Shown: positions 1 to 42,957 of the stretch, in pieces
Numbering within the stretch: position 1 is the first letter of the stretch
Layout: each line of letters opens with the position of its first letter
Assembly (NCBI GenBank): GCA_937139485.1
Contig: CAKZQD010000102.1
Location: forward strand, 1 to 42,957
DNA length: 42,957 nucleotides
Direction of reading: 5' to 3'
Source: an uncultured Bacteroidota bacterium
Lineage (GTDB): Bacteria > Bacteroidota > Bacteroidia > Chitinophagales > UBA8649
Program-made: the position numbers and the translations under genes
Notes under the pieces: model-generated
Told to the model about the DNA's origin: nothing
Database searches by the model: none
Seen by the model: the letters and a program-made list of their open reading frames with translations, nothing else

Positions 1-2
1 AT

Positions 3-437
3 GTATTTCCTGGCCAGAGACAAAAAATTTCTAATGCCGCACCTACATTTAGCGAAATTGTAGAAATATTTAACTTTTTGCCTTCCTTAAAAGAAGTAAA
101 AGTACTGTTAATGGTGTATGATGTTACACGAATTGAAAGTTTAAAATCATTAGAATCTTGGCTTGCTGTAGCCATGCAGAGGCAATGGATTTCTAACGAA
201 ACAAAAATAATTTTGGTTTCCAACAAAATAGATTTAGTAAGTCCAAACCAGCAGTTTATCGAAAATATTCAAAATGGGATACACCAAATGCTGACTTCGG
301 AAGGTATTAGTATAAACAAAAATCAAATTTGTAGCAAAGAGGTTTCTGCTTTAAGTTTGAAAGGAATAAATGATTTACGTAAAGAAATTTTTGACTGGGT
401 AGCTCATAATGGAAAACAGCGTGAAGTTAGTAACTAA
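3..437 (+). CDS. Small Ras-like GTPase domain protein, 5' truncated by window edge
   Basis: Frame is open from nt 3 (VFPGQRQKISNAAPTFSEIVEIFNFLPSLKEVKVLLMVYDVTR...). NKID-type G4 motif (VSNKIDLV) and G5-like SA (VSALSLKGI). The TTG start at 78 in the ORF track is probably internal. Confidence 0.6.
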   Translation, partial: VFPGQRQKISNAAPTFSEIVEIFNFLPSLKEVKVLLMVYDVTRIESLKSLESWLAVAMQRQWISNETKIILVSNKIDLVSPNQQFIENIQNGIHQMLTSEGISINKNQICSKEVSALSLKGINDLRKEIFDWVAHNGKQREVSN

Positions 438-459
438 ATAATTTATTTACTAAGCAAGT

Positions 460-990
460 TTAATCTTTACATTCTTGATTTCTATTCCAAGGCAACTTAG
501 AAATACCTATTCGCATATAACATTTATTAATTATGGAAGTAAAAACTAAACCAGTAGCTAATATTATAGGTATAAGCATAAAATAATGAGAAAAATAGTT
601 ATACCCAATTAAAAATATAACAAGAAGCATTCCCAAAGTCATTCTAAACTGCCTATCTACAGTCCAAGAAACCGTAGAAGTTGTTGGTCTTGCTTTTTTA
701 TTATCAAATTCAATATCTCCCATATGTTTGTCTGCAACAAAAACATTATTGAACCCACTTTCTTTTATAACTTGTAAAATCATATTTGCCCTGCCTCCGC
801 TTTGGCAAACAAGTACAATTTTTTTGTTTTTATATTGGTCTAAATTTTTTACATCAAAAACCGAAGAAGGCATATTTATAGCTGCCTCCAGTTTGTTACT
901 ATCAAACTCTAGTGGTTCTCTTACATCTATAATTTGTGCCGTTCCGGCTTTCACTTCTAAAACAGCTTTGGATAAAGATACAGTATTCAT
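460..990 (-). CDS. Rhodanese-like domain protein with C-terminal transmembrane DUF2892-like region
   Basis: IIDVREPLEF and VCQSGGRA active-site loop with Cys, followed by two hydrophobic helices. Confidence 0.85.
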   Translation of the reverse strand: MNTVSLSKAVLEVKAGTAQIIDVREPLEFDSNKLEAAINMPSSVFDVKNLDQYKNKKIVLVCQSGGRANMILQVIKESGFNNVFVADKHMGDIEFDNKKARPTTSTVSWTVDRQFRMTLGMLLVIFLIGYNYFSHYFMLIPIILATGLVFTSIINKCYMRIGISKLPWNRNQECKD

Positions 991-997
991 AATTTCA

Positions 998-1005
998 CAA
1001 ATTTA
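998..1005 (-). promoter_or_regulatory. Bacteroidota -7 box (TAAATTTG on minus strand) for the rhodanese gene
   Basis: CAAATTTA on + strand, 8 nt upstream of the ATG at 990; matches TAnnTTTG. Confidence 0.5.
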
Positions 1006-1104
1006 AACTCATTATTATTTACTGCAAATTTACAAAAAAATACAAGCAGCAATGAAAGGAACATAAAAAATTAAAGCTTTTACTTATTGTCAAATATAAA
1101 TTAT

Positions 1105-1281
1105 TTAATGACTGTCCGTTAAAATACAGTAAGTCAAAATTTGCGAAGAATGTATCTTCCTTGAGAGACTAAGAAGCTAATTCTTCGATATTTTTCACCC
1201 ATATACTTCCCTCAAGGAAAGAACAAGACTCGCGAAATAAAATTTGAATATTTTTTCTATAAATAAACGAACACTCATTAA
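1105..1281. mobile_element. MITE-like non-autonomous element (long imperfect hairpin with TIRs)
   Basis: Ends TTAATGACTGTCCGTT (left) versus TTAATGAGTGTTCGTT (reverse complement of right). Nested arms TTCCTTGAG 1157-1165 / CTCAAGGAA 1211-1219 and TTGCGA 1141-1146 / CGCGAA 1231-1236 share about the same centre. TTAA at both outer edges. No ORF inside. Confidence 0.55.
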
Positions 1282-1309
1282 TTGTTTTTATTTAAAAAAA
1301 AACTTACAC

Positions 1310-2299
1310 CTATATAACATAATCTTTATAACGAGCTTCTATTTCATCTAAGACTTGAAAAAGCTCTTCGGGAATCATAGAAGTCACCAATTTCATTCTA
1401 TATGATTTAATATCTTTAAAACCTTTAAAATAAGATCCATAATGTCTTCTGGTTTCCAAAACGCCAAGTACTTCTCCTTTCCAATCTATAGAAGTTTTTA
1501 AATGTTGGCGTGCGGCATTTACTCTTTCTTTTGTGGTTGGTGGCGGAAGGTGCTTGCCTGTTTTCATAAAGTGCTTTATTTCTCTAAAAATCCAAGGATA
1601 GCCTATTGCGGCTCTACCTATCATGGTGCCATCTAGTCCATAGCGGTTTTGATATTCTACGGCTTTTTCTGGGCTATCTATATCTCCGTTTCCAAATACT
1701 GGTATGTGCATTCTAGGATTATTTTTTACATCGCCTATCAAAGTCCAGTCTGCTGAGCCTTTATACATTTGCTTACGTGTTCTGCCATGAATACTTATGG
1801 CTTTTATTCCTACATCTTGAAGCCTTTCTGCTACTTCTACAATATGTTTTGTTTCTTCATTCCAGCCCAATCTGGTTTTTACCGTTACAGGTAGTTTTGT
1901 AGCTTTTACAATAGCTTCAGTAAGTTCAATCATTTTAGGAATATTTTGCAAAATTCCTGCTCCTGCTTGTTTGTTGACTACTTTTTTTACTGGGCAACCA
2001 TAATTAATATCTAAAATTTCTGGATTGGCTCTTTCTACTATTTCTGCAGACATACGCATAGAATCTATATTGGCTCCAAAAATTTGAATACCTATAGGAC
2101 GTTCTTCTTCGTAAATATCTAGTTTCTGAACGCTTTTGTGTGCATCTCTTATTAAACCTTCGGTAGAAATAAATTCGGTAAACATTAAGTCTGCACCAAA
2201 TTCTTTACATAATGCTCTAAACGGAGGATCACTCACGTCTTCCATTGGTGCTAAAATTAATGGGTGTTCTCCTAAATCTATGTCGCCTATTTTTGCCAT
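1310..2299 (-). CDS. dusB: tRNA-dihydrouridine synthase (DusB family)
   Basis: PLILAPMEDVSDPPFRALC, INYGCPVKKV catalytic Cys, GNGDI, GRAAIGYPW. Start MAKIGDIDLG at 2299 preferred over 2344 because a -7 box lies at 2311-2318. Confidence 0.92.
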   Translation of the reverse strand: MAKIGDIDLGEHPLILAPMEDVSDPPFRALCKEFGADLMFTEFISTEGLIRDAHKSVQKLDIYEEERPIGIQIFGANIDSMRMSAEIVERANPEILDINYGCPVKKVVNKQAGAGILQNIPKMIELTEAIVKATKLPVTVKTRLGWNEETKHIVEVAERLQDVGIKAISIHGRTRKQMYKGSADWTLIGDVKNNPRMHIPVFGNGDIDSPEKAVEYQNRYGLDGTMIGRAAIGYPWIFREIKHFMKTGKHLPPPTTKERVNAARQHLKTSIDWKGEVLGVLETRRHYGSYFKGFKDIKSYRMKLVTSMIPEELFQVLDEIEARYKDYVI

Positions 2300-2310
2300 A
2301 ATTCTAAACA

Positions 2311-2318
2311 CAAAATTA
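2311..2318 (-). promoter_or_regulatory. -7 box TAATTTTG for dusB
   Basis: CAAAATTA on + strand, 12 nt upstream of ATG 2299. Confidence 0.45.
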
Positions 2319-2331
2319 AGGCAATTTATTT

Positions 2332-2339
2332 TACCTTTG
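2332..2339 (+). promoter_or_regulatory. -7 box TACCTTTG for the CPBP gene
   Basis: TACCTTTG 18 nt upstream of the TTG start at 2357. Confidence 0.5.
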
Positions 2340-2356
2340 TTCAAAAATCAAATTCT

Positions 2357-3304
2357 TTGGAAAACGAACTCGACAACTTCCCCAAAAACAATAGCTCACT
2401 AAAATCTTTACCCGATGGTTTAAAGATTATTCTTTTTGTTTGCCTGATGCTTTTTTTTCTAATATTTACTACTGTAATAGCAGCAATACTTACTGCTTTG
2501 ATATTTGGGTTTCCGCTATTTCCTTACAATAATATAAACACGCATATTTCTAGCAATGTAAATGCTGAAATTGTTTTTCAAATTTTTTCTTCTATTGGTT
2601 TATTTGTTTTGCCAGCATTGGCTTATGCTAGGCATTTTGAAGAAAATACGGCTCGTTTTTTTAAAGCCACAAAAAAACCAAACTTAAAAATTGTATTGTT
2701 TACTATCGTAATTTTTTTCTCGGCAAACTTTGCTTTAGATTTATTGGTAAAGCTTATGTACTTAATTCCTTTTGAGGAAATGGACAATCCATTAATTGTT
2801 GCATTATTAGAAATTGAAAACCTTACAGAAGCATCTTTGAAACGCTTTTTAGTTTTTACTTCGCCATTAAAGTTTGTGTTGGTTTTTACTGCAATGGCTT
2901 TGCTACCTTCAATTGGTGAGGAACTTACTTTTAGAGCTGTTTTTTTTAACTTATTTAAAAGATCTTCAAAAAATCTTTGGTTTGCAGTGTTGTTTTCTGG
3001 TGCAATATTTAGTTTAATTCATTTTCAGTTACACAATTTTTTAGCCATATTTTTTATGGGTGCTTTACTGGCTTATATTTATCATCTTACACAAAATATT
3101 TGGGTTTCTGTAATAGCACATTTATTCAACAATGGATTGATTGTAGTTTTATCTTATGCCAATAATTTAGGTTTAATAACTTATGATTTTTCTAAACCAG
3201 AAGAGATACCTATATATATTTCTATATTTGCAGCAACATTGTTCGCTGGTTTATTTTTTGTTTATCGAAAATTTATTATCAGTCAAAAAACCCAAAAGCT
3301 ATGA
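2357..3304 (+). CDS. CPBP-family intramembrane metalloprotease
   Basis: Multiple TM helices; EELTFR (EExxxR) and FSLIH motifs. TTG start. Confidence 0.85.
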   Translation: MENELDNFPKNNSSLKSLPDGLKIILFVCLMLFFLIFTTVIAAILTALIFGFPLFPYNNINTHISSNVNAEIVFQIFSSIGLFVLPALAYARHFEENTARFFKATKKPNLKIVLFTIVIFFSANFALDLLVKLMYLIPFEEMDNPLIVALLEIENLTEASLKRFLVFTSPLKFVLVFTAMALLPSIGEELTFRAVFFNLFKRSSKNLWFAVLFSGAIFSLIHFQLHNFLAIFFMGALLAYIYHLTQNIWVSVIAHLFNNGLIVVLSYANNLGLITYDFSKPEEIPIYISIFAATLFAGLFFVYRKFIISQKTQKL

Positions 3305-4131
3305 ATAAATTTATGACTAGAGCAGTTACTGCACTATTTTTTGTGGTAGTAATGATAGGAATGTCTTCATTTCATATTGGTTACTTTATACTTTTTAGTT
3401 TAATATCTGTGTTTTGCACATTAGAGTTTTTAGGCATTACTAAATCGCTTAGAGATGAAAGAGACACTAGTATTTATCGAAAAACATATACTGTTTTAAT
3501 AAACCTTTCTGCTTTTTTAATAACTGCCTACATTGTATTTTTTGACGAAAATGGAAACACTTATCAATATTTACTTTTTATTCCTGCAATGCTTTTTGGT
3601 TTATTTATTATGGAACTTTATGCCAAGTCTGACACGCCATTCAATAACATAGCAGTAAATTTAAGTGCATTTATTTATATAGGTATTCCTTTTTCTTTAT
3701 TAAATTTAATTGTATTTCACAATGGCGAATATTACCCAGATATATTATTTGGAATACTGATTATGGTTTGGGTTTATGACGCTGCGGCATATATTATAGG
3801 TAGCAAATTTGGTAGAACGCCTTTATTTCCAAGAATTTCTCCTAATAAAACCAGAGAAGGCTCTTTTGGTGGGCTATTAATTCTAACACTTATTGGTTTA
3901 ACGCTTGGTCAAATTTTTAAAGGACTTACACATTTTGAATGGGCGGTTGTAAGTATTATTATTGCCTATTTTTCTGCAACTGGAGATTTAATAGAATCTA
4001 TGCTTAAAAGAAGTTTAAACATAAAAGATAGCGGCACTATTTTACCTGGTCACGGTGGTTTATTAGATCGTTTTGATGCGTTTATATTTGTAATTCCATT
4101 TTTAGCACTATATATTGTAGTATTCACATAA
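3301..4131 (+). CDS. cdsA: Phosphatidate cytidylyltransferase
   Basis: Polytopic; signature region SPNKTREGSFGG...SATGDLIESMLKRSLNIKDSGTILPGHGGLLDRFDAFIF. ATGA overlap with upstream gene. Confidence 0.95.
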   Translation: MNKFMTRAVTALFFVVVMIGMSSFHIGYFILFSLISVFCTLEFLGITKSLRDERDTSIYRKTYTVLINLSAFLITAYIVFFDENGNTYQYLLFIPAMLFGLFIMELYAKSDTPFNNIAVNLSAFIYIGIPFSLLNLIVFHNGEYYPDILFGILIMVWVYDAAAYIIGSKFGRTPLFPRISPNKTREGSFGGLLILTLIGLTLGQIFKGLTHFEWAVVSIIIAYFSATGDLIESMLKRSLNIKDSGTILPGHGGLLDRFDAFIFVIPFLALYIVVFT

Positions 4132-4144
4132 GCTTTTTTATTGT

Positions 4145-4873
4145 ATGAGAACTATAGATATTGTAACAGCACATAAAGTAGAAATTACTTACCCACTAGC
4201 TTCTGTGGGGCAAAGAATAATGGCTTTTATAATAGATGCTATAATAATTACAATTGGTATAACTTTGCTGAATATGGTTTTGCTTAACATATTTCCAAAT
4301 AGTATACATCAATACATTCAGTTTATAGTAATATTGCCTTTTTACATGTTTTACACTTTATATTCTGAAGTTTTGCTAAACGGACAAACGCTTGGCAAAA
4401 AAGCACTTGGTATAAGAGTCGTAAAGCTAAATGGAGAAAATTTGGGCTTTTCAGACTATTTAACCCGTTGGATTTTTAGAGTTGTAGATATTTGGTTTTC
4501 GGCAGGTTCTTTGGCGGTTATTTTTATAAGTTCAAACGAAAAAAGTCAACGAATTGGAGATGTTTTATCAAACACTTCGGTAATTCAGATGTCTTCATCT
4601 AGAAACTATGCCTTAGAAGATGTTTTAAACATTATGAACTTTAGTAAGCATAAAGTAGTTTTTCCAAATGCTAAAATGTTTAGCGAGCAGCAAATGTTGC
4701 TTCTAAAAGAAACACTTGAACGCCACAAACAGCACAACAACCAAGCACACCAAGATGCTTTAAGAGCAATTTCTATAAAAATGGCAAAACAGATGGAACT
4801 TGAAAAAATTCCAATGGCAAAAGAAAAATTTCTGAAAACTTTATTGAGAGATTATATTTATTTGACTAGATAA
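4145..4873 (+). CDS. RDD family membrane protein
   Basis: N-terminal VGQRIMAFIIDAIII, NGQTLGKKALGIRVV, QRIGDVLSNT. Confidence 0.85.
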   Translation: MRTIDIVTAHKVEITYPLASVGQRIMAFIIDAIIITIGITLLNMVLLNIFPNSIHQYIQFIVILPFYMFYTLYSEVLLNGQTLGKKALGIRVVKLNGENLGFSDYLTRWIFRVVDIWFSAGSLAVIFISSNEKSQRIGDVLSNTSVIQMSSSRNYALEDVLNIMNFSKHKVVFPNAKMFSEQQMLLLKETLERHKQHNNQAHQDALRAISIKMAKQMELEKIPMAKEKFLKTLLRDYIYLTR

Positions 4874-4876
4874 AAA

Positions 4877-6457
4877 TTACTCTACTATAAACGGGCTTTG
4901 TTTTACCGTTTTATTATTAAATTTTAAAACATAATAATACATTCCATAACTCATGTTAAGTTCTTTGGGCTTTAATGAAAAAATATGTTTTCCATATTCC
5001 AATGGTTCATTTACAAGTTTTGTTACTTTGTTTCCTACAGCATCATAAATAACTAAACTTACACTAGTTTTTTTGTGTAGTTTAAAAGAAAAATAACTCG
5101 TGTTTTCTACCGGGTTTGGATAGTTTTCAACTTTCACTTTAAAAACTTTATCTTCAGTAATATTTATAGAACCTGTATCTAAAGGCGATGAAGAATAATC
5201 TAGCAAAGAGGTATCAATAATTGCTGTGTAAACACTTAAATTGGCATTGTGAAGCCTTGTCCAAATTGGACGAACTACTCCATTTTGTGCTGCTACATTA
5301 TTATAATCTCCAAAGAAAATACCTGGAGACGGCAAAAAAGGATCGTCACTTATTTTTTCTTCTTTAAAAGTTTCGCCGCCATCTACACTATAAGCTAAAT
5401 AAACATCTGTTTGGTTATCTGTATAAGCTCTTCTGTCATAGTATACAAAGTATAAATAACCTGTGCTTTGGTCTATATCCATCCAAGTAAAAAACTGGTG
5501 TGTTTCTGTATTGTCTTGGTTTACTTTTTTTGGACTCGTCCAAGTAATTCCACCATCTAAAGACTTTACCAACCAAACATCTGTATTGTTTTCTCCATTG
5601 CTTTGGTCTGACCAGTTTATATAAATTGTGCCATGATTTAGCCCACCGCTTAAATCGCACTTGGTAATAGGCAAACCATTTGCTCTTCCAAGACCTGGAA
5701 TAGCAAAATCCCAGCCATTAGTAAAATCATTTACAAAAACATCGTTAGTAAGCCAAGTATTTCCAGCATCTAAAGATTTATCAAAAACCAAACCGTCTGG
5801 CCCAGCCCAGCTTACATATATTTCTCCATTGGGTCCAACTGCAGGTACTGCGCCTTCTGTAGTTTCGTCTTCGTCTACACAGTTTCCATCTGTTTCATTT
5901 ATACTAAAGGCTGCGCTCCAAGTAGCGCCAGCATCTACAGATTTTGAAAACATTATTCTAGACTTGCAAGATGCGCTTGTACTTCCATAATTGTCAAACT
6001 CTGTCCATGTGCAATACATTGTATTATTATTTTGGTCTACTATAACCCAATGTTTGTCTTGTACTTTTGAACCATTTAAGCCCATAAAACTACCGTTATT
6101 CCATGTTTGACCAGCGTCTGTAGTTTTTTGGCAAACAATTCTATCTATCCAATTTCCTGAGGGCGGATTTGAAAGATGAAAAAAATAAAAATCGCCAGTA
6201 GTGTCTGCCACAATTACTGGATCGCCCCAAACGCCATAAGTCGAAGACAAGGTGTGTTCTGTCCAAGTAAACCCAGCATCATAGCTTAAATAATAGTTTC
6301 TAATATTAGAAGCGGCTATCATAGTATCTGGATGTGTAGGGCTTATAAAAATAGAAGGTTCGTTTGGGCTGTTTGCTGTGCTAATTAAAACATTGGTATG
6401 TTGCGCAAAATTTTGAACAAAAATTAATGCCGATACTAGAAAGAATGTAAGTTTCAT
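4877..6457 (-). CDS. Secreted sialidase-like (BNR/Asp-box) protein with T9SS type A sorting domain
   Basis: Signal peptide; six Asp-box motifs (SYDAGFTW, TTDAGQTW, SVDAGATW, SLDAGNTW, SLDGGITW, SVDGGETF); C-terminal NYPNPVENTSYFSF...FIVE. Confidence 0.85.
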   Translation of the reverse strand: MKLTFFLVSALIFVQNFAQHTNVLISTANSPNEPSIFISPTHPDTMIAASNIRNYYLSYDAGFTWTEHTLSSTYGVWGDPVIVADTTGDFYFFHLSNPPSGNWIDRIVCQKTTDAGQTWNNGSFMGLNGSKVQDKHWVIVDQNNNTMYCTWTEFDNYGSTSASCKSRIMFSKSVDAGATWSAAFSINETDGNCVDEDETTEGAVPAVGPNGEIYVSWAGPDGLVFDKSLDAGNTWLTNDVFVNDFTNGWDFAIPGLGRANGLPITKCDLSGGLNHGTIYINWSDQSNGENNTDVWLVKSLDGGITWTSPKKVNQDNTETHQFFTWMDIDQSTGYLYFVYYDRRAYTDNQTDVYLAYSVDGGETFKEEKISDDPFLPSPGIFFGDYNNVAAQNGVVRPIWTRLHNANLSVYTAIIDTSLLDYSSSPLDTGSINITEDKVFKVKVENYPNPVENTSYFSFKLHKKTSVSLVIYDAVGNKVTKLVNEPLEYGKHIFSLKPKELNMSYGMYYYVLKFNNKTVKQSPFIVE

Positions 6458-6564
6458 ACTAATTTGTTTAGCATAAATATACTGTTTTTAGTCTGAAAAA
6501 AGCAATAAAGCTAAATTAGCACTTTTGTAATTCAAAAATTATTTAGGTTTACTGCTATTAATAA

Positions 6565-7686
6565 ATGTATAAAATGAAAAAACTAATATGCAACACTTTT
6601 ACTTTAATGTTGTTTTTTTGTTCGGGCGAAGTATTAGCACAAGAAATTAAAGACTATAATAAGGCACTTATTTGGAGAGGTTTTGAGCACCAGTGGACTT
6701 ATAACCATAGAATAAATAGACTGGGCGATTTTGTATCAATGTCAAACGGAAAAGGCTACACTACGCACTCTAGTGCATCTGGTGTAGGCTCAGACAGTAC
6801 ATTGGCAACTACTCATTATACTTATTTAGAAACACCAGATGTAGCTTTCAAAGAAACGGAGTTAAAAATTTTTATTACAGGAAACGAAGGCGAACTTTTA
6901 ACCCAGAATGCTAGTGAATATTTAGACTTAGAACATTATATGCTAGAAAAAGAAAACTATTATGTAATTTTAAATGGTTTTGAGATAAAAAGTGTTTCCA
7001 AAGCAGATCAGTTACATTTATTTAGATTTTATATTGAAGATCCTGTTTTTAATGAACAAACAAATCAATTGCTTGTAAAAGGTTCTTTTAATTTAGTTAC
7101 CAATTGTAGAACTTTAGAATGTGCTATATTTAACAACACTACAGCATACGAACTTACTTTAAAACTGCTTGTATTTGCTTATGACAACAAGAAAGTAAAT
7201 TTTAACAACAACATTGCTTCCAGAAATTATGTTTGGGATACAGAAATAGAAGTAAAAGACGACACAAAGAATGTAAACATTTATGGTATTCAAAATTCTT
7301 TTTCGGCTGCATGTGTTGGTATAAAAGGAATGAGCTATGTGCTAGACGAAGAACATTGGGTAGTAGAATTGAATGGCTATACGACTCCAAAAAAATATGA
7401 TCCAGAATCTGGAATTATGAATGCCGATGTAGATATGAAGCTTTCAGAATGGAAAAGTGATATGAATACTTTTGCTGTTTCTCCATTTCTTTCAAAATTT
7501 TCTAAACGAAAAAGTGGTTATGCTCTGCTAAACATGAATATTGTAAACATACAATTTTCTAATGCATCAATAATTCACGGCAAACAAATTTCTAGGTCTT
7601 TTTGGATTGGTAAAAACAAAGATTCAGGCGGAGATGACTCTTATAATGAAATTGACATTAGTCGTAAACTAAAATTTAATAATTAA
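6565..7686 (+). CDS. Secreted protein of unknown function
   Basis: Signal peptide MKKLICNTFTLMLFFCSGEVLAQ; no recognised domain. Confidence 0.7.
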   Translation: MYKMKKLICNTFTLMLFFCSGEVLAQEIKDYNKALIWRGFEHQWTYNHRINRLGDFVSMSNGKGYTTHSSASGVGSDSTLATTHYTYLETPDVAFKETELKIFITGNEGELLTQNASEYLDLEHYMLEKENYYVILNGFEIKSVSKADQLHLFRFYIEDPVFNEQTNQLLVKGSFNLVTNCRTLECAIFNNTTAYELTLKLLVFAYDNKKVNFNNNIASRNYVWDTEIEVKDDTKNVNIYGIQNSFSAACVGIKGMSYVLDEEHWVVELNGYTTPKKYDPESGIMNADVDMKLSEWKSDMNTFAVSPFLSKFSKRKSGYALLNMNIVNIQFSNASIIHGKQISRSFWIGKNKDSGGDDSYNEIDISRKLKFNN

Positions 7687-7691
7687 TAGTT

Positions 7692-8369
7692 ATGAGCAAG
7701 AATTTTTTATTATTCATATTGGTTTTAGTTATTTTTTTTCCAGAAAAAACTCACGCACAAAAAAATGGTGTAACAGGTTATGGTAAAATTGAATCTAATA
7801 TTGTTTTTGCAAAATTTAGTAGAGATGTATATTTAGGAGCTGGTGGAGGCGTAATTGTAAATGACAACTTACAGTTTGGAGCATTTTTAAAAGCACTAGC
7901 AAAACCATATAATTTTAGTGCTATAAAATCTATTAATGATTCTATTTCTTTTTTTGAAAACCCTTACTCAAAAAACGAAAATGCTTTTTCAACCACTATA
8001 AACAATATTGAATTTGGAGCAACTGCAGGTTTTAATATAGCACCAGAAAAACCACTTCAAGCTACCATAAGAGCTTCTTTGGGTTATAGTAGTGTAACGC
8101 TAAACGAAATAAGTATATTAGACGACCCTAGTGACCCTACAAAATTTATAGTAGAAGACAAAACACCTATACTAAGTGGCGTAAATGCTTCTTTAGAAGT
8201 TGCAGGGCAAGTAAAAATTGGGAAATCTTTTAAACTTTCACTTTTGGCTGGTTATCACTTTTCTTATGTAAACGGAAGAAATGGTAAATTTAAAAACGTA
8301 CTCAAAAATCCTTTTATGTTTTCTGGTTTTTACTTAGGTTCTGGAATAGCATTTGGTGGTTATCAATAA
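7692..8369 (+). CDS. Outer-membrane beta-barrel-like protein
   Basis: Signal peptide ending THAQ; alternating strands, GSGIAFGGYQ C-terminus. Confidence 0.65.
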   Translation: MSKNFLLFILVLVIFFPEKTHAQKNGVTGYGKIESNIVFAKFSRDVYLGAGGGVIVNDNLQFGAFLKALAKPYNFSAIKSINDSISFFENPYSKNENAFSTTINNIEFGATAGFNIAPEKPLQATIRASLGYSSVTLNEISILDDPSDPTKFIVEDKTPILSGVNASLEVAGQVKIGKSFKLSLLAGYHFSYVNGRNGKFKNVLKNPFMFSGFYLGSGIAFGGYQ

Positions 8370-8380
8370 TTATTTTAAAA

Positions 8381-9577
8381 ATGAAAATACTATATATCAT
8401 ATTTTTTAGTTTCTTGTTGCAATCTTGTGGGCTTTTAAAAATGCTTCCAAAAAAACCGGTCTTATCAGAAAAGGAAAGATTAACTTATGAAAAAGAAACA
8501 ATTGTAAATAATAATGAAATCAAATATTCTGGAGAGCGAAAAGCTGATTTTCCAGTAATTCCTTTTCAGATGTTTGGTATTACTTATGCAAAAGATATAG
8601 TAATAGTTACCAAGCACCCAAAGTGGAATATGCACGAATATGCAAAATTAGATTTACCAGGAAACAAACACGTTTGGTTAATGAAAGATTCTGAAGAAGG
8701 CACTTTAGATCAATTTCTGACTACAAACCAAGCAGAAGTTGTAAAATTATTACCAGAAATTCCATTAAAAACTTCCATTCAAGAAGATATGATAATAGAT
8801 GTGGTTTCAAATGGCGATTCATTAAAAGCACATTTTGAATATACAAATGCTTTAGACGAAAAAGTAGTTGTAGATTTTGAAAACACAAAGCCACTTTCAA
8901 CACTAAAACAGCGAAATGGTTCTACAATGGGACACTCTAAAAACCAAGTTGCTGTGCTTTTAGATTTGCCTTATAGGCAGTTTGCAGATAGTTCTAAAAT
9001 AACTTATAATAACACTTTTTTCAAAACAAAAAAACTGCTAGGTTTAGTTTCTTTTCAAATGCTTTTAGAACAAACACAAGGTGGTTTAAGTACTGGTTCT
9101 TTTTCTATGACAAGCAATAAAAATGCTGCTAAAACTTTACATAATAAAACAAATATTGAACAGAGTTGGAATTTATTTTATACAGAAGAAAATCAATTTA
9201 AACTTTACCAAAAAAATGAGCTAAGAAGCCAAAACTATTTTTTTGATAAAAAAGACGATCACTTTTTTTTAACGAAAGCCAATGTAATACCTTGGAATAC
9301 AGAAACTGCCGCTTTTGAAATCAACTTTTTTCCTGCCTTGCCAGATTTTAGATATTACTTTGAGGGAAAACACACTTCAGAATTTATTATGGATATTAAT
9401 GGTCAAAAAAACCATGGAAAAGGAACTATTTCTGCATATTGGAATACTGAAAAAGACTTAATTATAGAAATAAACCCGACAGCTCCTTGGTGGCTGAAAG
9501 AACGCCCAATGATTAATAAAATTCATTTTGAGGATGGTAAGGTTTCAATAGATTGTTCAATGAGTTCAAAAGAGTAA
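8381..9577 (+). CDS. Lipoprotein of unknown function
   Basis: MKILYIIFFSFLLQSCGLL lipobox; no recognised domain. Confidence 0.7.
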   Translation: MKILYIIFFSFLLQSCGLLKMLPKKPVLSEKERLTYEKETIVNNNEIKYSGERKADFPVIPFQMFGITYAKDIVIVTKHPKWNMHEYAKLDLPGNKHVWLMKDSEEGTLDQFLTTNQAEVVKLLPEIPLKTSIQEDMIIDVVSNGDSLKAHFEYTNALDEKVVVDFENTKPLSTLKQRNGSTMGHSKNQVAVLLDLPYRQFADSSKITYNNTFFKTKKLLGLVSFQMLLEQTQGGLSTGSFSMTSNKNAAKTLHNKTNIEQSWNLFYTEENQFKLYQKNELRSQNYFFDKKDDHFFLTKANVIPWNTETAAFEINFFPALPDFRYYFEGKHTSEFIMDINGQKNHGKGTISAYWNTEKDLIIEINPTAPWWLKERPMINKIHFEDGKVSIDCSMSSKE

Positions 9578-9579
9578 TT

Positions 9580-10410
9580 TTATTTCACCGTATGAATACC
9601 ATCTTTTTTAATTTCTATCAACCTTTGTTTATATAAAGAACCTAAGGCTTTTTTGAAGGTTTTTTTACTCATTCCAAAAACTTCATAAACTATTTCGGGA
9701 TCACTTTTATCATTCATATTTAAGTAACCATTGTTTCTTTCTAGTTTATCTAATATTTTTTGTAAGCTGGCTTCTACGTTTTTGTAGCCTTGTTTTTGAA
9801 GTGTTACATCTATTTTGCCGTCTTCTCTTATATTTTTTATAAAACCTTTGTGATATTCTCCATAGCGAACTTTTTTAAATATATCACTATTGTACAAAAG
9901 ACCTACAAACTCACTATCTATAATAACATTGTAGCCCAAATCTGTTCTATCGGCTATTAAAATTTCTACTTCTTGGTTGTATTTTAAATCTATATCGCCA
10001 TCTACGGTAAAATCTCCATATTTACTAGAAGCCGCCAATCGGTCAGACTCTTCATCATAAAATAAAATTACGATATAATATCTGCCTTCTTCCATTCTGC
10101 TGCGCTGCTCGGCATAAGGCACAAAAAGATCTTTTTCTAAACCCCAATCTAAAAAAGCACCGTGTCCATTTACGTCTTTTACTTTTAGTACAGCAAATTC
10201 ATCAAGTACTACATTTGGTGTTTTTGTAGTGGCTATTAATCTGTTTTCATTGTCTTGATATATAAAAACTTCCAGTTCGTCTCCTACACTTGTGCCTTCT
10301 GGTATATCTTTTCCTATTAAAAGTACTTCGTTGGCTTCTGCATCTGCAAGGTAAAGCCCTTGTGGTAAATCTTTTACCACTTTCAATGTGTTATATTTTC
10401 CTAATTCCAT
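9580..10410 (-). CDS. S1-like RNA-binding protein, CvfB/YitL family
   Basis: LKVKDVNGHGAFLDWGLEKDLFVPYAEQ, repeated S1-like segments, C-terminal winged-helix-like GMSKKTFKKALGSLYKQRLI. Confidence 0.85.
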   Translation of the reverse strand: MELGKYNTLKVVKDLPQGLYLADAEANEVLLIGKDIPEGTSVGDELEVFIYQDNENRLIATTKTPNVVLDEFAVLKVKDVNGHGAFLDWGLEKDLFVPYAEQRSRMEEGRYYIVILFYDEESDRLAASSKYGDFTVDGDIDLKYNQEVEILIADRTDLGYNVIIDSEFVGLLYNSDIFKKVRYGEYHKGFIKNIREDGKIDVTLQKQGYKNVEASLQKILDKLERNNGYLNMNDKSDPEIVYEVFGMSKKTFKKALGSLYKQRLIEIKKDGIHTVK

Positions 10411-10420
10411 AGCTGAAAAG

Positions 10421-10428
10421 CAAAGGTA
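10421..10428 (-). promoter_or_regulatory. -7 box TACCTTTG for the CvfB-like gene
   Basis: CAAAGGTA on + strand, 11 nt upstream of ATG 10410. Confidence 0.5.
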
Positions 10429-10460
10429 ATGGTTTTAAAAACAAGGAAAGAAACTTTAAA

Positions 10461-11414
10461 CTAGTCCTTTACAAACTTACTACTTCCATATTCTTTACCG
10501 TTGATACTTGCTTTTATAAAATAAATACCTTTGGCATAGTCTGAAACATCAAGTTTCAAAACTGACTTAACTTCTGTATTATTTTCTAGAATTTTTTCTC
10601 CTTGATAATTAAACACTTCCAATTTAATGCTATTCAATGAGAATGACTCTACATTTCCAATAGTTATATTTATCAATTCTTTAGCTGGATTAGGAGCAAT
10701 TTCAATGACTCTATTCTCATTTTTCTGATATTCTTTTATGTCTATAATCTCACTTAAATCCATTCGAATACAAACATCATCAACTTGCCAACCTTCATCA
10801 ACACTAGTGCTATCAGAGATAAATGTATATCTAAAAATTGCACTATCAATATCATTTACTGGGTTATTTATTGCTTGTAAGTTAATATCAACAAAAGACT
10901 GAATCCATCCATTTGAATTTTGTGCAATCAGGAGAGAATCATCAACTATATCTCCAGATTCAAAAAAATGACTATTGTTAAAAACATTGTCTATCCCACT
11001 TAAACTTGATCTTGTGAAAACATTATACCACTTTTGTCCATAATCTATAGAAATTTCTAGTTTCCCATAATCGTTTTTTGAGTGTGTCTTAAACCGATGT
11101 CGCATTTCATAATGTATTGGAGGGTATAAATAAAGATAATCAGGTAAATTTTTTACGACTAAATAAAAGATAGAAGTATCATTACTATTATATAAATTAC
11201 CGGTACTTGTCACAATACTATTTTGACTTTGATAAGATGAATCTAAAACCAACTTAGTAGGTTTACCAATTTCCCAGATACTTCCAGAATCAATTTTAAT
11301 GTTTTGGGAAATATCAATACTATCCTCAAAATTAATACAAACATTCAATTCTTGGGCATTTGAATATTGTACCCCAATAAATGTAAACAAGATTAGACTT
11401 AAAATTATTTTCAT
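10461..11414 (-). CDS. Secreted protein with T9SS type A sorting domain
   Basis: Start MKIILSLILFTFIGVQYSNAQ at 11414 (track start 11459 overlaps upstream gene); C-terminal IAPNPAKELINI...GIYFIKASINGKEYGSSKFVKD. Confidence 0.8.
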   Translation of the reverse strand: MKIILSLILFTFIGVQYSNAQELNVCINFEDSIDISQNIKIDSGSIWEIGKPTKLVLDSSYQSQNSIVTSTGNLYNSNDTSIFYLVVKNLPDYLYLYPPIHYEMRHRFKTHSKNDYGKLEISIDYGQKWYNVFTRSSLSGIDNVFNNSHFFESGDIVDDSLLIAQNSNGWIQSFVDINLQAINNPVNDIDSAIFRYTFISDSTSVDEGWQVDDVCIRMDLSEIIDIKEYQKNENRVIEIAPNPAKELINITIGNVESFSLNSIKLEVFNYQGEKILENNTEVKSVLKLDVSDYAKGIYFIKASINGKEYGSSKFVKD

Positions 11415-11418
11415 ACTT

Positions 11419-13005
11419 TTATTCCTTAACAAATTTGGCTCTTCCATATTCTTTTCCATTGATACTAGCTTTTATGTAATAAATATTATTGGTATATTCG
11501 GAAACATCAACTCGAAACACAGGAAACTGACCTTGTAGTTTCTGACTAAACTTACTTGTTTTCTTGCCTAAGTTGTTATAGATAGATATTTCTATTAGTT
11601 CTCCAATATGCGCACCCGAATTACCAATTCCAATATTTATAAAGCTATTTGAAGGGTTTGGATAAGTTTCTATATCAAAAACTTCCCTTGATGGCGAAAT
11701 ATCTATCATTCCCAATGCTAAACCACAGTTTGAAGCACTTAAACAACCATCTGGGTTTAACTTTAACACCCAAACGTCTTGACTAAATGTGTCTATTCCA
11801 GAATGATTAAAACCTGTAAATACCAATTCATTATTATGTAAAGTATCTTCTTGAAAACTATACAACCATGCTACTCCACTATTTGTATTTTTATAGGTTT
11901 TATGCCAGAGTAATTCTTGATTACTATTATACCTTCTTATATCTGCATATTCTCCATTGTAAACCGTATCGTTTTGCCCTATAGAAAGCACTAAAACATC
12001 CCCATTTTGAAGCTCTTGTACTTTTTCTATACTGGCTATATTCATTTCATTATATAAACCAGAAGAAATTGTATCTGAGTATATTACATTGCCATTATTG
12101 ACATCTATTTTACCCCAATATACTTTTTGATAATCTTCAAAAAAACCTACTATTTCACCTTCTACTGTTTGGCTTATATAGCCTTTGTCATAAATTTGTA
12201 TCGGACTATCTCTTCCTGGCGTTTCTATTTTAGTTTCCCAAATAACATTGCCATTTGTATCTATTTTATTGATAAAACCATTTGAGGCTATTGCTGTGGA
12301 GTATTGCCTAACAACAGCACCACTGTCTGTTGAACCAGAAATTAATAATTCATTTTCTGAAATATTAATCATTCTTCCAGATACCTCCCAATTAATCCCT
12401 CCATAAGTTTTTCTAAAGACTTCTTCACCATATTTATTTATCTTAATTAAAAATAAATCATAATTATCCTCAAAATCAGTTGCTGTTTGCCCATACATAT
12501 AATAACTATTGTTTAATTTTAAGGTGCTATTTAAGAATTCAGAAGTATCTGAATTAAAAAATTGAATTTCTTCTAAATTAAAAACACTATCAAACGATAG
12601 TAAAGCTATCCTAAAAAAAGAACCAGTATCTAATAAAGTATCATTAGATAAGAGTCCTATAAAATAACTACCTTGCTCAATTATCATATTTTCTGAATTA
12701 GTATAAATAAGTTTTAAACTATCCACTCTAAAATTTTTATTAAGTATATTATTTCCTTCTAAATCAGTTGTTAGTATAATGATACTTTTATGGTTATTTA
12801 AATAATCTTCCCAATTTAAATTTGAGTTGCCAAAAATGTGGTAAGATGTATCATTAATATATAAATTAACACCAAAATCTGTGCCACCAAAATCATAAAT
12901 TTTACTAAACTGTGCATTAGTTTTTATGCTTAAAAAAATAGAAAATAATATAATAGTAATCTGTTTCACATTTAAAAGATAAGGATTAATTATCTGAAAG
13001 CTCAC
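11419..13005 (-). CDS. Secreted protein with T9SS type A sorting domain
   Basis: Signal peptide ...IILFSIFLSIKTNAQ; repeated DLFLIKINKYGEEVF / VWVLKLNPDG strands; C-terminal TYPNPSNSFINI...KASINGKEYGRAKFVKE. A GTG start at 12969 is also plausible. Confidence 0.8.
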   Translation of the reverse strand: MSFQIINPYLLNVKQITIILFSIFLSIKTNAQFSKIYDFGGTDFGVNLYINDTSYHIFGNSNLNWEDYLNNHKSIIILTTDLEGNNILNKNFRVDSLKLIYTNSENMIIEQGSYFIGLLSNDTLLDTGSFFRIALLSFDSVFNLEEIQFFNSDTSEFLNSTLKLNNSYYMYGQTATDFEDNYDLFLIKINKYGEEVFRKTYGGINWEVSGRMINISENELLISGSTDSGAVVRQYSTAIASNGFINKIDTNGNVIWETKIETPGRDSPIQIYDKGYISQTVEGEIVGFFEDYQKVYWGKIDVNNGNVIYSDTISSGLYNEMNIASIEKVQELQNGDVLVLSIGQNDTVYNGEYADIRRYNSNQELLWHKTYKNTNSGVAWLYSFQEDTLHNNELVFTGFNHSGIDTFSQDVWVLKLNPDGCLSASNCGLALGMIDISPSREVFDIETYPNPSNSFINIGIGNSGAHIGELIEISIYNNLGKKTSKFSQKLQGQFPVFRVDVSEYTNNIYYIKASINGKEYGRAKFVKE

Positions 13006-13009
13006 TATT

Positions 13010-16000
13010 CTAATTTTTAATTTTTGTGCTTGATTTATAAATCAGTTCACCATGTTCGTCTGTAACTACTATAGAATAAAAACCAGAGTTCCAAGAAGAT
13101 ACATCTAAACTAAACAAAGAACTTGTCATGATTCCGGTATGTACATGAGAGTTATTTAACAAATTATAAATTTCTACTTTAAAATTGCCATTTACTGGCA
13201 TATTGTATTCCAAATTTAATATGCCATCTATAGGGTTTGGAAACTGAGTCATTTTAGGCTTTATAGGTGCATTAACAGAAACGCTAGAAGTAATATAATC
13301 AATATCTAATTTATCTTCTTCAAAAAATAAGTCATCAGTAAGCATTAAAATATTTTTTGCTTTTACTGTAGCTGGTTTAAAATCGGGTCTTTTTGCAAAA
13401 GAAGCAACAGTGCTTTTATCTACAGTATTTATTTCAAACCATGTTTTTCCATTTTTATCTAAGTCGTTCTTTATTTTATAAAGATTAGCCAGGTCTTTTA
13501 CATCTTGGTTTGTAGTACTTGTATTTATTAAACTGTTTAGTAAGTTGTTTGCTTGCCCGTGTTTTTGATCTAAGGTATAAAAACTTGCCAACTGTACTTT
13601 ATGCCAATCATCGTTATAGTTGCTTAGTAAAGTTGTTATTTTATCTATCTGTCCTTGTGCTTGGTAATAATGAATTAACTGACCTACTATATTATCTATT
13701 AAAACGACATCGTCTTGATTGTAATAATCTAAGCTATTTAATATGCTATGGTATCCATCTAAATTTATAGTAGATAGCTCCCCCTCTTTACCTACTAATA
13801 CTTCGTCTAAAGGTTTTTCCGGACAAGCACTAGAAGTTATAATTTGTGTTGTTGCAATAACATCAACATATGGAGGAGATCCAAAGTCAGGAACTGTTTT
13901 AGCACCTGTAGGAGGGTTTGAATATCCGTAATAGCTAAAAGCTAAGCCTCCAGATTGCAAATATCCGTCATAAGGGCTATTTGTTGTAAAACTATTTTTA
14001 AAGGTATTGGCACTTGGCTTGGTATAGCTTCCTTGGTCTTGAAGTGTGTTAGTTATTCCTCCAATATAAAAATCAAATGTTTGGTCTTCAAATTTATTAC
14101 AATCTATTTTAAGTTTTAAATTATCTTCTCTACCAGCTAATGCTACTGAAACTCCAATGTTATTATCTTTAATTATTTCATTTTGGTAAACATCTGTATT
14201 TTGATATCCAGAATTCAATAAATAAATACTATGCCCAATGCTGTTAAATTTATTTCTGGTCATTAAATAGCCAGACATTGCCTCTATATATGCACCTTGA
14301 GTGTTAAACACAGTAGCATCTGCAATAAAATCATTTAAGGCTAAAATAGCTTGTTCTGTACCCCTTAGTGAAACACCCCTTGCACAATTTTTAAATTCGT
14401 TATGGTAAATTTGTAAACTTCCAGAAAGTGCTCCAGATGCTGTAGCATGGATTCCTCTTTTTAAATTAATAAATTTATTTGGCACAAGTATTCCCTGGCA
14501 ATCTCCATTATTTACACTACCATTACATATACCTCTAGCAATAAAATTAGCATCTATAGTATAAATACCTGTTGCTTTTCTATCGTCATCTATTGGTATT
14601 GATAATCTTTGATCTTCAAATTTATTACTCAAAAAACGAACCCCATGATTATCCCACATTGTTATATGATATGGAGCATGCTCTTCGAGTCTGTAATCAT
14701 TATCTGTAATAAATTCACAGTTTTCAAATACGCTTGTACTAGCATCAGTGTTGTACGTCATAAACTCTGCTGAGCGTCTATTATTAATAAAGAAACTATT
14801 AGTAGCAAAAACAACACCTCCGTTATGTGTATTCTTTTGAGGCCAATTAGGAAATACTAAGTTATGATGCAGCCTAATAGCTTCTTTTGCATGTTCTAAT
14901 GTAGCATTATTCATATATAGAACACCTTGATTGAATTGGTTATTTGCAATATATTCATCTTCTGTAGGTTGCTGACTATTATTTGAACCTACAACAGTAA
15001 TTCCGTCCCACATTTCACCACATCCATTTGTTATTTTGGCTCCATTTTTTAAAACTAGTTTTGCATTTTTATGAACTATTATACTTCCGTTTTTTGGCAT
15101 ATACAAAGTCATTCCATCAATAATTAATGATTTATTTGAGCCAACAGAAATATTTTGGATCATTGCTTTATCTTCTGTCCAAGTTTCAGAATATCCTTGT
15201 ATACTGTAATAATTAGTAATTTTTCCATTGTCTGGCATTAGGTCTGTTTCGAATAGACCTCTTCCATAAGTTGCTGCTTTTATTTTTCCTGAACATTTAT
15301 TTACTTTTAAACTTACTACACGTATATTTGGTATATCTCCATAACGAACCCAGCTACTATTGTTATCTTTTGTATATACCCCTGCATCTGTTGCTATATA
15401 TAACCTATCATTTGTTCCATCTTGATAAACAATATCATTTACAGGTAGATTAGGTAAACAATTTGTAGGGTCTGTGTCCTGCCAAGTTAATCCAGCATCT
15501 GTTGATGACCATACTTTTATTGTGTCATTGTAACCCGAAAAAGAAATCCAAAGTTTATCTGGATTAGATGTACTTGTAGTAATACCAGACACAACATAAT
15601 GCGGTAAATAACGCCCGTGTATATTATTGAAACTAGACTTTACATTAGTTGTAATATTTTCCCAATTATTGCCATTGTCATTTGTTTTATATAATACATT
15701 ACTCCAATTTGCTAAACTTCCATTAAAATTAGTTCTCCCAGAATTAACCAAATATATTCTAGCCGGGTTAGATTCTGAAATAGAAAACTTATACGCATCA
15801 TTACTATTTGGAATTGAAGATATTATCTGCCACAAATCGCTAGAAGTATCTCCTGCTGCTTTATTTTTCTTTTTCCTTAAGGCTAAACCATCTTTAAATG
15901 CATAAATAAGTTTACTAGATTTTGGATGATTGATAATACTTGCTGAAGCATTTCCAACATGAGTATTTGAACTATTATAGTTTGGGATTAATGAGGTTTC

Positions 16001-17758
16001 ATCTTCTTCAGCATTTGTAATAAGGTTTCTTGCGCTCAAAAACCCATTCCTTCGATATAAAGCAAGAGTAGGTGTTTTATCATCAATTCCTACATTATAT
16101 CCATCTCCTTGTCCAAATTTAATCCAATTGTTACTGTTAAGCTTACTAAAAGTTTGGTTATCTTGAGCTCCAACAATAGTTATTTCATCATTTACTTCAG
16201 AATCGTCCATTGCCCATAACAACATGTTATTTATACCTTGATGTCTAACCTCCCATTCATCTGTTAAAGTTTTATTGGGTTTAAACAAAATTCCTCCGTC
16301 TGACCCTACATAAACACCGCTATTGTCTGGTGCAAAAGAAATAACATGAATATCATCATGTATTAGTGCGTTCTGTTCTGTAAAATTATAGATGTCTGAG
16401 AAAGTATTTGCTACTAAAGCTGTTGATGTACCATAAATTTGCCTATCTCCAAAATACAGTGTATTTGCATCATTTGGTGCTACTGCAATTGGCATTCTGT
16501 TAATACCTCTGTCACAGCAACTAGAAAGAGCCCCTGGTAAGCCCGTATCGAAAGATGGTTTAGTATAAGTTTCAATAAATGTATTACTAGTTTTATCAAA
16601 TACTAATAATTTCCATATACTTGCTTTATTTTCAAACTCAAGATTTCCATCCATATCTAATATATTATTTCCAGCAGCATCCTTTTTAGGAAATCCAATT
16701 TTTACATAGCAAAATACTTTACTTCCATCTGCAGCAGAAGTTGCAATTGTCGATGATAGAATTTTAGAATTTGTTGGTTTAGGATAAGTGTAAACATTTT
16801 TAGTTCCTTGAGAAATATTATATCTAGTTAAATAGTTACTTGATAAATAAATATGGTTACTACTTGAATAATCTCTAACAACATTTCTATAAAAATTAGA
16901 ATTTAATGAATACACTTTAGACCAAATAGGATTTGCAGCAGATATGTTTTCGCATTTCCAAGCTCCTTTACTTGTAGAAACAATCATTCTGTTTTGACTT
17001 GTTGAATACGGATCTATATACATTTGAGTAATGTTACCTCCTTCTTCAAAAGCACTCCAAAAATTATTATCCAAAATTTCTTCCCAATTGTTTCCACCAT
17101 CTATGGACCTAAACAATCCTTGTGTGTAAACTATATTTTGTCCAGCATTTGAAAATGAATAGCCAGGGTCAAAACTATTCATGCCTGTACTAATAAAAAT
17201 TTTATCTTTATTAAGTGGGTGAATTTCTATATCACCGACTCCTGCCATTGGTAGTTTTCTATTCTTAGTTAATAAATTCCAATTTAACCCTCTATCTGTA
17301 CTTTTCCACACTCCGCTATAATAACTACAAGAATACATGGTGTTATCTGTTGCAAAATCTGGGCTATATTCAAAGTTATGTATTTGCCCCCAGCGACTTT
17401 GAGAATTATTTCCAAAAGGACCTAACTCATTCCAATGTTTATATAAATATGTTTCACAACCAGCAGGATCCGTACTCGAATTGTATTTATTTGTTATGCC
17501 AGAAGTATTCAAATTAGAGCTAGTGTAATTTCTTGCATAATTAGTAATAGCTTTATTTGCTTTATTAATATTTCCCCCAACACTAACTAATCTTGGCAAA
17601 AGTATTCTTTCTAAACGCTCATCTTGTTTAGAAACATCGTGAGTAGGATCAGTTCTATATTCTGATACATATTCAAAATAATTAAATGTAGTCGAATCTT
17701 GTGCAATTAGAGTCTGCAAAGTAAAGAAGTAAAGAAGTAAAGAAGTAAATTTTCTCAT
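13010..17758 (-). CDS. Large T9SS surface protein: Asp-box beta-propeller, parallel beta-helix, C-terminal sorting domain
   Basis: Signal peptide MRKFTSLLLYFFTLQTLIAQ; Asp boxes STDRGLNW, SIDGGNNW, TNDNGNNW, STDAGLTW; beta-helix-like NxF/NxI turns (FENCEF, FLSNKF, IYHNEFKNCARGV); C-terminal QFPNPIDGILNLEY. Confidence 0.85.
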   Translation of the reverse strand: MRKFTSLLLYFFTLQTLIAQDSTTFNYFEYVSEYRTDPTHDVSKQDERLERILLPRLVSVGGNINKANKAITNYARNYTSSNLNTSGITNKYNSSTDPAGCETYLYKHWNELGPFGNNSQSRWGQIHNFEYSPDFATDNTMYSCSYYSGVWKSTDRGLNWNLLTKNRKLPMAGVGDIEIHPLNKDKIFISTGMNSFDPGYSFSNAGQNIVYTQGLFRSIDGGNNWEEILDNNFWSAFEEGGNITQMYIDPYSTSQNRMIVSTSKGAWKCENISAANPIWSKVYSLNSNFYRNVVRDYSSSNHIYLSSNYLTRYNISQGTKNVYTYPKPTNSKILSSTIATSAADGSKVFCYVKIGFPKKDAAGNNILDMDGNLEFENKASIWKLLVFDKTSNTFIETYTKPSFDTGLPGALSSCCDRGINRMPIAVAPNDANTLYFGDRQIYGTSTALVANTFSDIYNFTEQNALIHDDIHVISFAPDNSGVYVGSDGGILFKPNKTLTDEWEVRHQGINNMLLWAMDDSEVNDEITIVGAQDNQTFSKLNSNNWIKFGQGDGYNVGIDDKTPTLALYRRNGFLSARNLITNAEEDETSLIPNYNSSNTHVGNASASIINHPKSSKLIYAFKDGLALRKKKNKAAGDTSSDLWQIISSIPNSNDAYKFSISESNPARIYLVNSGRTNFNGSLANWSNVLYKTNDNGNNWENITTNVKSSFNNIHGRYLPHYVVSGITTSTSNPDKLWISFSGYNDTIKVWSSTDAGLTWQDTDPTNCLPNLPVNDIVYQDGTNDRLYIATDAGVYTKDNNSSWVRYGDIPNIRVVSLKVNKCSGKIKAATYGRGLFETDLMPDNGKITNYYSIQGYSETWTEDKAMIQNISVGSNKSLIIDGMTLYMPKNGSIIVHKNAKLVLKNGAKITNGCGEMWDGITVVGSNNSQQPTEDEYIANNQFNQGVLYMNNATLEHAKEAIRLHHNLVFPNWPQKNTHNGGVVFATNSFFINNRRSAEFMTYNTDASTSVFENCEFITDNDYRLEEHAPYHITMWDNHGVRFLSNKFEDQRLSIPIDDDRKATGIYTIDANFIARGICNGSVNNGDCQGILVPNKFINLKRGIHATASGALSGSLQIYHNEFKNCARGVSLRGTEQAILALNDFIADATVFNTQGAYIEAMSGYLMTRNKFNSIGHSIYLLNSGYQNTDVYQNEIIKDNNIGVSVALAGREDNLKLKIDCNKFEDQTFDFYIGGITNTLQDQGSYTKPSANTFKNSFTTNSPYDGYLQSGGLAFSYYGYSNPPTGAKTVPDFGSPPYVDVIATTQIITSSACPEKPLDEVLVGKEGELSTINLDGYHSILNSLDYYNQDDVVLIDNIVGQLIHYYQAQGQIDKITTLLSNYNDDWHKVQLASFYTLDQKHGQANNLLNSLINTSTTNQDVKDLANLYKIKNDLDKNGKTWFEINTVDKSTVASFAKRPDFKPATVKAKNILMLTDDLFFEEDKLDIDYITSSVSVNAPIKPKMTQFPNPIDGILNLEYNMPVNGNFKVEIYNLLNNSHVHTGIMTSSLFSLDVSSWNSGFYSIVVTDEHGELIYKSSTKIKN
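17719..17750. repeat. 8-bp tandem repeat AAGTAAAG x4 (last copy 7/8) inside signal-peptide codons
   Basis: aagtaaag aagtaaag aagtaaag aagtaaat read directly. Confidence 0.95.
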
Positions 17759-17875
17759 AATAAATTGGGTTTAAAGTGAAATAATAGCCCTAATATATAA
17801 ATTATATTTTACAATAACAAATTTTAACAAACATTTTTACTATTAATTTACTAAAAGCTAAAAATCTTATTCTCT

Positions 17876-18535
17876 TTGCTCAAAACAACAATTATGAAAT
17901 TACTTGCAGAAGAAATTGAAGACTATTCAGCAATGTTTTCTACACCAGAAACAGCTGTTTTGGCAGAATTGAATAGAGAAACACACCTTCATATTATGGT
18001 TCCTCAAATGCTTTCGGGACATATACAAGGTAACTTTTTAAAGATAATGAGCTTTATGCTGAAACCAAAACGAGTACTTGAAATTGGAACTTTTACTGGT
18101 TATTCGGCTATTTGTTTTGCTTCTGGTTTGGCAGAAAACGGCTTGGTACACACTATAGATATTAATGCCGAGCTAGAAGATATATGTACAAAATACTTTA
18201 AAAAATCTGGCTTTGAAGACCAAATAAAGCATCATATTGGCAATGCTTTAGATATTGTACCAAGTTTAGACGAAACTTTTGATTTGGTTTTTATAGATGC
18301 CGACAAAATAAACTACGCAAACTACTACGATATGGTGTTTGACAAAGTAAGAAAAGGTGGTTTTATAATAGCAGACAATGTTCTCTGGAGCGGAAAAGTA
18401 ATAGGCGAAATAAAAAAAACAGATAAAGACTCATTGGCACTACACGCTTACAACAAAAAAATAAGTGAAGATAAAAGAGTAGAAAACTTTCTAGTACCAA
18501 TAAGAGATGGCCTTATGGTTGCTAGAAAACTGTAA
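17876..18535 (+). CDS. Class I SAM-dependent O-methyltransferase
   Basis: VLEIGTFTGYSAICFASGL, FDLVFIDADKINYANYYD, GGFIIADNVLWSG. ATG at 17894 (MKLLAEEIEDY) is a plausible alternative start. Confidence 0.9.
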   Translation: MLKTTIMKLLAEEIEDYSAMFSTPETAVLAELNRETHLHIMVPQMLSGHIQGNFLKIMSFMLKPKRVLEIGTFTGYSAICFASGLAENGLVHTIDINAELEDICTKYFKKSGFEDQIKHHIGNALDIVPSLDETFDLVFIDADKINYANYYDMVFDKVRKGGFIIADNVLWSGKVIGEIKKTDKDSLALHAYNKKISEDKRVENFLVPIRDGLMVARKL

Positions 18536-18613
18536 CTTTATTTATAAAAGATTCTTCGCACACTTGGTCATATTGTAAATTTGGGTTATTGTTTACTATT
18601 TCATAAAAAAATG

Positions 18614-18621
18614 TAACTTTG
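18614..18621 (+). promoter_or_regulatory. -7 box TAACTTTG for pgsA
   Basis: TAACTTTG, G is 5 nt before the ATG at 18626; TTG at 18589-18591 at -33-like distance. Confidence 0.6.
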
Positions 18622-18625
18622 TTGA

Positions 18626-19237
18626 ATGAACTTGCCTAACATTTTAAGCTTCATACGAATTATTATTGCTCTTATTGCCCCATTTTATTTAATTGGCGGT
18701 ACTTTTACAGAGAGCATTGTTGTAGGAGTGTTTTGCACCATTGCAATAGTTACCGATTATTTTGATGGTTGGTATGCTCGTAAATACAACAAAATAACTA
18801 AACTTGGTAAAATTCTTGATCCAATTGCCGACAAAGCATTGGTTTTAATTTCCTTTTCTGTTTTGGCTTATCTTATAGACGAATTGTCATTTTGGTGGAT
18901 TATTCCAATTTTTATTAGAGAAATATTAGTGACTATTTATCGTTTTTTATTTTTAAGCAAAAACATAGTAGTTGCGGCTGCCAAAAGTGGCAAAATAAAA
19001 ACGGTATTGCAAATGCTTACTATTGGTATTGCATACTTTTTTTGGATGACGAGAAAATATTTTCTTGATAAGCTAAATCAAAACTTTGGTTTAGAGTCTA
19101 CTGAAAGCTTTATGTATGTTTTTAGTGTTATTATGTTTATAGCACTTGCGCTTACTTTATATTATACTGTAAAATCTGGTTATTTATTTTTTAAAAATAA
19201 CTGGCAAACTATTAAGCGTTTTCATCAGTTAGCATAA
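18626..19237 (+). CDS. pgsA: CDP-diacylglycerol-glycerol-3-phosphate 3-phosphatidyltransferase
   Basis: CDP-alcohol phosphotransferase motif DGWYARKYNKITKLGKILDPIADK. Confidence 0.92.
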   Translation: MNLPNILSFIRIIIALIAPFYLIGGTFTESIVVGVFCTIAIVTDYFDGWYARKYNKITKLGKILDPIADKALVLISFSVLAYLIDELSFWWIIPIFIREILVTIYRFLFLSKNIVVAAAKSGKIKTVLQMLTIGIAYFFWMTRKYFLDKLNQNFGLESTESFMYVFSVIMFIALALTLYYTVKSGYLFFKNNWQTIKRFHQLA

Positions 19238-19707
19238 TGAAAAAATCAGAAAACTTTTGGCTTTACAAATTCAATGATTGGTCTAGAGATTTTACTTCTT
19301 TGGCAAATCCTTTAATACTAGTTTTTGTTCCCTTTATTTTTTTGTTTCCAAAAAACAAATTTGCTTTTTACACATTGCTTATTGCATTGCTTATAAATGA
19401 AGTTATAGGCTCGCTTATAAAAATTTTCTTTCCAAAAAAAAGACCAAACGGACAAACATATAGTAATTTAATAGAAAAAATAGATGCTGGAAGTTTTCCT
19501 AGTTTGCACTCTTCTCGTATTGCTTTGGTGTATCTTACTTTATTTTATTTTTCAGATTTACTTGCTTTAAAAATTATATTTATCTGTATTATTCCAATAG
19601 TAATGTTTTCTAGAATAAATTTAAAAAAACATTTTCTCACAGATATAATTGGCGGCTTAATTATAGGCTCAATAATTTGGTATATAACTACTTTATACTC
19701 TTTATAA
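19237..19707 (+). CDS. PAP2-family phosphatase
   Basis: KIFFPKKRP, SFPSLHSS, SRINLKKHFLTD motifs. Confidence 0.85.
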   Translation: MKKSENFWLYKFNDWSRDFTSLANPLILVFVPFIFLFPKNKFAFYTLLIALLINEVIGSLIKIFFPKKRPNGQTYSNLIEKIDAGSFPSLHSSRIALVYLTLFYFSDLLALKIIFICIIPIVMFSRINLKKHFLTDIIGGLIIGSIIWYITTLYSL

Positions 19708-19749
19708 GTTAAACACGCTTTTTTAAACAATATTTAAGCTATATTTTCT

Positions 19750-19757
19750 TAACTTTG
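19750..19757 (+). promoter_or_regulatory. -7 box TAACTTTG for rfbA
   Basis: TAACTTTG 9 nt before ATG 19766. Confidence 0.55.
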
Positions 19758-19765
19758 TCTTTACT

Positions 19766-20626
19766 ATGAAAGGAATTATACTAGCAGGCGGAAGCGGAAC
19801 AAGGCTTCACCCTATTACATTGGCACTCAGTAAACAATTGATGCCGATATACGACAAACCAATGATTTATTATCCGCTTTCTGTTTTAATGAAAGCTGGA
19901 ATTAGAGAAATATTAATTATTTCTACACCACACGATTTACCTCATTTTGAAAGATTACTCGGTACTGGTGAAAACATTGGTTGCAAGTTTTCTTATAAAG
20001 TTCAAGAAATACCAAACGGACTGGCACAGGCTTTTGTACTTGGTGAAGAATTTATTGGAGACGATAAAGTAGCTTTAGTTTTAGGAGATAATATTTTTTA
20101 CGGTACAGGATTAGGCGATTTATTAAAGCAAAACAATGATCCTGACGGAGCGGTAATTTACGGCTATCACGTTGCAAACCCTAAAAGATATGGTGTAGTA
20201 GAATTTAATGATGACATGAAGGCTATTTCAATAGAAGAAAAGCCAGAAAAGCCAAAATCGAATTATGCTGTACCGGGTTTATATTTTTATGATAATGATG
20301 TAGTAGAAATTGCTAAAAACATAGCACCAAGTGCAAGAGGCGAATATGAAATTACTGATGTAAACAGAGTTTATTTAGAAAGAGGAAAACTACAAGTTGG
20401 AATTTTAGATAGAGGAACAGCTTGGTTAGACACAGGAACTTTCAATTCATTGATGCAAGCATCGCAATTTGTGCAAGTAATAGAAGAAAGACAAGGATTA
20501 AAAATAGGCTGTATAGAAGAAGAAGCTTACAAACAAGGTTTTATTAATAAAGAGCAGTTAACGGCTTTGGCAAAACCTTTATTGAAAAGTGGATACGGTG
20601 ATTATTTAATGGGATTATTAGATTAA
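19766..20626 (+). CDS. rfbA: Glucose-1-phosphate thymidylyltransferase
   Basis: [49 protein letters not shown]. Confidence 0.95.
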
Positions 20627-20632
20627 AAAAAC

Positions 20633-21571
20633 ATGGCAAAGATATTAATAACAGGTGCTGCAGGTTTTATTGGCAGCAGTTTGGCAGATAGATTATTACA
20701 AAATAAAGAACACAAATTGGTTCTTGTTGATAATTTATTAACTGGCGATTTGAGAAGATTACCGAAAGAAAAGTCTTCTAACTGGCGTTTTGTAAAAGCA
20801 GATTGTAACAATTTTAAGGATATTTCTTCTGTAATGTTGTCACACAGGTTCGATTATGTATTTCATTATGCAGCAGTAGTAGGTGTGCAAAGAACTTTAG
20901 ACAACCCAGTAATGGTTTTAAACGATATTCAAGGCATTAAAAATGTTTTGGAATTGTGTAAAAATACTGGCGTAAAGCGTGTTTTCTTTGCTTCGTCTTC
21001 AGAAGTTTATGGCGAGCCATTTGAACATCCTCAAAATGAATTGACTACGCCATTAAATTCACGATTGCCTTACGCAGTTGTAAAAAATATTGGAGAAGCA
21101 TATTTAAGATCTTACCATCAAGAATTTGATTTAGAATACACCATTTTTAGATTTTTTAATACTTATGGAACCAAGCAAAGTGAAGATTTTGTAATGTCTA
21201 AGTTTATAAAAGCCGCTATGAACAATGATGATATTACTATTTTTGGAGCAGGCGACCAAACAAGAACTTTTTGTTTTGTAAACGACAATGTAGATGCCTG
21301 TGTAAGCGCTTTTGAAAATGATTTGTTTATAAACGATACTGTAAATATTGGAAACGACCATGAAGTAACAATTTTGGAACTTGCCAAAATAATTATTGAA
21401 GAAACCAATTCTAAATCAAAACTAGTATTCTTACCACCATTGGCAGAAGGCGATATGAAGAAAAGAAAGCCTGACATTGGAAAGATGAGAAAACTTCTAG
21501 GAAGAGAATTATTTCCTCTAAGAGAAGGTATAAAGTTTTTGATGGAAAATGGATTGGTTTTATATAGTTAA
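20633..21571 (+). CDS. NAD-dependent epimerase/dehydratase (extended SDR, UDP-sugar type)
   Basis: ILITGAAGFIGSSL Rossmann motif, YAVVK catalytic motif. Confidence 0.88.
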   Translation: MAKILITGAAGFIGSSLADRLLQNKEHKLVLVDNLLTGDLRRLPKEKSSNWRFVKADCNNFKDISSVMLSHRFDYVFHYAAVVGVQRTLDNPVMVLNDIQGIKNVLELCKNTGVKRVFFASSSEVYGEPFEHPQNELTTPLNSRLPYAVVKNIGEAYLRSYHQEFDLEYTIFRFFNTYGTKQSEDFVMSKFIKAAMNNDDITIFGAGDQTRTFCFVNDNVDACVSAFENDLFINDTVNIGNDHEVTILELAKIIIEETNSKSKLVFLPPLAEGDMKKRKPDIGKMRKLLGRELFPLREGIKFLMENGLVLYS

Positions 21572-21574
21572 AAT

Positions 21575-22591
21575 ATGAAGCAAAAAATTCTTGTAACAGG
21601 TGGAATGGGCTATATTGGTTCGCACACTATTGTAGACTTATTAGAAAACGGCTACGAAGTGGTTTCAATAGATAATTTTTCAAATTCTTTTGAAGAAACA
21701 GTAGCTAATCTTGAAAAAATAACCAATCAAAAAATTAAAAACTACAATTTTGACCTCTGCAATTTTGAAAAACTAGAACAGTTTTTTGAAAAAGAACAAA
21801 ATATTACTGGAATTATACATTTTGCAGCCTATAAAGCCGTAGGCGAATCTGTAGAAAAGCCTTTGGAATATTATCACAATAACATTGTGGGCTTATTAAA
21901 CATATTGACTTGTTGTAAAAAGTACAATGTAAAAAACTTTGTATTTTCTTCATCGTGTTCTGTATATGGAAATACCAAAGAATTACCTGTAAGCGAAAAA
22001 ACAGCATTAGCTATTTCTGAAAGCCCTTATGCAGAAACTAAAGTAATGGCAGAAAGAATTATTACAGACTTTGCCAAAGTAAGTGATATTAATATAGTTT
22101 TGTTACGATACTTTAATCCTATTGGAGCACACAATTCAAATTTAATTGGTGAAAAGTCTAAATCTGAACCACAAAATGTTATTCCAAGAATTACAGGAAC
22201 TGTTTTGGGTAATTTTGATGTTTTTAAGGTTTTTGGATCAGATTACAACACCACAGATGGTACTTGTGTAAGAGATTATATACACGTTTGTGATATTGCT
22301 CACGGGCATACACTTTCATTAAATTATTTATTTGAGAAAGAAGAAAAACAAATTTGTGAAGTGTTTAATCTTGGCAGCGGATCAGGAACAAGTGTTTTGG
22401 AATTAATTACTGCTTTTGAGAAGAGTACAGGTCGAAAATTAAATTATAGCCTTGAAAATAGAAGAGCTGGCGATGTTGTAGCTATTTATGCAAACAATGA
22501 TAAAGCAAAAACTATTTTAGGCTGGGAAACGAAATACGGCATTGAGGAAATGATGCAATCTGCTTGGAATTGGGATTCTAAGAATAATTAA
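21575..22591 (+). CDS. galE: UDP-glucose 4-epimerase
   Basis: ILVTGGMGYIGSHTIVDLLENGYEVVSIDNFSNS, SPYAETK (YxxxK), RYFNPIGAH, YIHVCDIAHGH. Confidence 0.95.
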   Translation: MKQKILVTGGMGYIGSHTIVDLLENGYEVVSIDNFSNSFEETVANLEKITNQKIKNYNFDLCNFEKLEQFFEKEQNITGIIHFAAYKAVGESVEKPLEYYHNNIVGLLNILTCCKKYNVKNFVFSSSCSVYGNTKELPVSEKTALAISESPYAETKVMAERIITDFAKVSDINIVLLRYFNPIGAHNSNLIGEKSKSEPQNVIPRITGTVLGNFDVFKVFGSDYNTTDGTCVRDYIHVCDIAHGHTLSLNYLFEKEEKQICEVFNLGSGSGTSVLELITAFEKSTGRKLNYSLENRRAGDVVAIYANNDKAKTILGWETKYGIEEMMQSAWNWDSKNN

Positions 22592-22695
22592 AAATTCTCT
22601 ATTCATACATTTGTAAAATATCTCTCTGTTTTTACTATTGAGAAATTAAGGGAATTAAGAAGAATACATAATGATTATTAACGCCATAATGCTTA
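22575..22695. repeat. 121-bp direct repeat, copy 1 (includes galE 3' end)
   Basis: Ungapped match to 22742-22862; about 14 mismatches by hand count. Confidence 0.9.
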
Positions 22696-22741
22696 TTTAC
22701 AATCTAAGCACAGCTTATGTTTTCACTTTACAGACTGTGGA

Positions 22742-22862
22742 ATTCTAAGAATAATTAAAAATTCTCTTATCAAACATTTGTAAAACCTCTCTCTAATTTT
22801 ACCATTAAGAAATTAAGGGAATTAAGACGTATACATATTGATTCTTTACGCCATAATGCTTA
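22742..22862. repeat. 121-bp direct repeat, copy 2
   Basis: See copy 1; ATTCTAAGAATAATTAAAAATTCTCT...CGCCATAATGCTTA in both. Confidence 0.9.
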
Positions 22863-22957
22863 ATAATTATTTAGGGTTTTTAGTCGTGTCAGAAGTTCTT
22901 AATTGACACTTATTCTGTAAATTGAAACACTTCAAAGGACTAAAAAGCCTAAGCATT
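22855..22957. repeat. Nested inverted repeat in convergent intergenic region
   Basis: TTAGGGTTTTTAGTC 22871-22885 / GACTAAAAAGCCTAA 22938-22952 (1 mismatch); TAATGCTTA 22855-22863 / TAAGCATTA 22949-22957; inner GTGTCA 22886-22891 / TGACAC 22904-22909. Confidence 0.75.
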
Positions 22958-22976
22958 AACTAAACAATAGAGCGCA

Positions 22977-24707
22977 TTACAACATCTTAAACTTCTCTTT
23001 CCAAGTATCAAATTGTTTCTGGCTTTCTTCTACTCTTTTTAAAACTACTTCTTTCAATTTTTGAGCACCTTTAGAATCTCCAAAAAACGATAAATTATTT
23101 TCAAATTGAACAATTTCATCTTTCAATTTATCCATTTTTTCTTTTACAAAACGTTTTTCTCTTTCTAAGAACACATCGCCATCTTCAGCTTTTTTAAATG
23201 CTGCTATTTTTGCCTTAAATACAATACGCTCTTTATCGGCATCTTCTATTTTTAAGTTTTTAGCTGCATTGTTTACTGATTTATCAAAAGCTGTGTTGGC
23301 TTTACTGATTTCTTTTTTGGGCACGTGACCAAGCGCCCACCAAGCGGCTATTTGCTCATTTAATTCTTCTGCCGTTTTTGCAGACTCAATTTTTTTATTG
23401 ATTTCTGTTTTTTGTTTTAAATTTTCTTCTTGGCGAGCGTCCATTCCACCAAAAAATTCTTTTTTAGCATCAAAAAACTCATTGCAAGCTGCTCTAAATG
23501 TATTCCAAAGTTTTTGATCTTTTTTAGGGTTTAAAGAACCCGATTTTTTCCAATCATCTTGAAGTTTTAAAAACTGCTGTGTGGTTTCTTTCCAGTTTTT
23601 AGAGCTTTTTAATTCGTTTGCTTTTGCAATTAAAGCTTTCTTTTTATCTTCAAAAACACTTCTTTTTTCGTTTAGTGAATTATAAAGTTGTTTCGTATCG
23701 TCAAAAAAAGTGTTACTAATTGTTTTAAACTCATTCCAAAGTTCATCGTCTTTACTTTTTTTAGAAAAGCCTGTTTTTCTCCAATTTTGCTGCAGTTCTT
23801 TCAATTTATTACCCAATTCATTCCATTTTGAAGGGTTTTGGCTTTCTTTTAGCATTTCTAACAGCGTTTTTGATTCTGTTATTATTGCTTCTTTTTTTTC
23901 TATTGAGGCTTTTTGTGCTTCTCTAATTTTTAAATAATGCTCTCTAATTTTAGCATAAACAGCATTTACATTTTCCCAATAAGCTGTTTTTAAACTTTCC
24001 CAATCTTCTTGAAAAGTTGGCCCAATTTCGTCCCATTCTTTTTGGTATAACTTTATGTAATGCTCTAACTGAATTATAGAATCATTTTTAAGCAATTCTT
24101 TTAACTTATCTGTTATGGCTTGTTTTTCAACTTTGTTTTTTTCGAAACTATAATTCTGAAGTCCTTTATGAATATTTACATTATAAAAAAACTTATCCAT
24201 TAAATGGCTGTATTCTGTTTGTAAAGACTGAAACCTTGCCTTGTTTACTTCGCCAATACTTTTCCATTCTTCTTGTAGTGTTTTAAAAGTATTGAAGGTT
24301 TCGCCAAAATTAGTAAGCTCTTGCTCAGTAAGTGCTTTCATTTTTTCTACTACAGCCGTTTTTGCATTAAAATTTGCTTCTTCTTTTTGTGCTAAGGCTT
24401 TTTTGTATTCTTTTTTCTTATCGTTGAAAATAGTCATCAACTCTTTAAACCTAAAAGATGCTTCGTCTGGTTCAAATTTAAACTTTTCAGCTTCAAAAGG
24501 ATTTTCTTCCGTTGCATTTGCTTTGGCTTCTTCTTGTGCTTTATCAAACGCTTCTTCTTGCTGCTTATATACTAAACGATGCGCTTCGTCATAGGCGGCT
24601 TTTATATTTGGAACTTCTTTTATTGTTACAGAAAATTCTTCTCCATTCAATAAATTTTTAAAGTTTTCGTTAACTTCTTCTCTTGATAATATTTTTTTTT
24701 CTTCCAT
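22977..24707 (-). CDS. DUF349 domain-containing protein
   Basis: Repeated W(K/R)xxG...LWNxFxxxxxxFFxxxK helical units (e.g. QNWRKTGFSKKSKDDELWNEFKTISNTFFDD, DDWKKSGSLNPKKDQKLWNTFRAACNEFFDAKKEFF). Confidence 0.9.
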   Translation of the reverse strand: MEEKKILSREEVNENFKNLLNGEEFSVTIKEVPNIKAAYDEAHRLVYKQQEEAFDKAQEEAKANATEENPFEAEKFKFEPDEASFRFKELMTIFNDKKKEYKKALAQKEEANFNAKTAVVEKMKALTEQELTNFGETFNTFKTLQEEWKSIGEVNKARFQSLQTEYSHLMDKFFYNVNIHKGLQNYSFEKNKVEKQAITDKLKELLKNDSIIQLEHYIKLYQKEWDEIGPTFQEDWESLKTAYWENVNAVYAKIREHYLKIREAQKASIEKKEAIITESKTLLEMLKESQNPSKWNELGNKLKELQQNWRKTGFSKKSKDDELWNEFKTISNTFFDDTKQLYNSLNEKRSVFEDKKKALIAKANELKSSKNWKETTQQFLKLQDDWKKSGSLNPKKDQKLWNTFRAACNEFFDAKKEFFGGMDARQEENLKQKTEINKKIESAKTAEELNEQIAAWWALGHVPKKEISKANTAFDKSVNNAAKNLKIEDADKERIVFKAKIAAFKKAEDGDVFLEREKRFVKEKMDKLKDEIVQFENNLSFFGDSKGAQKLKEVVLKRVEESQKQFDTWKEKFKML

Positions 24708-24777
24708 GTTTGTATTCGTAAGTAAAATTGCAATGTATAAATTTAATGAGAATTCTGCATAAAAACAACTTCAAGCT

Positions 24778-24800
24778 CATTCCTTTGTAGAAAGGAGATG
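24778..24800. repeat. Imperfect hairpin CATTCCTTT-GTAG-AAAGGAGATG
   Basis: Arms complementary apart from one bulge. Confidence 0.6.
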
Positions 24801-24819
24801 TTTTTGTGTAAAAATTGAG

Positions 24820-24839
24820 ATTCCTGCCTACGCAGGAAT
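24820..24839. repeat. Perfect hairpin ATTCCTGC-CTAC-GCAGGAAT, dispersed-repeat-like
   Basis: 8-bp perfect arms and 4-nt loop; 20-bp ATTCC(N10)GGAAT layout resembling dRS3-type repeats. Confidence 0.75.
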
Positions 24840-24847
24840 GACGAAAA

Positions 24848-25822
24848 TTAAGGTTTTACCCGCACATTTGCATTGTAATAACCAGCGTTTGCTGAATTAA
24901 ACACCGACTCGTGAATCGATAAAAATATAATTCCTGTTCTATCTGCTGTATAAATTATTTTATCTCCGGCTTTTTTTATTGTTCCGTTTTGGCTTATTTT
25001 AAAAACTAAATTTCCATAAGTAATTTTTTTATCTGTTGGTCCTGGCGCACCATTTAAACCGCCATCGGGTGTATATTTATTTCCAGAAAGGCTTGCTAAT
25101 GATACTTGCCCGTCTGCATTTATACTTATTTCTTCGCCTTTTTTTACTAATATTCCTGTATTTAGCCAGCCTTCTTCTTTGTTGCCAGAAATGTATCTGT
25201 TTGCAAAAACTTTAAATGTGTTGTCTTTAGAAAAACCTTCTTTTGGCTTAATTTTTATATCTATTTGTTCAATATTTGTTCTTGCTATTTTAATTCTTCC
25301 ATAGCTGGTTTCCAACACTATATGCTCAAAATCATAAGTACCTTCTACTGTGTTTTTACTGTTGTAAAGCAACTCGTCATACAAGTTGTAGTTTTTAGAA
25401 ACATTGTATTTGGCTAGCATTACTTCGTAAAGTACCTGTACGCTAAGTTCATTATTGTTTTGTTTGTTGCTGCTTTGTAAATATGATTTTATAAAGGGTA
25501 TTGCGCCTTCATTCATTTTAATTATTTCATCAAAAGCATTATCTCTTTCTTTGCTGTTTCCATTGTCTAGTTTATCTAGCAAATCTAGCAGACGACCTTT
25601 ATCAAAATTTGAATTTTGCAAGCCAACTTTTATACTATTTACATCGCCTACAGGTATATTTAAATTTCCGTAAGAGGTTTTAAATAATATTTGAGTAATT
25701 TCTGTTGTTCCAGTAATTATATCTCCATTTTTGAGATGAAGCGTAAGCACTACGTTTTCTATTTGTGCTTGAGAAAACATTATAAAAGCCAAACAAAAAA
25801 TAGAGAATAAAAGCCTTTTCAT
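24848..25822 (-). CDS. Secreted protein with C-terminal PA-IL (LecA)-like domain
   Basis: Start MKRLLFSIFCLAFIMFSQAQ at 25822 (track start 25888). C-terminal GWLNTGILVKKGEEISINADGQV...GGLNGAPGP...YGNLVFKIS...GIIFLSIHE. Confidence 0.65.
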   Translation of the reverse strand: MKRLLFSIFCLAFIMFSQAQIENVVLTLHLKNGDIITGTTEITQILFKTSYGNLNIPVGDVNSIKVGLQNSNFDKGRLLDLLDKLDNGNSKERDNAFDEIIKMNEGAIPFIKSYLQSSNKQNNNELSVQVLYEVMLAKYNVSKNYNLYDELLYNSKNTVEGTYDFEHIVLETSYGRIKIARTNIEQIDIKIKPKEGFSKDNTFKVFANRYISGNKEEGWLNTGILVKKGEEISINADGQVSLASLSGNKYTPDGGLNGAPGPTDKKITYGNLVFKISQNGTIKKAGDKIIYTADRTGIIFLSIHESVFNSANAGYYNANVRVKP

Positions 25823-25837
25823 TGAATAAATTTGAGG

Positions 25838-25845
25838 CAAAGATA
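25838..25845 (-). promoter_or_regulatory. -7 box TATCTTTG for the PA-IL-like gene
   Basis: CAAAGATA on + strand, 16 nt upstream of ATG 25822. Confidence 0.5.
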
Positions 25846-25908
25846 TTGTTTTTAAATAAAAAATGCTCATCTGTGAACAGACAAGCATTTTTATCTTAAA
25901 GCTTTATT

Positions 25909-26379
25909 TTATTGAACTTTAAAACCTCTACAAACTTCTCTATAGTCAACAATAGAAAATGGAGCGTCTGGAGGAAATAAAAATTTACTATGCCCAACAT
26001 GAAATATTTCAATAGCTAAAGTTTCTGTATTTATTTCTACACTTAAAGTATCAGGGTCTCCATCTGGAGATCTGTCTAAATAGTTTTCGTAGCGAGCAAT
26101 ATTTTCTTTATATGATTCTACTTTTGACAACCACTCATATACATTTGGTTGCTCTAAAGCTAATTCTAAATCAGTATAATCTCCGTTGTCTCTAATTTCT
26201 ATTTCAGTAAGAAACTTTCTATTATAAACTGTAGAATCTGAATAACCATTTTGACCTATTTGATATTGAACCAATCGGCAATCTGTTTCATAAATACCAC
26301 TTGCTTTATCATATAGATATTCCTTTTTACAAGATGTTACTAAGCATAAAAAAGCAATAAAAATTAAATTCTGTTTCAT
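25909..26379 (-). CDS. Small lipoprotein, unknown function
   Basis: MKQNLIFIAFLCLVTSCKKEY lipobox; ATGA overlap with upstream gene. Confidence 0.7.
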   Translation of the reverse strand: MKQNLIFIAFLCLVTSCKKEYLYDKASGIYETDCRLVQYQIGQNGYSDSTVYNRKFLTEIEIRDNGDYTDLELALEQPNVYEWLSKVESYKENIARYENYLDRSPDGDPDTLSVEINTETLAIEIFHVGHSKFLFPPDAPFSIVDYREVCRGFKVQ

Positions 26380-26780
26380 TGTTTAAGACCTTTTAAATAA
26401 TAATAATTTGATGCCGTATCTGTTAAAATTCTTTTATTGAAATTATTGCCAACATAACATTCAAAAGTTTTTGTTTGTCTATTAAATTTTGCATAACTAT
26501 CATTTTGACTCATTATTATATAGCTTTTATTTATTTCAATTTCGTCTAAATGAAAATAAGCAATTTTCCTTTTATTTTCAACTATGCTGATATCTATTTT
26601 TTTGTTTTTACCTTCACTTAATAGATTAATATTTAATGTAGATTTAATTTTATTAGAATCGCATATATAATATGTACATCTGACTTGAAGTCCATCCACA
26701 TCATAACTTCCTTCTAACTCGTCTATTGTAGCTTGTTTTGCGCAGCTAAACATTGTTAGTAATACTATAAATTTTCTCAT
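26376..26780 (-). CDS. Small lipoprotein, paralogue of next gene
   Basis: MFSCAKQ lipobox; DELEGSYDVDGLQVRCTYYICDSNKIKS...RILTDTASNYYYLKGLKQ. Confidence 0.75.
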   Translation of the reverse strand: MRKFIVLLTMFSCAKQATIDELEGSYDVDGLQVRCTYYICDSNKIKSTLNINLLSEGKNKKIDISIVENKRKIAYFHLDEIEINKSYIIMSQNDSYAKFNRQTKTFECYVGNNFNKRILTDTASNYYYLKGLKQ

Positions 26781-27187
26781 TGTTTCACTCCCTTTAAATA
26801 GTAATAATTTGATGCTGTATCTGTTAGAATTCTTTTATTCCAATTGTTGCCATCATAATATTCAAAAATTTTCTCACTTCTGTTATAATTAGCATAAAAT
26901 TCATTCAATTTCATTATAATTAAATCATTATCTATTTTATCTAATGCCAAAACACCTATATTATCACTCTTTTCAAGAATCTTATCAAATAGTGTAACTC
27001 TTATTCTTGTATTTTCATTTTCAAACTGTAACTTTAACAATGATTTAATTTTTGTAGAATCACATCCATAATAAGTACATCTTACTTTATGTCCTTCAAC
27101 ATCATAAGTGCCTTCTAATTCTTTAATGGCATTTTGTTTTTTACAAGAAAAAGCACTTAATGCTAAAATAAATAATAAATACCTCAT
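26777..27187 (-). CDS. Small lipoprotein, paralogue of previous gene
   Basis: AFSCKKQ lipobox; KELEGTYDVEGHKVRCTYYGCDSTKIKS...RILTDTASNYYYLKGVKQ. Confidence 0.75.
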   Translation of the reverse strand: MRYLLFILALSAFSCKKQNAIKELEGTYDVEGHKVRCTYYGCDSTKIKSLLKLQFENENTRIRVTLFDKILEKSDNIGVLALDKIDNDLIIMKLNEFYANYNRSEKIFEYYDGNNWNKRILTDTASNYYYLKGVKQ

Positions 27188-29848
27188 TTAGTTTCCTTTA
27201 ATTAACATTTTAGAATCTACATTGCCAAGCTCTTCTATTACTATTCCATATTCACCATCTGGGTCTGTACCAATGTCAAAGTTAATATATTTTTGACCAA
27301 CATTTATATTTTTTTGAGCTACTACTATATTGGTAATGGGTTCTACTATACTTACTTTTCTTTCAGCAGTACTGTTTTGAATAAGTGCTTCATCCTTTAT
27401 AGCTATAGTAAATACACCACTTGTTGTATTTGGATATACAGATTCTATTACTCTGTATCCTCCTCTAGAATCATAATGTGATGCAACATATTTTTTTTTA
27501 TTAAAGTCTGTAGGTACTTTTAAAGGAGATAACTCTTTTTCAACACCTCCTATTTTACTAGTGAAATTTGGGTTGTCAAGAAAATTTTCTATAACATTTT
27601 CACTATCAGTTTTGTTGGTTCCAAGGCCATATACAAAAGTGTTACTATCGTAAATTAATTCATTACATAATGCTGGTTTGTAAATTTTATGAAGATTATT
27701 TTCTTGATCTACATATATTGCTTCGCCATTGGCAAGTAATTGTATTTGAGATTTTACACGCCCTTCATGTTCTGTATTACCAGCAGCGTTATTACTAATT
27801 ATTATTGGTTTATAATCCCAAGTATTTGTTATTGAAGACCATTCAAAGTAACGTATTACACCATTGGCTGTCCAACCATTTAAATTGCCTGGGTTTGTAT
27901 ATTCAGTAGTAAAATATAGTCTTTGAGTAGTTTCATCATATTTTAGTAAGTTAATATCATCTTTATCTAGGCTATTGTTCCAGTTTATGGTATTGTTATA
28001 CCATACACCTCCAGATTTGTAAAAGTTATGTACATGTCCAGTATTGTCGGTATAAAAAACTTGGTTCCCATTGTTTGCTACTTCTAAATTATCGTATACA
28101 TTATAAAAATAATCATCAACTTCTATATCTTCATGCCAATAACCTGTGTTGCTATTGTATTTATGATATTTCAACTGATTATTTTCGGTGATGTAAAAAA
28201 TCTTTTTTTCATCTTCACTAATAGCAAAGTTTTCTATTTTGGTATGCGTGCCCTGTGTATATATTTTATTTGGAAATTTATGTTTTTCAAAATAAGGGTT
28301 TCCATATGCATCAATGCCTTTTCTTACTACCCACAGATATTTATCTCTAAACCAATATGGCCATATTTGTTTCCTACCTTCATAAGCCATAAGGTCATCG
28401 GTAACTATAAAATTGTCGTTTGCTTTTCTACCAGCTTCATTGCTGTTAAATAAAAACTGATTGCTCCAAGAACTGCCATTCCAATAAAAATGCTTTATTC
28501 GTCTATTTAAATCGGTAAAAATAATTTCTCCAATTGTTCCAAATTTAGTTGGAACAAATTGATCTTTTATTTTTTGACTATTGTCTATATATGCATTGTA
28601 CCAATTACCACTAGATTTATAAAAATTTTTTATCTTGTTTTGATTGTCTTTATAGTATATTTTACTTGAACTTTCAATTAATGGGTCGCCTTTTATCTTT
28701 TGATTAAATGAATTGAAAATTTCTTCATCTTCCCATCTTGTGTTATTGGTGTTATAAAATACACTACTTAACTCATCTACGTAGTTTCTATAATATATTT
28801 TATTGTTAAATAGTTGAGCATTGCCATCTATATCATCTTTTTCAAAATTCATTTTTTCAGATAATAAATTCGGTTCATCTAAATCAAAATAATAACCAGA
28901 AGTTGGTTTATATACTTTTACCCAATCTATTAAAAATTCAGTGTTAGGATTAAATTTATGTTCATTAATTATTCTATTAGCATGTAACGTATTACTAGTA
29001 CTTAATATCATTCTCATTCTTCTCCAATCACAAGTTGGTGAAGAGCCATCTTCGTTTACGTTTCCGTACCAAGTTCTATATTCATTCCCATCAAGATAAA
29101 ATTTTAATTTGTCTGGTGTCCAAAGCACTGTCCAAGTATGAAATTCATCATAAAAATTTGTATTTGCAGCTTTGTGATAAGTTTTATGCCAAATTATATT
29201 CTTATCTGGGTTTATTGCTTTTTGCCCAACAGATGTGTGAAAATCATAATTTTCTGGGCAGGCACTATTATTCCTACAATATTCATCAACTTCAAACACA
29301 TCAACCTCTGGCGGCCAGCTATTTGCAGGTATCATCCAAAAAGCAGAAGCAAACATCTCGTCAGAAGGTATTTTACATCTAACTTCAAACATACCGTACA
29401 ACCAGCCTTTTTTATCCTCTTCATTACAACTTTGCTTATTAAAGATTTCTCCAATTGTAGTTTCAATTACAGATGTTGTATACTTTTGTCTATGAACTCT
29501 ACAATGTTCAACAAATGGTGCTACTTGTTTACAGACATTTACTGGTTCATACTTAGGTAACATACTATTTTTTAAATGTACATATCCATTTGAAAGGCTA
29601 ACATTATTTTTATTCGTTTTAGCGACAACCCACTCTCTTATTGAAGGATCTATAATAACTTCATACCCAGGGTTTATTATTTTTCCAAAAGAATACTCAC
29701 CAACTCTCCAGTTTTCTTCCAAATCAGCCATTGTTCCATCAAAATCGTCTCTCCAAACTTCTGTAAATTGAGAGTAATCAATACTACATTGTGCATTAGT
29801 ATTTAAAACAAAAACAAGTAGCAAAATAAAGCTTAATAATTTTTTCAT
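27188..29848 (-). CDS. Secreted GH16-like (concanavalin-fold) protein with C-terminal propeller-like repeats
   Basis: Signal peptide; GH16 catalytic ExDxxE as EVDVFE; FHTWTVLWTPDKLKFYLDG; repeats of the type KIKNFYKSSGNWYNAYIDNS / HVHNFYKSGGVWYNNTINWN. Confidence 0.8.
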   Translation of the reverse strand: MKKLLSFILLLVFVLNTNAQCSIDYSQFTEVWRDDFDGTMADLEENWRVGEYSFGKIINPGYEVIIDPSIREWVVAKTNKNNVSLSNGYVHLKNSMLPKYEPVNVCKQVAPFVEHCRVHRQKYTTSVIETTIGEIFNKQSCNEEDKKGWLYGMFEVRCKIPSDEMFASAFWMIPANSWPPEVDVFEVDEYCRNNSACPENYDFHTSVGQKAINPDKNIIWHKTYHKAANTNFYDEFHTWTVLWTPDKLKFYLDGNEYRTWYGNVNEDGSSPTCDWRRMRMILSTSNTLHANRIINEHKFNPNTEFLIDWVKVYKPTSGYYFDLDEPNLLSEKMNFEKDDIDGNAQLFNNKIYYRNYVDELSSVFYNTNNTRWEDEEIFNSFNQKIKGDPLIESSSKIYYKDNQNKIKNFYKSSGNWYNAYIDNSQKIKDQFVPTKFGTIGEIIFTDLNRRIKHFYWNGSSWSNQFLFNSNEAGRKANDNFIVTDDLMAYEGRKQIWPYWFRDKYLWVVRKGIDAYGNPYFEKHKFPNKIYTQGTHTKIENFAISEDEKKIFYITENNQLKYHKYNSNTGYWHEDIEVDDYFYNVYDNLEVANNGNQVFYTDNTGHVHNFYKSGGVWYNNTINWNNSLDKDDINLLKYDETTQRLYFTTEYTNPGNLNGWTANGVIRYFEWSSITNTWDYKPIIISNNAAGNTEHEGRVKSQIQLLANGEAIYVDQENNLHKIYKPALCNELIYDSNTFVYGLGTNKTDSENVIENFLDNPNFTSKIGGVEKELSPLKVPTDFNKKKYVASHYDSRGGYRVIESVYPNTTSGVFTIAIKDEALIQNSTAERKVSIVEPITNIVVAQKNINVGQKYINFDIGTDPDGEYGIVIEELGNVDSKMLIKGN

Positions 29849-29857
29849 AATATAGGT

Positions 29858-29879
29858 TTTAGGTTAATATTAACCTAAA
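29858..29879. promoter_or_regulatory. Perfect 22-bp palindrome, candidate operator
   Basis: TTTAGGTTAATATTAACCTAAA equals its own reverse complement; lies between divergent genes. Confidence 0.7.
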
Positions 29880-29901
29880 TGTAGATAAAATATTTGAAAT
29901 G

Positions 29902-29913
29902 GGCAAATTTGCC
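29902..29913. promoter_or_regulatory. 12-bp palindrome GGCAAATTTGCC
   Basis: Perfect palindrome in the same divergent promoter region. Confidence 0.4.
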
Positions 29914-29949
29914 TATATTTTTCTTTAGGAATTTATTGATTATTGCTAT

Positions 29950-30189
29950 GTGAAGTATCACAAACACAATAAAGGCATAAAACTTTTGGGTCTTAGATTA
30001 AAAAATCTAAGAAAGCAGAAGGCTGTTTCTCAAGAGCAACTAGCCAATTTGTGTGATTTTGAAATTAGTCAAATAAGTAGAATAGAAAGAGGTATTATAA
30101 ATACCAGTATCAGCAGCATTTTTACAATAGCTGAAAAATTAGAAATTTCCCCAAAAGAATTGTTTGATTTTGAAGAAATCCAAGAGTAG
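29950..30189 (+). CDS. Small XRE-family HTH regulator
   Basis: LRLKNLRKQKAVSQEQLANLCDFEISQISRIERGIINTSISSIFTIAEKLEISPKELF; GTG start; DNA-binding domain only. Confidence 0.88.
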   Translation: MKYHKHNKGIKLLGLRLKNLRKQKAVSQEQLANLCDFEISQISRIERGIINTSISSIFTIAEKLEISPKELFDFEEIQE

Positions 30190-30301
30190 CTTTAGAACTA
30201 CTAATTAGTATAATAAAAACGGTACGAGTTTCCTTATAAATTGATCTTATATCACAATTTTAAAGAATGGCGTGTACTGAGAAAAGTTGTTGTCAATTAT
30301 T

Positions 30302-31576
30302 TCACAAACTAAAAGCTGCCTTCACTTTATCTACATAATCTAATCTTTCCCAGGTAAAAGTTTCTACTTCTTTGGTAACAGATTTTCCGTCTGGAGAATG
30401 AAATGTAAGGCTTTTCTTTTCAGATTTTCGTCCCATATGACCATAAGCGGCAGTTTCTGAATAAATAGGATTTCTTAATGCTAGACGTTGTTCTATAAAG
30501 TATGGTCGCATATCAAAAATATTTTCGACTACTTTGCTTATTTCGCCGTCTGTCATATCTACTTTTGCTGTACCATAAGTTTCTACATTTATACTTGTAG
30601 GTTTTGCAACACCTATAGCATAAGAAACTTGTACTAATACTTCTTTACATAAACCTGCTGCTACTAAATTTTTTGCAATATGTCTTGTAGCATAAGCACC
30701 AGATCTATCTACTTTACTTGGGTCTTTTCCAGAAAACGCACCACCACCGTGAGCACCTTTTCCGCCATAAGTGTCAACTATAATTTTTCTACCTGTTAAG
30801 CCTGTATCTCCGTGCGGACCACCTATTACAAATGTTCCTGTTGGATTTATGTGATAAGTAATTTCATCATTAAATAATGCTTGAATTTTTGCTGGCAATT
30901 TAGCAATAACTCTTGGCATTAAAAGTTTTACAATGTCAGATTTTATTTGTGCCAACATTTTATCATCATCAGCTTTTTTGTTTCCTGTGTTTACAAAATC
31001 ATCGTGCTGTGTAGAAACTACTATGGTGTCTATTCTTTGTGGAACATTATCGTCAGAATATTCAATAGTTACTTGAGATTTTGCATCTGGACGTAAATAT
31101 TTTATATCTGTCAATTCTCTTCGCATTTCTGCAAGTTCTATCAAAATTAAATGCGACAAATCTAATGCCAAAGGCATATAGTTTTCTGTTTCGTCTGTTG
31201 CGTAGCCAAACATCATTCCTTGGTCTCCAGCACCTTGGTCTTCTGGGTTTGCTCTTTCTACGCCTTGGTTAATGTCTTCAGACTGTTCGTGAATTGCAGA
31301 AAATACACCGCAAGAATTTCCGTCAAACATATATTCACTTTTGGTGTAACCTATTTTATTGATTACATCTCTAGCTATTTTTTGAACGTCTAAATATGTA
31401 TCAGATTTTACTTCGCCAGCCAATACTACTTGCCCTGTGGTAACCAAAGTTTCACATGCTACTTTTGAATTTGGATCGAAAGCCAAAAAGTTATCAATTA
31501 ATGCATCAGAAATTTGATCTGATACTTTATCTGGGTGCCCTTCTGAAACCGACTCTGATGTAAATAAATATGCCAT
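30302..31576 (-). CDS. metK: S-adenosylmethionine synthase
   Basis: [55 protein letters not shown]. Confidence 0.97.
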
Positions 31577-31648
31577 AATACTATTTGTTATTTTTTAAGA
31601 AAATCAAAAATACGTTTTTGAAATACTTTTTGTGAAACTTTATTGCGT

Positions 31649-32260
31649 TTATTTAATATTACAGTGAAAAATCTTTTCGTTTTCAAGAAAACCTTCCAAT
31701 CTATCGCCTATTTCTATTTTACCAACGCCAGCAGGTGTGCCAGTATATATGTAATCGCCTTGGTGAATTAAAAAATACTTTGATAAATGACTTATTAGCT
31801 TCGAAAAGTTGAAAATCATATCTTTTGTATTGCCCGTTTGTACTTTTACTTGGTTTTTTGTTAAATGAAAATTGATGTTTTCTAGATTTTCAAATTTTTC
31901 TACTGGTACAAAATCGCCTATAACGGCAGAACCATTAAATCCTTTAGCAATTTCCCAAGGGTGACCTTTTTCTTTGAGTTTTTGTTGAATATCTCTTGCC
32001 GTAAAATCTATTCCAAGACCTATTTCTTTGATATAATTTGGTGCAAACCTTTCTGCAATATTTTTTCCATTTTTTCCTATTTTAAGTACTATTTCACACT
32101 CATAATGTATGTTTTCAGAAAAGTCTGGATGATAAAATGGTTTATTGTTAATTAAAAGAGCCGTTGGAGGTTTCATAAAAATGAGCGGTTCTTTTGGTAC
32201 TACATTTCCTAACTCTTTGGCGTGATCTACATAATTTCTTCCTATACAAAATATTTTCAT
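31649..32260 (-). CDS. Fumarylacetoacetate hydrolase family protein
   Basis: MKIFCIGRNYVDHAKELGN, EIVLKIGKNGK, GIDFTARDIQ, IYTGTPAGVG. Confidence 0.92.
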   Translation of the reverse strand: MKIFCIGRNYVDHAKELGNVVPKEPLIFMKPPTALLINNKPFYHPDFSENIHYECEIVLKIGKNGKNIAERFAPNYIKEIGLGIDFTARDIQQKLKEKGHPWEIAKGFNGSAVIGDFVPVEKFENLENINFHLTKNQVKVQTGNTKDMIFNFSKLISHLSKYFLIHQGDYIYTGTPAGVGKIEIGDRLEGFLENEKIFHCNIK

Positions 32261-32264
32261 TTTG

Positions 32265-32272
32265 CAAATTTA
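32265..32272 (-). promoter_or_regulatory. -7 box TAAATTTG for the FAH-family gene
   Basis: CAAATTTA on + strand, G is 5 nt upstream of ATG 32260. Confidence 0.6.
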
Positions 32273-32298
32273 GGGAATTTAGTGAAGTTGCTATTAGT

Positions 32299-33381
32299 TT
32301 AGAAATATGTATTTACAGCAAATTCAAATTGTTCGATAAATATTTTTTTGAAACTAGCTATATTGTTTTGCTCGTAAAATAGTAACATTGCTTTTTTGTA
32401 TTCTATAGAATCTACCGTTCTAAAAGATAAAGGACAGTAATTTTCATTCATTAAAAGCGCATTGCTTACTATTCTTGCGGTTCGTTTATTACCGTCCATA
32501 AAAGCTTGAATATAAGAAATCAAAACAAGTGTTAAAAGTGCTTTTTCAAAAACATTTTCTTTTTTGTTGATGACTTCGCAGCTTAGTTTTAAGGCTTCTT
32601 TTATTTGAAATTCATTTTCTAATGGTCTATAATTTGTTCCCGAAATACCCACTCTACGCTTTCTTAAATTTCTTTCTATTTGTAGTTCTTTTACTAAAAC
32701 ACTATGAATATCTTCTATTTTTGAAACAGAAAGTGGACTTAAATAATCTTTGTTTTCTATCAAAAAATCTATAGCATCTTTATGATTCAAAAGCATTACT
32801 GCTTCTTCTTTTGTTTTTCCAGAAGCCGTTAACTTTTCTTTAAGTAATCTTTCAGTTTCTAAAAGTGAGTAGGTATTTCCTTCTATTTGAGAAGATTTCC
32901 AACTCAAATCTATAGCCAATCTATCTAATTCTTTGTTGTACTCGTTTGGTGTAAGTTGAGAAATGTTAGAAAGATATTTTTTGTGTAAAACATCTAAATT
33001 ATTTAATTCTTCTTTGGTAAAAACATTATTTCGACTTAAAGTTTCGCTTATAATTTCAAAATTAAATTGTTTTTTGATTTTTCTTTCGTCAATTTCTTTT
33101 TGATAATATTGTTCTATATTAATTGGTCTAATTACTTCATAAATAGCAGAAATATTATATTTCGTTCCTTTCCCTTTTCCCTTGTTTTCTATATAATTCT
33201 CATTAACTAGTTTGGTTAATATACGTTTTAAAGTAGCATAACTAAAATCAATACTTATCTGCTCAAAAATTTCCTTTGATGAAAGTTTTGCCCTGTTTTT
33301 TAATATATTAATGACTTCCTGTTCTCTTTTGTCCAACATTTTATCTATTTCTAGCTCATAAAAATACATTTTCTGGCTCAA
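32299..33381 (-). CDS. Fic family protein with N-terminal winged helix and altered active site
   Basis: SSQIEGN inhibitory-helix motif (S/TxxxEG/N); Fic core QAFMDGNKRTAR (His replaced by Gln); N-terminal HTH ILKNRAKLSSKEIFEQISIDFSYATLKRILTKLVNENYIE. Confidence 0.85.
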   Translation of the reverse strand: MSQKMYFYELEIDKMLDKREQEVINILKNRAKLSSKEIFEQISIDFSYATLKRILTKLVNENYIENKGKGKGTKYNISAIYEVIRPINIEQYYQKEIDERKIKKQFNFEIISETLSRNNVFTKEELNNLDVLHKKYLSNISQLTPNEYNKELDRLAIDLSWKSSQIEGNTYSLLETERLLKEKLTASGKTKEEAVMLLNHKDAIDFLIENKDYLSPLSVSKIEDIHSVLVKELQIERNLRKRRVGISGTNYRPLENEFQIKEALKLSCEVINKKENVFEKALLTLVLISYIQAFMDGNKRTARIVSNALLMNENYCPLSFRTVDSIEYKKAMLLFYEQNNIASFKKIFIEQFEFAVNTYF

Positions 33382-33436
33382 AAAAGATTAAAATGAGCTT
33401 TATTTGATATTATAATGAGCTACAAATATTATTTTA

Positions 33437-33444
33437 TATCTTTG
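33437..33444 (+). promoter_or_regulatory. -7 box TATCTTTG
   Basis: 13 nt before ATG 33457; supports the shorter start. Confidence 0.5.
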
Positions 33445-33456
33445 AAAAAACTAAAA

Positions 33457-33768
33457 ATGACTAAAGAAGAAGAATATTATCACAAAATAGCATCTGCAAT
33501 ATCTGGAGCAGAAAAAAGCCAAATGTTTGGAAAACCTTGTTATAAAATCAATAAAAAAGCTTTTTGTTGTTTCTTCGAAAATGAAATGGTTTTTAAATTA
33601 AAGTTTAATAGTGAATTGTATCAAGAAGCATTAAGCCTTGATGGCACCAAATTATTTGATCCATCTGGGAAAGGTAGAGCAATGAAAGAATGGGTTCAGG
33701 TTTCTTTTGAATATGTTGAATTTTGGGAGAAGTTTGCAGATAGCGCTGTTGAATATTTGAAATCTTAA
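33457..33768 (+). CDS. Small TfoX-N/YjbR-like protein
   Basis: KMFGxPCYKINKKAFCCFFENEMVFKL-type pattern, GRAMKEWVQVSFEYVEFW. Track start is 33415. Confidence 0.55.
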   Translation: MTKEEEYYHKIASAISGAEKSQMFGKPCYKINKKAFCCFFENEMVFKLKFNSELYQEALSLDGTKLFDPSGKGRAMKEWVQVSFEYVEFWEKFADSAVEYLKS

Positions 33769-33869
33769 AAAAAGGTGTTTACTGCTAATTCGTATTGTTT
33801 TTTTGTAGTTGGAATCTTTAACAATTATAATAGTTAATCTTATGGCAAGGATGCCAACAAGAGGAAAAC

Positions 33870-34904
33870 TTAATCTACCAAAGCACTTTCTATAATTGAA
33901 AAAGTTTTATTTTCAGAATCAATTTCTGCATTAATTCCATAAGGAATGGTAAAAGTAGGACAAGTATGACCGAAATCCATTCCAGTTACAATTGGTAAAT
34001 TATTTAAACCTTCTTCTTCTCGAATTACTTTCAATAAAATATCGTCATATTCTTTCCAATGCAAATTATCATAAGGTCTTCCTAAAATAAGTCCATTGAT
34101 ATTTTTTAAAATTCCTGAAGCCGCATAGTTTCTAATAATCCATCTAAAATTATCGAGAGACATTTTTACTTCAGAAGTTTCTAAAAACATTGTTTTCCCT
34201 TTCCAATCTTCTGGCGAAACCCAAAAAGCGGTATCTTTTAAAAACTCTAATACATCTAAACAGCCACCTAAGAGTTTACCTTCAATTTTTCCTTTGCCTT
34301 GCAAGAACCGCCAGCCAGTATTTGCTTGTAATGTTCTTGAGATTGATTGATTTTTATGGTTAAACCAATCCAGATGTTCAGAAGTCCAACCAGCGGTGTT
34401 TTGTTTAATTTCTCCTTGAGCTTTTGAAGAAAAAAGTGTGTTTTTTATGTCTTGAATTTGATATGGATGCATTTCGTTATTTTCTGCAAAACCAACCAGC
34501 GTTGAAGTGCCATAAAAAGAAGTAACGCCTGCTTTGTAAAAACAAAAATGAGAAATAGTAGAATCAGAAAATCCCATAAATATTTTAGGATTGTTTTTAA
34601 TAATATCTAAATCTATAAATGGCAAAGTTCTAATACTATCTTCTCCACCAATATTGCTAATTATTGCTTTGATAGAATCGTCAGCTAAAGCTTCCATTAA
34701 ATCTTCTGCTCTTGCTTGTGGGTTTTTATAAATCCAATCGGCAGATTTTAAAGCATTTTTAGTTTCTACAACTTCCAGCCCAAAGTTTTCTTGAATTTGT
34801 TTCTTGGCCGTTTGGTAACGTAAAGGCAATTCGCCAGCGCCACCCCAAGAAAGTGAAATCGTTGCTACTTTGTCGCCTTTTTGAAGTTTTTTTGGTTTTT
34901 GCAT
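33870..34904 (-). CDS. S66-family peptidase (LD-carboxypeptidase / MccF-like)
   Basis: KLQKGDKVATISLSWGG, IISNIGGEDSIRTLPFID, MGFSDSTISHF nucleophile region. Confidence 0.85.
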   Translation of the reverse strand: MQKPKKLQKGDKVATISLSWGGAGELPLRYQTAKKQIQENFGLEVVETKNALKSADWIYKNPQARAEDLMEALADDSIKAIISNIGGEDSIRTLPFIDLDIIKNNPKIFMGFSDSTISHFCFYKAGVTSFYGTSTLVGFAENNEMHPYQIQDIKNTLFSSKAQGEIKQNTAGWTSEHLDWFNHKNQSISRTLQANTGWRFLQGKGKIEGKLLGGCLDVLEFLKDTAFWVSPEDWKGKTMFLETSEVKMSLDNFRWIIRNYAASGILKNINGLILGRPYDNLHWKEYDDILLKVIREEEGLNNLPIVTGMDFGHTCPTFTIPYGINAEIDSENKTFSIIESALVD

Positions 34905-34954
34905 TTTGTGAAAATAGCATTATTAAAGTTTTAAAAACAACTAGTATGTAATTT

Positions 34955-37726
34955 TCACAGAGCCAATATCTTTTTCACTTCTTTTTTTACAGCATTTTGC
35001 TTTAACATTGTCTCTAAATTTTCTTTAATTTTAAAAGGAATTTCAGTTTGTGTTTTATTGATAATTTCATAATAGAAATGAAGTATATTTTTAAAACTTT
35101 TAGGCAAATTTTCAGGGTTTATTTTTGTCAAAATTTCTTGAAGTGTTTGGTGTAAAACATCATTATATGTTCCGCCCATTTGGTTGAGCTGTTCAAACTG
35201 TTCACTCACTCTTTTTATAGGAAAAGGATGATGTTCATTGCTTAACATTTGGCTTACATACTTTGTAAATAAATTCAAATCTAAGTATTTTCTTTCTATC
35301 AATTCCAATAGCCATTCTAAAGCGGTACTTCTTACTGTTGTGTTTCCTGCAAAAAGACTCAAACACAAAAACATCATTCCGTTTTGTGCTAACGGCAAAG
35401 GGTTTTTAATACTTTCTAGAAGCGTAGCCATAGTAGATTTCGATTCTCTTGCTTCCATTTCAGATAAGTAATTATAGTTTTTTAAAATCAAAGAAAGATA
35501 TAAAGGCTCTAAGTAATATCCGTTTTTTAAAAACCAATGCGAAGCATCTGCAATAATAAATTCATAATTTAATAAATAGTAAGCAAAGTGATTTACCTCA
35601 ACTTTTTTCTCATAGTCATTAGTGAAATCTATTTCAAAATCTATTTTTGCCCATTTATAGCTACTGCTATCAGAATATCGCATTCCAAATTTAAAAATAT
35701 CTTTAGTTTTAGCTGTCCACCAATCGGCTTTTTTTGTTAAGAAAAAATCTATGGCTTGCGTGCTTTTATCTTGGTTTTTGATAATAAATGCAGCGAACCA
35801 AATATTTTCTAATTGCTTTATTTTTTTAGGATTAAAACTTGTTTTTTCATCTAAAATATAACTTAAAACATCTCTGTATTCCGACTTATATTCTTTCGCT
35901 TTTTTATATTTAGACCATTTATTTAATCTGCAAATTGCTAAATTAAAATCAGATTCGTTTATAGCGATTTTGTTTTGCTCATAAACATAAAGTCTTTCAA
36001 AAAACACATCAATATCTATATAGCCATTGGTGTGTGTTGGTGTGCTGAGTAGCGTTGCTTTTTCTTTATTACGTATTTTTTGAGCTACAAAGTTTAATGT
36101 ACCCAAAAGTTTATAAAAACCTAAAAACCTTGTTTTGGTGTAGTCGTGTAAATACTTTCCTGTGCCTTTTTTTGTGGTCCAATTAGTAATTTCTTCTGCT
36201 ATTGTTAATTCCTTATCATCTAACCAAATACACATTATTTTAGCTACAAATATATGATGCACACCTTCCCTTGCAGTAGCTTCTATATGCATACTTTCGG
36301 TCATTCTTCTTGCCATTTTTAAGGCAGAACCTAATGCTTTTTTCTGTGTGTCTTTTATGTGGTAAAACCTTAAAAGCGCTTCTAGAAACAATTCATAATC
36401 TAATGCATCTTGACTTTTTAAAACTTTAGAACACAGAAAAATAAAGTCTTCTTCTTTTTCAATATAATTTAGTTTTTCTAAATTTTGAATGGGTTCTGGT
36501 GTGTATTTTTCTTGTACATAAGTTTCATAAGCATTTTCCAACTCTAAATTTTCTCCAGAAAGCAAAAAAGCTAAAGCAGATTTTGTTTCGCTATGCATTG
36601 TGCTTATAAACGGATCTAAAGCATCGCTAATTTCTTCATTTTTTGTTTTTAAAAGGCTAAATATTTTCACCGCTTCTGCTTGAATACTATTTTCTTCTTG
36701 CAAAAAAATAGGCGCTAAGTTTAGACAGGTTTTTTCTAGTTTTTTATCATCTTTTTTCAGTTTTTTATACAACATTCCTAAAGCTAATTTTAAACCACCA
36801 TTAAATTTTTTACGATAAACTATTCCATCTAATGAGTCTATAAAAAAAGACCAATCAAAAGTTTTTTCAGTAGAAATTTGTTTGAGTATTTTTAAACTAT
36901 AGTTACTAACCAAATTGACATCATTATGCAATAATTCTATAAGCTGTGCTTGGCAAGCTAGGTTTTCTTCTTTCGTAAACTTGAGTCTGTCGTATACATT
37001 TTTTACCCAAGACTGAGTGCTTTGCTTTAAAGTAGGATTGTTAAAAGCTTCAAATATTTTTTGTTGCACTTTTGCTTTATCTAAAGTATTTTCTTTTACT
37101 AAATGTAAAATAATAGCACCAATATTTAAGTCCCGTTCTAAATAAAAAGCGCCATCTACTTTCAGTTCCATTTCAAAAACTGCCATTAAAATATCTAAGG
37201 TAAAATCATCTTTAGGGAAAATTTTGTCTAGCTTTTTTGCATATTCAGCATTTAACTCACCTTTAAAATGACCACCGTGCCAAACATTAAAACGAATTAA
37301 ACAAGCTATAAATATTTGCCTATCAAAAGGAACTTTTCCTTTTTCATACAAAGCTTTAATAACGGTATATGGAATTCTAGTCAAAAAACTTTCAGGACTA
37401 GCTATGTCTGCTTTTATTTCTTTGTATCTTTTTTCAGGTTTTTCTAAATCGTAAAAAGATAGAATTTCACTTAATTCAATTTCACTTAATTTTTCTAGTT
37501 CTAAACCAATTTCTTTTAAATCTAATACAGATTGACAACTTAACCTTACTAAAGAAAGCATTGTTCTTTGAATAGAGGAAATAGTATTCGTTTCTTTACT
37601 ATATGCTTTTTCATATTCAAAAAGTAAATTTCTATCTTGCCAACTAAAACTAAAAATCCATTTAGAAATTCCTTTTATCTCTTCTTTTGCTAATTTTTCT
37701 TCAAACTTTTTTACAATGTCACTCAT
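34955..37726 (-). CDS. Large (923 aa) alpha-helical repeat-type protein, possibly DUF6493-like
   Basis: Mostly helical, no signal peptide; overlaps the SWIM gene by 4 nt (ATGA). Confidence 0.6.
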   Translation of the reverse strand: MSDIVKKFEEKLAKEEIKGISKWIFSFSWQDRNLLFEYEKAYSKETNTISSIQRTMLSLVRLSCQSVLDLKEIGLELEKLSEIELSEILSFYDLEKPEKRYKEIKADIASPESFLTRIPYTVIKALYEKGKVPFDRQIFIACLIRFNVWHGGHFKGELNAEYAKKLDKIFPKDDFTLDILMAVFEMELKVDGAFYLERDLNIGAIILHLVKENTLDKAKVQQKIFEAFNNPTLKQSTQSWVKNVYDRLKFTKEENLACQAQLIELLHNDVNLVSNYSLKILKQISTEKTFDWSFFIDSLDGIVYRKKFNGGLKLALGMLYKKLKKDDKKLEKTCLNLAPIFLQEENSIQAEAVKIFSLLKTKNEEISDALDPFISTMHSETKSALAFLLSGENLELENAYETYVQEKYTPEPIQNLEKLNYIEKEEDFIFLCSKVLKSQDALDYELFLEALLRFYHIKDTQKKALGSALKMARRMTESMHIEATAREGVHHIFVAKIMCIWLDDKELTIAEEITNWTTKKGTGKYLHDYTKTRFLGFYKLLGTLNFVAQKIRNKEKATLLSTPTHTNGYIDIDVFFERLYVYEQNKIAINESDFNLAICRLNKWSKYKKAKEYKSEYRDVLSYILDEKTSFNPKKIKQLENIWFAAFIIKNQDKSTQAIDFFLTKKADWWTAKTKDIFKFGMRYSDSSSYKWAKIDFEIDFTNDYEKKVEVNHFAYYLLNYEFIIADASHWFLKNGYYLEPLYLSLILKNYNYLSEMEARESKSTMATLLESIKNPLPLAQNGMMFLCLSLFAGNTTVRSTALEWLLELIERKYLDLNLFTKYVSQMLSNEHHPFPIKRVSEQFEQLNQMGGTYNDVLHQTLQEILTKINPENLPKSFKNILHFYYEIINKTQTEIPFKIKENLETMLKQNAVKKEVKKILAL

Positions 37727-39081
37727 AATTCTAATTCTTCTATTATTTTTTCTATTTCTGACTGTTCTTTATTTTTTAGAATTTTTCCTACCAAAATATG
37801 TTTACAATCTCCTCTGTTATTTTGATGGCTTGCATACCAAGTGCAAGTACATTTCGAGTCATTTTTTGATAGTACTATTTTATGAAAATGACCGCTTCCT
37901 TTTACTTCAATTTCCTTGTTTTTAAGCAACCATTTATAGTCGCCTTTTTTTATAATTTTTAGTGCATTTTTATATCTAGGATTCAGGCTTTCTATTCTAC
38001 TCATTTTAAAAGGCAACTTTCTATAATAGTAAACTTGGTCTGTAAGGTCAAAGCCCAATAAACCCATAGAAGCCAATCTTGTAGCTACGTTTTTAAAGTC
38101 TTGCTCAGATAAATCTTTTAGAAATTTATCTTTTAAACTAAATTCTTCATTGATTTTAGCAAAATTATCTAGTTGGTCTAGCCAAGCTTCAGGAACATCT
38201 TCAATTAAATTGCTCAATGCACTTCCTTCGCCCGAAAAACCTCTCCAAAAACTTCTAGAAAGCATCAAAGTAAAACGCATATTTTTCATCTGAAACTGAA
38301 ATGCTGTTGCGTTTTCAGATTTCATATCATAAATAGTTAATGAATCTGCTAAATTTGCTAAACCTTCAAGCAGTCTTAACCTGTGCACACCGCCAATACA
38401 AATACTTTTGTTTGATTTCACAGGCGATAAATTTGGTCTGTTTGCTCTAAGACTTAAAAAATAATCGTCATTGATACTTCCTTTTGGAATGCTTCTAAAA
38501 AGTAATTGTATTTGTAGTTTATTGAAATGTAAAGTTGGTTTCATTTCTGAAGCCAAAACCTGAACAGTTGCCATTCCTTTTATCCATCTTAGAGGTAAAG
38601 AAACTTTCTTTTCTACCACACTTTTATTGTCTTTTTGGAGAACGAATTCTTTTTTCCCGATAGAAAAAAATACTTCTTCATTTTTTCTAATTTTGCTTAA
38701 TGCAGAAATCATTTCGGTGTTAAAATCTACATTAGTAGTTCCTTGTTGTAAAAACTCGCCATCTAATGCTTCAGGCAGTAAATCTACTTTTGCATAAACG
38801 CTACAGCAAGAAGAAAAAGCTTCTAGTCGCAGTTTATTTCCGCCTGCTGTAATTACAGGATCTCTAAGCGAACTGCCCAAAGGCATAAAATTTGCCGATA
38901 CCACTTTAGAAAGCGTTAATAAACTTCTAGCAACTAAATAAGGGTTTTTAAGTTTGCCCCAAAAAAAACAAGGCATTGCTTTTTCGGAATATTGTTCATT
39001 GAAATGAGAGAGGAATAGCCTACTTTCTTCTGCTGTTTTTTCTAAACTTGAAGCTTGTGCGTATTGATATGAAACATCCAT
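37723..39081 (-). CDS. SWIM zinc-finger protein
   Basis: CxCx(n)CxH as CTCTWYASHQNNRGDCKH near the C-terminus. Confidence 0.85.
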   Translation of the reverse strand: MDVSYQYAQASSLEKTAEESRLFLSHFNEQYSEKAMPCFFWGKLKNPYLVARSLLTLSKVVSANFMPLGSSLRDPVITAGGNKLRLEAFSSCCSVYAKVDLLPEALDGEFLQQGTTNVDFNTEMISALSKIRKNEEVFFSIGKKEFVLQKDNKSVVEKKVSLPLRWIKGMATVQVLASEMKPTLHFNKLQIQLLFRSIPKGSINDDYFLSLRANRPNLSPVKSNKSICIGGVHRLRLLEGLANLADSLTIYDMKSENATAFQFQMKNMRFTLMLSRSFWRGFSGEGSALSNLIEDVPEAWLDQLDNFAKINEEFSLKDKFLKDLSEQDFKNVATRLASMGLLGFDLTDQVYYYRKLPFKMSRIESLNPRYKNALKIIKKGDYKWLLKNKEIEVKGSGHFHKIVLSKNDSKCTCTWYASHQNNRGDCKHILVGKILKNKEQSEIEKIIEELEL

Positions 39082-39163
39082 AATTTTAGTTTGATATATT
39101 CTGTTAATATAGGTTTTATACTAGCAACAAATTTTTTTAATAGTTTTAATTTGAATCATCTTA

Positions 39164-39814
39164 TTACTTTCTGTTCAAATCAGATATCAATAAAGGGTTT
39201 TCTTTTTTTAACCTATCCAGCAACTTTTTAGTTTCTGTAGTTTTAGGGTTTTGTTTCAATTGTTCATATTCTTTTGTAGTAATACCTACCATTTGTAAAA
39301 ACTGAACTTTGCCATTTGGTGTTTTTATTGTACCCATTTCTGGGTCTTCAACAAATGCAATTGCTGTAATATCGGTCTCTGTGTTTAATCTAATAGGACC
39401 ATTTGCAGGAATAAAATGATACTCTTCAAACCATTTTTTACTTGAAAAAACATATTTAGCAAGATTTTGCATTAAAGAAATTACCCATTTTGGCTCTTCT
39501 GTATCTCCATCGAATGGAATGAGTCTAAATGTAAATTCAAATCCCCAGCCACTATAATCTTCTTCACAGTTTTTCAAATCATAGTATAAACTTGACATTC
39601 CATAAGATACAAAATGGTAGTGCTCTTTTTGATTTTTGCTTTTATAAATACTTACGCCATCTAAAGGGTCTTCACCACCAAGCATATATTTTATTAGAGT
39701 TCCATAGTGTTTAGGTTCTTGGTTTGGGTACAATTTCGCTAAAGATTTATCTATACTAAACCAACCAACGGCTTCATCTTCTACAAATTTATTTTTATAC
39801 TCTTCTTTTTTCAT
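39164..39814 (-). CDS. Suppressor-of-fused (SUFU) domain protein
   Basis: EPKHYGTLIKYMLGGEDPLDGVSIYKS...HYHFVSYGMSSLYYD...SGWGFEFTFRL. Confidence 0.85.
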   Translation of the reverse strand: MKKEEYKNKFVEDEAVGWFSIDKSLAKLYPNQEPKHYGTLIKYMLGGEDPLDGVSIYKSKNQKEHYHFVSYGMSSLYYDLKNCEEDYSGWGFEFTFRLIPFDGDTEEPKWVISLMQNLAKYVFSSKKWFEEYHFIPANGPIRLNTETDITAIAFVEDPEMGTIKTPNGKVQFLQMVGITTKEYEQLKQNPKTTETKKLLDRLKKENPLLISDLNRK

Positions 39815-39841
39815 TATTATAATACCTTTTTAACAAATTTG

Positions 39842-40639
39842 TTAGTGCTCTAATTTTAAAGAATCACCTTCTAAAAAAATAGCTTTTGATTGTGTGATCT
39901 TAATTTTTTGTTCAGCAGAAAAACCAATAGTTTCTCCATCTTTTAAGAATACATTTGACCCAATGACATAATCTAAAATTTGAAGCAAAAATTCATATAA
40001 ATCGTTACTGCTTAGAGAACTTTCTATTACTTCTATTTCAGTTTTATTAAATGCCTCCAAACCATAAGTATAAACACTGTTAGTTTTTTCATTGTTTACA
40101 ATACCTATGTATACCCATAATTGAATAGGCAACATATCTTCTTTTAAAAAATCAGCAAAATCAAGGTATAATGCTTTAGGCAATAAAAGTGTTTGATTTC
40201 CTTTGTAAATACCAAGCGAATTTGTGGTTGTACGCAAGATAGAAGCATTTAACTTAGTGAAGATTTTAAATCTTTCTACCACATCAGTTTCGCTAGCCAA
40301 TACTGATACAATGGCATGATTGGTCATTGTTTTTAAATCTTCTGAAGCTTCTTTCCATAAATAATTATAAGCATAAATATCTTCTAATTCTTCTTTTGGT
40401 AAAGGAACCGGCATTATGGCAACTGCCACAGATTCACCATTTATATCAAATGTAGCTACTTCATCATTACCAGACACTTCGCTAATGTCTAAATGCCAGT
40501 AAGTTTTTAAATCATTAATTAATGCATCTAACGAAAATTTTTCGTTGGAGTTAAACATTGGCATCGAGAGCAATAAGTTATTTTGTTTTGGTACTTCTGG
40601 TTTGCTGTCTTTCTTTTTAAATAGGTCAAAAAATCCCAT
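39842..40639 (-). CDS. DUF4261-like protein
   Basis: LLLSMPMFNSNEKFSLDALINDLKTYW...VAVAIMPVPLPKEELE...TNHAIVSVLA; family call from memory. Confidence 0.6.
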   Translation of the reverse strand: MGFFDLFKKKDSKPEVPKQNNLLLSMPMFNSNEKFSLDALINDLKTYWHLDISEVSGNDEVATFDINGESVAVAIMPVPLPKEELEDIYAYNYLWKEASEDLKTMTNHAIVSVLASETDVVERFKIFTKLNASILRTTTNSLGIYKGNQTLLLPKALYLDFADFLKEDMLPIQLWVYIGIVNNEKTNSVYTYGLEAFNKTEIEVIESSLSSNDLYEFLLQILDYVIGSNVFLKDGETIGFSAEQKIKITQSKAIFLEGDSLKLEH

Positions 40640-40835
40640 AATATTGTTTTAGTTTTTCTTAATTTTTTTGTGCACTTATTCTTTAGTCTCATTCTTATTA
40701 AAATTGGCAATAAAGCCAACCAAGATTCAATTCTTTTGAAGATAAAAATAGCAATAATGTGTATTCTTTTGTTTTTAATTGATATTTACTAGAATACATT
40801 TGATAATTGGTCTGCAATAACTAAGAATAAAAAAT

Positions 40836-42056
40836 TTAATACGAATACCGCAACCTCAAATTCACAGAATTACCCAAATTTTTATACACTCGTTGTTGGG
40901 CAAAGAAAGTCTGAACCGTCATATCTATATCCCAATTTTCTTTGATGGAATAACTAACTGTTGGTATTATCATCCATAAATGAACACCTGTACCATAAAC
41001 AGAAACCAAACTCACATTCCAAGCTGGTCCAAAGGCTTTGGAAACTTGACCCATAAAAGTATATTTGGTTGGCATTAAGTTTTTGGCAGAAATTTCTTGA
41101 CCAAACAAATTTAATAATGAAAAGCCACTAATATATTTTGAAACACCTTCGCTATTGTACAAAAAACCAACATTGGCATAGTAACCGTCTTTAAAAGAAT
41201 AATCTAAACCAAGTGTTCCTGTAAATACACCTCTAGATTTTGAAAAACGTCTTCTATTGTGAAAATAAGTTGCTTCTCCTTTAAAACCTGCATCTTTTAT
41301 ATTTCCAGCCCAACCCAAACCTAATGCTAAATCTGTGTTGTAGTTTCCACCTAATATTTGAAAATCATAATTCCACTTGTTGAATTTATACATTAAAGCT
41401 ATAATAGATTCGTCAAGCGTTTTTTCTGGTTGGTAAGCAAATTCTATGCTTGAAGAAAAGTTTGGAAAGTAACTAATTCTTACGGCATCGGTTCCTGGTC
41501 TTTCTTCATAGTCGAAGTCTAAAAAGTTGTAGGCGTTAAACAAATCGTTAGGGTTCCAAAGGTTTGAAATTCCCCAATTGATTCTTTGTCGTCCTAATTT
41601 TACATCAAATTTCCCTTTATAGAAATTTACAAATAATCTATCTATTGTAGTATTTAAAATAAAAGCTTTTTGGTTTACAATATTCCAAGACATATCTATA
41701 ATTCCATTGTCTTTGTCTATTTGTTGAGCATACAATGGGTTCAGCTTCATTGTTTCGCCATAAAAAGCACGGTTTCTAATTCCTGCTTGTATTTCGAAGT
41801 GATTTCCTAAATATGCTTTTAAGTTTATTCTATTGTGCAATAAATTATCGTTCAATAAATCGTCTGCATTGGTAAATGAAGAGGTATTCAAATACTTTAC
41901 ATAACCAGAAACGTCTATAATATCTTTAAACTTCTTTTTTGTTTTAGCTTTTTCTTTTTGGCTATACAAACTCATTGGTAAAGCAAAAAGTAATATAAAA
42001 ATAAATGTTTTTTGTTGCGTGAAGACACGAAACAAGGTGTTTTTACTTCTTTTCAT
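40836..42056 (-). CDS. Outer-membrane beta-barrel (porin-like) protein
   Basis: Signal peptide MKRSKNTLF...LFALPMSLYSQ; DVKLGRQRINWGISNLWNPNDLFNAYNF; terminal LRLRYSY. Overlaps the ABC gene end slightly. Confidence 0.8.
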   Translation of the reverse strand: MKRSKNTLFRVFTQQKTFIFILLFALPMSLYSQKEKAKTKKKFKDIIDVSGYVKYLNTSSFTNADDLLNDNLLHNRINLKAYLGNHFEIQAGIRNRAFYGETMKLNPLYAQQIDKDNGIIDMSWNIVNQKAFILNTTIDRLFVNFYKGKFDVKLGRQRINWGISNLWNPNDLFNAYNFLDFDYEERPGTDAVRISYFPNFSSSIEFAYQPEKTLDESIIALMYKFNKWNYDFQILGGNYNTDLALGLGWAGNIKDAGFKGEATYFHNRRRFSKSRGVFTGTLGLDYSFKDGYYANVGFLYNSEGVSKYISGFSLLNLFGQEISAKNLMPTKYTFMGQVSKAFGPAWNVSLVSVYGTGVHLWMIIPTVSYSIKENWDIDMTVQTFFAQQRVYKNLGNSVNLRLRYSY

Positions 42057-42723
42057 CAGAAACAACTTTTCCATCTACTAAAGTTATAACTCTTGTTGCT
42101 CTATCTATAACTCGCTGATCGTGAGTAGAAAATATAAAGGTAATACCTTCTTCTTCGTTTAGTTTTTTCATTAAATCTAAAAGATTTTCTGCTGTTTTAG
42201 AGTCTAAGTTTGCTGTTGGTTCGTCTGCTAAAATAAATTTAGGCTTTGAAGCTAAAGCTCTTGCTACAGCTACACGTTGCTGCTGCCCTCCACTTAATTG
42301 TGCTGGTCTTTTATGTTCTTGACCTTCCAAACCTACTTCTGCCAAAAGATCTTTTACTCTTTGATTTCGTTCTGCTTCTGGTTTGTTTTGAAGCAACATG
42401 ATAAACTCTGTATTTTCTTGAGCAGATAGTACTGGTATTAGATTATAACTTTGGAATACAAAACCGATATTCTTTAGTCTAAAATCTATCATTTCATTGT
42501 CTGATAAGTTTTTTAAAGTTGTTCCGCCAACAGAAATTTCTCCAGATGTTGGTCTGTCTAAGCCACCAACCATATTTAAAAAAGTTGTTTTTCCAGAACC
42601 TGAAGGGCCGACAACGGCTGTAAACTCATTGTCTTCAAAATCTATGCTTACATCATTTACTGCTTTTACAGGAACTACGCCTTCATATACTTTTGTTAAA
42701 TTTTTTGCTTCTATTACTTTCAT
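42043..42723 (-). CDS. ABC transporter ATP-binding protein, LolD/MacB type
   Basis: Walker A GPSGSGKT, signature LSGGQQQR, Walker B FILADEP. Confidence 0.95.
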   Translation of the reverse strand: MKVIEAKNLTKVYEGVVPVKAVNDVSIDFEDNEFTAVVGPSGSGKTTFLNMVGGLDRPTSGEISVGGTTLKNLSDNEMIDFRLKNIGFVFQSYNLIPVLSAQENTEFIMLLQNKPEAERNQRVKDLLAEVGLEGQEHKRPAQLSGGQQQRVAVARALASKPKFILADEPTANLDSKTAENLLDLMKKLNEEEGITFIFSTHDQRVIDRATRVITLVDGKVVSDEKK

Positions 42724-42725
42724 GT

Positions 42726-42789
42726 TTTAATGCTTTAATGCTTCAATGCTTCAATGACTCAATGATTCAAGGAGAGAATGAGAGAATGG
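42726..42789. repeat. 8-bp degenerate tandem repeat (8 units) directly upstream of ABC gene
   Basis: TTTAATGC TTTAATGC TTCAATGC TTCAATGA CTCAATGA TTCAAGGA GAGAATGA GAGAATGG. Confidence 0.85.
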
Positions 42790-42871
42790 ATCACTTCTGC
42801 AATTTTATAATTATTTTATAACCATTTAAGGCTTGTTAGTTTGTTTTTTTGTTTAATGCCTGTCGGGAAGT

Positions 42872-42957
42872 TTACCAGTCATTAATACCAAGTATTGGAG
42901 ACGCTAGCAATAATAAGCCTGTCAAAAACTCTTTCATTGAAATATCTTCTATTGTAT
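42872..42957 (-). CDS. Possible partial ORF running off the window edge
   Basis: Minus strand reads ..TIEDISMKEFLTGLLLLASPILGINDW* and stays open to the edge. Confidence 0.25.
   Translation of the reverse strand, partial: TIEDISMKEFLTGLLLLASPILGINDW

Follow-up and report, generated by a model that had tools for sequence, protein, structure and literature searches.

Does a short tandem repeat in the signal peptide of a large secreted protein serve as a translational ON/OFF switch, or is it a repeat that the gene tolerates? We addressed this question for a gene in a 42,957-nt stretch of DNA from an uncultured Bacteroidota bacterium (the window). The features that bear on the question are listed below.

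13010–17758, minus strand: 1582-aa secreted protein (signal peptide, domain matches, sorting domain)
17699–17758, minus strand: signal peptide MRKFTSLLLYFFTLQTLIAQ, with a hydrophobic core encoded by the array (sequence reading)
17719–17749, minus strand: perfect octamer tandem array of 31 bp, 3.9 copies (TRF, codon reading)
13040–13243, minus strand: T9SS type A C-terminal sorting domain (Por_Secre_tail), residues 1506–1573 (profile matches)
11419–13005, minus strand: second T9SS cargo gene, a 528-aa ORF with a likely GTG start at 12969 (sorting-domain match)
10461–11459, minus strand: third T9SS cargo gene, a 332-aa ORF with a likely ATG start at 11414 (sorting-domain match)

The 1582-aa protein is predicted to be a T9SS type A cargo, given an N-terminal Sec signal peptide and a sorting domain that scored above the cut-offs of two profiles (PF18962, 30.8 bits with a cut-off of 27; TIGR04183, 25.8 bits with a cut-off of 23). 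Many other ORFs of the genome have similar signal peptides that end in ...AQ. The sorting domain was the sole Pfam match above cut-off, and no homology to the neisserial Opa barrel was found. The N-terminal half is Asp-box/β-propeller-like, with weak BNR/Asp-box matches and part of a glycosylhydrolase-family model; residues ∼870–1200, which may adopt a β-helix-like fold, are common to other secreted proteins. Solved structures gave no match by sequence to the protein. The initial annotation had described the gene as the first of three closely spaced T9SS genes, and their adjacency and shared orientation were confirmed; with the probable starts at 12969 and 11414, the intergenic gaps are about 40 and 4 nt.

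TRF analysis of positions 17719–17749 gave a period of 8, 3.9 copies and a 100% match; every other tandem array of the window scored lower. The unit is AAGTAAAG on the plus strand, in the ACTTCTTT phase on the coding (minus) strand, and the plus strand of the array reads (AAGTAAAG)x3 followed by AAGTAAA. On the minus strand the gene starts with ATG AGA AAA TTT ACT TCT TTA CTT CTT TAC TTC TTT ACT TTG CAG. The 8-bp repeat that the initial annotation had noticed in the early codons is perfect by TRF. It begins with codon 4 and ends at the first base of codon 14, where codons 3–13 had been given, and it has three full copies plus seven bases rather than four copies. Position 17758, given as its end, is that of the ATG; the array stops at 17749.

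The array is real and goes beyond chance. Shuffles of the window produced no 24-bp (three-unit) match, even when up to 3 mismatches were allowed. The array has 23 consecutive lag matches, compared with a maximum of 9 in the other 139 of the 140 ...AQ-ended signal-peptide ORFs in the sampled 1.39 Mb of the genome, and the probability of a perfect period of 8 over 31 nt, given the peptide FTSLLLYFFTL and the codon usage of the genome, is about 1e-5. A chance origin was ruled out by these three results, and the last two point to an array born by slippage. As the encoded peptide has no 8-nt logic, selection at the protein level cannot account for the periodicity of the DNA, which must stem from slippage or duplication.

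Because 8 is not a multiple of three, slippage by one or two units would shift the reading frame. Recomputed peptide lengths were 11 aa for the loss of two units, 22 aa for the loss of one, 19 aa for the gain of one and 30 aa for the gain of two. The hand translations made earlier (MRKFTSLLLYFADSNCTRFDYI for the loss and MRKFTSLLLYFFTSLLCRL for the gain of one unit, each followed by a stop) were exact, as was the placing of both stops within about 25 codons. The accompanying claim that the frame is kept only by the present count or by changes of three units stood for the gain of three, which preserves everything in a protein of 1590 residues. The loss of three units also keeps the frame (1574 residues) and removes most of the signal peptide; the 12 residues left, MRKFTLQTLIAQ, have a maximum hydropathy of 1.47 versus 2.35 for the present form and are probably too short for export, so that in effect only n = 4, 7, 10... 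units would be ON. An in-frame stop lies 15 nt 5′ of the ATG. The mechanics first described were thus right: a T9SS cargo whose signal peptide contains a non-triplet SSR, with early stops in both other frames.

The array was then set against other repeats in the genome; genome-wide statements cover 1.39 of 3.0 Mb, five contigs that read as N having been left out. Poly-G/C tracts of 9 or more and other strong coding SSRs were both absent from the sampled 1.39 Mb, long SSRs of any kind were hardly present, and the array is not visibly part of a phasome there. We counted the arrays that break the frame and have 10 or more lag matches, and took the expected numbers from codon shuffles. Gene bodies contained 15 such arrays versus ∼61 expected, other 5′ ends none versus 4.25, and signal peptides 2 versus 1.75, both in T9SS cargo genes. 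The depletion in gene bodies and 5′ ends indicates that selection purges such arrays from coding sequence, and not detectably from signal peptides. Two arrays versus 1.75 is no enrichment in number; the octamer array is exceptional only in its length. The second of the two signal-peptide arrays is the following, in which changes of one or two units in either direction truncate the product to 14–29 aa.

L153, 15853–18255, plus strand: T9SS cargo of 800 aa that carries TTTG ×4 in its signal peptide (array census)

A degenerate octamer family, (AATGANNN)n, with NNN mostly TTT, TAG, TTC or GAG and about 4–12 units, was also seen at no fewer than eight places in the genome, apparently mostly intergenic. 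These include window positions 42727–42790, just upstream of a minus-strand ORF at 42043–42723, as well as L160 5810–5937, L051 9876–9965, L101 ∼11748, L114 ∼11134, L125 ∼9847, L129 ∼3969 and L181 ∼14632. In the same draft, the neighbouring contigs L162 and L163 (G000:C103, C104) are exactly 7004 bases each, a possible duplicated contig.

We scanned GTDB 220, one genome per species, for three units of the octamer and obtained 32 stretches, the majority of them intergenic or in doubtful ORFs (Treponema, Shewanella, Prevotella and others). Long arrays outside clear genes were observed with 12 copies in Treponema and 15 copies in Tindallia (L188, L209). Only two stretches, L195 and L192, fell in genes of good length; both are from Bacteroidota and, in the sense orientation, make up the core of a signal peptide. 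Recurrence of the same octamer is itself an effect of the search, which used that octamer only. That the coding cases are all in signal peptides is informative, at three cases including the window.

One of the two is a secreted protein of Lewinellaceae bacterium SD302 (L195 = G340:C61) with 4.0 copies, MKYFTSLLLYFFTLSAMVGQ; in a sample of 398 genomes from the same order, the array occurs here and in the genome under study and nowhere else. The SD302 protein has the octamer in the same place and frame as the window protein and shares with it a ∼330-aa region at 23% identity, but differs around the array and in the rest of the protein. No sorting domain was found in the part of the protein covered. 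A change of one unit in either direction leads to early stops, and in congeners of SD302 no ortholog of the array protein exceeded 28% identity. The other is a component of the export machinery.

L192, 1217–3229: PorZ of Prevotella sp. AGR2160, with 3.6 octamer copies in the signal peptide, MRHGCFQGIAFLLLYFFTSLPLYASG (Pfam PF21544)

Here too the octamer occupies the signal peptide of a T9SS-related protein, although PorZ belongs to the machinery and the window protein is a cargo. A change of one unit would truncate PorZ to 54 or 110 aa. In a sister genome (L236) the PorZ, 93% identical, has no such array, and its signal peptide differs from that of AGR2160 and includes a palindromic insertion. 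It follows that arrays of this kind are gained and lost. In Prevotella AGR2160, five of the six octamer places lie between genes or at gene ends. A search for orthologs of the window gene with other repeat lengths yielded none: among 100 relatives there was no ortholog spanning the signal peptide, partial matches at ∼23–45% identity being devoid of the N-terminus, and a GTDB scan with the 1582-aa protein found no ortholog. Viral contigs, searched by a pattern with a flexible gap, gave no match.

Three other accounts of the array have to be weighed. An assembly or sequencing artefact, by which the true array would differ in length or be absent, might be suspected in a draft genome as fragmented as this one (242 contigs, 92% complete, 3% contamination, probably metagenome-assembled). 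We regard it as very improbable: the reading frame runs uninterrupted through 1582 codons, the genome contains one copy of the locus, and an array of 31 bp, being shorter than ordinary short reads, assembles without difficulty. Still less probable is that translation begins 3′ of the array, which would make it a leader or untranslated element that switches nothing, an objection that the initial annotation had itself named. TTG at codons 14 and 54 or ATG at codon 141 could in principle be used, but T9SS cargo proteins depend on a Sec signal peptide, the start at 17758 is the sole one to supply it, and the peptide read from there matches the type found on many ORFs of the genome. A downstream start was rejected on the ground that none in the gene keeps a signal peptide.

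The serious competitor is a neutral, tolerated repeat that expanded by chance slippage, in which frame-shifted lengths are purged, an acceptable signal-peptide core survives, and rare slippage amounts to loss of function and not to a switch in use. The octamer can be tolerated as a core because its 24-nt cycle encodes TSLLLYFF, which is uncharged, hydrophobic and stop-free, as would be the products of 313 of 8160 octamer cycles. Neutrality is also favoured by the mostly intergenic occurrence of the octamer in other bacteria (the Prevotella AGR2160 places included), by the tolerance of signal peptides to change that the PorZ sister illustrates, by a number of signal-peptide arrays no higher than codon shuffles predict, and by the lack of a phasome in the sampled genome. 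It fits less well with a length of 31 bp, far outside what is expected of signal peptides, and growth from one to four units would have needed either an out-of-frame passage and return, itself OFF/ON switching, or one three-unit step.

In the switch that we propose, a slippage-born octamer microsatellite would have come to encode the hydrophobic signal-peptide core of a surface protein exported by T9SS. Slippage of one or two units during replication would then cause a frameshift and a stop within 11–30 codons (OFF), and slippage back would restore the frame (ON). The assembled state of 4 units would be ON, as would 7 units, and switching would probably proceed at a low rate because there are only about 4 copies. 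It is plausible that the OFF state also reduces the two downstream T9SS genes by polarity. In its mechanics the array amounts to an Opa-like ON/OFF site, and it is a good candidate for a contingency locus of a known kind. Overall, the interpretation in the initial annotation is partly supported. In favour of the switch we counted the perfect array and its improbability, the immediate stops, the single usable start, the T9SS domain, the sparing of signal peptides from array depletion, the same array in two further Bacteroidota, a copy number above the Neisseria cut-off and the Opa precedent; against it, the low copy number, below the Campylobacter cut-off, the missing phasome, the commonness of the octamer between genes and the PorZ sister without an array. 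We put the probability that the array acts as an Opa-type translational contingency switch, with slippage, reversibility, benefit and polarity as its presumed elements, at about 45%, and give a low-rate switch and a tolerated neutral repeat roughly equal odds.

Known phase variation in Bacteroidota proceeds mostly by DNA inversion. In a literature search of incomplete coverage, we found nothing direct on SSR phase variation in Bacteroidota and no paper in which a T9SS cargo is switched by a microsatellite. If the switch is true, repeat length would become a simple marker of surface-protein heterogeneity in uncultured bacteria. A wider reading, in our view unlikely, is that signal peptides of Bacteroidota repeatedly acquire octamer microsatellites, by which exported proteins, and in one case the T9SS component PorZ itself, become frame-switchable; this would be an Opa-like translational contingency mechanism for T9SS, in addition to the DNA inversions known from the phylum. 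PorZ with the same repeat would be the more striking case, since without PorZ all T9SS export should be affected, and the further carriers SD302 and Prevotella AGR2160 would make the switch question testable.

Among known systems, the array can be placed by copy number and by mechanism. With 3.9 copies, it is above the cut-off of at least 3 copies that a Neisseria phasome study applied to 6–9-nt units (PMC5953494) and below the at least 5 copies required of longer units in Campylobacter (PMC6321876). The leader peptide of neisserial Opa contains CTCTT repeats that alter the reading frame (PMC3960869, PMC3899988). The present array differs from Opa in being an octamer of about 4 copies rather than the pentamer CTCTT, in its host protein, a T9SS cargo of Bacteroidota and not a neisserial outer-membrane barrel, which confines the analogy to mechanism, and in being a single locus, known from sequence alone, where Opa is a multigene family. 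Common to the array and Opa (P.II) is a pyrimidine-rich, non-triplet SSR that encodes the leader or signal peptide of a surface protein, in which changes of unit number shift the frame and stop translation, as predicted here from the DNA. The period of 8 lies within the 5′ coding region and is not divisible by 3, changes of −2, −1, +1 and +2 units all truncate the protein, and the product, with its signal peptide and T9SS sorting domain, is secreted and presumably located at the surface. If real, the locus would represent a case parallel to Opa, and independent of it, in a different phylum.
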